The translations under genes were made by a program, and so were the position numbers. A DNA stretch of 64,000 bases from Oryzisolibacter propanilivorax (GTDB lineage: Bacteria; Pseudomonadota; Gammaproteobacteria; Burkholderiales; Burkholderiaceae_C): the NCBI RefSeq assembly GCF_900103645.1, contig NZ_FNHP01000001.1, positions 558,001-622,000 on the forward strand. Direction: 5' to 3'. Positions within the stretch are counted from its first letter, which is position 1. Every line of letters begins with the position of its first letter. The notes beneath the pieces are model-generated. The model did not search any database. It was not told the DNA's origin and saw only the letters and a program-made list of their open reading frames with translations. Of the stretch, positions 1 to 64,000 are shown piece after piece.

Positions 1-43
1 GAAAAGATGACGGCCGCCGGCATGACCCGGCGTGCCCTGCCCG

Positions 44-1141
44 TCAGGGGCGCAGCGAGGTCTGGCCCGCGGCGATCAGTGCATTGCCGGCCGGCTGCAT
101 GCCTTCCACCCACGAGCGCACGCGCTCGGCGTCGCCCAGGCGGCTGAATTTGCCGGCCGAATCCAGGAATACCATGATCAGCTTGCGCCCGGAGACCTGG
201 GCCTGCATGACCAGGCAGCGCCCAGCCTCGGAGATGTAGCCGGTCTTTTGCAGGCCGATGTCCCACGCCGGGCTCTTCACCAGACGGTTGGTGTTGTTGT
301 ACTGCAGCGTGCGGCTGCCCACGGCAACCTCGTGTCCGGGCGAGGTGGACAGCTCGCGCACCAGCGCGTTGCCGTGCGCCACGTTCACCAACGTAGCCAG
401 GTCGTGGGCGCTGGACTGGTTCTGGCTGGACAGGCCGGTCGGCTCGACATAGCGCGTGTCCATCATGCCCAGCAGCTTGGCCTTGTCGTTCATGCGCTGC
501 ACGAAGGCCGACAGCCCGCCGGGAAAGGTGCGGCCCAGGGCGTGCGCGGCGCGGTTCTCGCTGGACATCAGCGCCAGGTGCAGCAGCTCGCCGCGCGACA
601 GCGTCGTGCCCACGCGCAGGCGCGAACTGCTGTGCTTTTCCGTGTCCACGTCGTCCTGAGTGATGGTGATCAGCTCGTCCATCGGCAGGTGCGCCTCGGA
701 GATCAGCAGACCGGTCATCAGCTTGGTCAGCGAGGCGATGGGCAGCACGGCGCGATCGTTCTTGCTCAGCAGCACCTCCTTGGTGTCCTGATCCATGACC
801 AAGGCCACGCTGGAGGCGAGGTCGAGCGGATCGCTGACCTTGTGCAGGCCGGCGATCTGCCCGAAGGACAGGCGCGCCGGCGCCACCGCTGCCACGGCCC
901 GCACCGGGGCGCGCACGCTGCGTGCCGAAGCCCGCGCCACCACCTTGGTCGTGCCCTTGCGCGGGGCGCGGGCCGCCGACGGTGCCGCAGCACGCTTGGC
1001 CACGGCCGAGGCCACGGGTTTCTTGGCCGGAGCCTGCTTGCGCTGTACCGCCTGGGCGTCGGGCGCCGTCAGGGCCACCGTGAGGGCGGCCAGAGCCGCG
1101 AAATGCAACATGCGAGGGGCGAGTGGCAGGCGCGCAGGCAT
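44..1141 (-). CDS. pbpG: D-alanyl-D-alanine endopeptidase (PBP7-type)
   Basis: A low-molecular-mass penicillin-binding protein that cleaves D-Ala-mDAP cross-links in periplasmic peptidoglycan. The 365-residue product opens with a hydrophobic signal segment ending near ALTAPDAQA, then a roughly 60-residue Ala/Lys/Arg-rich linker. The serine peptidase S11 domain follows. All three catalytic motifs are present: SLTK (Ser137, Lys140), SEN (194-196) and KTG (299-301). The ATG at 1141 is preferred over an in-frame TTG one codon upstream because GGAG lies 8 bases before it. The basic linker is longer than in the E. coli protein. The gene is on the same strand as leuA but about 115 bases downstream, so probably not part of that operon. 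Confidence 0.93.
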   Translation of the reverse strand: MPARLPLAPRMLHFAALAALTVALTAPDAQAVQRKQAPAKKPVASAVAKRAAAPSAARAPRKGTTKVVARASARSVRAPVRAVAAVAPARLSFGQIAGLHKVSDPLDLASSVALVMDQDTKEVLLSKNDRAVLPIASLTKLMTGLLISEAHLPMDELITITQDDVDTEKHSSSRLRVGTTLSRGELLHLALMSSENRAAHALGRTFPGGLSAFVQRMNDKAKLLGMMDTRYVEPTGLSSQNQSSAHDLATLVNVAHGNALVRELSTSPGHEVAVGSRTLQYNNTNRLVKSPAWDIGLQKTGYISEAGRCLVMQAQVSGRKLIMVFLDSAGKFSRLGDAERVRSWVEGMQPAGNALIAAGQTSLRP

Positions 1142-1258
1142 CAATTTGCTCCAAACCGAAAGAACTGTGCGGCAGTGTACAGAAAGCGAAAAAGCCGCGC
1201 AAGATCAATGTCTTGCACGGCTTCGCTCACGTTACACTTGAGGTGGCTGGAGTGTACT

Positions 1259-2797
1259 TCAGCCCTGCGCCGCAACCCTTTCGGATTTGCTTTGCAATTT
1301 GTTCAGGGCGCTCAAGTATGCCTTGGCCGAGGCCACGATGATGTCCGGATCGGCCCCTACGCCGTTGACCACGCGGCCCGCGCTCTGCAGGCGCACCGTC
1401 ACTTCGCCCTGGCTCTCGGTCGAGCCGCTGATGGCGTTGACCGAATACAGCACCATGTCGGCACCGCTGTGCACGTGCGCCTCGATGGCTTTGAGCGATG
1501 CGTCCACCGGGCCGTTGCCCTCGGCGCCGCTTTTCACCTCGCGGCCGTCCACCGTGAAGACGATCTCGGCGTGCGGGCGCTCGCCCGTCTCGCTGCGCTG
1601 CGACAGGGACACGAAGCCGAACTGCTCCTTCTCGCCGCTCAGGCTCTCGTCGCTGACCAGCGCCAGGATGTCCTCGTCGAAGATCTCGCTCTTCCTGTCG
1701 GCCAGCTCCTTGAAGCGGGTGAACGCGGCGTTGATCTCGCTTTCGCTCTCCAGCTCCACGCCCAGTTCCTGCAGGCGCTGCTTGAAGGCGTTGCGCCCGG
1801 ACAGCTTGCCCAGCACGATCTTGTTGGCGCTCCAGCCCACGTCCTCGGCGCGCATGATCTCGTAGGTGTCGCGCGCCTTGAGCACGCCGTCCTGGTGGAT
1901 GCCCGAGGCATGCGCGAAGGCATTGGCGCCCACCACCGCCTTGTTCGGCTGCACCACGAAGCCGGTGGTCTGGCTGACCATGCGGCTGGCAGCGACGATG
2001 TGCTGGGTGTCGATGTTGACGTCCAGCCCGAAGTAGTCGCGGCGTGTCTTCACGGCCATCACGACTTCTTCGAGCGAGCAGTTGCCGGCGCGCTCGCCCA
2101 GGCCGTTGATGGTGCACTCCACCTGGCGCGCGCCGCCGATCTTCACCCCGGCCAGCGAGTTGGCCACGGCCATTCCCAGGTCGTTGTGGCAATGCACGCT
2201 CCAGATCGCCTTGTCGCTGTTCGGGATGCGCTCGCGCAGGTTCTTGATGAAGTTGCCGTACAGCTCGGGAATGGCGTAGCCCACGGTGTCGGGCACGTTG
2301 ATGGTCGTCGCACCCTCGGCGATCACCGCCTCGATCACGCGGCACAGAAAGTCGGGGTCGCTGCGGTAGCCGTCCTCGGGGCTGAACTCGATGTCTTCCA
2401 GCAGGTTGCGAGCGAAGCGCACCGACTGCTTCGCCTGCTCCAGCACCTGCTCGGGCGTCATGCGCAGCTTCTTTTCCATGTGCAGCGCGCTGGTGGCGAT
2501 GAAGGTGTGGATGCGCGCGCGGCTGGCGTCCTTGAGCGCCTCAGCGGCGCGGGCAATGTCGCGGTCGTTGGCGCGCGACAGCGAGCAGATGGTCGAATCC
2601 TTCACGACACGGGCAATGGCCTGCACGCACTCGAAGTCGCCGTTGGAGCTGGCGGCGAAGCCCGCCTCGATCACATCCACCTTCAGGCGCTCGAGCTGGC
2701 GCGCGATGCGCAGCTTCTCGTCGCGCGTCATGCTGGCGCCGGGCGACTGTTCGCCGTCGCGCAAGGTGGTGTCGAAAATGATGAGCTGATCTGCCAT
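1259..2797 (-). CDS. leuA: 2-isopropylmalate synthase, standard bacterial class
   Basis: Condenses acetyl-CoA with 2-oxoisovalerate, the first committed step of leucine synthesis. The 512-residue length is normal for the class. The N-terminal TIM barrel carries [14 protein letters not shown], the metal-binding HCHNDLG and GLGERAGN; the C-terminal part is the LeuA allosteric (leucine feedback) domain. The ATG at 2797 is chosen over a TTG at 2815 because GGAGAA sits 8 bases upstream of it. It lies 67 bases downstream of a second, dissimilar isopropylmalate synthase gene on the same strand. Which of the two is the main leucine enzyme cannot be told from sequence; this copy could also have a relaxed or citramalate-like specificity. 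Confidence 0.93.
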
Positions 2798-2864
2798 GGT
2801 GGTTCTCCGTGCCAATGCGTTCGGGGGTTGTTTTCAGATTTGCCAAGGGTTCGGGGCCGGTAAT

Positions 2865-4586
2865 TTACGCGACCTGCAAAGCCTGCGGCGCGGCGTGCGG
2901 CCTCGGCTGCTGCCCGCGCACAGCGCGCTGCAGGGCTGACACCACAGCGCGCAGCGCGGCACCGACGATGTCGTGCTCCAGGCCCACGCCGAAGACCGGC
3001 CGGCCATCGTCCACGCGCAGCTCGACATAGGCCGCGGCGCGTGCATCGCCGCCGACCGAACCGGTCCCGCCGATGGCGTGTTCCTGATAGTCCAGCACGC
3101 GGATGGCGTGGCCGGTGGCGGCGCCCAGCGCGTTCACGAAGGCGTCGATCGGGCCATTGCCGCTGCCCTGCAGCGCGAGCTCGCGGCCCTGCCACTGAAG
3201 GCTGGCGCGCAACTCGGTCTGTGCGCCACCCTGCGCGCTGGTGCCGGCGGTGATTTGGCGCTGCTGCAGCACCGGCGTGCCGTCCAGCGCATATTCGCTA
3301 CTGAACAGCGTCCACAGATCGGCAGCAGACAACTCCTTGCCCTGCACGTCCATGGCACGCTGCACCACCTGGCTGAATTCGATCTGCAAGCGGCGCGGCA
3401 GCTGCACGCCGTATTCGGCCTCCAGCAGATAGGCGATGCCACCCTTGCCCGACTGGCTGTTGACGCGGATCACCGCCTCATAGCTGCGGCCCAGGTCCTT
3501 CGGGTCAATGGGCAGGTAGGGGATGGCCCAAACGTCGCCCTCGCGGCCCGCGGCGAAGGCCTTCTTGATGGCGTCCTGGTGCGAGCCCGAGAACGAGGTG
3601 TAGACCAAATCGCCCGCATACGGATGGCGCGCCGGCACCGGCAGCTGGTTGCAGTGCTCGACTTCGGCGCGGATGGCATCGATGTCGGAAAAGTCGAGCC
3701 CGGGCGCCACGCCCTGCACATACAGATTCAGCGCGACGTTGACGATGTCCAGGTTTCCGGTGCGCTCGCCATTGCCGAACAGGCAGCCTTCCACCCGGTG
3801 CGCGCCGGCCATCAGGGCCAGCTCGGCGGCTGCAGTGCCGGTGCCGCGGTCGTTGTGCGGATGCACCGACAGCACCACCTCGGGCCGGTCGGCAAAGCAC
3901 CGCGCCATCCATTCGATCTGGTCGGCGAAGACGTTGGGCGTGGCGGCCTCCACCGTCGTCGGCAGGTTCAGGATGATGGGGCGGCCCGTGCCCCAGGCGG
4001 CGATCGCCGTCTCGCAGGCCTGCCGCGACACGTCCAGCTCGGCTAGGCTGAAGGTCTCGGGCGAATACTGCAGCACCCACTCGGTCCCGGGCTGCGCATC
4101 GGTCAGCGCGCGCACCTGGCGCACGTGGCGCTCGACCAATGCCATGACCTGGAGCACCGACATGCCGAACACCACCTCGCGCCACAGCGGTGCCACGGCG
4201 TTGTAGACATGCACGATGGCGCGGCGCGCGCCGGCAAGCGACTGCACCGTGCGCTCGATCAACTCCTCCCGTGCCGGCGTCATGACTTGGATGGTCACAT
4301 CGTGCGGAATGCGGTCCTCATCGATCAGCTGGCGCACGAAGTCCCACTCGACCTGCGAGGCGGCGGGGAAGCCGACTTCGATCTCCTTGAAGCCGATGCG
4401 CACCAGCAGTTCGAACATGCGCAGCTTGCGCGCGAGGTCCATGGGCTCGATCAGCGCCTGGTTGCCGTCCCGCAGGTCGGTGGACAGCCAGCGCGGCGCG
4501 CGCGTGATCTGCGCATCGGGCCAGGTGCGGTCCCTGAGCGCGACGGGGGCGAAGGGACGGTACTTGGCGGCAGGATTGTGGAGCAT
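2865..4586 (-). CDS. leuA: 2-isopropylmalate synthase, yeast/actinobacterial class
   Basis: A second alpha-isopropylmalate synthase, 573 residues, of the longer class (TIGR00970-like) also found in yeast and Corynebacterium. Visible landmarks are the N-terminal 'RAPRW' and STDLRDGNQAL, the metal-site HPHNDRGTG, FGNGERTGN, and a C-terminal LeuA dimerisation/regulatory domain. It lies directly behind a leucine-rich leader peptide and an intrinsic terminator, so expression is probably controlled by leucine-dependent attenuation. It follows pssA on the same strand. The adjacent standard-class leuA makes this a pair of non-homologous-length paralogues in tandem. Confidence 0.92.
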   Translation of the reverse strand: MLHNPAAKYRPFAPVALRDRTWPDAQITRAPRWLSTDLRDGNQALIEPMDLARKLRMFELLVRIGFKEIEVGFPAASQVEWDFVRQLIDEDRIPHDVTIQVMTPAREELIERTVQSLAGARRAIVHVYNAVAPLWREVVFGMSVLQVMALVERHVRQVRALTDAQPGTEWVLQYSPETFSLAELDVSRQACETAIAAWGTGRPIILNLPTTVEAATPNVFADQIEWMARCFADRPEVVLSVHPHNDRGTGTAAAELALMAGAHRVEGCLFGNGERTGNLDIVNVALNLYVQGVAPGLDFSDIDAIRAEVEHCNQLPVPARHPYAGDLVYTSFSGSHQDAIKKAFAAGREGDVWAIPYLPIDPKDLGRSYEAVIRVNSQSGKGGIAYLLEAEYGVQLPRRLQIEFSQVVQRAMDVQGKELSAADLWTLFSSEYALDGTPVLQQRQITAGTSAQGGAQTELRASLQWQGRELALQGSGNGPIDAFVNALGAATGHAIRVLDYQEHAIGGTGSVGGDARAAAYVELRVDDGRPVFGVGLEHDIVGAALRAVVSALQRAVRGQQPRPHAAPQALQVA

Positions 4587-4640
4587 GGTGTGGGTGTCCG
4601 ATCAAGATGTGGGAAGAACCACCAGCAACCTGCATGCATA

Positions 4641-4673
4641 CAAAAACGGCCCGTTGCTGGTGCAAACGGGCCG
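4641..4673 (-). terminator. Attenuator (intrinsic terminator) upstream of leuA
   Basis: On the minus strand a perfect 9-bp stem (CGGCCCGTT / AACGGGCCG, 4665-4673 and 4647-4655) with a 9-base loop is followed by five U (A-run at 4642-4646). It sits between the leader peptide and the leuA start. The 5' arm can instead pair over 6 bases with ACGGGC inside the leader reading frame (4719-4724), which would be an antiterminator. That alternative is inferred, not tested. Confidence 0.8.
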
Positions 4674-4707
4674 AAGAAGTAGGGATGGAAGCCTGAACTA
4701 ACGCGCG

Positions 4708-4761
4708 CTACTTTGCCTGCCCGTGGGACATCGGTAGTAGGGCTAGCGACAGCAAATGCAT
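4708..4761 (-). CDS. leuL: Leucine leader peptide (attenuation)
   Basis: A 17-codon reading frame, MHLLSLALLPMSHGQAK, placed 24 bases after pssA and about 120 bases before the long-class leuA. Five of its first nine codons are leucine. Three of them use CTA, a rare codon in so GC-rich a genome, in the order CTA-GCC-CTA-CTA. With the following terminator this is the classic layout of amino-acid attenuation: a ribosome stalled for charged Leu-tRNA would leave the ACGGGC segment free to block the terminator. The Shine-Dalgarno is weak. No protein-level homology is expected for such leaders. Confidence 0.75.
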   Translation of the reverse strand: MHLLSLALLPMSHGQAK

Positions 4762-4785
4762 GGCGGCCACTTTAGCACAGCCCAT

Positions 4786-5619
4786 TCAGTCGTGCAGCCC
4801 GCGCTCGTCGGGCTCGTCGGTGGAGGTGCTGATGACGCTGGTGTGCTGGCCGCGCGACTTGCGCCAGGCATACACGCCGTAGCCCGACAGCCCATACAGC
4901 ACGAACACGGCGAACAGCACGCTGGGCGGGTCGATGTTGATGACGGCGATGCCCAGCGCGATCAGCACGATGGCGGCAAACGGCACGCTCTTCTTCAGCT
5001 GCACGTCCTTGAAGCTGTAGAACGGCACGTTGGTCACCATGGTCAGACCGGCATACAGCGTGGTGGCGAACATGATCCAGGTCACCGCGTCCCAGCTCAG
5101 CCAGCCGTCGTAACCCGGCCGCACGCCGGCGTCGGTCAGCAGCCAGATGAAGCCGGCGACAAGCGCCGCGGCCGCGGGCGACGGCAGGCCCTGAAACCAG
5201 CGCTTGTCCACCACGCTAGTGTTGACGTTGAAGCGCGCCAGGCGCAGCGCGGCGCAGGCGCAGTACACGAACGAAGCGATCCAGCCCCAGCGCCCCAGTC
5301 CCTGCAGCGCGAAGATGTAGGCCACCAGCGCCGGGGCGGCGCCGAAGGAGACCATGTCCGAGAGCGAGTCCATCTGCTCGCCGAACGCGCTCTGCGTGTT
5401 GGTCATGCGCGCCACCCGCCCGTCCAGGCTGTCGAGCACCATGGCGCAGAACACGCCCACCGCCGCCTGGTCGAAGCGGCCGTTCACCGCCATGACGATG
5501 GCGTAGAAGCCACCGAACAGCGCCGCCAACGTGAACAGGTTGGGCAGGATGTAGATGCCCTTGCGGCGCTTGCGCACCAGCACGCCACGCTCTGCGCCGG
5601 CGCCATTGCCTTCATGCAT
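4786..5619 (-). CDS. pssA: CDP-diacylglycerol--serine O-phosphatidyltransferase
   Basis: Inner-membrane enzyme joining CDP-diacylglycerol and serine to make phosphatidylserine, the precursor of phosphatidylethanolamine. The 277-residue polytopic protein carries the CDP-alcohol phosphotransferase signature DG-x2-AR-x8-G-x3-D-x3-D in DSLDGRVARM...FGEQMDSLSD, and several hydrophobic segments. The ATG at 5619 has GGAGG 8 bases upstream and is preferred over a TTG one codon earlier. Its place between ilvC and leuA is the usual betaproteobacterial order. An intrinsic terminator after ilvC and a dispersed repeat lie in its upstream gap, so it may have its own promoter. Confidence 0.92.
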   Translation of the reverse strand: MHEGNGAGAERGVLVRKRRKGIYILPNLFTLAALFGGFYAIVMAVNGRFDQAAVGVFCAMVLDSLDGRVARMTNTQSAFGEQMDSLSDMVSFGAAPALVAYIFALQGLGRWGWIASFVYCACAALRLARFNVNTSVVDKRWFQGLPSPAAAALVAGFIWLLTDAGVRPGYDGWLSWDAVTWIMFATTLYAGLTMVTNVPFYSFKDVQLKKSVPFAAIVLIALGIAVINIDPPSVLFAVFVLYGLSGYGVYAWRKSRGQHTSVISTSTDEPDERGLHD

Positions 5620-5629
5620 CAAATCGACC

Positions 5630-5674
5630 TCCAGCCCTTTAAAGACATAGGCATCCAGCTATGGTTTTGATAGT
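5630..5674. repeat. Two-hairpin dispersed repeat, divergent copy
   Basis: Contains AGCCCTTTAAAG, an AGCTAT box and a TTTTGATAG end, as in the other copies in this window, in the region just upstream of pssA. Sequence resemblance only. Confidence 0.5.
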
Positions 5675-5722
5675 TCCACCGATTCGGCGGAAAAGCCCCG
5701 CAGTGTAGCCGCGCACCGCCAA

Positions 5723-5747
5723 GCAAAAAGGCCACCGAGGTGGCCTT
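5723..5747 (-). terminator. Intrinsic terminator after ilvC
   Basis: On the minus strand AAGGCCACC / GGTGGCCTT (5728-5747) forms a perfect stem followed by a U-rich tail (A-run 5725-5729). It lies 55 bases past the ilvC stop and would separate ilvBHC from pssA-leuA. Confidence 0.8.
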
Positions 5748-5801
5748 GGAAGTGCGCCGGGCGCCCGCACGCGACGGGCAGCCCGGGTGCCTTGTGGAAG
5801 A

Positions 5802-7403
<1,602 letters not shown>

Positions 7404-7506
7404 TCAACAAGTGGTCGCAGAAAACTGTCGTTTTTCACTGCCCTCCCCTGGCGCCGGTAAGCGCCAGGCTTGGCAGGCAATAGATTCGTCAGTGGGGAAA
7501 AATGAC

Positions 7507-7549
7507 AGCTATCGAAAATATAGCTGAAGGCCCTTGCAACACAAGGGCC
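7507..7549. repeat. Two-hairpin dispersed repeat
   Basis: AGCTAT / ATAGCT (7507-7512, 7520-7525) followed by GGCCCTTG / CAAGGGCC (7529-7536, 7542-7549). It lies between ilvB and ilvH. Both hairpins would form in the ilv transcript, so it could damp or stabilise the message. Confidence 0.75.
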
Positions 7550-7566
7550 AGAGGCCAATTTCGTGC

Positions 7567-9366
7567 TTACAGGTCTTCCGACCCCAGCAGCATCTCGGTG
7601 ATGCCCTTGCCGGCCTGCACCATCGGGAACACGTTCTCGGTGGGGTCGGTGCGGAAGTCCATGAAGACTGTGCGGTCCTTCAGCTTGCGCGCCTCGCGCA
7701 GTGCCGGCTCGACGTCCTGCGGCCGCTCGATCAGCATGCCCACATGGCCATAAGCCTCGGCCAGCTTCACGAAGTTGGGCAGCGCGTCCATGTAGCTGTG
7801 GCTGTAGCGGCCGGAGTACTCGATCTCCTGCCACTGGCGCACCATGCCCAGGTAGCGGTTGTTCAGCGACACCACCTTGATCGGGGTGTTGTACTGCAGG
7901 CAGGTGGACAGCTCCTGGATGTTCATCTGCACCGAACCCTCGCCGGTGATGCAGAACACCTCGGAATCAGGCTTGGCCAGCTTGATGCCCATGGCGTAGG
8001 GAATACCCACGCCCATGGTGCCCAGACCGCCCGAGTTGATCCAGCGGCGCGGCTCGTCGAAGCGGTAGTACTGCGCGGCCCACATCTGGTGCTGGCCGAC
8101 GTCGGAGGTGATGTAGGTCTCCTCGCCGCGGGTCATGTTCCACAGCGTCTCGACCACATACTGCGGCTTGATGACTTCGGTGTTGCCGCGGTCGTACTTC
8201 AGGCAGTCGCGGCTGCGCCAGGCCTCGATCTGCTCCCACCAGGCCGACAGCGCGCCGGCGTCGGGCCGCACGGTGCTTTCGCGGATCATGGAGATCAGCT
8301 CGTTCAGCACGTCCTTAACGTCGCCCACGATCGGGATGTCGACCTTCACGCGCTTGGAGATCGACGAGGGGTCGATGTCCACGTGGATGATCTTGCGCTC
8401 GTTCTGCGCGAAGTGCTTGGGGTTGCCGATCACGCGGTCGTCGAAGCGCGCGCCCACGGCCAGCAGCACGTCGCAGTGCTGCATGGCGTTGTTCGCCTCC
8501 ACCGTGCCGTGCATGCCGGGCATGCCGAGGAACTTGCGGTCGGACGCAGGATAGGCGCCCAGGCCCATCAGCGTGTTGGTGACCGGGTAGCCCAGCATGT
8601 CCACCAGCGTGCGCAGCTCTTGGCAAGCGTTGCCCAGCAGGATGCCGCCGCCGGTATAAATGTAGGGCCGCTTGGCGGTCAGCAGCAGCTGCAGCGCCTT
8701 GCGGATCTGGCCGGCGTGGCCCTTTTTCACCGGGTTGTACGAGCGCATCTCGACGCTGGCCGGATAGCCATGCCAGGGCGTCTTCTTGAACGACACGTCC
8801 TTCGGGATGTCCACCACCACCGGGCCGGGACGGCCGGTGCGCGCCACGTGGAAGGCTTTCTTGAGCGTCAGCGCCAGGTCGCGCACGTCCTTGACCAGGA
8901 AGTTGTGCTTGACGATGGGACGCGTGATGCCGACGGTGTCGCACTCCTGGAAGGCGTCTAGCCCGATCGCGGGCGTAGGCACCTGGCCGGAGATGATGAC
9001 CATGGGAATGGAGTCCATGTACGCCGTGGCAATGCCGGTGACCGCGTTGGTCAGGCCGGGGCCGGAGGTGACCAGCGCGACACCCACCTCGCCGGTGGCG
9101 CGCGCGAAGCCGTCGGCGGCATGCACCGCTGCCTGCTCATGGCGCACCAGCACGTGCTGGATGCTGTCCTGGCGGTACAGCGCGTCATAGATGTAGAGCA
9201 CCGCACCGCCGGGGTAGCCCCACATGTACTGCACGCCTTCGGCCTGCAGGCACTGCACGAGGATGTCAGCGCCCATCAGTTCCTGGGGCGCGCTGGCGGA
9301 AGCGGGGGGAGTTTGGCTGCCGGTGGCGGCAGCTGCCGATGCGATTTCGGCCTTGGAGATATCCAT
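7567..9366 (-). CDS. ilvB: Acetolactate synthase large (catalytic) subunit
   Basis: Thiamine-diphosphate enzyme that condenses two pyruvates, or pyruvate with 2-oxobutyrate, at the head of branched-chain amino acid synthesis. The 599 residues contain the N-terminal TPP domain with GYPGGAVLYIYDAL and the catalytic Glu in VRHEQAAVH, a central FAD/DHS-like domain, and a C-terminal TPP-binding domain with GEGSVQMN...LNNRYLGMV. The ATG at 9366 (MDISKAE) is chosen because residues upstream of it are not family-like and AAAGG lies just before it. The roughly 25-residue low-complexity N-terminus before the conserved GADILVQCL is longer than in E. coli IlvI. Confidence 0.95.
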   Translation of the reverse strand: MDISKAEIASAAAATGSQTPPASASAPQELMGADILVQCLQAEGVQYMWGYPGGAVLYIYDALYRQDSIQHVLVRHEQAAVHAADGFARATGEVGVALVTSGPGLTNAVTGIATAYMDSIPMVIISGQVPTPAIGLDAFQECDTVGITRPIVKHNFLVKDVRDLALTLKKAFHVARTGRPGPVVVDIPKDVSFKKTPWHGYPASVEMRSYNPVKKGHAGQIRKALQLLLTAKRPYIYTGGGILLGNACQELRTLVDMLGYPVTNTLMGLGAYPASDRKFLGMPGMHGTVEANNAMQHCDVLLAVGARFDDRVIGNPKHFAQNERKIIHVDIDPSSISKRVKVDIPIVGDVKDVLNELISMIRESTVRPDAGALSAWWEQIEAWRSRDCLKYDRGNTEVIKPQYVVETLWNMTRGEETYITSDVGQHQMWAAQYYRFDEPRRWINSGGLGTMGVGIPYAMGIKLAKPDSEVFCITGEGSVQMNIQELSTCLQYNTPIKVVSLNNRYLGMVRQWQEIEYSGRYSHSYMDALPNFVKLAEAYGHVGMLIERPQDVEPALREARKLKDRTVFMDFRTDPTENVFPMVQAGKGITEMLLGSEDL

Positions 9367-9670
9367 GATCAACCTTTGCGATTTTCTCTGACGAAAAACC
9401 TTGGGTGCCCCTCGCGCCAGCTCTTGTGAAGCCGCCTTGGGACTTGAGGCCCAGGCCATGGGCGCATTCGATGCCGCGCCGGACCGGGACCCGTTTGCCT
9501 GTTGGGAATCGTGCGATTATTGCACTGCAATAAGACGGCAGGCGTGCCGCCGGCATTAAATTTCGGGTACCGATGAGATAATTGCAGGCTTTCAGCCACA
9601 GGTGCGCGCTTGGCCTTCGTTGCAACGCTGCTGCACCGCAGTCTGCCCCGCAAACGGGGCCCGCCCTTTT
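9367..9670. other. Divergent intergenic region, ilvB / sigma factor
   Basis: About 300 bases between the ilvB start (minus) and the sigma factor (plus). It must hold both promoters. The clearest element is the palindrome at 9517-9533. A weaker hairpin (GACGGCAGGCGTGCCGCC, from about 9533) follows. No leader peptide rich in Val, Leu or Ile codons was found here. Confidence 0.6.
9517..9533. promoter_or_regulatory. Perfect 17-bp palindrome, candidate operator
   Basis: TTATTGCACTGCAATAA is a perfect inverted repeat around a central C, 150 bases upstream of ilvB and 138 bases upstream of the sigma factor. Position and symmetry suggest a dimeric regulator's operator (an Lrp/AsnC-type protein is one possibility). 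The binding protein is unknown. Confidence 0.5.
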
Positions 9671-10240
9671 TTGGCCACCGAGCAAGAGCTGTCCGATTTC
9701 CTCAAGAGCGTCGACAAGCGTGCCTTCAAGCGCACGCTCTACCATGTGCGCAATGAGGAATCGGCACTGGACATCGTCCAGGACAGCATGTTGAAGCTGG
9801 CCGAGCATTACGGCGACAAGCCGCCGGGCGAGCTGCCGATGCTGTTTCAGCGCATCCTCACCAACAGCACGCTGGACTGGTTTCGCCGGCAGAAGACGCG
9901 CAACGCGGTGTTCACCAGCATGAGCGACTTCGAGCGCACCGGCGACGACGGCTCGGACTTCGACCTGCTGGAAGTGCATGCCGGCGCCAGCGACGGCGAG
10001 GCCGCGCAAAGTGCCGAGGACCAGGTGCGTCGCCGCCAGACGCTGCGCAACATAGAAACCGAGATCCAGGCGCTGCCGGCGCGTCAACGCGAGGCTTTCC
10101 TGCTCCGTTACTGGGAGGAACTGGACGTCGCCGAGACCGCAGCCGCCATGGGGTGCTCGGAAGGCAGCGTCAAGACCCATTGTTTTCGCGCCGTGCAGAC
10201 CTTGAGCCGTGTATTGAAGGCCAAAGGAATCGAGCTATGA
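9671..10240 (+). CDS. Sigma-70 family RNA polymerase sigma factor (ECF-like)
   Basis: A 189-residue two-domain sigma factor of ECF type. Region 2 spans roughly residues 6-75 (SALDIVQDSMLKLAEHYG ... LDWFRRQK). Region 4 with its helix-turn-helix is LPARQREAFLLRYWEELDVAE...CSEGSVKTHCFRAV. No ATG precedes region 2 in frame, so the TTG at 9671 is proposed; an upstream GTG at 9602 is possible. The stop overlaps the next start (ATGA), so the DUF3619 gene is translationally coupled. That membrane-spanning neighbour may be its anti-sigma factor, which is inference from layout. Confidence 0.85.
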   Translation: MATEQELSDFLKSVDKRAFKRTLYHVRNEESALDIVQDSMLKLAEHYGDKPPGELPMLFQRILTNSTLDWFRRQKTRNAVFTSMSDFERTGDDGSDFDLLEVHAGASDGEAAQSAEDQVRRRQTLRNIETEIQALPARQREAFLLRYWEELDVAETAAAMGCSEGSVKTHCFRAVQTLSRVLKAKGIEL

Positions 10241-10713
10241 CCCGCCCTCCCGAGCCCTCCGCAGAATCCACCCTGGCGGGCGACGCCTATGCGCGCCGTA
10301 TCGCCGCCCGCCTGACCGAAGGCAGCACCGACCTGCCCCACGACATCACCGAGCGCCTGCGCGCCGCACGCATACAGGCGCTGGCGCGGCGCAAGCGTGC
10401 CGTGGCGCTGGCCCCGGCGGTGCGCCATGCGCCTCAGACACAGATCGTGCACCTGGGTGGCGGCGCGGCCGCGCTGAGCGGCATGCCGGGCGGCGATCAG
10501 TCGCGCGGTGGCTGGTGGCGCGCATGGGCTTCCGCCGTGCCACTGCTGGCGCTGCTGGGCGGGCTGGTATTCATCAACCTGTCGCAGGATGACAGCCTGG
10601 CCAGCGAGCTGGCCGAAGTCGATGCGGCGCTGCTGGCGGATGATTTGCCGCCGTCCGCCTATGCCGATCCGGGTTTCGTGCAATATTTGCGGGTGACGGC
10701 GCCTGCCCGCTGA
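10237..10713 (+). CDS. DUF3619 family protein, possible anti-sigma factor
   Basis: A 158-residue protein with a cytoplasmic-looking, Arg-rich N-terminal half, one transmembrane segment around residues 92-112 (WASAVPLLALLGGLVFINL) and an acidic C-terminus (QDDSLASELAEVDAALLADDLP). It matches my memory of DUF3619 from Comamonadaceae, where it also follows a sigma factor. The 4-base overlap with the sigma gene and the single-span topology fit an anti-sigma role, but no zinc-binding HxxxCxxC motif is present and the function is unproven. Confidence 0.75.
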   Translation: MTRPPEPSAESTLAGDAYARRIAARLTEGSTDLPHDITERLRAARIQALARRKRAVALAPAVRHAPQTQIVHLGGGAAALSGMPGGDQSRGGWWRAWASAVPLLALLGGLVFINLSQDDSLASELAEVDAALLADDLPPSAYADPGFVQYLRVTAPAR

Positions 10714-10742
10714 CCGACGGGCCAGCCGCCAATCTGCCCTGC

Positions 10743-11597
10743 ATGCCTGCTTCGCCACCTTCTTCCCCCTTCCTGTCCAACGTGCCAGCCATCGTGCTGG
10801 CATTGGTGCTTCTGGGCGCCTTCGCCGTCACCGGGCTGCGCGCGGCGGTCTGGCTGCGCACGGCGCCCAGCACGCCGCTGCCGCTCCAGGCGCTGCCGGA
10901 AAACCGTCACCGGCCGGCTGGTGAGGCCCCCATTGCGCTCCGACGCGAGTCAGGGCCGGCATGGAGCGAGTTGACGACCGCGCAAAAAGAGGCTCTGTAT
11001 CCGCTGGTCGACCGCTGGAGCCTGCTCAGCGAGCTGCAAAAGCGCCACTGGTTGAAACTTGCCGCCGGCTTTGCCGCGCTGGCGCCCGATGAGCAGCAGA
11101 AATGGCTGGTGCGCCTGACCGACTGGGCCAGCCTGAGCGCACAGCAGCGCAGCCAGGCACGCCTGAACTATGCCGCCACCAGCCGCCTGGCACCGGACAG
11201 CAAGCGCGCCAAATGGGAGGCGTACCAGGCCTTGAGCGAGGAAGAGCGCAAGCGGCTGGCCGCCAAGGCGGCGCCGCGTCCGCCCACGGGTGCTGCGCCC
11301 GCGGTGCGCGGCAGCGCCAAGAAGCTGGCGCATGTACCTGCCGCCAGCGCCGCCCCGGCCACGCTGCCCAACCCCCCAAAGATTCCGCGTCCCAGCGTGC
11401 AGCATGTGCCGCAGGCCCTGCCGGTACCGCCCCCTGCGCTGGCGCCGGCACCGCCTCCCGTTGTGGTAGAAACCAAGCCGGTCGAGACGCCGTCCGCCCG
11501 CCCCACGGCCTTGCCGCCACTGCTTCTGGAGGAGACTGCGCCTGCGCCCGAGCCGCCCATCAGCGGCAGCATGGAGCCGGTGCATCCTCCGCAGTGA
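10743..11597 (+). CDS. DUF3106 domain protein
   Basis: A 284-residue protein with an N-terminal membrane anchor at about residues 14-37, a DUF3106-type segment (residues 72-170) with repeated W-x-x-L-(T/S)-x-x-Q/E patterns such as WSELTTAQKEALYPL, WLKLAAGF and WASLSAQQRSQA, and a long Pro/Ala-rich tail. The tail looks disordered and extracytoplasmic. It sits 29 bases after the DUF3619 gene in the sigma-factor operon. Biochemical function is unknown. Confidence 0.8.
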   Translation: MPASPPSSPFLSNVPAIVLALVLLGAFAVTGLRAAVWLRTAPSTPLPLQALPENRHRPAGEAPIALRRESGPAWSELTTAQKEALYPLVDRWSLLSELQKRHWLKLAAGFAALAPDEQQKWLVRLTDWASLSAQQRSQARLNYAATSRLAPDSKRAKWEAYQALSEEERKRLAAKAAPRPPTGAAPAVRGSAKKLAHVPAASAAPATLPNPPKIPRPSVQHVPQALPVPPPALAPAPPPVVVETKPVETPSARPTALPPLLLEETAPAPEPPISGSMEPVHPPQ

Positions 11598-11630
11598 CAC
11601 GCGCGCAGGGTCGCTCGTAGCCACTTCCCT

Positions 11631-12197
11631 ATGTCTTCTTCTTCCCTGCCGGAGCAGGTCCCACCTCCGGGCGCGAATGCCGCTCCATGCGCAGCCAGCG
11701 CGCTGATGGCGCCCCCGCTGCGCCGGCGCATGGCGTGCTGGCTGTACGAGGGCATGCTGATGTTCGGCGTGGTCTTCATCGCTGGCTACCTGTTCAGCAC
11801 CTTGACCCAAATGCGCCACGCGCTGGACAACCGGCATGCGCTGCAGGCCTTCCTGTTCGTGGTCTTCGGCATCTACTTCTCTTGGTTCTGGTCACGCGGT
11901 CACACCCTGGCCATGAAGACCTGGCACATCCGCGTGGTCGACCGCCACGGATGCGCCATCAGCCAGCGCCGCGCCCTGGCACGCTATGCGCTGAGCTGGC
12001 TGTGGTTCCTGCCGCCGCTGGCGCTGGTCGCGCCATTCCAGCTGTCCGCCGCCGAGGTGGCGGTGCTGATGCTCGGCTGGGTCGCGATCTGGGCAGTCCT
12101 GAGCCGATTCCATCCCGAACAGCAGTTCTGGCACGATGCCCTGGCCGGCACGCGGCTGGTGCACTATGAAGCACGACGGGCGCCACGCCGTGGCTGA
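11631..12197 (+). CDS. RDD family membrane protein
   Basis: A 188-residue inner-membrane protein with the RDD hallmarks: LRRRMACWLYEGMLMFGVVF near residues 30-49, a second membrane segment, then W-S-R-G-H-T-L-A-M-K-T-W and a further pair of hydrophobic spans. It closes the sigma-factor operon and overlaps the dgkA start by 32 bases. The function of RDD proteins is mostly unknown; some act in ion transport or membrane stress. Confidence 0.88.
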   Translation: MSSSSLPEQVPPPGANAAPCAASALMAPPLRRRMACWLYEGMLMFGVVFIAGYLFSTLTQMRHALDNRHALQAFLFVVFGIYFSWFWSRGHTLAMKTWHIRVVDRHGCAISQRRALARYALSWLWFLPPLALVAPFQLSAAEVAVLMLGWVAIWAVLSRFHPEQQFWHDALAGTRLVHYEARRAPRRG

Positions 12198-12600
12198 ACC
12201 CTGCGACCAGAACAACGCCGCAGCGCGCCACAAGCGCCGTACCGGCCTGACCCGGCTGCTGCACGCCGGCCGGCACTCGTTGCACGGCCTGCGTGACGGC
12301 TGGGGCGAAAAAGCCTTCCGGCTCGAAGCCTGCCTGGCGCTGCTGCTGCTGCTGCTGGCGCTGTGGCTGGGCCGCGACTGGGTGCAGGTGCTGTTGTTGA
12401 CGGGCTGCGTGGTGCTGGTGCTGGTCGTGGAGCTGCTGAACTCGGCCATCGAAGCCGCCATCGACCGCATCGGACCACAGTGGCACGAACTGTCACGCCG
12501 CGCCAAGGACATGGGCAGCGCTGCCGTGCTGCTCAGCCTGCTGCTGTGTGCCGGGGCTTTTGGTGCGGCGCTTTTTCACAGGATTGCCTTGCATGGCTGA
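12166..12600 (+). CDS. dgkA: Diacylglycerol kinase
   Basis: Small integral membrane kinase that recycles diacylglycerol to phosphatidic acid. The 144 residues show a cytoplasmic N-terminal helix (GLTRLLHAGRHSLHGLRDGWGEKAFRLE), three membrane spans and the signature VELLNSAIEAAIDR near residues 87-100, with the active-site Glu and Asn. The start overlaps the RDD gene by 32 bases. It also overlaps the next gene by 8 bases, which suggests one transcript. Confidence 0.9.
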   Translation: MKHDGRHAVAEPCDQNNAAARHKRRTGLTRLLHAGRHSLHGLRDGWGEKAFRLEACLALLLLLLALWLGRDWVQVLLLTGCVVLVLVVELLNSAIEAAIDRIGPQWHELSRRAKDMGSAAVLLSLLLCAGAFGAALFHRIALHG

Positions 12601-13189
12601 CGTCGCCTTTTCCGTCTGTGTCTACCTGGGCTCCCGCCCGGGCCAGAACCCGCGTTTCGCCGCCGCCGCCACGGCCGTCGGCCAGTTCATCGGTCGGCAC
12701 GGTGGCCAGCTGGTATACGGCGGCGGGCGCAGCGGCCTGATGGGAACCGTGGCCGAAGCCACGCGGCTGGCCGGGGGCCGTGTGGTCGGCGTGATCCCGC
12801 AGTCGCTGGTGGACAAGGAACTGGCCAACCACCAGTGCGACGAACTGCACATCGTCGGCACCATGCACGAGCGCAAGGCCATGATGGCCGAGCGCAGCGA
12901 TGCCTTCATCGCCCTGCCTGGCGGCATCGGCACGCTGGAAGAGCTGTTCGAGGTCTGGACTTGGCGCCAGCTGGGCTACCACGACAAGCCCGTCGGCGTG
13001 CTCGACGTGGACGGCTACTACGAATCGTTGCTGGCCTTCCTGCGCCACTGTGTCGACAACGCGCTGATGGGCGAGTGGCAGATGGGGCTGGTCAGCGTCG
13101 GGCAAGATGCCGACGCCTTGATGGCCGAGCTGGTGCAGCAGGCCGGCATAGCGCGCCAGGCGGCGGTGCCGCTGCGCAGCCGCATCTGA
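12593..13189 (+). CDS. LOG family protein (TIGR00730)
   Basis: A 198-residue Rossmann-like protein of the LOG / 'lysine decarboxylase' group, which hydrolyses cytokinin or nucleoside 5'-monophosphates to free base and ribose 5-phosphate. YGGGRSGLMG (42-51) and the diagnostic PGGIGTLEE (109-117) are both present. The ATG at 12593 is preferred because the preceding in-frame stretch is not conserved. It is last in the plus-strand run and converges on the PII gene with a 3-base gap. Confidence 0.9.
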   Translation: MADVAFSVCVYLGSRPGQNPRFAAAATAVGQFIGRHGGQLVYGGGRSGLMGTVAEATRLAGGRVVGVIPQSLVDKELANHQCDELHIVGTMHERKAMMAERSDAFIALPGGIGTLEELFEVWTWRQLGYHDKPVGVLDVDGYYESLLAFLRHCVDNALMGEWQMGLVSVGQDADALMAELVQQAGIARQAAVPLRSRI

Positions 13190-13192
13190 GGT

Positions 13193-13895
<703 letters not shown>

Positions 13896-15128
13896 GTGTC
13901 CGTCATTCCCCTGTCCGATCCTTCCCTGGCCGCCGAGACCGGATACCAGCTGGTGCTGTCGGGCAGTGCCGGAGAACTCGACGGGGACGCCTGGGATGCC
14001 CTGCTGGTGCGGCAGCGCCAGCCCACGCCCTTCATGCGCCATGCCTATCTCGCGGCCCTGCAGGACAGCGCCAGCGCCTGCCCGGCCAGCGGTTGGGAGC
14101 CCACCTATTTCACTTTGTGGCAGGGCGACGTGCTGCACGGCGCCTGCGTGGCCTATGTCAAGAGCCACTCGTATGGCGAATATGTGTTCGACTGGGCCTG
14201 GGCGCGCGCCTATGAGCAGCATGGCCTGGCCTACTACCCGAAGGCGGTGCTGGCCGTGCCCTTCACGCCCGTGCCCGGCACTCGCCTGCTGGCGCTGGAC
14301 GACGCGGCACGCGGCGCGCTGCTGCATACGGTGCTGGGCTGGGCACAGCAGCGGCGCCTGTCGTCCCTGCACCTGCTGTTCGGCGCCGACGAGGACATCG
14401 CCGCCGCGCAGTCCCGTGGCCTGCTGCTGCGCCACGGCGTGCAGTTCCACTGGCACAACGTCCGTGCCGACGGCACCGGCCGCCTGCGCGACTTTGACGA
14501 ATTCCTGGCCGGGCTGAACCAAGAAAAGCGCAAGAAGATTCGCCAGGAGCGCCGGCGCGTGCACCAGTCAGGCGTCAGCTTCGTCGCGCTGCAAGGCAGC
14601 CAGATCAGCGCGCAGGACTGGGAATTTTTCTACCGCTGCTACGAGCGTACCTATCTCGAGCATGGCAATCGTCCATACCTGACGCGCGACTTCTTCACCC
14701 GCATGGCGGCGCAGCTGCCACAGGCATGGCTGATGTTCGTTGCCCGGAAGGACGGCCGCGCCATTGCCACCAGCCTGGTGGCACTTGGCGAGGAGCCGGC
14801 GGACACGGCCGGCGGTGCGCTGCAGACGGTGGCCTATGGCCGCTACTGGGGCGCTCTGGAACGGGTGGACTGCCTGCACTTCGAGGCCTGTTACTACCAG
14901 CCCATCGAATGGTGCATTGCCCACGGCGTGCGGCGTTTCGAAGGTGGCGCGCAGGGGGAGCACAAGATGGCGCGCGCCCTGCTGCCGGAGCCCACTGCCA
15001 GCGCGCATTGGCTGGCGCATCCGGCCTTCGCCGAGGCGGTCGAGCGCTTCCTGCAGCGGGAAGGAGAAGGCGTGGCGCAGTACCTGCAGGAACTGCATGA
15101 ACGCAGCCCGCTGCGCCGGCAGGACTGA
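13896..15128 (+). CDS. GNAT family N-acetyltransferase, DUF482 (PF04339) type
   Basis: A 410-residue cytosolic protein of the DUF482/FemAB-like acyltransferase group. Conserved features include TPFMRHAYLAALQDSASACPASGW, the YPKAVLAVPFTPVPGTRLL block, and the basic NQEKRKKIRQERRRV helix near residues 208-222 that precedes the C-terminal GNAT fold. The GTG start at 13896 has GGAGA five bases upstream; a longer in-frame extension is not conserved. The biological substrate of this family is unknown. Confidence 0.87.
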   Translation: MSVIPLSDPSLAAETGYQLVLSGSAGELDGDAWDALLVRQRQPTPFMRHAYLAALQDSASACPASGWEPTYFTLWQGDVLHGACVAYVKSHSYGEYVFDWAWARAYEQHGLAYYPKAVLAVPFTPVPGTRLLALDDAARGALLHTVLGWAQQRRLSSLHLLFGADEDIAAAQSRGLLLRHGVQFHWHNVRADGTGRLRDFDEFLAGLNQEKRKKIRQERRRVHQSGVSFVALQGSQISAQDWEFFYRCYERTYLEHGNRPYLTRDFFTRMAAQLPQAWLMFVARKDGRAIATSLVALGEEPADTAGGALQTVAYGRYWGALERVDCLHFEACYYQPIEWCIAHGVRRFEGGAQGEHKMARALLPEPTASAHWLAHPAFAEAVERFLQREGEGVAQYLQELHERSPLRRQD

Positions 15129-15173
15129 CCAACGCTTCAGGCTCAGGCTGGCGCCGGCGGGTGTGGTTGTCGC

Positions 15174-15674
15174 TCAGCCGCCGGTGACGACGCCATGGAT
15201 CAGCCCCATCTCGGTGCGGCTGAGCAGCGCTTCGATATCCACCACGATCAGCATGCGCTCGCCTACCGTGGCGATGCCGCGCACGAAGGACGCATCCACC
15301 GGTCCATGGAACTGCGGCGCCGGCTTGATGGCGTCGGCCGCCAGCGCGACCACGTCGGCCACCGCGTCCACCACCGCGCCCAGCACCGTGCCGCCGACAT
15401 TCAGGATGATGACCACCGTGAAATCGGTGTACTCGGCCGGGCAGCCCAGCTTCAGCCGCAGGTCGACGATCGGCACGATCACGCCGCGCAGGTCGATCAC
15501 ACCCTTGATGAACTCCGGCGCATGCGCCAGCCGCGTGGGCTGCTCGTAGGAGCGGATTTCCTGCACGCGCAGGATGTCGATGCCGTACTCCTCCTGGCCC
15601 AGGCGGAAGGTGAGGTATTCGGCCATCTTGGTGGTGGCGGCGGCAGGGGAACGCTGGGCGGACGAGGCGAGCAT
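15174..15674 (-). CDS. cheW: Chemotaxis coupling protein CheW
   Basis: A 166-residue CheW, the adaptor that links chemoreceptors to the CheA kinase. Typical segments are EYLTFRLGQEEYGIDILRVQEIRSY, GVIDLRGVIVPIVDLRLKLG and the C-terminal LIVVDIEALLS. AGGAGT lies 8 bases before the ATG. No cheA, receptor or other chemotaxis gene is in the window, so it is a solitary copy. The first about 16 residues are an Ala-rich extension of the usual start. Confidence 0.93.
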   Translation of the reverse strand: MLASSAQRSPAAATTKMAEYLTFRLGQEEYGIDILRVQEIRSYEQPTRLAHAPEFIKGVIDLRGVIVPIVDLRLKLGCPAEYTDFTVVIILNVGGTVLGAVVDAVADVVALAADAIKPAPQFHGPVDASFVRGIATVGERMLIVVDIEALLSRTEMGLIHGVVTGG

Positions 15675-15800
15675 GGCGCAGGACTCCTGGAGATGGAAAG
15701 CGTCGGGGCGAAAAGGCCCGGAGCATAGCAGCCGGGCGTTACGTATTTTGACAATTGGCCTCGCGGCCCTGCCCCGCCTTGGCGCTTGTCAACATTATTG

Positions 15801-15848
15801 GCTGCAGGCCCTTGTAGGTGAAGGGCCTGCAGCTATGCTAACAATAGC
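15801..15848. repeat. Two-hairpin dispersed repeat, near-perfect copy
   Basis: A perfect 13-bp stem GCTGCAGGCCCTT / AAGGGCCTGCAGC (15801-15813, 15821-15833), then GCTAT / ATAGC (15832-15836, 15844-15848). It starts 3 bases past the ppa stop codon, between ppa and cheW. Confidence 0.8.
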
Positions 15849-15850
15849 AA

Positions 15851-16393
15851 TCAGCCCTGCTGCTGACTCTTGGCGTAGTTGGCCACGCCGTCGGTGATTT
15901 CCTTGTGCGCGGCCTCGACGCCGTCCCAGCCCAGCACCTTGACCCACTTGCCCTCCTCCAGGTCCTTGTAGTGCTCGAAAAAGTGCGTGATGGCCTTCAG
16001 GCGCATCGGGTTCACGTCCTCCACGGTCTTCCAGTTCTCGTACATCTTCAGGATCTTGGTGGTGGGCACGGCCAGCACCTTGCCGTCCACGCCGGCCTCG
16101 TCCTCCATCTTCAGGATGCCGAGCGCGCGGCAGGGCACGACCACGCCGGGCAGCAGCGGGTACGGGGTGATGACCAGCACGTCGACCGGGTCGCCGTCGC
16201 CCGACAGCGTCTGCGGCACGTAGCCGTAGTTGCACGGGTAGTACATAGCCACGGTGAGAAAGCGGTCCACGAAGACTGCGCCGGATTCCTTGTCCACCTC
16301 GTACTTGATGGGATCGGACTCGGCCGGGATTTCGACGACGACGTTGAAGGTTTCGGGCAGCTTGTTGCCGGGGCTGACGTGGTTCAGGGACAT
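15851..16393 (-). CDS. ppa: Soluble inorganic pyrophosphatase, family I
   Basis: Hydrolyses pyrophosphate to phosphate in the cytosol. At 180 residues it is a normal bacterial hexameric enzyme. The metal/PPi site includes [35 protein letters not shown] (the DGDPVDVLV signature) and [14 protein letters not shown]. It is transcribed away from the membrane pyrophosphatase hppA, so the cell's two PPi-removing enzymes share one intergenic region. Confidence 0.97.
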
Positions 16394-16619
16394 GGGAAGG
16401 TCGTAGAGGGATGGAAAAAAGCCAGCCGGCCCGCTGCACGCAGGGGCCGGCTCGGGGGCGATTTTAGGCGTTTACCCCTTGCTGCCAGCTTGCAGCGGCG
16501 CACTACAGTCAAGGCCGTTGGCCAATCGTCTCCGCCTGGCGGGCACGAGGAAGCAACGCCGGGCAGGTCCAGCTCCCGCGTTGCGCCTGCCGTCTTGTGC
16601 ACATCAACGAAAGACAGGC

Positions 16620-18698
<2,079 letters not shown>

Positions 18699-18699
18699 T

Positions 18700-18749
18700 T
18701 GCTATGCAATGAATAGCTGAAGGCCCTTTAATCATATAGGCCAGGGCCC
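18700..18749. repeat. Two-hairpin dispersed repeat
   Basis: GCTAT..ATAGC (18701-18717) followed by AAGGCCCTTTA..TAGGCCAGGGCCC, immediately after hppA. Confidence 0.65.
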
Positions 18750-18810
18750 GTTTTGGCCCCATGTCGCGCTCGGCACGGCATGCACGCTGCCGGCGGCGCA
18801 CAATGCGCCC

Positions 18811-20244
18811 ATGCAGCTTCATTTCATCGCCAACGGGGGCGTGGCCTCCACCAGTGGCCGCACCATCGCGGTGATTGATCCGTCGGATGGCCAGCCCTTC
18901 GACGAGATCCAGCGCGGCACGCCCGAGGACATCGACGCCGCGGTGCAGGCCGCGCGCCAGTGTTTCGACAGCGTCTGGGGCCGCACCGCGCCGGCCGAGC
19001 GCGGGCGGGTGCTGATGCGCCTGTCGATGCTGGTCACGCAGCATGCCGACGAGCTGGCCACGCTGGAGCAGCGCGACTGCGGCAAGCCCACGCGCCAAGC
19101 GCGCGCCGACGCGCTGGCGCTGGCGCGCTACTTCGAGTTCTACGCCGGCGCCTGCGACAAGCTGCATGGCGAGACCATCCCCTACCAGGAAGGCTTCAGC
19201 GTGCTGACCTGGCGCGAGCCGCACGGCGTGACCGGCCACATCGTGCCGTGGAACTACCCGATGCAGATCTTCGGGCGCTGCGTTGGCGCGGCGCTGGCCG
19301 CCGGCAACGTCTGCGTGGTCAAGCCGTCCGAGGACGCCTGCCTGTCGCTGCTACGCGTGGCGCGGCTGGCGGCCGAGGCCGGCCTGCCGGCCGGTGCCCT
19401 GAACGTCGTCACCGGCTACGGCCACGAGGTGGGCGAGGCGCTGGCGCGCCACCCCGATGTGCAGCACCTGAGCTTCACCGGCAGCCCGCGCGTGGGCACG
19501 CTGATTGCCCAGGCCGCCGCCGAGCGCCACTGCCCGGTGACGCTGGAGCTGGGCGGCAAGAGTCCGCAGATCGTCTTCGCCGACGCCGACCTGGATGCGG
19601 CCGTGCCATCCCTGGTGAACGCCATCGTGCAGAACGCCGGCCAGACCTGCTCCGCCGGCTCGCGCGTGCTGATCGAGCAGCCGATCTACGAGCCGCTGCT
19701 GGAGCGCCTGGCGCAGGCCTTCGAGGCGCTGCGCGTCGGCCCGGCGGCGATGGACCTGGACCTGGGGCCGCTGATCCGCCAGAGCCAGCAGCAGCGCGTG
19801 TGGGATTTTTTGTCGGACGCGCAGGTCGCCGGCATCCCCGTGCTGGCGCAGGGCACGGTGGTCGACGAGGCGCCCGAGACCGGCTTCTACCAAGCTCCGA
19901 CGCTGCTGCGCGACGTGCCGCCGCAGCACCGCCTGGCACAGGAAGAAATCTTCGGCCCGGTGCTGGCTGCCATGCCGTTCGACGGCGAGGAGCAGGCCAT
20001 GCAGCTGGCCAACGGCACGCGCTACGGCCTGGTGGCCGGCGTGTGGACGCGCGACGGCGCGCGCCAGCTGCGCATGGCGCGGCGGCTGGCGTCCGGCCAG
20101 GTGTTCGTCAACAACTATGGCGCTGGCGGTGGCGTGGAGCTGCCGTTTGGCGGCGTCAAGTCCAGCGGCCACGGGCGCGAGAAGGGCTTTGAGGCGCTGT
20201 ACGGCTTCACCACGCTGAAGACGGTGGCGATCCGCCATGGCTGA
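18811..20244 (+). CDS. NAD(P)+-dependent aldehyde dehydrogenase
   Basis: A 477-residue member of the aldehyde dehydrogenase superfamily, oxidising an aldehyde to an acid. Catalytic residues are intact: Asn148 (PWNYP), Lys171 (KPSE), Glu246 (LELGGK) and Cys280 (GQTCSAGSR), with PFGGVKSSGHGREKG near the C-terminus. General resemblance is to betaine- or gamma-aminobutyraldehyde-type enzymes, but substrate cannot be assigned from sequence alone. It stands alone between two copies of the dispersed repeat, which flank the gene on both sides. Confidence 0.88.
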   Translation: MQLHFIANGGVASTSGRTIAVIDPSDGQPFDEIQRGTPEDIDAAVQAARQCFDSVWGRTAPAERGRVLMRLSMLVTQHADELATLEQRDCGKPTRQARADALALARYFEFYAGACDKLHGETIPYQEGFSVLTWREPHGVTGHIVPWNYPMQIFGRCVGAALAAGNVCVVKPSEDACLSLLRVARLAAEAGLPAGALNVVTGYGHEVGEALARHPDVQHLSFTGSPRVGTLIAQAAAERHCPVTLELGGKSPQIVFADADLDAAVPSLVNAIVQNAGQTCSAGSRVLIEQPIYEPLLERLAQAFEALRVGPAAMDLDLGPLIRQSQQQRVWDFLSDAQVAGIPVLAQGTVVDEAPETGFYQAPTLLRDVPPQHRLAQEEIFGPVLAAMPFDGEEQAMQLANGTRYGLVAGVWTRDGARQLRMARRLASGQVFVNNYGAGGGVELPFGGVKSSGHGREKGFEALYGFTTLKTVAIRHG

Positions 20245-20267
20245 GGTGCCTGGACAGGGTACCGGAT

Positions 20268-20309
20268 GCTATTGAAGCGATAGCTTAAGGCCGTTATTTC
20301 ATAAGGGCC
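20268..20309. repeat. Two-hairpin dispersed repeat, divergent copy
   Basis: GCTAT / ATAGC (20268-20272, 20280-20284) followed by AAGGCCGTTATTTCATAAGGGCC, just after the aldehyde dehydrogenase. Confidence 0.6.
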
Positions 20310-20331
20310 ATTGCGGCTTTTGGCTTGAAAA

Positions 20332-21195
20332 TCAGCCGAGCACGTCGCGCAGTGCCCCCTCGTACAGGCCGGTCAGCTCATCCATCACCTGCAGCAAGCG
20401 CTCGCTGGTGCTGGCCACGTCGTCCAGCCCGCGCGCGTCCGGCGCGCGCTTGAGCGCCGCCTGGAAGAACATCCACTGCCCGCGGCCCAGCTCCAGCGCG
20501 GCGCGGATCGCCGGCGTGCTGATGGGCGCGGCGTCCAGCTGTGCCAGGGCGCGTTCGAACTCCGCCGCATCGTCCCGCATCTGCCGGCGCCCAGCGTCGC
20601 TGCCCAGGCCCGCAGCCGCCAGGCCGTAGTGCCGCGCCAGCCGCTGCGACAACATGCGCTGGCGCCCGGCGGTGTTCACTAGGCGCGCCGACGGGGCCTG
20701 GGCGAGTTGCTCCAGCGCCTGCGTTGCCTGGTCGGCGCTGGCCAGCAGGTGGTCGGCCTGCTTGCCGACCACCTGCCAGGTGTCGCGCGTCGGCGCCTGG
20801 GCCAGCAGCGCGTCCAGCTGACCGGCGGCCTGCTGCACCTCGACCAGCAGGCGCACCACGGCCGGTGGCCAGCCTTGGCCGTCCAGCGCGCGCAGGCCAT
20901 CGCGCAGCTGCTTGCGCACTCCTTCCAGCAAGTCGCGCGAGCGCGCCGGCCCCACCTGCAGCACCAGCAGCCCATAGACCTTGGCGGCACGCTGCGACAG
21001 CGCCCGGTAGCGGGCGGTGATGTTGATGGCCGTGGCCAGTGCCAGCCGCGCCTGTGCCGACAGCGGCACCAGCGTGGGCCACAGCAATGCACCGGCAGCC
21101 ATGCGTAGCAGGACACGCCGGCTGGAAGGTGCGCCGGACAGGCGGTGACGTGCCGGGCGGCGGATCGACATACGAAGCGGGCGGGAATAGCGCAT
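20332..21195 (-). CDS. PilJ/NarX-type sensor-domain protein, exported
   Basis: A 287-residue protein with a twin-arginine-like N-terminus (SSRRVLLRMAAGALL) and two PilJ-type (PF13675) units. The first is AINITARYRALSQRAAKVYG (56-75) and the second is LVNTAGRQRMLSQRLARHYG (about 171-190). The second resembles the nitrate-binding P-box of NarX/NarQ. There is no kinase or methyl-accepting domain, so it may be a free periplasmic ligand-binding protein. It diverges from moaA, and an FNR-like site lies between the two. Role in nitrate sensing is inference. Confidence 0.72.
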   Translation of the reverse strand: MRYSRPLRMSIRRPARHRLSGAPSSRRVLLRMAAGALLWPTLVPLSAQARLALATAINITARYRALSQRAAKVYGLLVLQVGPARSRDLLEGVRKQLRDGLRALDGQGWPPAVVRLLVEVQQAAGQLDALLAQAPTRDTWQVVGKQADHLLASADQATQALEQLAQAPSARLVNTAGRQRMLSQRLARHYGLAAAGLGSDAGRRQMRDDAAEFERALAQLDAAPISTPAIRAALELGRGQWMFFQAALKRAPDARGLDDVASTSERLLQVMDELTGLYEGALRDVLG

Positions 21196-21274
21196 GCACG
21201 CGATTGTCTGGACCAGCGCCCAACCGGCGGTTGATCAGCGTCACACGGCTCACGCTCCGACACGCCTCAAAAAA

Positions 21275-21288
21275 TTGATGCACGTCAA
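21275..21288. promoter_or_regulatory. FNR/Anr-like site upstream of moaA
   Basis: TTGATGCACGTCAA differs from the FNR consensus TTGAT-N4-ATCAA at one position. It lies 53 bases before the moaA start and 79 bases before the divergent PilJ-domain gene. Oxygen control of molybdopterin synthesis is known in enterobacteria; its use here is inferred. Confidence 0.55.
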
Positions 21289-21341
21289 GCACAAAGGCCC
21301 TGCTCCACGCCGCTCCACGGCGCCTGCGGCACAATTTGCCC

Positions 21342-22487
21342 ATGGCCGAACGCGTCATCCCCATCGTGGACCATCGGGCGCCGGTCCTCAGCCCGTCCCG
21401 CTTCACCCAAGCCCCGTCTCCGGCACCCAGCGGCACCCTGCTGGACGCGCGCGGCCGGCCGCTGCGCGACCTGCGCATCAGCGTGACCGACCGCTGCAAC
21501 TTCCGCTGCAGCTACTGCATGCCCAAGGAAGTCTTCGACAAGCACTACCAGTACCTGCCGCATGGCGACCTGCTGAGCTTCGAGGAGATCACGCGCATCT
21601 CGCGCCTGTTCCTGGCGCATGGCGTGCGCAAGCTGCGCCTGACCGGCGGCGAACCGCTGTTGCGCAAGCACCTGGAGCGGCTGGTCGAGCAGCTGGCCCT
21701 GCTGCGCACCGTGGACGGGCGCGCGCCCGACCTGACGCTGACCACCAACGGCTCGCTGCTGGCGCGCAAGGCGCGCGCCCTCAAGGACGCCGGCCTGTCA
21801 CGCGTCACCGTCAGCCTGGACAGTTTGCAGGACGAGGTGTTCCGGCGCATGAACGACATGGACTTCCCGGTGCGGGCGGTGCTGGACGGCATCGAGGCCG
21901 CGCACGCCGTGGGGCTGGAGCACATCAAGGTCAACATGGTCGTCAAGCGCGGCACCAACGACCACGAGATCCTGCCCATGGCGCGGCACTTCCGCGGCAC
22001 CGGCATCACGCTGCGTTTCATCGAATACATGGACGTGGGCGCCACCAACGGCTGGCGCATGGACGAGGTGCTGCCCTCGGCGCAGGTCATCGAGCGTCTG
22101 ACGGCCGAGCTGCCGCTGGTGCCGCTGGCCGCCACCGCGCCGGGCGAGACCGCCAAGCGCTGGGGCTGGGCTGGCGCGGACGGCCGGCACGACCCCTCGC
22201 TGGGCGAGATCGGCGTCATCAGCAGCGTCACCCAGGCGTTCTGCGGCGATTGCAACCGCGCCCGCCTGTCCATGGAGGGGCGGCTGTACCTGTGCCTGTT
22301 CGCCTCCCAGGGCTGGGACCTGCGCGGCCTGCTGCGCGGCGGCGCCAGCGACGCCGAGGTGGAGGCGGCCATTACTGGCATCTGGGGGCAGCGCGAGGAC
22401 CGCTACTCCGAGTTGCGCGCCAGCCTGCCGGCAGATACGGCGCAGACCGGCAAGCGCCGCATTGAGATGAGCTACATCGGCGGCTGA
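21342..22487 (+). CDS. moaA: GTP 3',8-cyclase MoaA
   Basis: Radical-SAM enzyme that, with MoaC, turns GTP into cyclic pyranopterin monophosphate, the first step of molybdenum cofactor synthesis. The 381 residues contain the SAM cluster motif CNFRCSYC (Cys52, Cys56, Cys59), LTGGEPL, and a C-terminal second cluster region [11 protein letters not shown]...LYLC, and end in the conserved Gly-Gly (YIGG). The ATG at 21342 is taken over a TTG two codons upstream. It is followed after 8 bases by mobA. Confidence 0.95.
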
Positions 22488-22495
22488 CGACTTTC

Positions 22496-23155
22496 GTGCC
22501 TAGCTTTGCGCCTATTGCCGCCCATGACATCACCGCCTTGGTCCTAGCCGGCGGGCGCGGCAGCCGCATGGGAGGCGTGGACAAGGGACTGCAGCTGTTT
22601 CGCGGCGTGCCGCTAGCGTTGCATGCCGCGCGGCGCGTGCGGCCCCAGGTGGCCAGCGTCATGCTGAGCGCCAATCGCCATCTCCCTGAATACGCCGCTT
22701 GGGGCATGCCCGTGTGGCCCGACACCGACGGCAGTTTCGCTGGACCGCTGGCCGGCATCGCCGCCGGGCTGGCGCACTGCTCGACCCCGTGGATGCTCAC
22801 TGTGCCGTGCGATACGCCGTTGTTTCCTCAGGACCTGGCCGCACGCCTTGCGCAGGCCGCGCAGCAGGCCAGGGCTCCCGTCGCCATGGCTGCGGCGCCA
22901 CAGCCCGAACGCGATGGGCCGCTCCGGCTGCGCACCCACGCCGTGTTCTGCCTGGTGTCGGTAGCGCTGCATGAAGATCTGGAGGTTTTCCTGCGCGCGG
23001 GCGGGCGCCGTGTGCAGCAGTGGAGCGGGCAGCATGGCTGCGCCATCGCGGCGTTCGACCGCCCGGGAGACGATCCCCAGGCCTTTGCCAATGCCAACAC
23101 GCTGGAGCAGCTGCAAGAGCTGCACCGGCAGGATGGAGCTGCCAGGGCCCCCTGA
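22496..23155 (+). CDS. mobA: Molybdenum cofactor guanylyltransferase MobA
   Basis: Attaches GMP to molybdopterin to make the bis-MGD cofactor used by nitrate reductases and related enzymes. The 219 residues begin with a GTG codon (no in-frame ATG fits) and show the nucleotidyltransferase motif LAGGRGSRMGGVDKGL near residues 18-33, then a GPLAGIAAGL segment and a TVPCDTPLFP motif for metal and nucleotide. It is coupled to moaA by an 8-base gap, consistent with one cofactor operon. Confidence 0.92.
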   Translation: MPSFAPIAAHDITALVLAGGRGSRMGGVDKGLQLFRGVPLALHAARRVRPQVASVMLSANRHLPEYAAWGMPVWPDTDGSFAGPLAGIAAGLAHCSTPWMLTVPCDTPLFPQDLAARLAQAAQQARAPVAMAAAPQPERDGPLRLRTHAVFCLVSVALHEDLEVFLRAGGRRVQQWSGQHGCAIAAFDRPGDDPQAFANANTLEQLQELHRQDGAARAP

Positions 23156-23226
23156 GTCTGGGCAGCTGGCCCGATCGCTCTAGTGCCGGATTGGCGCGGG
23201 CGGTCGGACGGTCCCGCTCTGCCGCT

Positions 23227-25719
23227 TCAGCTACCGCTGTAGGCAGGATTGATCTTGACCTTGAAGTTCATCGCGCCGACGGCCTTGGCCTTGACCAGCC
23301 AGTACGCTCCTCCATTCGCCACTGCGGCGCCTGACACGTTGGTGGGCTTGAGGTAGCGGTCCTTCGGCAATATCCACACCATTTCATCCAGGCTGGTCGG
23401 GTGTGCGGCCGTGATACGGCTGGTCTGCGCGTCCAGGCGAGCCTCACTCCAGACAACCTGGTTGCGCTTGTCCATGAAGTCCGCCAGGCGTTCGATCGAA
23501 TACCATTTGAATTTCGCCTTCCCCTTGCTGTTGGCATAGGCAATCAGCCCCTTCATGACGTCCATCCAGTCGGCCGCCCCCGGCGGATGGGCATAGACCA
23601 TCCGCGCGGTGTTCTGTGCGATGTCGAAGTCGATCAGCGCCTGGTACCAACCCAGCACGTCTGTTTTCGGAACGTTGAAGTCCTGGAACTCCTCGAACGT
23701 CGCGTAGTTGCCAAAGGGCGTCACGGGAGAAACCCATAGACGGGGGTTCAGCAGGGCCCCGTCGCGGTACTGGCGCGTGACGCCCAGACCCGTGTGCCCA
23801 CCGAAATACGCGCCGACAACGCCCTGGCTCTCCAGCCACGTCATGGCCCACGTGGGATTGTTGCCTTGGGGCGCGGAGTAGTCGCGGCTGGGGCGGCCGA
23901 TGGCATTGGCCACCGCACGGCGGTTCTCCACCAGGTACGGCAGGAACTGCGTTTCGTTGGTTTCGTTGGCGTTGTTGCCGTAATAGTCGTGGATCCAGCC
24001 CCCGTGAGAACCCACCGAATGCCCGAGCGCGACCATGCGCTGCAGGAACGCCCGTGCGGTGGGGTTATGGTCCAGGTCAAATCCGGCGCCGTCGCCGATG
24101 GTGATCGTGTCAGGGCCAGCTGTCATGTGCATCGAAGTGCCGGCGTTCTTGAAGATGCCCGCTTTTTCCAGCGCCAGCATCGGCGCCTGCGCGGCCTTGG
24201 AGTCGAGGTGCCAGTTGAAGGTGATGCCAGGAACAGCCTTGGGCATGGCCGACAGGCGGATGCCGTCCAGCACGTTCTTCACGAAGTAGCCCAGGAACCC
24301 GTGCATCGGCAGCGCGTCTGTGCGGCCCTTCAGGTAGGTCAGTGGCAGGTTGACGAACATCACCTGGCCTGCGCCGTAGTGGTTGACGCCTGCCACCAGA
24401 CCGAAGTCAGGCGACGTCGCCAGCGTGGTGCCAAGGTAGTCACCTTCCGTCTGGTAAGTAGGATAGATCAGATAGCCCAGCAGGTAACCACTGTATGCAT
24501 GGCGCTCGTCGGGGCCTGTGTCGGTGGCCGCCTTGGGCCACAGCGCATCCTGAGCGTCGGCGCCCTTGTCTATCTCGTCATCCGCGGCTACCAGCGGGCG
24601 GCTCGTGGACGAGGTCAGCGCAACCCGCGTGGAACGCGTCGGAGCTGCCCCCTTGAACGCCCTGCCGTAGCGGATCTTGACCGTGCGCGCGGGCTTTGCA
24701 CTGGCGCCTGCGCGTTCGCGTTGTGAGTAGGACGGCAGCATCTGGAACTGCTGGGGATCGAATCCCCGCGCGCCCCCCGGGTCGGACACGCTGGGCGCCA
24801 GGTACAGCGACTCGTGCTCGGCGACGCCCGCCGCGTCGAGAAGCGGTATGCCTCGATCGCTGGCCGCCGCACGCGCCTTGCCCTGGAGGGAGGGCGTCGC
24901 TTCCGAAACTCCAGCCGACGAGCGTGCTGCCTGGGCATCGGGTGGGTAGGCTGCCGACTTGCCCGGCGGCACTAGCAACTCGCGCAGCGTGCTGCGCATG
25001 GCCGTCACCGGCCCCAGGCCCGTGGTCTTGTCCAGGTACTTGTCGTAGAGGATGTAGTCGACCCCTGCCAAGTCGCTCAGGCGCGACTTCGGAATTGGGA
25101 ACACCGGCACGCCGTCGCCATTTAACGTCAGGGCGGCGAAGTCGAACGTCAGGAACGTCTTGCCCCCCGCCTGGGTGTAGGCCCGCACGGCAGCCACAAG
25201 TTCGTCGGTGCCGATGGCGTGGATCGAGTCGGGCAGCACCAAGCCGGCATAGCCCAGGGCGCCCGCGGTGCCCATGGACAGGAACTGCGAGTCCGTGACG
25301 ACCGCGGTGCGCGCTCCGACTTCCGAGGTGGCATCCAGCCAGGCGGTTACACCCGGATCGGATGGCGAGAGAGCATCCGGGATGAGCAGCATGAGCTGCC
25401 CGGGATCGGCAGCCACCGCGGGTACGGCGGCAGGCGCAGCGGGCGGCGCATCCAACGACGCCGCAGCCAGTCGGCGCGTGGCGACCGGCACTCTTTCGCC
25501 AGGCGGCGGCGAGGAGGGAACTTCTACTGCCGCTCCTACCAGGGGTGCCACGGGTGAGGTGCCAACAGAGGCATGGGCTGAAACCGGGGCGGCTTCGTCC
25601 TCGCCTCCGCCCCCGCCGCATGCCGCAAGAGCCGTGACCATCGCCCACAGCACGGCCGGCGCCGCGGCCCGTCGCCAGAGCCCGGCGGCAGCGTGGGTAG
25701 TTCTCGCTTGGGCTGTCAT
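23227..25719 (-). CDS. Polysaccharide deacetylase-like lipoprotein
   Basis: An 830-residue exported lipoprotein: signal peptide with lipobox LAAC (Cys34) followed by GGGGG, then a low-complexity linker. Residues about 105-200 resemble a class I glutamine-amidotransferase-like fold (LMLLIPDALSPSDPGV, AGLVLPDS). Residues about 495-720 look like a NodB-type or PelA/Agd3-type deacetylase with candidate metal ligands Asp506 (WHLDS), His572 and His577 (SHGGWIH) and His711 (YAHPP). It is the last gene of the exopolysaccharide cluster and may trim N-acetyl groups from the exported polymer. The family match is by eye only, and residues in motif 1 are not the canonical TFDD. Confidence 0.7.
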   Translation of the reverse strand: MTAQARTTHAAAGLWRRAAAPAVLWAMVTALAACGGGGGEDEAAPVSAHASVGTSPVAPLVGAAVEVPSSPPPGERVPVATRRLAAASLDAPPAAPAAVPAVAADPGQLMLLIPDALSPSDPGVTAWLDATSEVGARTAVVTDSQFLSMGTAGALGYAGLVLPDSIHAIGTDELVAAVRAYTQAGGKTFLTFDFAALTLNGDGVPVFPIPKSRLSDLAGVDYILYDKYLDKTTGLGPVTAMRSTLRELLVPPGKSAAYPPDAQAARSSAGVSEATPSLQGKARAAASDRGIPLLDAAGVAEHESLYLAPSVSDPGGARGFDPQQFQMLPSYSQRERAGASAKPARTVKIRYGRAFKGAAPTRSTRVALTSSTSRPLVAADDEIDKGADAQDALWPKAATDTGPDERHAYSGYLLGYLIYPTYQTEGDYLGTTLATSPDFGLVAGVNHYGAGQVMFVNLPLTYLKGRTDALPMHGFLGYFVKNVLDGIRLSAMPKAVPGITFNWHLDSKAAQAPMLALEKAGIFKNAGTSMHMTAGPDTITIGDGAGFDLDHNPTARAFLQRMVALGHSVGSHGGWIHDYYGNNANETNETQFLPYLVENRRAVANAIGRPSRDYSAPQGNNPTWAMTWLESQGVVGAYFGGHTGLGVTRQYRDGALLNPRLWVSPVTPFGNYATFEEFQDFNVPKTDVLGWYQALIDFDIAQNTARMVYAHPPGAADWMDVMKGLIAYANSKGKAKFKWYSIERLADFMDKRNQVVWSEARLDAQTSRITAAHPTSLDEMVWILPKDRYLKPTNVSGAAVANGGAYWLVKAKAVGAMNFKVKINPAYSGS

Positions 25720-25778
25720 GGTGAATTCCCTTGGTGGTGGGTGAACGGGCGCGACCTTGCTGGTTCAGCGCAGGCCGG

Positions 25779-26597
25779 TCAGGCTTTGGCGACAGTACGC
25801 GCCGCCGCTCGCGCGGCTCGCGCGACACTACGGCGCTCGGAGACGGACGCTTTGCTGACAAAGTAGGAATAGATGCCGAGCTGCGCGAGCACGGGAGGCA
25901 GAAAGGTCGCGAGCAGGTAGATGGGCAGCAGCACCAAGGTGTTCGTCTCATGCACGATCCACACCAGGGTGCCGACGTGGAACGGTGCGCTGACTACTAC
26001 AAAAGCTACGGCAACCAAGGTGGCCAGAAGCTTTTGCAGCATTCCGAGCGGAAATATGTACAGCAACGCCGCGTGCAGCACTGGCATGATCCAGAGCAAG
26101 ATGCCGTTGATCTGCATCAGGCTGTTGAAGTAATCCGACACCTGGACCTGGAACAGGGTTGGAAACCAGAGAAAAGCCAGGGAGCTCCCCATGCCCAAGA
26201 ACGTCGTGACACGCCAGAAATAGATGAAAGGCAGATGGCGTCTAGGTACTAGCAGGGAGACAACGAACAAAAGCGCCAGCACCACCAGCGTCACCCACGC
26301 CTGCACCACCGTTGGGGCATTGGCCGTCACCTGCATGGTTACGGCATCCCACCGGCGACCGAGAAAATAGAAGGGCTCGAGCGTGATTGCCGACCCGGGT
26401 CCGATGCCCAAGCGCGGCCATGCCCATGCCAAGAGGTCATGCCACAGCGCCTGCACGTGGCGAAACCCCAATGCGAGACACAGCCAGCACACGAGCAGCA
26501 GCGCCAGCACTTCAAGGGTCTGCCCGGTGCTCCAGGAGTAAGAACGCAAACCGCGCTGCTGGCGGGTCGTTTCGATGCGGCGTGGGCGTATCGTCAT
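25779..26597 (-). CDS. Polytopic membrane protein of the polysaccharide cluster
   Basis: A 272-residue protein I do not recognise. It has about seven hydrophobic segments: near residues 24-48, 85-110, 120-145, 160-180, 182-205, 208-225 and 228-250. The N-terminus and C-terminus are both strongly basic. The start lies 5 bases past the stop of the YaiO-type gene, so it is translationally linked to it. A role as partner of the synthase, or in export or c-di-GMP input, is possible, but no domain supports a specific job. Confidence 0.75.
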   Translation of the reverse strand: MTIRPRRIETTRQQRGLRSYSWSTGQTLEVLALLLVCWLCLALGFRHVQALWHDLLAWAWPRLGIGPGSAITLEPFYFLGRRWDAVTMQVTANAPTVVQAWVTLVVLALLFVVSLLVPRRHLPFIYFWRVTTFLGMGSSLAFLWFPTLFQVQVSDYFNSLMQINGILLWIMPVLHAALLYIFPLGMLQKLLATLVAVAFVVVSAPFHVGTLVWIVHETNTLVLLPIYLLATFLPPVLAQLGIYSYFVSKASVSERRSVARAARAAARTVAKA

Positions 26598-26602
26598 GGT
26601 CG

Positions 26603-27487
26603 TCAGAAGTCCATAAAAATGCCGATTTGCAAGCCTGCGCGGTGGTAATAGGGATTGCGGTAGAGCTGCGTTCCCAGGACATAGCCCCAGCGCCGGGTGA
26701 CCCATTGGCGCCACTGCAGCGTGGCCTCGGTGGAGCGAAAGCGCACATCCGCCGGCAAGTCCAGGCCTGCGGCCACCGGCAGGTAGCCCTCTTGGCCGTG
26801 CTCGAGGCGCAGCGCCACGGTGCGCTGGCCCACCTGTCCCACGGTGCCCGCGATGAACGCGCGCGTGCTCGTGACGGAGCCGGGACTGGAGCGGTTGACC
26901 GACACGCCAGCCTCCCCCGTCCAGCCGGCAGGCGCGTAATACAGCAACGTGGCGCGCAGGGCGTTGTCGTGGTGGATGTGGTCGCCGCTGGCGGCATGCA
27001 TGAACGCAAGGCCTGTCACCCAACGGCGCTCCTCGCCCCATTTGCGGAACGCACCCGCATCCAGTCGGTAGCGGTTTTGAAAGCTTGCGGTGGCGCCCGA
27101 GATACCCACCAGGCCGTACCAGTCTGGCGAGAAGTCATAGACCACCGACAGAGCGCCGACGGTGCCGGTCTCGCCGAAATGCCGCTGGCTGGCCACGCTC
27201 CAGTGCAGCACGGTGCCCGAAGCCGGACTGAAGTGCCCGAGCGCGTAGCCCTCGGTCCAGTGCTGCAGCCCGTCGCTCAGATGCGCTCCCGCCACGCCCA
27301 CCTCGACACTGCCGGTGGTCGGCTTTGGAGAGACCACGTCTTCCATTGTGGAGGCCAAAGGCATGGAGACGGCGTCGCCGCCTGCGGCCTGTGCGAGCGC
27401 GCCCTCCGCCAGGCAGCAGCCGGCCGCAATAATCAAGGCAGCGCGCTGTAAGGGCGGCGCGAGTGCCGGGATCGAACCAAAGCTCAT
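26603..27487 (-). CDS. YaiO family outer-membrane beta-barrel protein
   Basis: A 294-residue outer-membrane protein. The signal peptide ends near GALAQA. The rest alternates short amphipathic strands (VEVGVAGAHLSDG, TVLHWSVASQRHFGETG, GLVGISGATASF) and ends with Phe (QIGIFMDF), the usual barrel insertion signal. It matches the YaiO-type barrel (TIGR04390) seen beside GT2 synthases in E. coli. AGGAGA is 9 bases before the ATG at 27487. In this cluster it is the likely polymer exit pore or a barrel that assists export. Family assignment from pattern is fairly firm; pore function is inferred. Confidence 0.75.
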   Translation of the reverse strand: MSFGSIPALAPPLQRAALIIAAGCCLAEGALAQAAGGDAVSMPLASTMEDVVSPKPTTGSVEVGVAGAHLSDGLQHWTEGYALGHFSPASGTVLHWSVASQRHFGETGTVGALSVVYDFSPDWYGLVGISGATASFQNRYRLDAGAFRKWGEERRWVTGLAFMHAASGDHIHHDNALRATLLYYAPAGWTGEAGVSVNRSSPGSVTSTRAFIAGTVGQVGQRTVALRLEHGQEGYLPVAAGLDLPADVRFRSTEATLQWRQWVTRRWGYVLGTQLYRNPYYHRAGLQIGIFMDF

Positions 27488-27512
27488 CACGTTGCGTCTC
27501 CTGTCGGCAGGT

Positions 27513-28508
27513 TCATATGACACCCGGGAGTGGGGTGAGCGAAGCGCCCAACTGACGCGTGCAGGCAACGCCGATGGATCGATGCGCCAACGCCGCATCG
27601 GCCATGGCGTCCAGGACTGTCCAGCCCACGTTGCCAGACGACGAACGGACCGACAGCCGCCAGCAGGCAGCTTCGGCGGGTGCCAGGCCGTGGATGTTCC
27701 AAGCCACGATGCCCCATGCGTAGTGGTCGTTCTGGCGGTTCAGCCACGTGGCGCTGTATTGGGCTAGCCAGCCAGCCATGTCAGCCGCTGCCTGCGCTTT
27801 GGGCAACATGCCGCTGCCCCAGAGATACGTCGGCGCCAGCGCATGCGGATAAAAGCTCTCGCGCTCTAGCGCAGGCAGCGCGGGCAGCCACTGGCCGTTG
27901 TGGCGAAAGCGCTGTCCGATGGCAGTGGCCAGGTTCGCCGCAGCCGTGGTCTGACGGGAGATTTTCAGCGCCTCGTATACCTCGATGTTGTCCATAAGGT
28001 AGTACGCGGACTGGCCCGGAAACACCTGGTACAGGCCGTTGCCCGGGTCGCGCAAAGACACAAGCAGTGCAGCCGCGCGGCGCTCCGCGGTGCTGGTGTC
28101 GACGCGTTCGAGCATACCTATCCACCCGCGCGCCCTTGCCAGGCGGATGAGGTGGATGGTGGTGGCCGCAGTCGAGTCGTCGGCGTCCGCCGCCATGCAG
28201 GCCACCCATGTCGAGTCCTCACGTGTGCAAAAGCGGTCGAAGCCGCCGTCCTTGCGCTGGCGCGGCAGCAGCCAGGCCAGCCACGCTTTCAGCTCGACCC
28301 GCACGTCAAGGCCCGAGTCCATCGCGATGATCAGCGCCTTGTTGGCGAAGTATGGGTCCGCTACTGTGCCCCCCACCAGAACGGTGAAACTCCCGTCGGC
28401 GCCCTGGAAGGCCCGCCAGGGCGCGGGCTCGGGTACAGATGCAGACATCGCAGGGCCGCACGCCAAAAACAGACTGGCGACCAGCGCGGGCAGCGCGAGC
28501 GGCTTCAC
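27513..28508 (-). CDS. Secreted alpha/alpha-toroid protein, possible glycosidase
   Basis: A 331-residue exported protein. The GTG start at 28508 follows GGAGGAGG and overlaps the upstream stop by 4 bases. The signal peptide ends near AMSASVPE. The mature part is alpha-helical with RKDGGFDRFCT, then DADDSTAATTIHLIRLA, and later NDHYAWGIVAWNIHGL, a pattern typical of (alpha/alpha)6 toroid folds such as GH families that act on uronate or hexosamine polymers. Conserved acidic residues around DADDS are candidate catalytic groups. A periplasmic role in trimming or releasing the polymer is plausible, but I cannot place it in a named family. Confidence 0.7.
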   Translation of the reverse strand: MKPLALPALVASLFLACGPAMSASVPEPAPWRAFQGADGSFTVLVGGTVADPYFANKALIIAMDSGLDVRVELKAWLAWLLPRQRKDGGFDRFCTREDSTWVACMAADADDSTAATTIHLIRLARARGWIGMLERVDTSTAERRAAALLVSLRDPGNGLYQVFPGQSAYYLMDNIEVYEALKISRQTTAAANLATAIGQRFRHNGQWLPALPALERESFYPHALAPTYLWGSGMLPKAQAAADMAGWLAQYSATWLNRQNDHYAWGIVAWNIHGLAPAEAACWRLSVRSSSGNVGWTVLDAMADAALAHRSIGVACTRQLGASLTPLPGVI

Positions 28509-29455
28509 GAGGCCTCCTCCGACACATGGCAGCCGCCGACCGACGCGATCGCGCCGAACACAGCAACCGAGGGACCGAGCACGACATCCCAACCGGAGAC
28601 GCTGCAGGGTATCGAAGGCGAGCCCGCGTGAGTGCCGCGCCCCAGTTCGACGCGCCAGCCCGCTGAAATCGGCCCCTGAATGCGATTGAAACCCCGGCAG
28701 CGAATTTGACCCTCGGCAAACAAGGCGCCCTGCGCGGAGGCGCCCTCTGCCAGATCGATGTTCCCGTGCGCCTTGACGTGGCCGACAACGCGTGCGCCTT
28801 CGCCCAGCAGGAGATTACCGCCCACCACCAGGTCGGCAAAGCGCACCTCGCCGGCTTCGATCAGCAAATCCCCGGCGTGCCGTTCAGGCATCAGCGCCAA
28901 GGGCGTGGGAGCACCTTCGGCCTCGACGTCTTCCGGAGGCACCAGCAGTGGTGCCGTGACGATGCATGGAGCCGCCATCCGAAACGCCTGGGAGCCTGCA
29001 GCCAGCACCACCAGCGATTCGGCGCTGGTGCGGCCGTTGAGCACGACCGGACCATGGCTCACGATGGACTCGGCGTGCACCAGGTGGCGTACCTGCGCCC
29101 CCCGCTCCATTTCCAGTCTCATTCCCGAGATCAAAATGTCAGCGGTAGCGTCTTGCTCCATGCGTACGGCCCGGGAAGTGCGCACCGACGGAATGTGGAC
29201 TGCTATGGGCACCACGTAGGCTTCTCCCTTGAGCCAGGAACCCGCCTGCTCCACGGACGCGAGATCAGGCAGTTGCGGTGCCAGCACCTGAAGGCGGTAG
29301 GCCGTCTCGCCGCTGTCTGCATCGTCGATGGGAATGGGCCCGATGTCCCGCCGCTGCCTGAGTTCGGTGAAAGCAGGCAGCAGGGGCAGCAGGAACAGGG
29401 CTATCGCGACCGAGGTCCAGACCAGGCCCCAGCCGATGGGGTTCATTTCGGTCAT
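28505..29455 (-). CDS. Membrane-anchored bactofilin-like (polymer-forming) protein
   Basis: A 316-residue protein with one N-terminal transmembrane helix (residues 5-29) and a repetitive beta-helix-like body. The stretch from about 190 to 290 has the short Gly/Val/Ile repeats of bactofilins: VVGGNLLLGEGARVVGHVKAHGN, then GASAQGALFAEGQIRCRG. Bactofilins polymerise without nucleotide and act as scaffolds for envelope enzymes. Start and stop each overlap the neighbours by 4 bases (ATGA and GTGA), so it is made together with the synthase upstream. A scaffold for the synthase complex is the natural reading, as inference. Confidence 0.72.
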   Translation of the reverse strand: MTEMNPIGWGLVWTSVAIALFLLPLLPAFTELRQRRDIGPIPIDDADSGETAYRLQVLAPQLPDLASVEQAGSWLKGEAYVVPIAVHIPSVRTSRAVRMEQDATADILISGMRLEMERGAQVRHLVHAESIVSHGPVVLNGRTSAESLVVLAAGSQAFRMAAPCIVTAPLLVPPEDVEAEGAPTPLALMPERHAGDLLIEAGEVRFADLVVGGNLLLGEGARVVGHVKAHGNIDLAEGASAQGALFAEGQIRCRGFNRIQGPISAGWRVELGRGTHAGSPSIPCSVSGWDVVLGPSVAVFGAIASVGGCHVSEEAS

Positions 29456-31035
29456 GGTGCGGCCTCCCCGCGTCCGGAGTCAGGATGGCGAAAGCGTGCA
29501 GTTTTGTCCCATTGGAGCTTGCGGCGCAGCAAACGATCAAGAAACAGCCCGTCAACGCTGGCCTTGGTAATTGCCATCATGCTGACGAGAAAACCGCAGA
29601 ACATTAGAGGCAACAGCCGTATGCGCTCGCGGTACCCGTCTAGGTGCGAGGCGACTGCGACCTGCACGAAAGCGGCGAAGTTTCCCGCCAGCGCCAAGGT
29701 GGTGACGAAGATCAGGAACCACAACTCCCACGATTGCAGGCCCTGCGCGAAATCGACTCCGGTAAGGGCCAGCACCGCTGAAAGCAGCCAGCCCAGCAGC
29801 AGCAGAGGCGACATGAAGAACACCCCGAGCAAAGCGAGACCATCAAGCCGCTGCAGCCGTGACAGGTCGCCGCTGCGCAGCACGCGCCCGAAATACGTCA
29901 TCATGGCCGCGTTGTGGCCCTTGGCCCAGCGGCTGATCTGGCGAAAGCGCACTTCCCAGGATTGCGGCACCTCCTCATAGCACTCCGCATGGTTAAGGTA
30001 GGCGGTGTGCCAGCCTTTGAGCAGTAATCGGTAGGTCAGGTCGGTATCCTCGGCCAGGGTGTCGATTGTCCAGCCGCCGGCGTCGGCCAGAGCGCTGAGA
30101 CGCACGCCGCCCACGGTGCCCCCGTACTGCGGCACCGACCCCAGGCAATAGCGCGCCTGCTGGTCGACCTGATAGCCGGCCGAACGCTCCAGATCGAGAA
30201 TGCGTGTGAGCAGATTGACGCCCACATTCTGCGGCACCACCCGGCCCATGACGGCCCCCACCTCAGGGTCGAAAAACGGCGCTGCCAATTGCTTGATCAA
30301 CTGCCGATTGGGCAGATAGTCGGCATCAAAGACGATGATCAGGTCCGCCACGTCCTGCGCCTGCACGTATTCGGTTGCGGCTTTGAGGGCGCGCACGCGT
30401 GCGATTTCCGCCTCTTCCGCCTGCAGCAGCTCCTGGTGGGCCTCGCGCTCGTCCTCGGAGTCGCGCAGCTGCCTGAACCCGTTACCCGTCACGATGTCGG
30501 TCGCGTCCTTGAGCGCGGCCGCCTTCCCTGGTGCACCTGCGGACCGATGATAAGGATGCAGCCGGCCCGGGTATCGCGCGGCATAGTGTTCAATGACCGC
30601 CCGCGTGCCGTCGGTCGACCGGTCGTTCACGGGCATCAACACCAGCCGGTCGCTCGGGTAGTCGCAATGCAAAAGCGCATCAATGCAGTCACCAATCACG
30701 GCTTCCTCGTTGTGCGCAGCGATCAAAACCACCACGCGGGGCCAGTTCGCAGTTTCGATAGAAGCATGCAGCGGCACCTGTGGCCGGAACATGCGGGTCA
30801 AGGCGAACCAGTAATGCCGCAGCGAATACAGCAGCAATAGACCCACCACGAAGGCCAGCAGTGCCCTGCACACCATCACGAATGCATTGCCCGATGCTCC
30901 CAGTGCGCTGCCGGCCGGCTGCGCGCAGGCCAACACCGGTGCCAGCATCACCGCCAGGGCCAGCACCGCCCGCGTCCTGGCAAGGCTGCGCTCCTCAAGG
31001 TACAGTGGCCGCGTAGTTTTTCCGGTCGCTCTCAT
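29452..31035 (-). CDS. Membrane glycosyltransferase family 2 (processive synthase)
   Basis: A 527-residue polysaccharide synthase resembling PgaC/hyaluronan-synthase-type GT2 enzymes. It has N-terminal membrane spans (about 22-40, 55-75), a GT-A domain with AAHNEE (107), VNDRSTDG (137), DxD (Asp237, Asp239), the acceptor-site ED (329-330) and QxxRW (Gln366, Arg369, Trp370), then four C-terminal spans. Unusual is a charged, Glu-rich helical insert at about 184-230 between KAAALKDA and the DxD motif. No PilZ domain is visible. The start overlaps the epimerase stop (ATGA). The donor is probably UDP-ManNAc or UDP-GlcNAc given that neighbour. Confidence 0.85.
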   Translation of the reverse strand: MRATGKTTRPLYLEERSLARTRAVLALAVMLAPVLACAQPAGSALGASGNAFVMVCRALLAFVVGLLLLYSLRHYWFALTRMFRPQVPLHASIETANWPRVVVLIAAHNEEAVIGDCIDALLHCDYPSDRLVLMPVNDRSTDGTRAVIEHYAARYPGRLHPYHRSAGAPGKAAALKDATDIVTGNGFRQLRDSEDEREAHQELLQAEEAEIARVRALKAATEYVQAQDVADLIIVFDADYLPNRQLIKQLAAPFFDPEVGAVMGRVVPQNVGVNLLTRILDLERSAGYQVDQQARYCLGSVPQYGGTVGGVRLSALADAGGWTIDTLAEDTDLTYRLLLKGWHTAYLNHAECYEEVPQSWEVRFRQISRWAKGHNAAMMTYFGRVLRSGDLSRLQRLDGLALLGVFFMSPLLLLGWLLSAVLALTGVDFAQGLQSWELWFLIFVTTLALAGNFAAFVQVAVASHLDGYRERIRLLPLMFCGFLVSMMAITKASVDGLFLDRLLRRKLQWDKTARFRHPDSGRGEAAP

Positions 31036-32213
31036 GCCAGCTCCTCTGCACAAATGGAGCCCCCAGACAGGCAACTTGCTTCTTGTCTTGAGGGGCGCAG
31101 CGCGGACTCAAGGTGCGCCGCTATCCGCTGCGACGCCTTGCCATCCCCAAACGGGTTGACGCTTGCCTGCATGCCGCGATAGGCCTGCGCGTCGGCATGC
31201 AGGTGCAAAACCTGGTCCATGATGGCCTGGCGGTGTGCGCCCACCAGCATCGCGCAGCCTGCCTCGAGCACCTCGGGCCGCTCGGTTTCTTCACGCAGCA
31301 CCAGCACCGGCACGCCGAAAGTGGGAGCCTCTTCCTGCAGGCCGCCCGAATCGGTCAGCACCAGCCACGCGTCGGCCAAAGCCTGCTGCATGGCCAAGTA
31401 GTCGAGGGGCTGGGTGAGCCGGACGTTGGGCAGCCCGCCGAGATGCCGATGCACCGGCCCGTGCACCACTGGGTTGAGATGCACCGGAAACAGCACTGGC
31501 AGATCAGGCAGCCGAGCCGCGATGTCGGCGATGGCCGCGCACACGTGGTCGATATCGTCACCCCAGTTTTCACGCCGGTGCATGGTGACCAGCATGTGGC
31601 CGCGCCCGGTTGCACGGCGTTGGATGTCCCGGCGCTTGCAAATCCATTCCTGCGCATCCACTACCGTATTGCCGGTTGTCCAGATGCTATGCGGTGCCAC
31701 GTTTTCCGCCAGCAGCGCCTGCCGCGACCGGGACGTGGGCGAAAAGTGGAACTTCGCGATTCGTCCGATCATCTGGCGCAGACCCTCCTCCGGGAAAGGC
31801 CGAAGCAGATTGTGGGTGCGCAACCCTGCTTCTATGTGGGCTACCGGAATCTGCCTGTAGAACGCGGCGAGTGCTCCCTGGAAGGCACTCTCGGTGTCGC
31901 CTTGTACGATTACACACGCCCAGGGAGAGCGGTCCAGCAGCGCATCCAGCTGGACACGGCAGCCCATGCCGAACTCGAGCAACGAGTCGCCTGCGCGGAC
32001 CAGGGAGATATCTGGGTCGATGTCGAAACACGTCAGGATCTGGTCGGCCATCTGGCTGTGCTGGCCGGTGTGCAGCCACGCGACGCGCGCCCAGCCGCAG
32101 CGCGATAGCTGATGGTAGAGCGGCGCCAGCTTGATGATCTCAGGGCGCGTTCCAGAGACCATCAGAATTGGTACAGGCAAGTGAACAGCGTCAGGCCACG
32201 AAGGCAAAAGCAT
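31032..32213 (-). CDS. wecB: Non-hydrolysing UDP-N-acetylglucosamine 2-epimerase
   Basis: Interconverts UDP-GlcNAc and UDP-ManNAc in the cytosol. The 393 residues contain GTRPEIIKLAPL (21-32), GDT (Asp106), HIEAG (Glu128), PEE (142-143) and MHRREN (His212), equivalent to the catalytic Asp95, Glu117, Glu131 and His213 of the E. coli enzyme, and TDSGGLQEEAP near the end. After PEE the family's Asn-Arg pair is replaced (PEEGLRQMIG), so it is a divergent member. The ATG at 32213 has GGAG 7 bases upstream; a longer frame to 32396 is less family-like. First gene of the polysaccharide operon, so the polymer likely contains ManNAc or a derived sugar. Confidence 0.88.
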   Translation of the reverse strand: MLLPSWPDAVHLPVPILMVSGTRPEIIKLAPLYHQLSRCGWARVAWLHTGQHSQMADQILTCFDIDPDISLVRAGDSLLEFGMGCRVQLDALLDRSPWACVIVQGDTESAFQGALAAFYRQIPVAHIEAGLRTHNLLRPFPEEGLRQMIGRIAKFHFSPTSRSRQALLAENVAPHSIWTTGNTVVDAQEWICKRRDIQRRATGRGHMLVTMHRRENWGDDIDHVCAAIADIAARLPDLPVLFPVHLNPVVHGPVHRHLGGLPNVRLTQPLDYLAMQQALADAWLVLTDSGGLQEEAPTFGVPVLVLREETERPEVLEAGCAMLVGAHRQAIMDQVLHLHADAQAYRGMQASVNPFGDGKASQRIAAHLESALRPSRQEASCLSGGSICAEELA

Positions 32214-32435
32214 CACAACACTCCAAGTGAGCCCGTCAATATCTTTGCTGCCGCGTGCGAGCCAGAAGCTCTCGTCGCATGGAGCGTCGTGCGCGCCATG
32301 CACTAGCTGGTGGTTGGCTACTCCGCAGATGCGGTGGCATACCTCCACATCCATGTATCGCTGAAGCACCCTCGTGGTTCGCGAATAGCGTGCCAAATAC
32401 TATCTATAGTTAATATTTATTCTCAAACGAAATCC

Positions 32436-32464
32436 ATTGTCAAAATCGAATGACAAAGTGTCAA
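32436..32464 (-). promoter_or_regulatory. Candidate sigma-70 promoter of the polysaccharide operon
   Basis: On the minus strand a perfect TTGACA (32459-32464) is separated by 17 bases from GACAAT (32436-32441). It lies in an AT-rich patch 220 bases before wecB. The -35 box overlaps the small palindrome TGACA-CTT-TGTCA, a possible repressor site. Confidence 0.5.
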
Positions 32465-32923
32465 TAATCATTTCTGGAATATCTGATTAGCCAACTTTGC
32501 TCTTCTTCCGCTTCCTGCCATGGGCAGCGCCTACTTTTCGCCCGCTATACAAAATGTAACAAAGGCAAGAATAAGCAAGGGAGAGGTTCCTGCCCTTGTA
32601 TGTCTATTCAGCCGGGGAAGTCATAGAAAAGAAACAATCCTCCACGCGCTAGCTTGCGATGGCCACGTCCCTGGCCGGGTCCCCCTGCGGGCTGCGGATG
32701 GGGCGTGCACTCCGGATAGTGCGGCAGGGCACGACCGTGTTACAAGAAAGGCGTCGGCGTTGTGCCGTCATCTGGCCCCGGTTCGGCGGCATCAGCTGTC
32801 GCTAAGTAAGCGATACAGGAAAAAGGGGGGGCGGACATGGCACGTGAGAGAACATGCCCGCCGCAGCGCGGCGTCGTACACGACCTATGCTTGAGGCCTC
32901 GCACCAACCTTCCGGAGCATCCC
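32465..32923. other. Intergenic region without a convincing gene
   Basis: About 460 bases upstream of the thioredoxin-like gene. An open frame at 32520-32894 has no family-like content or ribosome site. The first about 100 bases are notably AT-rich compared with the rest of the window. Nothing else recognised. Confidence 0.5.
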
Positions 32924-33253
32924 ATGTCCTACACCGCCATTCACTCCGAAACGCCACCCACGCGTGAAGCCGTAGACCAGCTGCGCGGCGCTGCAGTACT
33001 TGAGTTTGGCGCGCCCTGGTGCGGATATTGCCGCGGTGCGCAGCAACTGATCGAGCAGGCGTTGCAAGACTTGCCACAGGTCGAGCACATCAAGGTCGAG
33101 GATGGCCCGGGCCGCCCCCTGGGACGCAGCTACCGCGTCAAGCTGTGGCCGACGCTGGTGTTCCTGAAGGACGGCCAGGAAGTGGCGCGCGTGGTGCGCC
33201 CGCAGACTGCGCAGGAGCTGGACGACGCGCTGGCCCAGGCCAACGCAGCCTGA
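32924..33253 (+). CDS. Thioredoxin family protein
   Basis: A 109-residue thioredoxin-fold protein with the active-site pair in APWCGYCRGAQ (about residues 30-40; CGYC rather than the classic CGPC) and a conserved cis-Pro segment KLWPTLVFLKDG. It has no signal peptide, so it is probably a cytosolic disulfide reductase. GGAG lies 7 bases before the ATG. The altered dipeptide should shift its redox potential. It stands alone and converges on rnhA. Confidence 0.88.
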   Translation: MSYTAIHSETPPTREAVDQLRGAAVLEFGAPWCGYCRGAQQLIEQALQDLPQVEHIKVEDGPGRPLGRSYRVKLWPTLVFLKDGQEVARVVRPQTAQELDDALAQANAA

Positions 33254-33277
33254 CACGGCGCGGCGCCGTGCGGCCGT

Positions 33278-33760
33278 TCAGGCCGCTGCCAGCGCCTGTT
33301 CCACGCCCCGATTGGCCAGCGCGTCGGCGCGCTCGTTGCCGGGGTCGCCCGCGTGGCCGCGCACCCAGTGCCACTCGATCCGGTGGCCGGCGTCGTGCGC
33401 CAGGGTGTCGAGCTGGCGCCACAGCTCGGCGTTCTTGACCGGATGGCCGGCAGCGGTGCGCCAGCCCTTTTTCTTCCAGCCGTGGATCCAGGTCATGATG
33501 CCCTGGCGCACGTACTGGCTGTCCAGGTACAGCTGCACGCTGCACGGGCGCTTCAGGGCCGACAGCGCCTGGATGACGGCCATCAGCTCCATGCGGTTGT
33601 TGGTGGTGTTCAGCTCACCGCCGCACAGTTCCTTTTCCAGCGTGCCGGCGCTCAGCACCACGCCCCAGCCTCCCGGCCCGGGATTGCCCTTGCAGGCTCC
33701 GTCCGTATAGATCACCACCTCGGTCACGCATCGCTCCCGTGCATTTCGTTGTTCATTCAT
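33278..33760 (-). CDS. rnhA: Ribonuclease HI
   Basis: Degrades RNA in RNA-DNA hybrids. The 160-residue protein has the four metal-binding acids Asp20 ([14 protein letters not shown]), Glu58 (NNRMEL), Asp80 (LDSQYV) and Asp146 (GNERAD), with the basic protrusion HGWKKKGW. The ATG at 33760 directly abuts the stop of the upstream methyltransferase; conserved sequence begins at Val12-Thr13, so an internal GTG is also possible. The junction lies inside a TTCA tetranucleotide repeat. Confidence 0.95.
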
Positions 33761-33770
33761 TCATTCATTC
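33752..33770. repeat. Tetranucleotide repeat (TTCA) at a stop/start junction
   Basis: 4.75 copies of TTCA (ATGA-type repeat on the minus strand) span the methyltransferase stop and the rnhA start. A change of one unit would alter the methyltransferase C-terminus and the choice of rnhA start. Confidence 0.85.
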
Positions 33771-34534
33771 GGGCGCACGCGCTGCGCCACCTGTGCCTGC
33801 GCGGCGGCCGGCACCGGCACGCCGCGCCAGCCCGGCTCCATCAGCCGCATGCCGTGCACGCGCTTGACGGCCACCGCCACGTAGCCTGCACCCAGCGCCG
33901 GCCACCAGCGCGCGCCCAGACTGTCCATCCAGCCAAAGCGCTGCAGCCACGGCTCGCTGTTCACCGCCGGGCGAAAGCAGCCAAAACTGAGCGACTCCAG
34001 CTCGAAATCCAGCAGCTGCAGCCAGTCGCGCAGCCGGCCGGGGGCGATGAACTCGCCGCCCTCGGGCAGGTACAGGCGCCCGCCCGCGCCCAGGCGCTGG
34101 TACAGCCGCGCGCGTTTCTGCCGAAAGCCCCACAGGCTCCAGGGGTTCAGACCGCTGATGACCACCCTGCCCTCGGGCACCAGCACGCGCTGCACCTCAC
34201 GCAGCGCAGCGTGCGGGTCCACGCTCACCTCCAGCGTGTGCGGCATCAGCACCAGGTCCAAGCTGGCTTCAGGAAAGGGCAGCATCACCGGCTCGGCCAG
34301 CAGCGCCGCGGCGCTGTTGCCGGGGGCCTCGGTCTCGGCCGGGCCCAGCGCCAGCCAGCGGTGCGGCATGCGGTTGGCGCGCAGCGCATCCACCGCCGGC
34401 AGCCCGAGCTGCAGTGCATGGAAGCCGAAGACGTCGGCCACCAGTTCGTCATAGCTCGATTGCTCCCACGCCAGCAGATGGCGGCCGGGGGAAGTGTCGA
34501 ACCAGTGATGCAAACCTATAATTTCGCCGCTCAT
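33761..34534 (-). CDS. SAM-dependent methyltransferase, class I
   Basis: A 257-residue protein with a Methyltransf_11-like core: the SAM region is degenerate (residues about 50-75), then MLPFPEASLDLVLMPHTLEVSVDPHAALREVQRVLVPEGRVVISGLNPWSLWG, the classic post-II to motif III run. It is commonly found next to rnhA and gloB in betaproteobacteria. The start codon (34534) overlaps the divergent gloB start within a single CATG. Target of methylation is unknown. Confidence 0.82.
   Translation of the reverse strand: MSGEIIGLHHWFDTSPGRHLLAWEQSSYDELVADVFGFHALQLGLPAVDALRANRMPHRWLALGPAETEAPGNSAAALLAEPVMLPFPEASLDLVLMPHTLEVSVDPHAALREVQRVLVPEGRVVISGLNPWSLWGFRQKRARLYQRLGAGGRLYLPEGGEFIAPGRLRDWLQLLDFELESLSFGCFRPAVNSEPWLQRFGWMDSLGARWWPALGAGYVAVAVKRVHGMRLMEPGWRGVPVPAAAQAQVAQRVRPNE
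34518..34523 (+). promoter_or_regulatory. -10 box of gloB
   Basis: A perfect TATAAT lies about 10 bases before the gloB ATG. With 17-base spacing the -35 position reads GTGTCG, a weak match. Transcription would start only a few bases before the start codon, so the message would be leaderless or nearly so. Confidence 0.45.
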
Positions 34535-35306
34535 GAAGTTGCTGCCGCTGCCCGCCTTCGCCGACAACTACATCTGGATGCTGCAAGGCGCCCAGAGCGC
34601 CGTCGTGGTGGACCCGGGCGACGCCGAGCCGGTGCTGGAGGCGCTGCGCCACTCGGGTGCCACGCTGGGGGCGATTCTAGTCACGCACCACCACGGCGAT
34701 CACGTGGGCGGCGTCGAGACTTTGCGCCGCGCCACGCGCGCCACCGTATACGGCCCGGCGCGCGAACGCATCCCCCAGCCGGCCACGCCGCTGGCGCAGG
34801 GCGATGCCGTCACTGTCCTGGGACTGACCTTCCAGGTGCTGGACGTTCCCGGCCATACGGCCGGCCACATCGCGTACTTCTGTGCCGATGCGCCCGGCGG
34901 GCCGCTGCTGTTCTGTGGCGACACGCTGTTTTCCGGCGGCTGCGGCCGGCTGTTCGAGGGCACGCCGGCGCAGATGCTGGCGTCCCTGGACCAGCTGGCC
35001 ACGCTGCCGGACGATACCCGCGTGTGCTGCGCACACGAGTACACCCTGTCCAATCTGAAATTCGCCCGCGCCGTGGAACCTTCCAACGCGCGGCTGCTCC
35101 AGTACCAGCACGACTGCCAGCTGCTGCGCCAGCGCGGCGAGCCCACCCTGCCCGCGCAGCTGGCGCTGGAGCGGCAGGTCAACCCTTTTCTGCGTACCCG
35201 GCTGCCCGCCGTGGCCGACGCGGCGCGCGGCTTCGATGCCGGCGTCGATGTGTCGTCCCCTGTCTCGGTGCTGGCCGCTCTGCGCGAGTGGAAGAACCAA
35301 TTCTGA
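34533..35306 (+). CDS. gloB: Hydroxyacylglutathione hydrolase (glyoxalase II)
   Basis: Releases D-lactate and glutathione from S-lactoylglutathione in methylglyoxal detoxification. The 257-residue metallo-beta-lactamase-fold protein has the binuclear metal motif THHHGDHVGG (51-60), further ligands in DVPGHTAGHIAYF, FCGDTLFSGGCGRLFEG and CCAHEYTLSNLKFA, and the C-terminal HAGH domain. The start MKLLPLPAFADNYIW is the conserved family N-terminus, which fixes the ATG even though it overlaps the divergent methyltransferase start. Confidence 0.96.
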   Translation: MKLLPLPAFADNYIWMLQGAQSAVVVDPGDAEPVLEALRHSGATLGAILVTHHHGDHVGGVETLRRATRATVYGPARERIPQPATPLAQGDAVTVLGLTFQVLDVPGHTAGHIAYFCADAPGGPLLFCGDTLFSGGCGRLFEGTPAQMLASLDQLATLPDDTRVCCAHEYTLSNLKFARAVEPSNARLLQYQHDCQLLRQRGEPTLPAQLALERQVNPFLRTRLPAVADAARGFDAGVDVSSPVSVLAALREWKNQF

Positions 35307-36883
35307 TGCGCCTTTTGCACCTGCTCGTGCTGACCAGTCTGCTGTGGCTGGCCGGCTGCTCCACCACCGCCGTCTCCACTGCATCCTCCGACAGTCAGGA
35401 CATCCCGGCGGCCATTCACACCCCGCTGTACCCGTCCGGCCCGCTGCGCCCGATCACCGCCGGCGCCGCGCGCGGCAACGCGGTGGCCGGCATCGACGCG
35501 CCGGCCGACCTGTGGGACCGCATCCGCCGTGGCTTTGCCATGCCCGACCTGGACGGCGAGCTGGTCGCCGACCGTGAGCAGTGGTATTCCACGCGCCCTG
35601 ACTACCTGCAGCGCATGACCGAGCGCTCGCGCAAGTACCTGTTCCACATCGTCGAGGAACTGGAGCGGCGCAACATGCCGACCGAGCTGGCACTGCTGCC
35701 GTACATCGAGAGCGCCTTCAACCCGCAGGCCGTCTCCAGCGCCAAGGCCGCCGGCATGTGGCAGTTCATGCCCGCCACCGGCACCTACTTCGACTTGAAG
35801 CAGAACGCCTTCCGCGACGACCGGCGCGACGTGCTGGCCTCCACCCGCGCGGCGCTGGACTACCTGCAAAAACTCTACGGCATGTTCGGCGACTGGCACC
35901 TGGCGCTGGCGGCCTACAACTGGGGCGAAGGCAGCGTGGCGCGCGCCATCGCCAAGAACGAAAAGCTGGGCCTGGGCACCACCTACCCCGAGCTGAGCAT
36001 GCCGGCCGAGACGCGCCTGTACGTGCCCAAGCTGCAGGCGGTGAAGAACATCGTCGCCGCGCCCGACCGCTTCGGCGCCGAGCTGCCGCTGATCGAGAAC
36101 CACCCCTACTTCCAGACCGTGGAGATCACGCGCGATATCGACGTGGAGCTGGTCGCCAGCCTGGCCGGCATCCGCGAGCAGGACTTCCGCGCGCTCAACC
36201 CGTCACTGCACAAGCCGGTCATCCTGGCCGCCGGCATGCCGCAGATCCTGCTGCCCTGGGATAACGCGCAGGTCTTCCGGCGCAACCTGCAGGCCTATAC
36301 CGAGGGCCAGTACGCCAGCTGGACGGTCTGGACCGTGCCGACCAACATGAGCGTCGCCGCCGCCGCGCAGCAGGCCGGCATGAGCGAGGCCGACCTGCGC
36401 CAGCTCAACGGCATCCCGCCGCGCATGCTGATCAAGGCCGGTTCGGCGCTGATGGTGCCGCGCGCGGCCACCACGCGCCAGGATGTGCCCAGCCAGCTGG
36501 CCGACAACGGCCAGATCGCCTTCACCCCCGAGATTGTCACGCGCCGCACCACGGTGCGCGCTGCCAAGCGCGGCGAGACCGTGGCGTCGATCGCCCACCG
36601 CTACAAGGTCACGGCTGCCGACGTGGCCGACTGGAACGACGTGAAGACCGGCAGCCGCTTCAAGGGCGGCGAGGCAGTGGTAATGTACCTGCCGGTGCGC
36701 CTGGCGGCCTCGTCGCCGGCACGCACCAGTCCGCGCCAGCCGGTGATCGCCAAGCACCCGGTCAAGGCAGCGGCCAGTTCGGCCAAGGCGCCGACGCGCG
36801 CCGCGCGCCCAGCACCGGCCCGCACGGCCGCCAAGTCGGCGCCCGCGCGCCCGGCGGCCAAGGTCGCCAAGTCCGGCCGCTGA
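35306..36883 (+). CDS. mltD: Membrane-bound lytic murein transglycosylase D
   Basis: Outer-membrane lipoprotein that cleaves peptidoglycan glycan strands with formation of 1,6-anhydromuramic acid. The 525 residues start with a lipoprotein signal (LAGC, Cys18). The SLT domain has the catalytic Glu135 in LLPYIESAFNPQAVSSAKAAGMWQFMP, and LysM-type segments follow near residues 345-390 and 420-465. The C-terminal 60 residues are Ala/Pro/Lys-rich. The start overlaps the gloB stop (TGATG). Confidence 0.94.
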   Translation: MRLLHLLVLTSLLWLAGCSTTAVSTASSDSQDIPAAIHTPLYPSGPLRPITAGAARGNAVAGIDAPADLWDRIRRGFAMPDLDGELVADREQWYSTRPDYLQRMTERSRKYLFHIVEELERRNMPTELALLPYIESAFNPQAVSSAKAAGMWQFMPATGTYFDLKQNAFRDDRRDVLASTRAALDYLQKLYGMFGDWHLALAAYNWGEGSVARAIAKNEKLGLGTTYPELSMPAETRLYVPKLQAVKNIVAAPDRFGAELPLIENHPYFQTVEITRDIDVELVASLAGIREQDFRALNPSLHKPVILAAGMPQILLPWDNAQVFRRNLQAYTEGQYASWTVWTVPTNMSVAAAAQQAGMSEADLRQLNGIPPRMLIKAGSALMVPRAATTRQDVPSQLADNGQIAFTPEIVTRRTTVRAAKRGETVASIAHRYKVTAADVADWNDVKTGSRFKGGEAVVMYLPVRLAASSPARTSPRQPVIAKHPVKAAASSAKAPTRAARPAPARTAAKSAPARPAAKVAKSGR

Positions 36884-36904
36884 GCCCCGCGCCGGCGGGC
36901 GCGC

Positions 36905-37051
36905 TCACAGGCTCAGGTTGTGCGCGCCCACCAGTCCCAGCACGCCGATCACGATCAGGTACAGCGCCACGATGTAGTTCAGCAGGCGCGGCATAACCAG
37001 GATCAAAATGCCGGCGATCAGCGCCACCAGCGGGCCAATGCTCAAATTCAT
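36905..37051 (-). CDS. DUF3096 small membrane protein
   Basis: A 48-residue protein, MNLSIGPLVALIAGILILV at the start, that is nearly all two hydrophobic helices joined by MPRLLNYIVALYL. It matches DUF3096 (PF11295). AGGAG lies 8 bases before the ATG at 37051. Function unknown. It follows the substrate-binding protein gene direction but is separated by its own ribosome site. Confidence 0.8.
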   Translation of the reverse strand: MNLSIGPLVALIAGILILVMPRLLNYIVALYLIVIGVLGLVGAHNLSL

Positions 37052-37121
37052 GGTGCAACTCCTTTGTGTGGGGACATGCGCGCGACACGGCTCGGCGCCC
37101 GTTAGGCGCCCTGGGGCGTGT

Positions 37122-38174
37122 CTACACCCGCTCGATTTTCTCGCGCGCCTTGCGTGCCCAGGTATCGCTGTAGGTCTTTTCCAGCAGCACGCGCGTCTGC
37201 GCCAGCGCCATGGGCTGCATGCGCTGTACCGCGCGCAGCGCGGTCGCGGGCCCGTCGGCCGGCATGGTGCCGTCAGGCGACAGGGTTTCGCGCACCTTCT
37301 CGAACGCGGCCAGGTAGGCGCCGCGGTCGCCCAGTAGATAAGGCTTGGGCACCAGCCGCGCCAAGTCGGTGACGCTGGCGGTCTGCAGCCAGCGCAGCGC
37401 GCGCACCATGGCGTTGGCCAGCGCCTGGGTCTGGCGCGGGCGGCGCTGCACGAAATACTGCGGCGCGAACAGGCAGCCGCCCGGCATGGTGCCGCCATAC
37501 ATCTGCGCCGAGCCCTTGAGCGAGCGTGTGTCGGCCAGCACGCGCACGCTGGTGCGCTGTTCCAGCAGCGTCAGCACCGGGTCCGCATGGCACAGGGCGT
37601 GCACGCGGCCATGGCGCAGCGCCTCGACCGCCGCCGCGCCGCTGCCCACGGCGACGAATTGCACCGGGTGTTCGTCCAGCCCGGCCTGCTGCAGCCACAG
37701 GCTGGCCAGGTAGTGCGTGGACGAGCCCGGCGCCGTCACCCCCACGCGCAACGGGCGCAGCCGGGCCAGGTCCTCGTTGCGCTGCAGCTTGGCGCTGGTC
37801 AGCAGCGCGATCTGCGGCGCGCGCGCCAGCAGTACCAGGCTGCGCCAGTCCTGCCCGTGCAGCTGGCCGCGCATGACATGCTCGTAGCCGCCGCAGCACA
37901 CGTCGGCCCTGCCCGTGGCCAGTGCCTGCACGGCCGCGGCGCCGGACGGGTGGTCGTCGATCTGCACCTTTAGGCCTTCGTCGGCGAAGAAACCCAGCTC
38001 CTGCGCCGCCAGCAGCGGCAGGTGGTAGAGCGTGCCGCGCGCGCCCACGGCGATGCGCAGCAGCTCGTCGGGCTCGGACAGCTGGGCGGTGGCCGAGGCT
38101 GGCAGCCCGGACAGCGCGGCCAGGCCGGCCCAGCGGTACAGCCATTGGCGACGGGATGCGGACGAGACAGACAT
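37122..38174 (-). CDS. ABC transporter substrate-binding protein (SsuA/THI5-like)
   Basis: A 350-residue exported protein of the NMT1/SsuA periplasmic binding type. The N-terminus SSASRRQWLYRWAGLAALSG has a twin-arginine pattern and a cleavage site near ASATAQ. Core features are GTLYHLPLLAAQELGFFADEGLKV, GRADVCCGGYEHVM and GVTAPGSSTHYLASL. Ligand class includes sulfonates, nitrate, and pyrimidine precursors. No permease or ATPase gene is adjacent, so it is an orphan or works with a distant transporter. Confidence 0.87.
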   Translation of the reverse strand: MSVSSASRRQWLYRWAGLAALSGLPASATAQLSEPDELLRIAVGARGTLYHLPLLAAQELGFFADEGLKVQIDDHPSGAAAVQALATGRADVCCGGYEHVMRGQLHGQDWRSLVLLARAPQIALLTSAKLQRNEDLARLRPLRVGVTAPGSSTHYLASLWLQQAGLDEHPVQFVAVGSGAAAVEALRHGRVHALCHADPVLTLLEQRTSVRVLADTRSLKGSAQMYGGTMPGGCLFAPQYFVQRRPRQTQALANAMVRALRWLQTASVTDLARLVPKPYLLGDRGAYLAAFEKVRETLSPDGTMPADGPATALRAVQRMQPMALAQTRVLLEKTYSDTWARKAREKIERV

Positions 38175-38311
38175 GGGTGCAGGCACGTAAGGACGGTGGA
38201 ACAACTTGGATGCTGCAGTGCAGCAATCGTGCCGCAGCCGCTGGTCGAAATTCCTGGGGAAAAACCCTGAACTGGCTACGTACGTATGGTCGGGCTGCCA
38301 GCCGGACACAG

Positions 38312-38773
38312 TCAGCTGCGCGGTGACGTCTGCCTGTCGTCCTGCAGCAACTGCAGCGTCAGTGCATCCGGCTGGCCTGCGTAGAACACCTGCAGTGCCT
38401 GCGCAAACTCGGGCTGCTGCGGCGCCACCTGGGCGAACAGCGTCAGGCACGAGCGCAGTTTGAGCGCATCCACCTCGCCCAGCATCTGCACCGCCGTGCG
38501 CTCGGGGTGCGACAGCAGCGCCCGCACGCACTCCACCAGGCGCGCGCCCAGCAGCGGGTGTGCGGCATAGGCGCGCGCCTCGGCGGCGTCGGCCAGGCCA
38601 TAGAACTGCGCGTTGTGGCTGCGACCCAGGGCGCGCAGCTGCGGCAGCACATACCAGATCCAGTGGCTGCGCTTGGCGCCGGCGCGCAGCTCGGCCAGGG
38701 CCTGGGCATAGTCGTGCGCCTGCGCCTGCACGAAGCGCTCCAGTTCCGCGGTGTCGGAAGCAATGGGGTCCAT
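38312..38773 (-). CDS. DUF1810 family protein
   Basis: A 153-residue cytosolic protein with the DUF1810 core ELERFVQAQAHDYAQALAELRAGAKRSHWIWYVLPQ...LGRSHNAQFYGL and HPLLGARLVECV. The ATG at 38773 is preferred; an upstream in-frame extension of 15 codons is not conserved. A dispersed repeat copy overlaps that upstream stretch. Function unknown. Confidence 0.88.
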   Translation of the reverse strand: MDPIASDTAELERFVQAQAHDYAQALAELRAGAKRSHWIWYVLPQLRALGRSHNAQFYGLADAAEARAYAAHPLLGARLVECVRALLSHPERTAVQMLGEVDALKLRSCLTLFAQVAPQQPEFAQALQVFYAGQPDALTLQLLQDDRQTSPRS

Positions 38774-38796
38774 GGTGGCATTTTCCAATGAAAAGC

Positions 38797-38836
38797 GGCC
38801 CGTGCCCATATGGGACATGGGCCTGCAGCTATCAAA
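38797..38836. repeat. Two-hairpin dispersed repeat, partial copy
   Basis: GGCCCGTGCCCATATGGGACATGGGCC followed by TGCAGCTATC, upstream of the DUF1810 gene. The second hairpin is degenerate. Confidence 0.55.
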
Positions 38837-38871
38837 AAAAGAGTGTCACCCGTTGAATTGTGTTGACGCTT

Positions 38872-39777
38872 TCACGCCGGGCGCAAGCGTGCCGCTTCCT
38901 GCTGGCCCACGTCCTTCAGGAAGGCCCACACCGCCTGGGTGCGCGCCAGGTGCCGCGACTCGGGCGGCATGCTCATCCAGAAGGTGCGGGTAAAGCGCGC
39001 CTCGCGTGGCAGCACGCGCGCCAGAGTCGGGTCGCGGTCGGCGAGGAAGGCCGGCAGCACCGCCAGCCCGGCGCCGGCGCGCACCGCCTCGTACTGCGCG
39101 GTGACGCTGGTGCTGCGCAGCGCGAAGCGCGCGGGCGCGCCGAGCTGGTCCAAAAACTGCAGCTCCTTGGTGAACAGCAGGTCATCGACGTAGCTGACGA
39201 AGTCGTGCTGGCGCAGGTCCTCGCGCCGCGCCACCAGCGGGCGGCGCGCCAGGTATTCGCGCTGGCCGTACAGGTGCAGCGTGTAGTCGGCCAATTTGGT
39301 GACCAGCACCGAGCCGCGCTTGGGCCGCTCCAGCGAGATGACGATGTCCGCCTCGCGCCGCGACAGGTGCAGCATGCGCGGCACGGCCAGCAGGTCGATG
39401 GACAGCTGCGGGTGCCGGCGCGCCAGCCGCGCCAGCTGCGGCGCCAGGATCAGCGTGCCGAAGCCCTCGGTCGCGCCCACGCGCACCAGCCCGGCGGGGC
39501 CGCTGGTGCCGCCCGCGGGCACCACGCGCTCGGCGCCCAGCACGGCCGCCTCCATCGCCTCCACTGCCGGCAGCAGCTGGCGGCCGGCCTCGGTCAGGCG
39601 GTGGCCCGCCGCCTCGCGCGCGAACAGCGGCACGCCCATCTGCTTTTCCAGCGCCTGGATGCGCCGCCCCACCGTGGTGTGCTCGACGCCCGTGCGGCGC
39701 GCGGCTGCGGCCAGCGTGCCGGTGCGGGCCAGCTCCAGGAAGTAGCGCAGGTTGTCCCAGTCCATGATGCCGGCCAT
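38872..39777 (-). CDS. LysR family transcriptional regulator
   Basis: A 301-residue regulator with the N-terminal winged helix-turn-helix WDNLRYFLELARTGTLAAAARRTGVEHTTVGRRIQALEKQMG (residues 7-48) and a periplasmic-binding-like effector domain with VLVTKLADYTLHLYGQREYLARRP. It diverges from mmsA, so control of the valine catabolic operon is likely. A 12-base-shorter start at 39765 is possible; neither has a clear ribosome site. An inverted repeat lies in the shared promoter region. Confidence 0.9.
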   Translation of the reverse strand: MAGIMDWDNLRYFLELARTGTLAAAARRTGVEHTTVGRRIQALEKQMGVPLFAREAAGHRLTEAGRQLLPAVEAMEAAVLGAERVVPAGGTSGPAGLVRVGATEGFGTLILAPQLARLARRHPQLSIDLLAVPRMLHLSRREADIVISLERPKRGSVLVTKLADYTLHLYGQREYLARRPLVARREDLRQHDFVSYVDDLLFTKELQFLDQLGAPARFALRSTSVTAQYEAVRAGAGLAVLPAFLADRDPTLARVLPREARFTRTFWMSMPPESRHLARTQAVWAFLKDVGQQEAARLRPA

Positions 39778-39780
39778 TGT

Positions 39781-39838
39781 TGTGCAAATCTGCAGAGCCG
39801 AAGTGCGCTCTTGCGTCTTGTGCTCATAATTTTGCACA
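39781..39838. promoter_or_regulatory. Inverted repeat between LysR gene and mmsA
   Basis: TGTGCAAA (39781-39788) and TTTGCACA (39831-39838) are exact inverse copies in the divergent promoter region. Spacing and site fit two half-operators of a LysR-type regulator. TTGTGC(A) and TTTTGCAC(A) flank an AT-rich TCATAATT. Confidence 0.45.
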
Positions 39839-39904
39839 CATACCATGGGCGCTGGCTTTGCCGCTCCCCTTCCCTCTTTCACCCACCGCAGGAGACCCCG
39901 CGCC

Positions 39905-41428
39905 ATGGACGCATCCACCTCGCAGGCCGTGCAGGCCCCCACCGTCAAGCTGCTGATCGACGGCCAGCTGGTCGAATCGCAGACCACCCAGTGGCGCAAC
40001 GTGGTCAATCCGGCCACGCAGGAAGTGCTGGCGCGCGTGCCGTTCGCCACGCCCGACGAGGTGAACGCCGCCGTCGCCAGCGCGCACAAGGCCTTCAAGA
40101 CCTGGCGCAAGACGCCCATCGGCGCGCGCGCCCGCATCTTCCTCAAGCTGCAGCAGCTGATCCGCGAGAACATGAAGGACTTGGCGGCCATGCTCACCGC
40201 CGAGCAGGGCAAGACCCTGCCCGACGCCGAGGGCGACGTGTTCCGCGGTCTGGAGGTGGTCGAGCACGCCGCCGCCATTGGCAACCTGCAGCTGGGCGAG
40301 CTGGCCAACAACGTCGCCAGCGGCGTGGACACCTACTCCATCCTGCAGCCGCTGGGCGTGTGCGCGGGCATCACGCCGTTCAACTTCCCGGCCATGATCC
40401 CGTTGTGGATGTTCCCGATGGCGATTGCCACCGGCAACACCTTCGTGCTGAAGCCGTCCGAGCAGGACCCGATGGTCACCATGCGCCTGTGCGAGCTGGC
40501 GCTGGAGGCCGGCGTGCCGCCCGGCGTGCTGAACGTGCTGCACGGCGGCGAGGACGTGGTCAACGCCATCTGCGACCACCCGGACATCAAGGCGATTTCC
40601 TTCGTCGGCTCGACGCGCGTGGGCACGCATGTCTACAACCGCGCCAGCCTCGCCGGCAAGCGCGTGCAGTGCATGATGGGCGCGAAGAACCACGCCATCC
40701 TGATGCCCGACGCGAACAAGGAGCAGTCGATCAACGCCATCCTGGGTGCGGCCTTCGGCGCGGCCGGCCAGCGCTGCATGGCGGTGTCGGTGCTGGTGCT
40801 GGTGGGCGAGGCGCAGCAGTGGATCCCGGACATCGTGGAAAAGTCCAAGTCCCTGAAGGTTGCCGCCGGCACCACGCCCGGGGCCGACCTGGGGCCGCTG
40901 GTGTCGTGCGCCGCGCGCGAGCGGGTCGAGTCCTTCATCGAACGCGGCGTGGCCGAGGGCGCCACGCTGGAGCTGGACGGGCGCAACCCGAAGATCGACG
41001 GCTTTGAAAAAGGCAACTTCATCGCGCCGACCATCTTCAGCGGCGTCAAGCCCGGCATGAGCATCTACGACGAGGAAATCTTTGGGCCGGTGCTGGCCAT
41101 CGTCTCGGCCGACAGCCTGGAGCAGGCCATCGAGTTCATCAACGCCAACCCGAACGGCAACGGCACGGCCATCTTCACGCAAAGCGGCGCGGCGGCGCGC
41201 ATGTTCCAGGAGGAGATCGACGTCGGCCAGGTCGGCATCAACCTGCCGGTGCCGGTGCCCGTGCCGCTGTTCTCGTTCACCGGCAGCCGCGCGTCCAAGC
41301 TGGGCGACCTGGGGCCGTACGGCAAGCAGGTGGTGCTGTTCTACACCCAGACCAAGACGGTGACCGAGCGCTGGTTTGACGACAGCACACTGCACCAGGG
41401 CGTGAACACGACGATCAGTTTGAAGTGA
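39905..41428 (+). CDS. mmsA: CoA-acylating methylmalonate-semialdehyde dehydrogenase
   Basis: Converts methylmalonate semialdehyde to propionyl-CoA at the end of valine degradation. The 507 residues have [35 protein letters not shown] and the catalytic Cys in [10 protein letters not shown], with no Glu in the usual ALDH position ([10 protein letters not shown]), a mark of the CoA-acylating MMSDH group. GGAG is upstream of the ATG at 39905. First gene of the valine catabolic run. Confidence 0.96.
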
Positions 41429-41453
41429 TGCCATGGCCCGGCCCCCGATTGGC

Positions 41454-41570
41454 ACCCTCTCCCTCCGGGAGAGGGTGGGGGTGAGGGCCAGCGACAGGGG
41501 CGATGGCAACCCGTCAGCTTCAACCAGCCTGGGCCATCCCTCATCCCCGCCCTCTCCCAGAGGGAGAGGG
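41454..41570. repeat. Inverted pair of REP-like palindromes
   Basis: ACCCTCTCCC-tcc-GGGAGAGGGT (41454-41476) followed by GGGGGTGAGGG, then the same element inverted at 41538-41570 (CCCTCATCCCCGCCCTCTCCC..GGGAGAGGG). They lie head to head between mmsA and the acyl-CoA dehydrogenase gene, as in BIME-type arrays. A small GGCCAGCAGCTA fragment at about 41610 resembles the other dispersed repeat. Confidence 0.75.
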
Positions 41571-41654
41571 AGAAACAGCCAAAACCCACCAAGGTCGTTG
41601 TAAATCAACGGCCAGCAGCTACAGAAAACAGAGCATCCGAGGAGACCTTCGCGC

Positions 41655-42821
41655 ATGAATTTCGAGCTGACCGAAGACCAGCGCGCCTTTACCGACACGG
41701 CGCGGCAGTTCGCGCAGGCCGAGCTGGCACCCTACGCGGCGCAGTGGGACGCCGAGGGCACCTTCCCGCGCGAGGCGATCCAGAAGGCGGGCGAGCTGGG
41801 CTTTTGCGGCCTGTACGCGCCCGAGAACGCCGGCGGCCTGCAGCTACCGCGGCTGGACGCCACGCTGGTGTTCGAGGAAATGGCCGCCGTCGACCCCAGC
41901 ACCACGGCCTTCATCACCATCCACAACATGGCCACCTGGATGCTGGGCACCTGGGCCACGGATGAAGTGCGCGCCGAGTGGGGCGAGCAGCTGACCAGCG
42001 GGCAAAAACTGGCCAGCTACTGCCTGACCGAACCCGGCGCCGGCTCGGACGCGGCCAGCATCAAGACGCGCGCCGAACGGGTCGGCCACGAGTACGTCAT
42101 CAACGGCGCCAAGGCCTTCATCAGCGGCGCCGGCGCCACCGACGTGCTGGTGCTGATGGCGCGCACGGGCGACGCGCAATCGGGTGCCGGCGGCATCAGC
42201 GCCTTCGCCGCCCCCGCCAACTTGCCGGGCATTGAGTACGGCAAGAAGGAAGACAAGATGGGCTGGAACAGCCAGCCCACGCGCACCATCAGTTTTGACG
42301 ACGTGCGCATCCCCGCCAGCCACCTGCTGGGCCGCGAGGGCGAGGGTTTCAAGATCGCCATGAAGGGCCTGGACGGCGGGCGCATCAACATCGCCACCTG
42401 CTCCGTCGGCGCGGCGCAGGGCGCGCTGCAGCATGCCCAGCGCTACATGAACGAGCGCAAGCAGTTCGGCAAGCCGATCGCCAGTTTCCAGGCGCTGCAG
42501 TTCAAGCTGGCCGACATGGCCACCGAGCTGGTCGCCGCGCGCCAGATGGTGCGCCTGGCGGCCGCCAAGCTCGACGCCGGGGCGCCGGATGCGTCCACCT
42601 ACTGCGCGATGGCCAAGCGCTTTGCCACCGACGCGGGCTTCACCGTGGTGAACGACGCGCTGCAGCTGCACGGCGGCTACGGCTACATCCGCGAATACCC
42701 GCTGGAGCGCCTGCTGCGCGACGCGCGCGTGCACCAGATCCTGGAGGGCACGAACGAGATCATGCGCGTCATCATCGGCCGGCGCATGCTGGACGGCGAC
42801 GCGCCGGAGGCCATCCGGTGA
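41655..42821 (+). CDS. Acyl-CoA dehydrogenase (isobutyryl-CoA type)
   Basis: A 388-residue flavoprotein of the ACAD superfamily. FAD and substrate motifs are SYCLTEPGAGSDAASIKT, the central beta domain, and the C-terminal helical domain with QLHGGYGYIREYPLERLLRDARVHQILEGTNEIMR; the catalytic base is most likely the Glu in LEGTNE. Its place between mmsA and mmsB points to isobutyryl-CoA as substrate (valine catabolism). GGAG precedes the ATG. Confidence 0.93.
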   Translation: MNFELTEDQRAFTDTARQFAQAELAPYAAQWDAEGTFPREAIQKAGELGFCGLYAPENAGGLQLPRLDATLVFEEMAAVDPSTTAFITIHNMATWMLGTWATDEVRAEWGEQLTSGQKLASYCLTEPGAGSDAASIKTRAERVGHEYVINGAKAFISGAGATDVLVLMARTGDAQSGAGGISAFAAPANLPGIEYGKKEDKMGWNSQPTRTISFDDVRIPASHLLGREGEGFKIAMKGLDGGRINIATCSVGAAQGALQHAQRYMNERKQFGKPIASFQALQFKLADMATELVAARQMVRLAAAKLDAGAPDASTYCAMAKRFATDAGFTVVNDALQLHGGYGYIREYPLERLLRDARVHQILEGTNEIMRVIIGRRMLDGDAPEAIR

Positions 42822-42897
42822 TGCGCTGCGGCGCCCCCAGCGCGCCCGCCCGGCGCGCCAGCCTATCCACCACCCGCGCGGGGCATCCAGGCCGCGC

Positions 42898-43470
42898 ATG
42901 AGCGCCGCGCTGCGCACTACCGTCGTGGCGGTGCACCGCGACGCCGAGCACCGCTTTTCCAAGCAGCTTGAAGACTGCATCGAACTGGAAGAAGGCCTGG
43001 GCGTCGTCGGCGACGCGCACCATGGCCTGACCGCGCGCCACCGCTCGCGCGCCAAGGCCGACCCGTTCCAGCCCAACCTGCGCCAGGTGCACCTGATCAG
43101 CGATTCGCTGTTCGCGCACCTGGCCGGCCTGGGCTTCGACGTGGCGGCGGGCGAGCTGGGCGAGAACGTGACGCTGGCCAGCGCGCCCGGCCTGGAATGG
43201 GACGCGCTGGTCGCCCTGCCCGTCGGCACCCGATTGCACTTCGCCCAGGGGCCGGTGGTCGAGCTGACCGGGCTGCGCAACCCCTGCGCCCAGCTCGACC
43301 GCTTTCACAAAGGCCTGCTGGCCGCCATGCTGGACAAGGACGCCGCCGGCCGCGTGCGCCGCAAGGCCGGCGTGATGGGCGTGGTGCGCGCGGGCGGCCC
43401 CATCGGTGGGGGCGACGCGGTGCGCGTGCGCCTGCCGCGCGCGCCGCACCGCGCCATGGAGTGCGTGTAG
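42898..43470 (+). CDS. MOSC domain protein
   Basis: A 190-residue MOSC-domain protein (the C-terminal sulfurase domain of molybdenum cofactor sulfurases, also YiiM-like). It has GELGENVTLASAPGLEWDAL and the diagnostic TGLRNPCAQLDRF with the conserved Cys, where sulfur or the cofactor would be held. It is stand-alone, without a PLP domain. It is inserted among valine genes, so probably only co-transcribed. Confidence 0.88.
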   Translation: MSAALRTTVVAVHRDAEHRFSKQLEDCIELEEGLGVVGDAHHGLTARHRSRAKADPFQPNLRQVHLISDSLFAHLAGLGFDVAAGELGENVTLASAPGLEWDALVALPVGTRLHFAQGPVVELTGLRNPCAQLDRFHKGLLAAMLDKDAAGRVRRKAGVMGVVRAGGPIGGGDAVRVRLPRAPHRAMECV

Positions 43471-43881
43471 ATGCCCGCCCGCCCCCTGCTGGATGCCACG
43501 CTGCAGCTCATCGACGCCGTGCGCGCCGCGCTGGCCGAGCGCCTGGGCGCGCAGGACGTGGTGGACGAGCGCACGCTGTTCGGCTGCCACGCCTTCATGG
43601 TGAACGGCAAGCTGTGCCTGGGCGTGAAGGGCGAGGCGCTGCTGGTGCGCCTGCCGCCCGCGCAGCACGCCAGCGTCGCCGAGCAGCCCGGCGTGCGCGA
43701 GCTGGACGCGCGCGGCGGCATGCCCGGCTACTTCTGGATCGACCCCGCCGGCTACGCCACGCAGGCGCAGTGGCAGCACTGGCTGGATGCCGCCCTCGCC
43801 TACAACCCGCTGGCCCGCGCCACGCCGCGCCGCCGCCGACCCTCTCTTCCTCCCTCTTCCTCTGGGAGAGGGCCGGGGTGA
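43471..43881 (+). CDS. TfoX-like N-terminal domain protein
   Basis: A 136-residue protein. The first about 105 residues fit the TfoX/Sxy N-terminal domain or related single-domain family (VDERTLFGCHAFMVNGKLCLGVKGEALLVRLP, GYFWIDPAGYATQAQWQHWLDAALAYNP). It starts directly after the MOSC stop. The last about 20 residues (RRRRPSLPPSSSGRGPG) are coded by a REP-like palindrome that also supplies the stop codon, so the native end has been replaced or extended. Confidence 0.72.
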   Translation: MPARPLLDATLQLIDAVRAALAERLGAQDVVDERTLFGCHAFMVNGKLCLGVKGEALLVRLPPAQHASVAEQPGVRELDARGGMPGYFWIDPAGYATQAQWQHWLDAALAYNPLARATPRRRRPSLPPSSSGRGPG

Positions 43882-43887
43882 GGGCCG
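43838..43887. repeat. REP-like palindrome at the 3' end of the TfoX-like gene
   Basis: CCCTCTTCCTCTGGGAGAGGGCCGGGGTGAGGG, the same element as the pair near 41.5 kb. Its GGGTGAGGG provides the TGA stop of the TfoX-like gene. Confidence 0.65.
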
Positions 43888-44013
43888 CCGCGCCCCAGAT
43901 TCACAACCATTTATCCCTCTAGCCCTTATCCCTCAAGCGCTACCAGCTATCAATTCCGCAGCGTTTTTTCTTTTCCCTTCCTTTTCACTCACCCACCACC
44001 CCGGAGACACACC

Positions 44014-44910
44014 ATGCAAATCGCCTTCATCGGACTGGGCCACATGGGCGGCCCGATGGCCGTCAACCTGCACAAGGCCGGCCACCACATCCGCGCCTTC
44101 GACCTGAGCCAGGACGCCTGCGACAAGGCCCAGGCCGACGGCCTGCACATCGCAGCCAGCGCCAAGAAGGCCGTACAGGGCGCCGAGGTGGTCGTGTCGA
44201 TGCTGCCCGCCAGCCCGCACGTGGAGGCGCTGTTCCTGGGCAAGGACGGCCAAAGCGGCCTGCTGCAGCACATCGCCAAGGGCACGCTGGTCATCGACAG
44301 CTCGACCATCGCCGCCGCCACCAGCCAGAAGGTCGCCAAAGCGGCGGAGGGCATGGGCATCGCCTTCATCGACGCGCCCGTCTCCGGCGGCACCGGCGGG
44401 GCGATTGCCGGCACGCTGACCTTCATGGTCGGCGGCAGCGACACCGACCTGGAGCGCGCCCGCCCGGTGCTGGAGAAGATGGGCGCCAACATCTTCCATG
44501 CTGGCAGCGTCGGCGCCGGCCAGACCGCCAAGATCTGCAACAACATGCTGCTGGGCATTCTGATGATCGGCACCAGCGAGGCCATGGCGCTGGGCGTGGC
44601 CAATGGGCTGGATCCAAAAGTGCTGGCCGAAATCATGCGCCGTAGCTCGGGCGGCAACTGGGCGCTGGAGAAATACAACCCGTACCCTGGCGTGCACGAG
44701 AACGCACCGGCGAGCAAGGGTTATGCAGGCGGGTTTGGCACGGACCTGATGCTGAAGGACCTGGGGCTGGCGCAGGAGAACGCGATGGCGATGAAGGCGA
44801 GCACGCCGCTGGGCGGGTTGGCGCGGGCGCTGTATGCGGCGCATAGCTTGGGCGGGCACGGCGGGGAGGATTTCTCGAGCGTGATCAAGATGGTGCAGAA
44901 GAAAGGGTGA
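44014..44910 (+). CDS. mmsB: 3-hydroxyisobutyrate dehydrogenase
   Basis: Oxidises 3-hydroxyisobutyrate to methylmalonate semialdehyde, supplying the MmsA substrate. The 298 residues have the Rossmann motif FIGLGHMGGPMAVNLHKAGH, the substrate signature DAPVSGGTGGA, the catalytic Lys in GAGQTAKICNN and a C-terminal helical domain with GFGTDLMLKDLGLA. GGAG precedes the ATG. It ends the valine cluster with a strong intrinsic terminator. Confidence 0.95.
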   Translation: MQIAFIGLGHMGGPMAVNLHKAGHHIRAFDLSQDACDKAQADGLHIAASAKKAVQGAEVVVSMLPASPHVEALFLGKDGQSGLLQHIAKGTLVIDSSTIAAATSQKVAKAAEGMGIAFIDAPVSGGTGGAIAGTLTFMVGGSDTDLERARPVLEKMGANIFHAGSVGAGQTAKICNNMLLGILMIGTSEAMALGVANGLDPKVLAEIMRRSSGGNWALEKYNPYPGVHENAPASKGYAGGFGTDLMLKDLGLAQENAMAMKASTPLGGLARALYAAHSLGGHGGEDFSSVIKMVQKKG

Positions 44911-44942
44911 GCTGCTGAGGTAGTGGCTTTACCGAAACGCAC

Positions 44943-44981
44943 GGGCGCTGTAGCATGTAGTTACAGCGCCCTTATTTTTTT
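44943..44981 (+). terminator. Intrinsic terminator after mmsB
   Basis: A perfect 10-bp stem GGGCGCTGTA / TACAGCGCCC (44943-44952, 44962-44971) with a 9-base loop and a T-rich tail (TTATTTTTTT). It lies 33 bases past mmsB and ends the valine operon. Confidence 0.92.
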
Positions 44982-45128
44982 AAGGGAAATTTTTGATTTC
45001 CTAAAGAGCCACACGTCGGGTACTCAGCTGCAACAGAACAATCGACATATTTAATTGAGTGAGGCACGCGACCTGATTGTCGTCCAATACCAGTTCCATA
45101 TTAGAAAAATTTATCACAGGAGTAATTC

Positions 45129-46703
45129 ATGGCAGAGAAGAAGAAACTTGAGGAAGTATTCAAAACAGTCGGCTTGCCGCCTTACACTTACATTAAACCG
45201 CCGTACTATGGCGAAGTGCGCTCCGATATCGTTCAACCCGGAAAACATTTGCTGATTGAAGGGCCGTCGGGAATCGGCAAGACCTGTGTTGTTTTCAAGG
45301 TTTTTGAAGAGCTCAAGTTTCGGCGGAATCACGACTTCTTGTACATAAGTTGCCGCGACGGTGGCGCAGCGGAAACTATCGACGGATTTCTCGATGCTGC
45401 TGCCAACGGAGAACCAACGCGCGTGCCAGTCTTAGTGATTGATGATTTTCACCTGCTGCGCGCCGAACGCCGAGCACAGATTGGCTCGCAACTAAAGAGG
45501 CTTAGTGACAGAACGTTTGAGCATGCCGCCCCTCCGAAGGCAATCCTTATTGGTATCCCGACAACTGGCGTTTCACTGCTATCAGACGCCTATGACCTAG
45601 GGCCTCGGCTAGGGACATATGTACTCAGCCGTGTCTCCGACTCGGAAATTGACAAGCTAGTGAGCGAGGGGGAGAACGCGCTGCAAGTGCTATTCGAAGA
45701 CCGTGATGTCCTACTTTCTGAAAGTGCAGGCAATTTTTGGCTGGCCCAGTACATATGCAATAAGGTCTGTGCCGCGAAAGAGGTGTACGAAACGCAGGAC
45801 GACACCCGAATTCTTACTTTTGACATTCTCGGAATCCGGGCACGGCTCATGACTGAGCTATCGCAGCGCTACATGCCGGTCGCGAAGACAATAGCGAAGG
45901 GTAAAAAGTGGCGCCCTGGAGGAAACAAGCCATATCTCGAAATTCTCTTGGCCCTATGCAAGATTCCCGAGTCTGTGGTAACGTTCGATAAGCTCTTGTA
46001 TGTGCTTCCAGAGAAGCGGAAACCTGGAATTAAAGCAGTACGAGGTCGAATTGCAGAAGTCCTTGTAGATCCTGCAAAGCAGGTTGATATGAGAAAACAA
46101 ATTGCCTTTGACCCTGAATCAGGTTTTTCTATTGAGGATCCCTTGTTCCGTTATTTTCTTACCAACCTTGACGCTAAACGACTCTACCAAGAGTTAGGGG
46201 TGGAGAATGAAGCCGTGGAGCAGGCAAATCTGTACTCGTACGACATAGGCTTCTCGTTCGCAGGCGAAGTCCGTCGTCTTGTGGAGGTTGCGAATGCAGA
46301 ACTGAAAAAGGAAGATGTAGTCACCTTTTACGACTACGATCAACAGGCCGTGCTTCTCGCTCTTGATTTAGAAAACATTCTTGAGCGTGTATATGCTGAG
46401 TCTTGTCGATTCTATTTAGTCTTTCTTGATAAGCACTATCGTGAGAAGGTTTGGACTAAGTATGAGAAAGATGTAATGACACGCGCTGGTCGGAAAGACC
46501 ACATCATCCCTGTCGTTCTGGATGACGCTGGCGCTGACGGTGCCGTGGGCATCCCGAAGACTGTGGGCCGCATCGATCTTCGTGACATATGGGCTGAAGT
46601 GCAGCGCACTGGAACCATCGACCAAGATATTGTGAACGCGGTGAGAAATCGATGCGTCTTACCTTTACTTGAAAAGCTAGAAGCGACCGGACAAGTCATT
46701 TGA
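45129..46703 (+). CDS. P-loop NTPase-TIR fusion, probable anti-phage effector
   Basis: A 524-residue protein with two parts. The N-terminal P-loop NTPase (about 20-345) has Walker A GPSGIGKT (45-52) and Walker B VLVIDDFH (101-108), a sensor-like ILIGIPTTG, and a STAND-like helical stretch ending SIEDPLFRYFLTN. The C-terminal TIR domain (about 370-485) has YDIGFSFAGEVRR, VTFYDYDQQ, and the putative catalytic Glu424 in VYAESCRF before FLDKHYREKVWTKYE. TIR domains of this type cleave NAD+ on activation. Codon use and GC are clearly lower than neighbours, which indicates transfer. AGGAGT precedes the ATG. No partner gene is adjacent, so it is a single-gene system. Phage defence is inference from architecture. 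Confidence 0.82.
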   Translation: MAEKKKLEEVFKTVGLPPYTYIKPPYYGEVRSDIVQPGKHLLIEGPSGIGKTCVVFKVFEELKFRRNHDFLYISCRDGGAAETIDGFLDAAANGEPTRVPVLVIDDFHLLRAERRAQIGSQLKRLSDRTFEHAAPPKAILIGIPTTGVSLLSDAYDLGPRLGTYVLSRVSDSEIDKLVSEGENALQVLFEDRDVLLSESAGNFWLAQYICNKVCAAKEVYETQDDTRILTFDILGIRARLMTELSQRYMPVAKTIAKGKKWRPGGNKPYLEILLALCKIPESVVTFDKLLYVLPEKRKPGIKAVRGRIAEVLVDPAKQVDMRKQIAFDPESGFSIEDPLFRYFLTNLDAKRLYQELGVENEAVEQANLYSYDIGFSFAGEVRRLVEVANAELKKEDVVTFYDYDQQAVLLALDLENILERVYAESCRFYLVFLDKHYREKVWTKYEKDVMTRAGRKDHIIPVVLDDAGADGAVGIPKTVGRIDLRDIWAEVQRTGTIDQDIVNAVRNRCVLPLLEKLEATGQVI

Positions 46704-46719
46704 GGTCGGTTCGCCCGAC

Positions 46720-46790
46720 GCCTAGCCATTTCATCGAGGAGTGTCCAGCTGGCTGTGCCGTCTGAGCACTCATCATGTCAAGCGTTAGAC
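46720..46790 (+). repeat. Candidate integron attC-like site
   Basis: About 71 bases starting 16 bases past the TIR gene stop. The right core is a perfect GTTRRRY (GTTAGAC, 46784-46790) preceded by TCAAGC. The left core GCCTAGC (46720-46726) differs from RYYYAAC at one position. Between them is an imperfect hairpin with GAGTG / CACTC (46739-46743, 46767-46771) and CAG / CTG. Orientation relative to the gene is right for a cassette. No integrase or second site is in view. Confidence 0.4.
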
Positions 46791-46801
46791 AAGAGCCGGC
46801 A

Positions 46802-48664
46802 TCAAGCGTCGAACTGTAGCCGCGCCAACCGCGCATATACCCCGCCTCTTGCCACCAGCTCCGCGTGGCTTCCTTCTTCCACCATCCTCCCCTGCTCCAG
46901 CACCACGATCCGATCCGCGTGCTGCACCGTCGCCAGCCGGTGCGCGATGACCAGGGTGATACGGCTGCCCGCGCGCTGGGCCAGCGCGGCGTCCAGCGCC
47001 TGCTGCACGGCCCGCTCGCTGTGCGCGTCCAGCGCACTGGTGGCCTCGTCCAGCAGCAGCACCGGCGCATCCTTGAGCAGCGCCCGCGCGATGGCGATGC
47101 GCTGGCGCTGGCCGCCCGACAGGCGCACGCCGCGCTCGCCCAGGAAGGTGTCGTAGCCCTCGGGCAGCGCCTCAATGAAGTCGTGGGCGAAGGCGGCGCG
47201 TGCGGCGGCGATGACTTCCTCGCGGCTGGCGCCCGGCCGGGCGTAGCGGATGTTGTCCAGCGCGCTGCTGGAGAAGATCACCGCGTCCTGCGGCACGGTG
47301 GCGATGCAGCCGCGCAGCGCGTGCAGGCCCCACTGGCGGAGGTCGTGCCCGCCCAGCGCGATGCGCCCCGCGCCCACGTCGTAAAAGCGCTGCAGCAGCT
47401 GGAACACGGTGGACTTGCCCGCCCCGCTGGCGCCGACCAGCGCCACCGTCTCGCCGGGCGCCACGCGCAGGGTGAAGTCGCTCAACGCCGCGCGCTCCGG
47501 GCGCGAGGGGTAGTGGAACGTCACGCCCTCGAAGGCCAGCGCCAGCGGCGCATCTGACGCAGCGCCCGGCTGGCCCGTCGCGCCGCTGGCGCCTTCGGGC
47601 GAGCGGATGTCCGGCTCGGTCGCCAGCAGCTCCATCAGCCGCTCCATGGCACCCGCCGCGCGCAGCAGGTCGCCGTACACCTCGCCCAGCACGGCCACGG
47701 CGCCGGCCAGAAACAGCGCGTACACGACGGTCTGGCCCAGGCTGCCGGCGCTCATCTGCCCGGCCAGCACGGCCTCGGCGCCGCGATACAGGCCCCACAG
47801 CAGCAGCGCGGCGTTGGCGATGATGATGAAGGCCACCAACAGCGCCCGCGCGCCGCTGCGGCGCACGGCGGTGCGAAAGGCGGTCTCGGCTGCGCTGGCG
47901 AAGCGCGCGGCCTCGCGGCCCTCGGCGGTGAAGCCCTGCACCACGGGCACGGCGGCCAGTACCTCGGCGGCGATGGCGCTGGCGTCGGCCACCCGGTCCT
48001 GGCTGGCGCGCGACAGGCGCCGCACGCTGCGCCCGATCCACAGCGTGGGCAGCACGACGACCAGCACGGCGGCCAGTGCCACCAGCATGACCAGCGGGTT
48101 GGTCCACACCAGCATCACCAGCGCGCCCGCGCCCAGCACCGCGTTGCGCAGGCCCATCGAGAACGATGAGCCGATCACCGTCTGCACCAGGGTGGCGTCG
48201 GCCGTCAGGCGCGACAGTACCTCGCCGGTCTGCGTGGTTTCAAAAAACGCCGGGCTTTGCCGCAGCACCTGCGCGTACACGCGGCTGCGCAGGTCGGCGG
48301 TGACGCGCTCGCCCAGCCAGCTCATGGCGTAGTAGCGCCCGGCCGAGAACACGCCCACCGCCACCGCCACGCCGAACAGCAGCGCAAACTGGCGGCGCAG
48401 CGCGCCCGAATCGGCAGCGCCGCCGCTGCCGGGTAGGCCCTGGTCGATCAACTGGCGCAGTGCCATTGGGAAGGCCAGGGTGGCCAGCGCCGCCAGTACC
48501 AGCAGGGCCAGCGCGGCGGCGATGGGCCAACGGTAGGGGCGCAGGAAAGGCAGCAGCGCGCGCAAGGCACGCGGCTGGCCGCGCGCCCCAGGCTCGGCAG
48601 CGGCGTTGCCGGCGCCGTCAATGGGGATGGCGCCGCCTGCCGGGTGGGTTGACCGATGAGCCAT
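46802..48664 (-). CDS. ABC exporter, fused permease-ATPase (MsbA-like)
   Basis: A 620-residue half-transporter that works as a homodimer in the inner membrane. It has an N-terminal six-span ABC_membrane domain (about 35-320) and a C-terminal ATPase with Walker A GASGAGKST, the Q-loop, signature LSGGQRQR, Walker B VLLLDEATSALD and the switch His in IAHRL. Such exporters carry lipids, peptides or drugs; the substrate here cannot be told. The ATG at 48664 begins the conserved frame but has only a weak ribosome site. It converges on the TIR gene. Confidence 0.9.
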   Translation of the reverse strand: MAHRSTHPAGGAIPIDGAGNAAAEPGARGQPRALRALLPFLRPYRWPIAAALALLVLAALATLAFPMALRQLIDQGLPGSGGAADSGALRRQFALLFGVAVAVGVFSAGRYYAMSWLGERVTADLRSRVYAQVLRQSPAFFETTQTGEVLSRLTADATLVQTVIGSSFSMGLRNAVLGAGALVMLVWTNPLVMLVALAAVLVVVLPTLWIGRSVRRLSRASQDRVADASAIAAEVLAAVPVVQGFTAEGREAARFASAAETAFRTAVRRSGARALLVAFIIIANAALLLWGLYRGAEAVLAGQMSAGSLGQTVVYALFLAGAVAVLGEVYGDLLRAAGAMERLMELLATEPDIRSPEGASGATGQPGAASDAPLALAFEGVTFHYPSRPERAALSDFTLRVAPGETVALVGASGAGKSTVFQLLQRFYDVGAGRIALGGHDLRQWGLHALRGCIATVPQDAVIFSSSALDNIRYARPGASREEVIAAARAAFAHDFIEALPEGYDTFLGERGVRLSGGQRQRIAIARALLKDAPVLLLDEATSALDAHSERAVQQALDAALAQRAGSRITLVIAHRLATVQHADRIVVLEQGRMVEEGSHAELVARGGVYARLARLQFDA

Positions 48665-48716
48665 GCAGGTGCAGATCGATACAGGGGGAAAAGCAAACCC
48701 GCTCGCGCGGGCCCCG

Positions 48717-49826
48717 TCAATGCCTTGGCGGCTGCCGGTGCGCCAGAAAGAAGCGCAGCATCTCGGCGCTGGCGTCCACCCCGCCGGGCGCGGTGTAGCT
48801 GCCTGCGGCGCTGCCCCCCGACCAGGCGTGGCCCGCGCCCTGCAGTTGCCAGTATTCGACAGCGGCGGCACTGCTGCCCGCACCGTACACGGTGCGCGTG
48901 AAGCGCTGGCCGCCGGGCGCGCGGTCCGCCGTGGTTTGCCCCGGGCTGCTGCCGCGCGCCGCGCCCGCCACGGCCGCGCCGTTGGCAGGGTGCACAGTGG
49001 AGTCCGCGTCACCATGGAAGACGATGATCGGGCGCAGCGCCAGCCCGCTGGCCTGGCCTGCCGGCGCGCCGCTGCGCATGGCGGCCAGCGCCGATGGCAG
49101 GTCGGACGCCGCTCCTGTCGCCAGGCCCGAATGCACCCCCACCGCGGCGAACAGCTCCGGATAGGCCCGCCCCAGGATGTCCGCCATCGCCCCGCCCGCC
49201 GACAGGCCGGCGACATAGACGCGCGATGCATCCACGCCGTACTGGGCCATGACCTGGCGCGTCAGGCTGGCCAGCAACTCTGGCTCGCCGCGGCCGCGCT
49301 GCTGGTGCTGCGTCTTGAACCAGTTCCAGCACTTCTGGGCATTGGCGCGCTGGACTTGCTCGGGATAGAGCACCAGCACGCCCGCATCGCGCGCCAGGGC
49401 GTTCATACGCGTGCCGGCAGCGAAGTCATCGGCGTCCTGCGTGCAGCCATGCAGCATCAGGATCAGCGGGCGCGGCCCTGCATGCGCCGCCTGGGCAGGC
49501 GGCACATATAGCCGATAGGCCAGCTGGCGGCCCTGGTGGCTGTGACTGGCGCGCAGCCATTGTTCGGCGCCGGCAAAGTGACCAGGCGCGGAGGTGTCGG
49601 CCTGCGGATGGCCGGCGGGACGTGCAGCGTCATGGATTACGCGGGCTTCGGCATCGATAACCACGCCGGCGCCAGGGCGCTTCGGTGGCGGCGATGCGGC
49701 GGGGACGGGCGCTGTGCCGCCGTCGCCGCGCAGGGCGCGCTGGATCAATTGGGTGGCGGCCATCAGGTGGCCGCCCTGCGTCAGGCGCGTGGCCTCGCCC
49801 AGCATGTCTCGGAAGGGGTGGTTCAT
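48717..49826 (-). CDS. PHB depolymerase family esterase
   Basis: A 369-residue alpha/beta hydrolase of the PHB-depolymerase/feruloyl esterase group (TIGR01840). It has LILMLHGCTQDADDFAAGTRMNALA, the nucleophile Ser in VYVAGLSAGGAMAD, an Asp in IVFHGDADSTVHP and a C-terminal His in GAGHAWSGG. The N-terminal 90 residues carry a segment (MLGEATRLTQGGHLMAATQLIQRAL) common in PHB-linked esterases; there is no signal peptide, so it would be cytosolic. It follows the RHH regulator gene by 30 bases. Confidence 0.88.
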   Translation of the reverse strand: MNHPFRDMLGEATRLTQGGHLMAATQLIQRALRGDGGTAPVPAASPPPKRPGAGVVIDAEARVIHDAARPAGHPQADTSAPGHFAGAEQWLRASHSHQGRQLAYRLYVPPAQAAHAGPRPLILMLHGCTQDADDFAAGTRMNALARDAGVLVLYPEQVQRANAQKCWNWFKTQHQQRGRGEPELLASLTRQVMAQYGVDASRVYVAGLSAGGAMADILGRAYPELFAAVGVHSGLATGAASDLPSALAAMRSGAPAGQASGLALRPIIVFHGDADSTVHPANGAAVAGAARGSSPGQTTADRAPGGQRFTRTVYGAGSSAAAVEYWQLQGAGHAWSGGSAAGSYTAPGGVDASAEMLRFFLAHRQPPRH

Positions 49827-49856
49827 GGGTGATTTCTTCTTGCAGCGCACAAAGCG

Positions 49857-50270
49857 CTAGTGGATGCGCCCGGCCAGTGCGGCGCGGACCGCGGGGCTGG
49901 CGTGGAGCGCGCCCAGTACGGTGATGGATTCGATGGTGTCGGCGGCTAGCTGGGCTGGCACGTCCGGGGCGATGCTGGCCAGGCCCAGCACGCGGATCTG
50001 CAATGTCTCGCCTGCCGCCTGCACTTGGCTGAGGTCGGCCGCCGTGAAGTGCTGTAGTCCCAGCACCAGCATCTTGCGCGCCACGACCTGGCGCAGTGCG
50101 TCGCCGTGCGTGTTCAGGTGGTTGCGAATCGCCGTGCGGATGAAGTCGCTGCGGTTGGTGTAGAAGCCCTCTGCGACTAGCAGATCGATCTGACCCAAGT
50201 CGACGTAACCCAGGTTGATGGTGATTTTTTCGGTATCGCTGGCGCGGGGGGTGCTGGTGGTGGTTGCCAT
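49857..50270 (-). CDS. Ribbon-helix-helix (CopG-like) regulator
   Basis: A 137-residue protein with an RHH DNA-binding fold near residues 14-52: EKITINLGYVDLGQIDLLVAEGFYTNRSDFIRTAIRNHLN. The rest (a QVVARKMLVLGLQHF block and a C-terminal half about 80 residues long) is not a known toxin or antitoxin domain. It precedes the esterase gene in the same operon. A 9-bp inverted repeat directly upstream is a likely autoregulatory operator. Confidence 0.82.
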   Translation of the reverse strand: MATTTSTPRASDTEKITINLGYVDLGQIDLLVAEGFYTNRSDFIRTAIRNHLNTHGDALRQVVARKMLVLGLQHFTAADLSQVQAAGETLQIRVLGLASIAPDVPAQLAADTIESITVLGALHASPAVRAALAGRIH

Positions 50271-50314
50271 AAAACATCCTGTTGGATTCCAGATGGATGG
50301 TACACGGATGTTTT
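50271..50314. promoter_or_regulatory. 9-bp inverted repeat upstream of the RHH gene
   Basis: AAAACATCC (50271-50279) and GGATGTTTT (50306-50314) are perfect inverse copies 26 bases apart, starting at the base next to the start codon. Expected layout for an RHH autoregulator. Confidence 0.6.
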
Positions 50315-50440
50315 CAAGGACGTTTAGGAAACAGGACGTCCTTCAACCGCCAACGCCGGGCGAGGCTTCGAATGCGGGATCTCCATGGCTACCGCGACCG
50401 CCCTGGTGCGGAGCACGACGGTCGTGATTGCCGCTGACAC

Positions 50441-50570
50441 CCGCGTCGCCCGCGTCGCCCGCGTCGCCCGCGTCGCCCGCGTCGCCCGCGTCGCCCGCGT
50501 CGCCCGCGTCGCCCGCGTCGCCCGCGTCGCCCGCGTCGCCCGCGTCGCCCGCGTCGCCCGCGTCGCCCGC
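50441..50570. repeat. Minisatellite, 9-bp unit, about 14.4 copies
   Basis: Exact tandem copies of CCGCGTCGC (GCGGGCGAC on the other strand) cover 130 bases, ending two bases before the stop codon of the CoA-lyase remnant. No sequence variation between copies is seen. It has no spacers, so it is not a CRISPR array. On the minus strand one frame would read Gly-Asp-Ala repeats, but it is not attached to a start. Confidence 0.95.
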
Positions 50571-50572
50571 GG

Positions 50573-51073
50573 TCAGTTGCTGGCAGCGTCCAGCATCCGC
50601 TGCGCGCGCACCAAGTGCGGCCGGTCGATCATCTGCCCGTCCAGGTTGATGACGCCGGCTTGTGGGTCGTCCCGGAAGGCCTGGACGATTCGGCGCGCCC
50701 ATTCGGCCTGCGCGGCGCTCACGCCGAATGCGTCGTTGACCGGCTGCACGTGCGACGGATGGATGACGGCCTTGGCAGCGAAGCCGTCGCGCCGGCCTTC
50801 GCTGGTCTCCGCCTTCAGCCCGTCGATGTTGCCGACTTCGGTGTAGACCGCGTCGATGGGCAGCACCCCGGCAGCGCGCGCACTGAACAGGCACAGGTCG
50901 CGCGCCATCCGGTAGGGGCTGGTGTAGCGCCCCTGTTCACGATTCTCGTGGGCGCCGAGGTCCGCCGAAAGGTCCTCGCCGCCCCACAACATGCCCCACA
51001 GCCGGTCGCAACAGCCGCCATAGCTGCCCAGGCCCGCGATGGAGCGGGCGGTTTCGGTGACGATTGCCAGAAT
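50573..51073 (-). pseudogene. HpcH/HpaI (CitE-like) CoA ester lyase, 5' truncated
   Basis: The C-terminal about 165 residues of a CitE-like lyase, which cleaves acyl-CoA esters such as malyl- or citramalyl-CoA. Preserved parts are ILAIVTETARSIAGLGSYGG, LWGGEDLSADLGAHENRE, the substrate-site KAVIHPSHVQPVN, and a normal C-terminus RAQRMLDAASN. The family is about 270-300 residues, so the N-terminal part with the metal-binding region is missing. Homology stops at 51070-51073, where a TAA and a palindromic foreign segment begin. An internal ATG at 50992 could still start a 139-residue fragment. Confidence 0.8.
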
Positions 51074-51207
51074 TTATTGGGGTCAGATTCCAATTTCCCG
51101 GGCTGCCCGGACTGACCCGTCTGAATTTGGGCGAGGTGAAATGGCCAGCCTCCCATATTTCGGCACTTTTCCCCGTTATCGTGTTTCATCCCGTATGTGA
51201 TGGAAAA
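51071..51207. other. Palindromic mobile-element scar
   Basis: The segment begins exactly where the CoA-lyase homology ends. It has nested palindromes: GGGTCAG / CTGACCC (51080-51086, 51112-51118) around CCGGGC-T-GCCCGG (51098-51110), within AATTTATTGGGGTCAGATTC. Such GGGGTCAG..AATTT sequences resemble REP/RAYT-type elements. No transposase gene is present. The remaining about 90 bases to the next gene show nothing recognisable. Confidence 0.55.
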
Positions 51208-51618
51208 TCAACCACTTGCGTGATTTCGCGAGGCCCTGATCCGCTCCCACTGCACCACCGCATGCCGCGTCAGCGCCGTCACCCAACACGGCTCGGCGGG
51301 CACGAACGCGATGCCGAGTGCCGGGCTGACCAGGAACCCGGCGCGCTCGAACAACAGCGCATCGCGCTCGCGCACAAATCCGGCCAAGGCGCGAAACGGC
51401 ACCGCCAACGTGTCCAGGTGCAGCACCTCGGCCCACACGGTCACTTCTTCCAGCCGCCCGCAGTCCTGAAAGCGGAACACCACGTCGCCATAGTCCAGCG
51501 CCGTCAGGCCGACCTCGTTGCGCGCCTGGCTGCGCGGCGGGCCGCGCTGGCGCAGCAGGTCTTCGCGCGTAGTGGAAAACGGCATGCCGTCCATGCAGTC
51601 ATACGGTTGCAGGTGCAT
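51208..51618 (-). CDS. Hypothetical protein
   Basis: A 136-residue protein with no family I can name. The body looks like a real protein: [38 protein letters not shown] followed by [18 protein letters not shown] and a Trp-rich end. No signal peptide or membrane span. Its 3' end lies beside the mobile scar, so the last about 15 residues ([13 protein letters not shown]) may be changed. It diverges from trpB. Confidence 0.6.
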
Positions 51619-51742
51619 GCGGCCGATTGTGCGAAGGCGCTGGCACGCCCGCTGTGGGACGGCGGCACCACGGGTGACAATGGCCGGCGGTGGTGCGTGC
51701 CGCCACCGCCTTCCCCTCCCATTTTCACTTCAGCGCATCGAC

Positions 51743-52951
<1,209 letters not shown>

Positions 52952-53085
52952 GCCTTTCAGGCCTCTCGCCCTGATGGAGCAAGCGCCGGCAGCTATAGTT
53001 TTGTGATGCCCCAACGGGCACTGGGCGTTGGCTGCTCTGCCATGATGGGCGCCTGCCCTCCCTGAGTTTAGAAAGGACAACTCCC

Positions 53086-53424
53086 ATGGCCCTGCCCCCG
53101 AACAAGCAACGCAGCCGCCGCCTGCGCAAGAAACTACGCGTCGGTGAATTCCAGGAGTTCGGCTTCGAGTACGAGCTGAAAGTCAAGCGCGAGCTGTCCG
53201 AGGACGAGCAGACCGCGTTGATGGACCGCATGGTCGACGAGCTGCTGGTGCCGCGCAACCTGGCCGCCGCCGGCTGGGTGCGCGAAGGCTTCGTCACCGG
53301 CTATCTGCGCGGCTCGGCCACCGAGGACGACCGCCAGGCAGCCCAGGATTGGCTGTCCGCCCAGCCCGAAGTGGCCGAGGCCACGGTCAGCGAGCTCAAG
53401 GATGCCTGGTACGTCGAGGACTGA
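53086..53424 (+). CDS. YggL family protein (DUF469)
   Basis: A 112-residue protein that starts with a basic segment ([24 protein letters not shown]) and goes on with the DUF469 pattern [19 protein letters not shown] and LKDAWYVED. The E. coli homologue YggL is a ribosome-associated assembly factor for the 50S subunit. GGA-type ribosome site 10 bases before the ATG. Followed by aat. Confidence 0.9.
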
Positions 53425-53457
53425 GCCCGCGCGGCGCGCCCCGGGCCGTGCGCGCCC

Positions 53458-54213
53458 ATGACGACGCTGCCCCTGCCCTGGCTGGGCACGCACGACCCGC
53501 TGCCCCCGCCCCAGCACGCATGGGGCGACGACTCGCCCGCGCCGGGCCTGCTGGCGGCCGGCGGCGCGCTGGACGTGGCGCATCTGAAGGCGGCCTATGC
53601 CCAGGGCACCTTCCCTTGGTTCAGCGATGGCCAGCCCATCCTGTGGTGGTGCCCGGAGCCGCGCATGGTGCTGCCGGTGGCCGAGTTCCGCCTGCACCGC
53701 TCGCTGAAGAAAGCCCTGCAGCGCTTCCGCGCCACGCCCGGCTGCGAGGTGCGCGTGGACCACGATTTTTCCGCCGTCATCCGCGCCTGCGCCGGCGTGC
53801 CACGCGCCGGCCAGTCGGGCACCTGGATCGTGCCGGAGATGGTGGCCGCCTACGAGGCGCTGCACGCCGCCGGCCATGCGCACAGCGTCGAGACCTGGGT
53901 GGAAGGGCGCCTCGCGGGCGGGCTGTACTGCGTGGCGCTGGGCCGCGCGGTGTTCGGCGAATCCATGTTCGCGCACGCCACCGATGCGTCGAAAGTCGCC
54001 CTCGCGGCGCTGGTGTGCATTGCCCGCCGCGCGGGCGTGCAGCTGATCGACTGCCAGCAGAACACGCGACACCTGGCCTCGCTGGGCGCGCGCGAGGTGC
54101 CGCGCGCGCAGTTCCTGGCGCAGGTGGCGCGCGCCAGCGCGCTGTCCGACTTCGCCTGGGACTGGCGCTGCCTATACTGGGACGAACTCCTGACCCCGCC
54201 TGCTGCCGCGTGA
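53458..54213 (+). CDS. aat: Leucyl/phenylalanyl-tRNA--protein transferase
   Basis: Adds Leu or Phe to proteins with N-terminal Lys or Arg, making them N-degron substrates for ClpAPS. The 251 residues have [52 protein letters not shown] and [32 protein letters not shown] with [14 protein letters not shown]. It is coupled to bpt by a 4-base overlap (GTGA), so the two N-degron transferases form one operon. Confidence 0.95.
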
Positions 54214-54950
54214 CGCAACTCAACGACCTTCCGCTGCAAAGCCTGCAGTTCTACGCCACGGCGCCATACGCCTGCAGCTACCTGCCCGGCGCCCAAGCCC
54301 GTTCGCAGGTGGCCACGCCCAGCCACCTGATACAGGGTGCGGTGTATTCGGAGCTGGTGGCGCAGGGTTTTCGGCGCAGCGGCATGTTCACCTACCGCCC
54401 GCACTGCGACGGCTGCCAGGCCTGCGTGCCGCTGCGCGTGCTGGCGGCCGAGTTCCGCCCCGACCGCAGCCAGCGCCGCGCCGAGAAACGCCACGCCCAG
54501 CTACAGGCGCGCGTGCTGCGCCTGTGCTATGTGCCCGAGCACTACCAGCTGTACCTGCGCTACCAGATGGCGCGGCATGCCGGCGGCGGCATGGACCACG
54601 ACAGCATCGACCAGTACACGCAGTTCCTGCTGCAAAGCCGGGTGAACTCGCGTTTGGTCGAGTTCCGCGAGCCGCCCGAGGGCGGCCAGCCGGGCCGGCT
54701 GAAGATGGTCAGCATCCTGGACGTCCTGGACGACGGGCTGTCGGCCGTCTACACCTTCTACGAACCCGAGGCGCAGGCCAGCTACGGCACCTACAACGTG
54801 CTGTGGCAGATCCAGCAGGCGCGCACGCTGGGCCTGCCGCACGTGTACCTGGGCTATTGGATCGAGCAAAGCGCCAAGATGGCCTACAAGGCGCGCTTTC
54901 TGCCGCACCAGCGGCGCGTCGCCGGGCAGTGGCGGCGATTTGAAGCCTGA
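54210..54950 (+). CDS. bpt: Aspartate/glutamate leucyltransferase (Bpt)
   Basis: Transfers Leu to N-terminal Asp or Glu in the bacterial N-degron pathway. The 246 residues have the ATE_N motif [32 protein letters not shown] with conserved Cys residues, and the ATE_C motif [24 protein letters not shown]...[20 protein letters not shown]. The GTG at 54210 overlaps the aat stop. Eukaryotic ATE1 uses Arg, but this bacterial clade uses Leu. Confidence 0.94.
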
Positions 54951-54957
54951 TCGGCCT

Positions 54958-55001
54958 GCGGCCCTTTATCCATATCGGCCTTCAGCTATTTATTCGATAG
55001 C
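54958..55001. repeat. Two-hairpin dispersed repeat
   Basis: GGCCCTTTATCCATATCGGCC followed by GCTAT / ATAGC (54985-54989, 54997-55001), between bpt and the pirin gene. Confidence 0.65.
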
Positions 55002-55010
55002 AAGCGCGCT

Positions 55011-55715
55011 TCACGGCGCCAGGTCGAAGACCAGCACTTCGGCGTCCTCCCCGCCTTCCAGCAGCACCTGCGCCTCGTCCTGCAGCAGCAGTGCATCGCC
55101 CGCGGCCAGCGCCATGCCGTTGGCCTGCAGGCGGCCGCGCACCAGGTGCACATAGGCCTTGCGGCCCGGCGCGATGGGCAGCTGCGCATGCTCGGCCGGG
55201 CCGTTGAACAGGCCGGCATGCAGGCGTGCGTCGGCGTGCACGTCCACCAGCCCGCCTTCGCCCGGCGGCGCGGCGATGCACAGCAGCCGGCCACGGCGCG
55301 CGGCGGCATCCATCGCCGCCTGCTGGTAGCCCGGCGCGATGCCCGCCCGGCGTGGCAGCAGCCAGATTTGCAGGAAGTGCACGGGCGCGTCCGCCGAGGG
55401 GTTGAACTCGCTGTGCATCACCCCGGTGCCGGCGCTCATGCGCTGCACGTCGCCGGCCGGGATGACCTCGACATTGCCCAGGCTGTCGCGGTGCGCCAGC
55501 TGGCCGGACAGCACGTAGCTGACGATCTCCATGTCGCGGTGGGCGTGCGTGCCGAAGCCCTGGCCGGGGGCGACGCGGTCCTCGTTGATGACGCGCAGGC
55601 TGCCCCAGCCCATGTGGCGCGGGTCGTGGTAGCTGGCGAAGGAAAAGCTGTGTTGCGACTGCAGCCAGCCATGATCGGCGTGGCCGCGCTCGCCGGAGGG
55701 GCGCAGGGTGAACAT
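55011..55715 (-). CDS. Pirin family protein (YhhW-like)
   Basis: A 234-residue bicupin. The N-terminal pirin cupin has the metal ligands in GTHAHRDMEIVSYVLSGQL and MSAGTGVMHSEFNPS (two His, then His and Glu), followed by the pirin C-terminal domain. E. coli YhhW is a quercetin 2,3-dioxygenase-like enzyme. It is transcribed away from a LysR regulator with 79 bases between them, the usual arrangement for a regulated redox-response gene. Confidence 0.93.
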   Translation of the reverse strand: MFTLRPSGERGHADHGWLQSQHSFSFASYHDPRHMGWGSLRVINEDRVAPGQGFGTHAHRDMEIVSYVLSGQLAHRDSLGNVEVIPAGDVQRMSAGTGVMHSEFNPSADAPVHFLQIWLLPRRAGIAPGYQQAAMDAAARRGRLLCIAAPPGEGGLVDVHADARLHAGLFNGPAEHAQLPIAPGRKAYVHLVRGRLQANGMALAAGDALLLQDEAQVLLEGGEDAEVLVFDLAP

Positions 55716-55794
55716 GGCGATCCAGGGTGAAATGAAGCAACCCGCATGCTAGGGCCGCGCGCCCGGCCGCGCGGCGCATGCGCTTGACGGCATC

Positions 55795-56799
55795 ATGCAA
55801 AGGTTTTCAACGCCCGACGCTGCCCTGCCAATGCACACCGCCCGCAACGCGCTGACACCCGACAACCTGGCCTTGCTGCAAAGCGTGGCCGACGCCGGCA
55901 GCTTCGCCGCCGCCGCGCGCGCCCAGGGGCTGGTGCCCAGCGCGCTGACCTACCGCATCCGCCAGATCGAGGAGGCGCTGGACGTGCTGCTGTTCGACCG
56001 CAGCGCGCGCCAGGCGCGGCCCACCGAGGCCGGGCTGGCACTGCTGCGCGAGGGCGCCCGCCTGCTGGAGGATGCCGAAGCCGTCGCTCAGCGCGTGCGC
56101 CGCGTGGCCACCGGCTGGGAGGCGCGCTTCACTGTCTGCGCCGACGGCGTGGTCTCGCCCGGCACGCTGCTGGAGCTGGTCGAGGCGTTCTACGCCCTCC
56201 AGCCGCCCACGCGGCTGAAATGGAGCGACGCCATCCTCAGCGGCGCGGCCGAGGCGCTGGCCCTGGGCACGGCCGACCTGGCGATCGGCGCCACGCTGGT
56301 CGCGCCCGACATGGCCGGGCTGCGCGCCGAGCCGCTGGGCGAGGTGGAGTTCGTCTTCGCGCTGGCGCCGCACCACCCCCTGGCGGCTCTGCCCGAGCCG
56401 CTGACCGACGCCACGCTGCGCGCGCACCGGCTGGTGGCGGTGGCCGACTCGGCGCGGCGCAACCCGGTCAGCATGGGCATTCTGCCGGGTCAGGACGTGT
56501 TCACCGTCGAGAACATGCGCGCCAAGGTGCAGGCGCAGCTGCGCGGGCTGGGCTGCGGCTTTCTGCCCGCGGCCATGGTGCGCCCCTACGTGCAGGCCGG
56601 CCAGCTGGTGCTGCGCCGCGTGGCGCGGCCAGTGCGCACCGTGCAGCTGAGCTATGCGTGGCGCGACGCTGGCGGCACACCCGGCCGCGCGCTGGCCTGG
56701 TGGCTGCAGCAGCTGCGCAGCCCGGCCACGCGCCGTGGGCTGCTGGAGCAGCACGCATGGGAAGTTGCCGCGCCGGCGCCGGTGGCACGTGTAGAGTAG
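55795..56799 (+). CDS. LysR family transcriptional regulator (pirin neighbour)
   Basis: A 334-residue LysR protein with the helix-turn-helix LTPDNLALLQSVADAGSFAAAARAQGLVPSALTYRIRQIEEALD near residues 20-64 and a substrate-binding domain (LPAAMVRPYVQAGQLVLRRV near the end). An internal ATG at 55831 is a possible start. It probably controls the divergent pirin gene. Effector unknown. Confidence 0.9.
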   Translation: MQRFSTPDAALPMHTARNALTPDNLALLQSVADAGSFAAAARAQGLVPSALTYRIRQIEEALDVLLFDRSARQARPTEAGLALLREGARLLEDAEAVAQRVRRVATGWEARFTVCADGVVSPGTLLELVEAFYALQPPTRLKWSDAILSGAAEALALGTADLAIGATLVAPDMAGLRAEPLGEVEFVFALAPHHPLAALPEPLTDATLRAHRLVAVADSARRNPVSMGILPGQDVFTVENMRAKVQAQLRGLGCGFLPAAMVRPYVQAGQLVLRRVARPVRTVQLSYAWRDAGGTPGRALAWWLQQLRSPATRRGLLEQHAWEVAAPAPVARVE

Positions 56800-56871
56800 C
56801 CACCACACCCGCCGCGCCGCCGCGCGCCCGGCCCTTTCTCACCTTCAACCGCGCCCGCGCCAGGCCCTGCC

Positions 56872-57954
56872 ATGACCTCACATCGCCGCCCTGCCCCGTC
56901 TTCGTCCTCCCCTTCGGGCCCGCGTCGCTACGCCGTGGTCGGCGCCGGCATGGCCGGGGTGGCCTGCGCCCGCACGCTGGCACAGGCCGGGCACGAGGTG
57001 CTGCTGGTCGAGCAGCAGCCGCACGCCGGCGGGCGCACCGCGTCGCTGGACACGGCCTATGGCAGCTTCGACGCCGGCGCGCAGTACTTCACCGTGCGCG
57101 ACGAGCGCTTCGACCAGGCGCTGGCCACCGTGCCCGGCCTGGCGCGGCGCTGGAGCGCCAGCACCGTGCGCGTGCTGGACGCCGCCGGCCGCGTGGCCGC
57201 CGCCGCGCCGCCGCCGGGCGAGGCGCACTGGGTCGCTACGCCAACCATGGACGCGCTGGTGCAAGCCTGGGCGCAGCCGCTGGATGCCGATGGCCGGCTG
57301 CTGACGCACACCCGCGTCACGCACATTGAGCGCGACCCCATGCGCGCCGGCGCCTGGCAGCTGCGCACCGAGGCGCTGGACGGCGGCACGCGCACTCTGG
57401 CGGGCTTCGACGGCGTGGTCTTCGCCCTGCCCGCGCCGCAGACACAGGCCCTGCTGGCCGCCTGCGACGTGGCGCCCGACTGGGCCGAGGCGCTGGCCGA
57501 CGTGCAGATCGCTCCTTGCTGGACGCTGCTGCTGGCCTTCGCCCAGGCGGTGCGCCCGGGCCTGGTCACGCTGGGCCCGCAGTGGAACGCCGCGCGCAGC
57601 ACGCACCACCGCGTGGCCTGGCTGGCGCGCGAGTCGAGCAAACCCGGGCGCAGCCAGATCGAGCGCTGGACGGTGCAGGCCTCGCCCGAGTGGTCGCGCG
57701 AGCACCTGCAGGATGAGCCGGCGCGCGTGCGCGCCAAGCTCACGCGCGCCTTCGCCGAGCTGACCGGCATCCATGCCGCGCCGACGCACGCCCAGGTGCG
57801 CTGCTGGCCGCATGCGCAGACGCAGTCGCCCCTGGGCCAGCCCTTCGTCTGGGACGAGGCGACGGGCCTGGGCGCTTGCGGCGACTGGTGCCTGGGGCAC
57901 CGGCTGGAGGACGCCTTCGTCTCCGGCCTGTCGCTGGCGCTGGCCGCGGCCTGA
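56872..57954 (+). CDS. FAD-dependent oxidoreductase (renalase/amine oxidase-like)
   Basis: A 360-residue flavoprotein. The N-terminal dinucleotide motif [25 protein letters not shown] and the GGRTAS motif are typical of NAD(P)/FAD amine-oxidase-like proteins (renalase group). The C-terminal part has [26 protein letters not shown], the second FAD contact. Substrate unknown. The following gluQ gene starts 17 bases past its stop. Confidence 0.87.
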
Positions 57955-57971
57955 TCCTCCGACCACCCGCA

Positions 57972-58922
57972 TTGGCCCGCTACACCGGCCGCTTCGCCCC
58001 CTCGCCCACCGGGCCGCTGCACGCCGGCTCGCTGGTCGCCGCCCTGGCCAGCTGGCTGGACGCCCGCGCCGCCGGCGGGCGCTGGCTGGTGCGCATCGAG
58101 GACATCGACGCCCCGCGCTGCCCGCCCGGCGCGGCCGAGCGCATCCTGGCCCAGCTGGCCGCCTGCGGGCTGCTGCCGGACGCGCCGCCGCTGTGGCAGT
58201 CCACGCGCGATGCGCGCTACGCCCGGGTGCTGCAGGACTGCGTGGCGGGCGGCTTGGCGTATCCCTGCGCCTGCACCCGGCGGGACATCGACGCCGCGCT
58301 GGCCGCACGCGGATTGGCGCACCAGCGGCACGTGGAGCGGCCCTATCCCGGCACCTGCCGCGCGGGCCTGGGCGGGCGCGCGCCGCGTGCCTGGCGCTTC
58401 CATACCGAGAAATATCAGTCAAATATGCCTTTGGCCCATATAAATAAAGGGCCTGCAGCTACATCTTCAATAGCACAGGACGGCGTGCGCTGGCACGATC
58501 GCCGTCTGGGCGCGCAGTCGCAGGACGTGGCCGCGCAGGTGGGCGACTTCGTGCTGCGCCGCGCCGACGGCATCTGGGGCTACCAACTGGCGGTGGTGGT
58601 GGACGACGCCGACCAGGGCATCACCGACATCGTGCGCGGCGCGGACCTGGCGGACAACACGCCGCGCCAGATCCTGCTGCAGTCGGCGCTGGGGCTGCCC
58701 ACGCCGCGCTACCTGCACACGCCGCTGGTGCGCGGCGCCGATGGCGAGAAGCTGTCCAAACAGCACGGCGCTCCGGCCCTGGACGAAACGCGTCCCCTGG
58801 CCGCGCTGGCGCAGGCCGCGCAGGTGCTGGGGCTGCCCGCCGTGCCCGACGCGACCTCCACGGCGCAGGTGCTTGCCCTATGGGTGCAGGCCTGGCGCCA
58901 AACCTACAATGCCCGCCCGTGA
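57972..58922 (+). CDS. gluQ: Glutamyl-Q tRNA(Asp) synthetase with internal repeat insert
   Basis: Attaches Glu to the queuosine base of tRNA(Asp). The 316 residues have the class I motif [14 protein letters not shown] (8-21), EDID, zinc-site Cys in YPCACTRRD and GTCR, and KLSKQ near residue 265. Residues about 145-170 ([20 protein letters not shown]) do not fit the family and are encoded by a copy of the window's dispersed repeat, inserted in frame. TTG at 57972 is the best start; no ATG is in frame. The stop overlaps trmB (GTGA). Confidence 0.88.
58422..58474. repeat. Two-hairpin dispersed repeat inside gluQ
   Basis: GGCCC..GGGCC (58433-58437, 58449-58453) then TGCAGCTA and TAGC (58458-58461, 58471-58474), as in the intergenic copies, here within a coding sequence and without disturbing the frame. 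It is markedly AT-rich compared with the flanking codons. Confidence 0.75.
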
Positions 58923-59683
58923 CCGATTTCCCCTCTCCTGCCTTGTCTTCCCTGCCCGAATCCCCCGCCCCGGCCGCCAGTGGCGCGCCCGCCGACGTCG
59001 CCCATCCCAAGGGCATCAAGAGCTACGTGCGCCGCGCCGGCCGCACCACCACCGGCCAGGGCAAGGCCCTGGAGGAGCTGGGCCCGCGCTATGTGTTGGA
59101 CTACCGCGCCGCACCGCTGGACGCGACCGCGGCCTTCGGCCGCGCCGCACCGCTGGTGCTGGAGATCGGCTTCGGCATGGGCGAGGCCACGGCGCACATC
59201 GCCCAGGTGCGCCCCGGTGACAACTTCCTGTGCTGCGAGGTGCACGAGCCCGGCGTGGGCGCGCTGCTCAAGCGCATCGGCGAGCAGCACATCGAGAACA
59301 TCCGCATCCTGCAGCACGACGCGGTGGAGGTGCTGGAGCACATGCTGGCGCCGGCGTCGCTCGACGGCGTGCACATCTTCTTCCCCGACCCCTGGCACAA
59401 GAAGCGCCACAACAAGCGCCGCCTGATCCAGCCGCCGCTGGTGGCGCGCCTGGCCAGCCGCCTGAAACCCGGCGGCTACCTGCACTGCGCCACCGACTGG
59501 CAACCGTACGCCGAGCAGATGCTGCAGGTGCTGTCGGCCGAGCCGCTGCTGGCCAACACCGCCGAGGGCGATGGCTACGCGCCCAAGCCCGACTACCGGC
59601 CGCTGACCAAGTTCGAGAACCGCGGCCTGCGCCTGGGCCATGGCGTGTGGGACCTGGTCTTCGTGCGCCGCGGCGAACGCTGA
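58919..59683 (+). CDS. trmB: tRNA (guanine-N7-)-methyltransferase
   Basis: Makes m7G46 in tRNA variable loops with SAM. The 254-residue protein has [23 protein letters not shown], the SAM motif [35 protein letters not shown] (the Asp and basic track that bind tRNA), and TKFENRG..GVWDLVF at the end. The GTG at 58919 overlaps the gluQ stop. Both neighbours modify tRNA and are likely co-transcribed. Confidence 0.95.
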
Positions 59684-59735
59684 CATCCCTCTCCCCCTTG
59701 CTGGCCACCCGTTCCTTCCTGCGGAGTTCCGATCC

Positions 59736-60740
59736 ATGAAGCCCCTGCTGCAGAACCTGGCCGAGATGACCGCCCACCGCGACCACCTGCGGCTGGAGGT
59801 GTCGGTGCTGTCCACCCTGCTGCAACAGGGCCGCATGCTGGAGGTACGGGCGCTGGAGCTGTTCACGCAGAGCGGCGAGGCTTGGCTGCGCCCGCGCAGC
59901 TGGAGTCAGGATGGGGGCGAGTTGTTGTCCAGCCCGCACGAACCGTCGGCCGACCCGCAGGCGGTGCCGCTGGCCAGCGTTCCAGAGCTGGCGCAGTGCA
60001 TCGCCGGCAAGGGCCGCGACGCCGTGCGCGACGAGCCCGGCCGCCACACCCTGTGGTTGCCGGTATGGCAGGGCGACCACGCCCATGCCTGCCTGGAGAT
60101 CACCCAGGCCCAGCCGTTCAAGCGGCGCCAGCGCGACCTGATCACCGGCGTGTGCATGGTCTACCAAAACTACCAGAACCTGCTGGACTACAGCGAGCGC
60201 GACGCGCTGACCGGGCTGCTGAACCGCAAGACCTTCGACGAACAGTTCTCGCGCTACCGCAACACCGCCGGCCAGGCGCCCGGCCTGGATGAGCCCTGCC
60301 AGTGGCTGGCGGTGATGGACATCGACCATTTCAAGCAGGTCAACGACCGCTTCGGCCACCTGTATGGCGACGAGGTGCTGATCTTGGTGGCGAACCGGCT
60401 GCGCGGCATGTTCCGCACCGAGGACCGGGTGTTCCGCTTTGGCGGCGAGGAGTTCGTGGTGCTGCTGCGCTCGACCACGCTGGCCCAGGCACGCGTGGCG
60501 CTGGAACGCCTGCGCACCGCCATCGCGCTGCACGAGTTTCCGCAGGTCGGCCACATCACCGTCAGCGTGGGCTTTGCCGCCACCCATGGCGGCACCCCGG
60601 TCGAGGTGCTGGGTAACGCCGACCAGGCGCTGTACTACGCCAAGGGCCATGGCCGCAACCAGGTGCGCTTCCATGGCGACTTGGTGGACAGCGGCGCGCT
60701 CGCACGCAAGGTCGAGCACGACGAGGTGGAGCTGTTCTAG
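59736..60740 (+). CDS. Diguanylate cyclase with GAF-like sensor domain
   Basis: A 334-residue cytosolic enzyme making c-di-GMP. The first about 150 residues look like a GAF-type sensor ending in a helical linker (ITGVCMVYQNYQNLLDYSERDALTGLLNR). The GGDEF domain has the active site GGEEF (236-240) and the inhibitory I-site RTED (227-230) at the right spacing, so both catalysis and product inhibition should be intact. GGAG precedes the ATG at 59736. Stimulus unknown. Confidence 0.93.
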   Translation: MKPLLQNLAEMTAHRDHLRLEVSVLSTLLQQGRMLEVRALELFTQSGEAWLRPRSWSQDGGELLSSPHEPSADPQAVPLASVPELAQCIAGKGRDAVRDEPGRHTLWLPVWQGDHAHACLEITQAQPFKRRQRDLITGVCMVYQNYQNLLDYSERDALTGLLNRKTFDEQFSRYRNTAGQAPGLDEPCQWLAVMDIDHFKQVNDRFGHLYGDEVLILVANRLRGMFRTEDRVFRFGGEEFVVLLRSTTLAQARVALERLRTAIALHEFPQVGHITVSVGFAATHGGTPVEVLGNADQALYYAKGHGRNQVRFHGDLVDSGALARKVEHDEVELF

Positions 60741-60863
60741 AAGGCTGGCGCACGCGGCCAGCGTGCCGCAGGCCCGCGCCGGCCGGCCTTCGGCATTGCC
60801 TGCAGTCCAGGGCTGCGCTGCTGCGCGGGCGACGCAAGCCGCCCCGTCACACAGCCCTGCGCG

Positions 60864-63488
<2,625 letters not shown>

Positions 63489-63542
63489 GGTGTGTCGGGG
63501 AAGGGTTCTGGCGCCCGGCAGCCGCGCTGCGGCGAACCGGCA

Positions 63543-63548
63543 ATTATA
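63543..63548 (-). promoter_or_regulatory. Candidate -10 box of alaS
   Basis: On the minus strand a perfect TATAAT lies 55-60 bases before the alaS start. No clear -35 match. Confidence 0.4.
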
Positions 63549-63646
63549 GATTTCGGGTCTTGTCGGCAGGGCCGGCACAGGCTTCGCGGTGGCGTCTATG
63601 CTGGCGTGGATCCCACCATCGAAATGACACAGCGAAAGGACTTGCC

Positions 63647-64000
63647 ATGAATGCCACCGCCCGCCCATCGCCCCTCGCGCGCCTGCGCGACGCCAGCCTG
63701 CTCAGGACCGACGCGCTGATCGGCGGGGGATGGGTGAGCGGCAGCAAGCGTTTCGCGGTGCACGACCCCGCCACCGGCGAGCCGCTGGCCGAGGTGGCCA
63801 ACCTGGGCGCGCATGAGACGCAGCAGGCCATCGCCGCGGCCGATGCCGCCCTGCACGCCTGGCGTGCGCGCAGCGCCAAGGAGCGCTGCCAGCTGCTGCG
63901 CCAGTGGTTCGAACTGCTGGTGCAGCACCAGGACGATCTTGCCTGTCTGATCACCGCCGAGGGCGGCAAGCCGCTGGCCGAGGCCCGGGGCGAGGTGGCC
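63647..64000 (+). CDS. gabD: NAD(P)-dependent aldehyde dehydrogenase, gabD-like (partial)
   Basis: The first 118 residues of an aldehyde dehydrogenase that runs out of the window. It begins with ATG at 63647 after AAAGGA and has [31 protein letters not shown], then [43 protein letters not shown], close to succinate-semialdehyde dehydrogenases (GabD group). The catalytic Cys lies outside. Divergent from alaS with a 158-base shared gap. Confidence 0.8.

Follow-up and report, generated by a model that had tools for sequence, protein, structure and literature searches.

Seven open reading frames lie in operon order on the minus strand of a 64,000-nucleotide stretch of the Oryzisolibacter propanilivorax genome (contig NZ_FNHP01000001.1, positions 558,001 to 622,000; hereafter the window). 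They encode, in order, a UDP-GlcNAc 2-epimerase (A), a GT2 synthase (B), a bactofilin-like protein (C), a toroid protein (D), a YaiO barrel (E), a polytopic membrane protein (F), and a deacetylase-like lipoprotein (G). The first three junctions are overlaps of 4 bases each (A stop 31032 and B ATG 31035; B stop 29452 and C start 29455; C stop 28505 and D start GTG 28508). The remaining junctions are gaps of 25 bases (D stop 27513, E start 27487), 5 bases (E stop 26603, F start 26597), and 59 bases (F stop 25779, G start 25719). A first-pass annotation of this DNA had described seven minus-strand genes with this order and spacing, and the stop and start coordinates reproduced that description exactly. 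The span that it gave, 23227–32464, holds the gene set, but 32464 is not the epimerase start, the frame being closed by a stop at 32402–32400.

A promoter-like sequence, TTGACA-17-GACAAT, begins at 32464 upstream of the operon (32436–32464, minus strand); it was assigned by consensus scan only, with 10 of 12 positions matching. The same scan placed three promoter-like sites, two of them overlapping, within 32250–32930, where 0.3 would be expected. The G+C fraction around the promoter-like site is 0.57 (32000–32999).

Epimerase and synthase

Protein A (31032–32213, minus strand) is a non-hydrolyzing UDP-GlcNAc 2-epimerase of the WecB type, scoring 388.6 bits with the NCBIfam wecB equivalog model TIGR00236 (cut-off 210). 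The start of the gene is uncertain; the preferred ATG at 32213 gives a protein of 393 residues, and nine further in-frame starts are possible. The family-scan query started at 32306, where there is no start codon, and thus carried extra N-terminal residues that leave the matched domain unaffected. A genome-wide profile search returned A as the sole TIGR00236 match; no second wecB was found in the window genome.

Protein B (29452–31035, minus strand) matches PF13641 with 95.9 bits (Pfam cut-off 27) and carries the DxD-type, ED, and QxxRW signatures of the membrane-bound processive GT2 enzymes that characterize synthase-dependent exopolysaccharide systems. The corresponding motifs, DAD, EDTD, and QxxRW, are present in all 83 rows of the alignment of module synthases, the window copy included; two places are counted twice in these rows (L024/L029 and L035/L036, with identical synthases). 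Motif spacing and alignment reveal an in-frame insert of about 46 residues in the window copy, with approximate borders at 30349–30486 (minus strand), where the spacing between motifs is 66 as against 20–24 in 81 other rows. In tree and profile comparisons the module synthases are separate from PgaC, YaiP, and NfrB of Escherichia coli K-12. B scored below the cut-offs of both the NCBIfam PgaC equivalog (109.5 bits, cut-off 422) and the CelA model (53 bits, cut-off 699). The Escherichia synthases join those of Burkholderia in the tree, a placement that the tree tool flagged as a possible long-branch artefact and on which no claim rests.

Barrel and membrane protein

Protein E (26603–27487, minus strand, with GTG 27490 as an alternative start) is a YaiO-type outer-membrane β-barrel by its matches to TIGR04390 (138.5 bits, cut-off 32) and PF19413 (55.4 bits, over the cut-off), and is the predicted pore of the system. 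No TPR family was matched at E ≤ 1 by any of the seven cluster proteins in Pfam, so a periplasmic TPR scaffold of the kind found in the synthase-dependent class is missing within the cluster.

The neighboring protein F (25779–26597, minus strand) is a polytopic membrane protein for which no Pfam or NCBIfam match was obtained, either with the window copy or with any of 45 aligned members. Its structure model (pLDDT 91.3) has six long helices and a β-hairpin. Foldseek found nothing at E ≤ 0.001 for the model, and no VIA comparison reached a Z of 8; this absence of matches does not in itself show a new fold. A PDB sequence search with F returned none. E and F are contiguous in 72 of 74 loci. Among the cluster proteins, no known kind of co-polymerase was recognized.

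Toroid protein and deacetylase-like lipoprotein

Protein D (27513–28508, minus strand) has a signal-like N-terminus and, in the window copy, no Pfam or NCBIfam match. Its AlphaFold model (pLDDT 90.7) has the toroid fold of the (α/α)6-toroid glycoside hydrolases, such as MmpH, GH8 BcsZ, and GH76. The closest VIA match was to MmpH (7qsj_B; Z 22.7, rmsd 3.2, 267 aligned), tied with 9ju0 at 22.4, and the BcsZ structures 9b87 and 3qxq were found by Foldseek with E values of 4e-4 to 5e-4. No paper on MmpH was found in the literature searched. Residues Asp-108, Asp-110, Asp-111, Asp-173, and Glu-176 are invariant in 40 of 40 homologues, in a fold that is used also by terpene cyclases, which score too. 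PF22422 (MGH1-like_GH) was matched by four of the 40 homologues. The fold leaves the function of D unfixed: the top Foldseek hit of the model was a squalene-hopene cyclase (E 2.3e-5), and a terpene-cyclase family is matched by one of the homologues. Of two PDB sequence searches with D, one yielded nothing beyond weak matches to complement and terpene cyclases, at E 0.02 and up, and the other yielded none. We read D as a probable glycoside hydrolase.

Protein G (23227–25719, minus strand) combines a lipobox-like N-terminus, as read from the sequence, with a divergent NodB-like deacetylase region. The window copy scored 20.9 bits with PF01522 (Polysacc_deac_1), under the cut-off of 23.1, and the family was matched at E ≤ 0.001 by 20 of 42 aligned homologues. 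In the alignment His-504, His-577, and His-711 are present in all 42 members, His-572 in 41, and Asp-506 in 39; Asp-506, His-572, and His-577 are putative metal ligands of the Asp-His-His type. Kinship of G with the fungal deacetylase Agd3 or with PelA was considered but found no support, profiles of 6 and 42 rows having matched no such PDB chain; the matches that these profiles did give in the PDB were weak ones to NodB and β-galactosidase and a spurious one to BIRC6.

Bactofilin-like protein

Protein C (28505–29455, minus strand) is a bactofilin-like β-helix protein with one N-terminal hydrophobic segment. The window copy scored 23.1 bits with the bactofilin family PF04519 and an E. coli copy 22.1 bits, both under the cut-off of 27.9. 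Among 43 aligned homologues, PF04519 was by far the commonest Pfam match, being reached at E ≤ 0.001 by 37, the window copy included. In all 79 loci with both genes, C follows B immediately or overlaps its end. In Polaromonas, a canonical bactofilin encoded close to the module was left out of account, as another open reading frame lies in between.

The first-pass annotation had C serving as scaffold in place of a TPR protein, a substitution that the analysis did not establish. The TPR domains of known synthase-dependent systems are periplasmic, whereas C may well face the cytoplasm; the charges that follow the anchor in 31 copies (K/R 2.0, D/E 2.2) leave the orientation undecided. A bactofilin is also named in a transcript list in PMC11819568, the available part of which makes no link to the module.

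Distribution, conservation, and mobility

In the window genome the cluster is inserted between mobA and a gene for a thioredoxin-like protein. The stretch 23123–32921 has no counterpart in two congeners, where the corresponding site is empty. Related modules were collected as 80 named loci, selected by their synthase. A, B, C, E, and F occur together at 72 of these; D is present as well at 61, and all seven genes at 42. Six of the eight loci without the full core sit on contigs shorter than 10 kb. Represented among the loci are Burkholderia, Ralstonia, Cupriavidus, Collimonas, Polaromonas, Chromobacterium, sheath-formers such as Sphaerotilus and Leptothrix, Acidobacteria, and Escherichia, in the last case on a conjugative plasmid. 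The available part of a report on sheath genes (PMC13386937) offered no link to the module.

Records outside those used to build the profiles gave the same picture. A to F were found on the Escherichia fergusonii conjugative plasmid NZ_CP057682.1, in E. coli AH19B041 and NCTC8623, and in each of five genomes fetched by the F profile; all seven genes were found on Cupriavidus pMTS1. Two enterobacterial copies carry an acyltransferase (PF01757), and no G was present within those stretches. Because the set recurs in distant bacteria, the cluster is more than a chance assembly. The first-pass annotation had named loss of gene-order conservation outside this strain as a result that would refute it, and this was seen in part: the gene set is retained well beyond the strain, but its order is shuffled between lineages.

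G is absent from 20 of the 72 core loci, and in 16 of those 20 also from the searched genome; genome G036 has the core without G. D is absent from 11 of the 72 and, one weak match aside, from their genomes; in both cases many of the assemblies are draft or metagenome ones. Since they are missing from part of the core loci and their genomes, neither D nor G is essential to the module. Of 100 genomes, including that of the window, six have F; five of these six also have G, in two of them at an unlinked position. Elsewhere among the 100 there was one weak G match of 50 residues. The co-occurrence of F and G is significant by Fisher's test (8e-8, or 5e-7 if the weak G match is counted), a test that ignores shared ancestry.

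A search for a conserved extra gene around the module covered 82 loci. By motif count, GGDEF-type neighbors lie within 4 kb of the module in 13 of them, and a single-linkage BLAST cluster that includes a GGDEF-EAL protein touches 18; both are raw counts, and we make no claim of c-di-GMP control.

Comparison with known systems

The family scans of the seven proteins argue against membership of the Pga, Bcs, Pel, alginate, or Nfr systems, as for Pga and Nfr do profile comparisons with the K-12 proteins. Profile hits that would make the cluster a known Pga, Pel, or Bcs variant, which the first-pass annotation had named as refuting its reading, were not obtained. Pel has the glycosyltransferase PelF with the PelA–PelG set, whereas B is a GT2 enzyme; no Pel family was among the matches of the seven proteins, nor was any family of the alginate system (Alg8, Alg44, AlgK, AlgE). 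The module shares with Bcs a GT2 core and, in D, a toroid fold near that of BcsZ; it differs in that no PilZ, BcsB, or TPR match was found among its seven proteins in Pfam. The yaiO-yaiX-yaiP-yaiS locus of E. coli K-12 is similar in that its annotation places a GT2 enzyme (YaiP) close to a YaiO barrel, together with an acyltransferase and a protein predicted to be a deacetylase. However, YaiP and YaiO scored 57 and 6 bits with the module profiles, and no epimerase or bactofilin is annotated within the 14 kb examined.

The Nfr (NGR) system of E. coli, nfrBA-ybcH with wecB, resembles the module in its GT2 enzyme with processive signatures, its WecB dependence, and its outer-membrane barrel, and a ManNAc-containing polymer has been proposed as its product (PMC8669472, PMC8669469). 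A c-di-GMP-binding MshEN domain is present in NfrB, and NfrA contains TPR repeats (PMC8669469); Pfam scans of the seven module proteins turned up neither. Against the module synthase profile NfrB reached 15 bits, and the annotation of the nfr operon in K-12 lists nfrB, nfrA, and ybcH alone. Among the matches listed in a literature search that covered few subscription papers, no title or abstract opening described the seven-gene set.

Proposed function and alternatives

We consider it probable that the cluster encodes a synthase-dependent exopolysaccharide system that moves horizontally, is fed by WecB, exports through a YaiO barrel, and is linked to a bactofilin. The appearance of a complete synthase-dependent system, noted in the first-pass annotation, is borne out by the family scans and by the conserved set. 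A would convert UDP-GlcNAc to UDP-ManNAc. B would polymerize the sugar and pass the chain across the inner membrane, with F as its likely partner, and the chain would leave the cell through E. In the periplasm the polymer may be trimmed by D, N-deacetylated by G, or both; the enterobacterial versions carry an acyltransferase and lack G within the stretch. Membrane-anchored C, whose gene adjoins that of the synthase in nearly all copies, would hold or cluster the synthase complexes.

A ManNAc-type polymer, as previously claimed, is the likely product. The epimerase gene is present at 73 of the 80 loci (none was found at 7) and on the plasmid, and no other wecB was detected in the window genome; these observations suggest a dedicated supply of UDP-ManNAc, while the identity of the polymer itself is deduced from gene content. 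They tell against the proposal that the secretion machine is of this kind but its polymer is not ManNAc, B using UDP-GlcNAc or a mixture and the epimerase supplying a primer, some minor residue, or a different pathway. That proposal, which we regard as somewhat improbable, draws on the comparison with PgaC, which uses UDP-GlcNAc and, among three GT2 enzymes of K-12, came closest to B (27% identity across 312 residues, 139 bits). It is highly improbable that the operon is simply a divergent poly-GlcNAc operon: despite a PgaC-kind GT2 synthase of the same broad family, a deacetylase-like protein, and a barrel, the module profiles left PgaA, PgaB, and PgaD of K-12 unmatched (best 2.6 bits), PgaC falls outside the module synthases, and no NCBIfam Pga equivalog was reached.

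An outer-membrane barrel with exported hydrolase-type and deacetylase-type proteins, as in Bcs and Pga, is typical of secreted-polymer systems, and the presence of this usual set speaks against a cluster that builds a cell-bound glycan, lipid-linked or decorating the envelope, rather than a released exopolysaccharide. We judge such a glycan unlikely, while noting that the N4 glycan receptor, which requires WecB, NfrB, and NfrA, has been described as a surface glycan (PMC8669472). The role of C might also be a different one, in that a left-handed β-helix acyltransferase could modify the sugar instead of acting as scaffold. His-127 is kept in 41 of 43 homologues, and a few of the 43 give weak matches to families of acyltransferases or of nucleotidyltransferases/acetyltransferases, namely NeuD (3), mannose-1-phosphate guanylyltransferase (3), archaeal GlmU (3), LpxD-type families (2 and 1), and Hexapep (1). 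This assignment is nevertheless distinctly unlikely given the predominance of bactofilin matches, and by eye the His-127 segment was not seen in the printed E. coli and E. fergusonii copies.

For the exopolysaccharide system that we favor, a more specific arrangement can be put forward, tentatively and with considerable doubt. Anchored bactofilin filaments under the inner membrane could align the synthases such that chains leave side by side as an ordered fiber or sheath-like layer. The mobile operon would then carry a dedicated cytoskeleton, serving a ManNAc polymer that is in part deacetylated or acylated and is exported through a TPR-less barrel. In Gluconacetobacter, the alignment of cellulose synthases has been ascribed to a proposed cytoplasmic "cortical belt" (PMC7811197), for which that paper names no protein; in the module a bactofilin-like gene lies beside the synthase.

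If our interpretation is right, the module represents a widespread bacterial route to a matrix polymer, of which no description was found in the literature searched. Genetics on the module could then ask directly whether polysaccharide synthases can be organized by a cytoskeletal polymer, an idea raised for the Gluconacetobacter belt (PMC7811197). It would also supply leads to the functions of D and F, whose window copies have no family name, and of an anchored bactofilin, and would add to Nfr another candidate path leading from WecB to a ManNAc polymer.

Gene Content of the Cluster

Seven minus-strand genes, labeled A to G in order of transcription, span window positions 23227 to about 32213. 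The overlaps and gaps between genes recorded in the first-pass annotation were reproduced from the window coordinates; the right-hand border that it placed at 32464 falls at a promoter-like site and not at the start of A. A is a non-hydrolysing UDP-GlcNAc 2-epimerase by TIGR00236, which it matches at 388.6 bits (cut-off 210), and PF13641 assigns B to the GT2 synthases. C resembles bactofilins and has a hydrophobic segment at its N terminus. E scores 138.5 bits with TIGR04390 (cut-off 32) and is a barrel of the YaiO type. The family scan gave no match for D, which has a signal-like start, or for the polytopic membrane protein F, and the lipobox-bearing G showed a sub-threshold match to polysaccharide deacetylases. 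The kilobase containing the operon upstream region (32000-32999) has promoter-like sites and, at 0.57, the lowest G+C within 16000-40000.

Conservation and Gene Order

Three aligned synthases served as the query for a scan of one genome per species, giving at least 512 stretches with relatives, of which the best 80 were retained. The seven window proteins seeded profiles that were then run on these loci. Within this best 80 of at least 512, the profiles found A in 73 loci, B in 80, C in 79, D in 66, E in 74, F in 76, and G in 54. A, B, C, E, and F, hereafter the core, occur jointly at >100 bits in 72 of the 80 loci, with D also present in 61 and all seven genes in 42. Six of the eight loci without the joint core lie on contigs shorter than 10 kb. 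Conservation of gene order beyond the strain, as envisaged in the first-pass annotation, holds for two pairs: C lies directly behind B or overlaps its end in 79/79 loci having both, and E is followed by F within 200 bases in 72/74. The remaining order is shuffled (ABCDGEF, ABCDEF, ABCGEF, BCGAEFDG, and others).

Two copies of G occur in the BCGAEFDG arrangement, which was seen in loci of the sheath-formers Sphaerotilus and Leptothrix (L042, L047, and L063), where it may have a link to sheath or fibril polymers, and also in L029 (the same place as L024), L032, and L054. At L042 a GGDEF-EAL protein is encoded close to the module (7215-9656); GGDEF-like neighbors lie within 4 kb in 13/82 loci, a motif count without a background rate. 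A Corynebacterium-binned contig and a Brachymonas bin share one identical synthase (L035/L036), probably through a binning error.

Because B was the criterion for choosing the 80 loci, on which the profiles were also trained, records outside that set weigh more. B was matched at E ≤ 1e-80 by 2 of 72,556 plasmid records. A conjugative IncI1/B/O plasmid of Escherichia fergusonii carries the row C, A, E, F, acyltransferase, D, B, with G absent from the 25 kb inspected, and Cupriavidus pMTS1 carries all seven genes. In E. coli, A to F are present on two chromosomes, AH19B041 and NCTC8623, and the stretch with D and B was matched in 3 of 5,426 complete genomes of this species. All five genomes retrieved through the F profile (G036, G010, G075, G417, and G326) contain A to F. 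The seven-gene set is not an accident of the window genome. The neighbors of both Escherichia modules include a gene for phosphoadenosine phosphosulfate reductase and one for a ParB- or IbrB-like protein (at 13271-15108 in L106 and 6693-8542 in L108).

Properties of the Encoded Proteins

The DAD, EDTD, and QxxRW motifs of B are present in 83/83 synthase rows (the 80 loci, two further genomes, and the window, with one place represented twice). Window B has an in-frame insert of ∼46 residues in the catalytic domain (30349-30486, minus strand), so that the GKAAAL and FDADY motifs are 66 residues apart, against 20-24 in the 81 other rows measured.

Bactofilin was matched by 37 of 43 C members, the window and E. 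coli copies falling below the curated cut-off; a few members gave weak acyltransferase-type matches. The anchor motif LPxxPAxxE is also present in the E. coli copy. At a Polaromonas locus (L066, 16066-16686) a canonical bactofilin (PF04519, 66 bits), probably a separate gene, lies ∼0.9 kb downstream of F with one open reading frame between. None of 45 F members matched a family. The F model is confident (pLDDT 91.3), with six long helices and a β-hairpin, and neither Foldseek nor VIA gave a convincing fold match.

D and G are accessories, since D is missing from 11 of the 72 core loci, G from 20, and both from 1. The genome carries G elsewhere in 4 of those 20 cases, and a weak D match was found in 1 of the 11 genomes without D at the locus. 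The D model (pLDDT 90.7) is an (α/α)6 toroid. In VIA it superposes best on MmpH, a methylmannose polysaccharide hydrolase (Z 22.7, with 267 residues aligned at rmsd 3.2), a dextran dextrinase being level with it (Z 22.4) and GH76 mannanases and squalene-hopene cyclase coming next (Z about 19); in Foldseek a squalene-hopene cyclase ranked above MmpH, which was followed by GH8/BcsZ. Four of 40 homologues matched a mannosylglycerate-hydrolase-like family and one a terpene-cyclase family. Asp-108, Asp-110, Asp-111, Asp-173, and Glu-176 are kept in 40/40 homologues and, judging by the DSSP string of the model, would sit at or just before helix starts. Taken together, these fold and family matches and invariant acids make D a likely hydrolase. 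PF01522 was matched at E ≤ 0.001 by 20/42 G members; His-504, His-577, and His-711 are conserved in 42/42, His-572 in 41, and Asp-506 in 39.

Comparison with Known Systems

The module resembles known synthase-dependent systems in its proposed working, but family scans and profiles against K-12 proteins place it in none of the systems they covered; the hits to a known Pga, Pel, or Bcs variant that the first-pass annotation named as refuting did not occur. Family scans of the seven proteins gave no TPR, PilZ, BcsB, or MshEN match, and no Pga partner is among them. A quick maximum-likelihood tree separates 85 module synthases, among them two from Escherichia, from K-12 PgaC, YaiP, and NfrB by a long branch (SH-aLRT 98); the branches of these three are very long, and the tree gives no order among them. 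E. coli K-12 yaiO-yaiX-yaiP-yaiS is a smaller arrangement with a GT2 and a YaiO barrel. In the annotation, an IS2 element interrupts yaiX, the acyltransferase gene located between yaiO and yaiP (L138, 6845-8873). No description of the seven-gene set was found in the open-licence literature, among the matches listed.

Sporadic Occurrence and Insertion Site

F matched 6 of 100 genomes, a set made up of the window's own genome and its relatives, and 4 of 398 drawn from the phylum, its own and one relative being counted again. In the 100-genome set G is present in 5 of the 6 F-bearing genomes, on a separate contig in two, and outside them gave one weak 50-residue match, in the congener G004 (Fisher 8e-8 without and 5e-7 with this match, shared ancestry being ignored). 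The profile found F in none of the four congeners. Two of these (G002 and G003) have moaA-mobA-thioredoxin-rnhA contiguous, and their alignments end at window position 23122 (23105 for G002) and restart at 32922. mobA and rnhA are far apart in G004, and neither was found in the fragmented G001. At 23000-31999 each kilobase has a G+C content of 0.63-0.68, compared with 0.66-0.73 (median 0.71) for the inspected flanks. The sporadic F, the empty site in G002 and G003, and the lower G+C give the picture of an acquired, mobile cassette.

Proposed Working of the Module

We infer what the substrate is, what D and G catalyse, and which parts C and F play. That WecB can feed a polymer system with a GT2 has its precedent in Nfr/NGR, for which a ManNAc polymer was proposed without its identity being settled (PMC8669472, PMC8669469). 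A, the sole wecB found in the window genome, would supply UDP-ManNAc to B, which together with F would build the chain and translocate it. The chain would be edited by D and/or G, or by an acyltransferase in the Escherichia copies, and would exit through E; C would organise the synthases.
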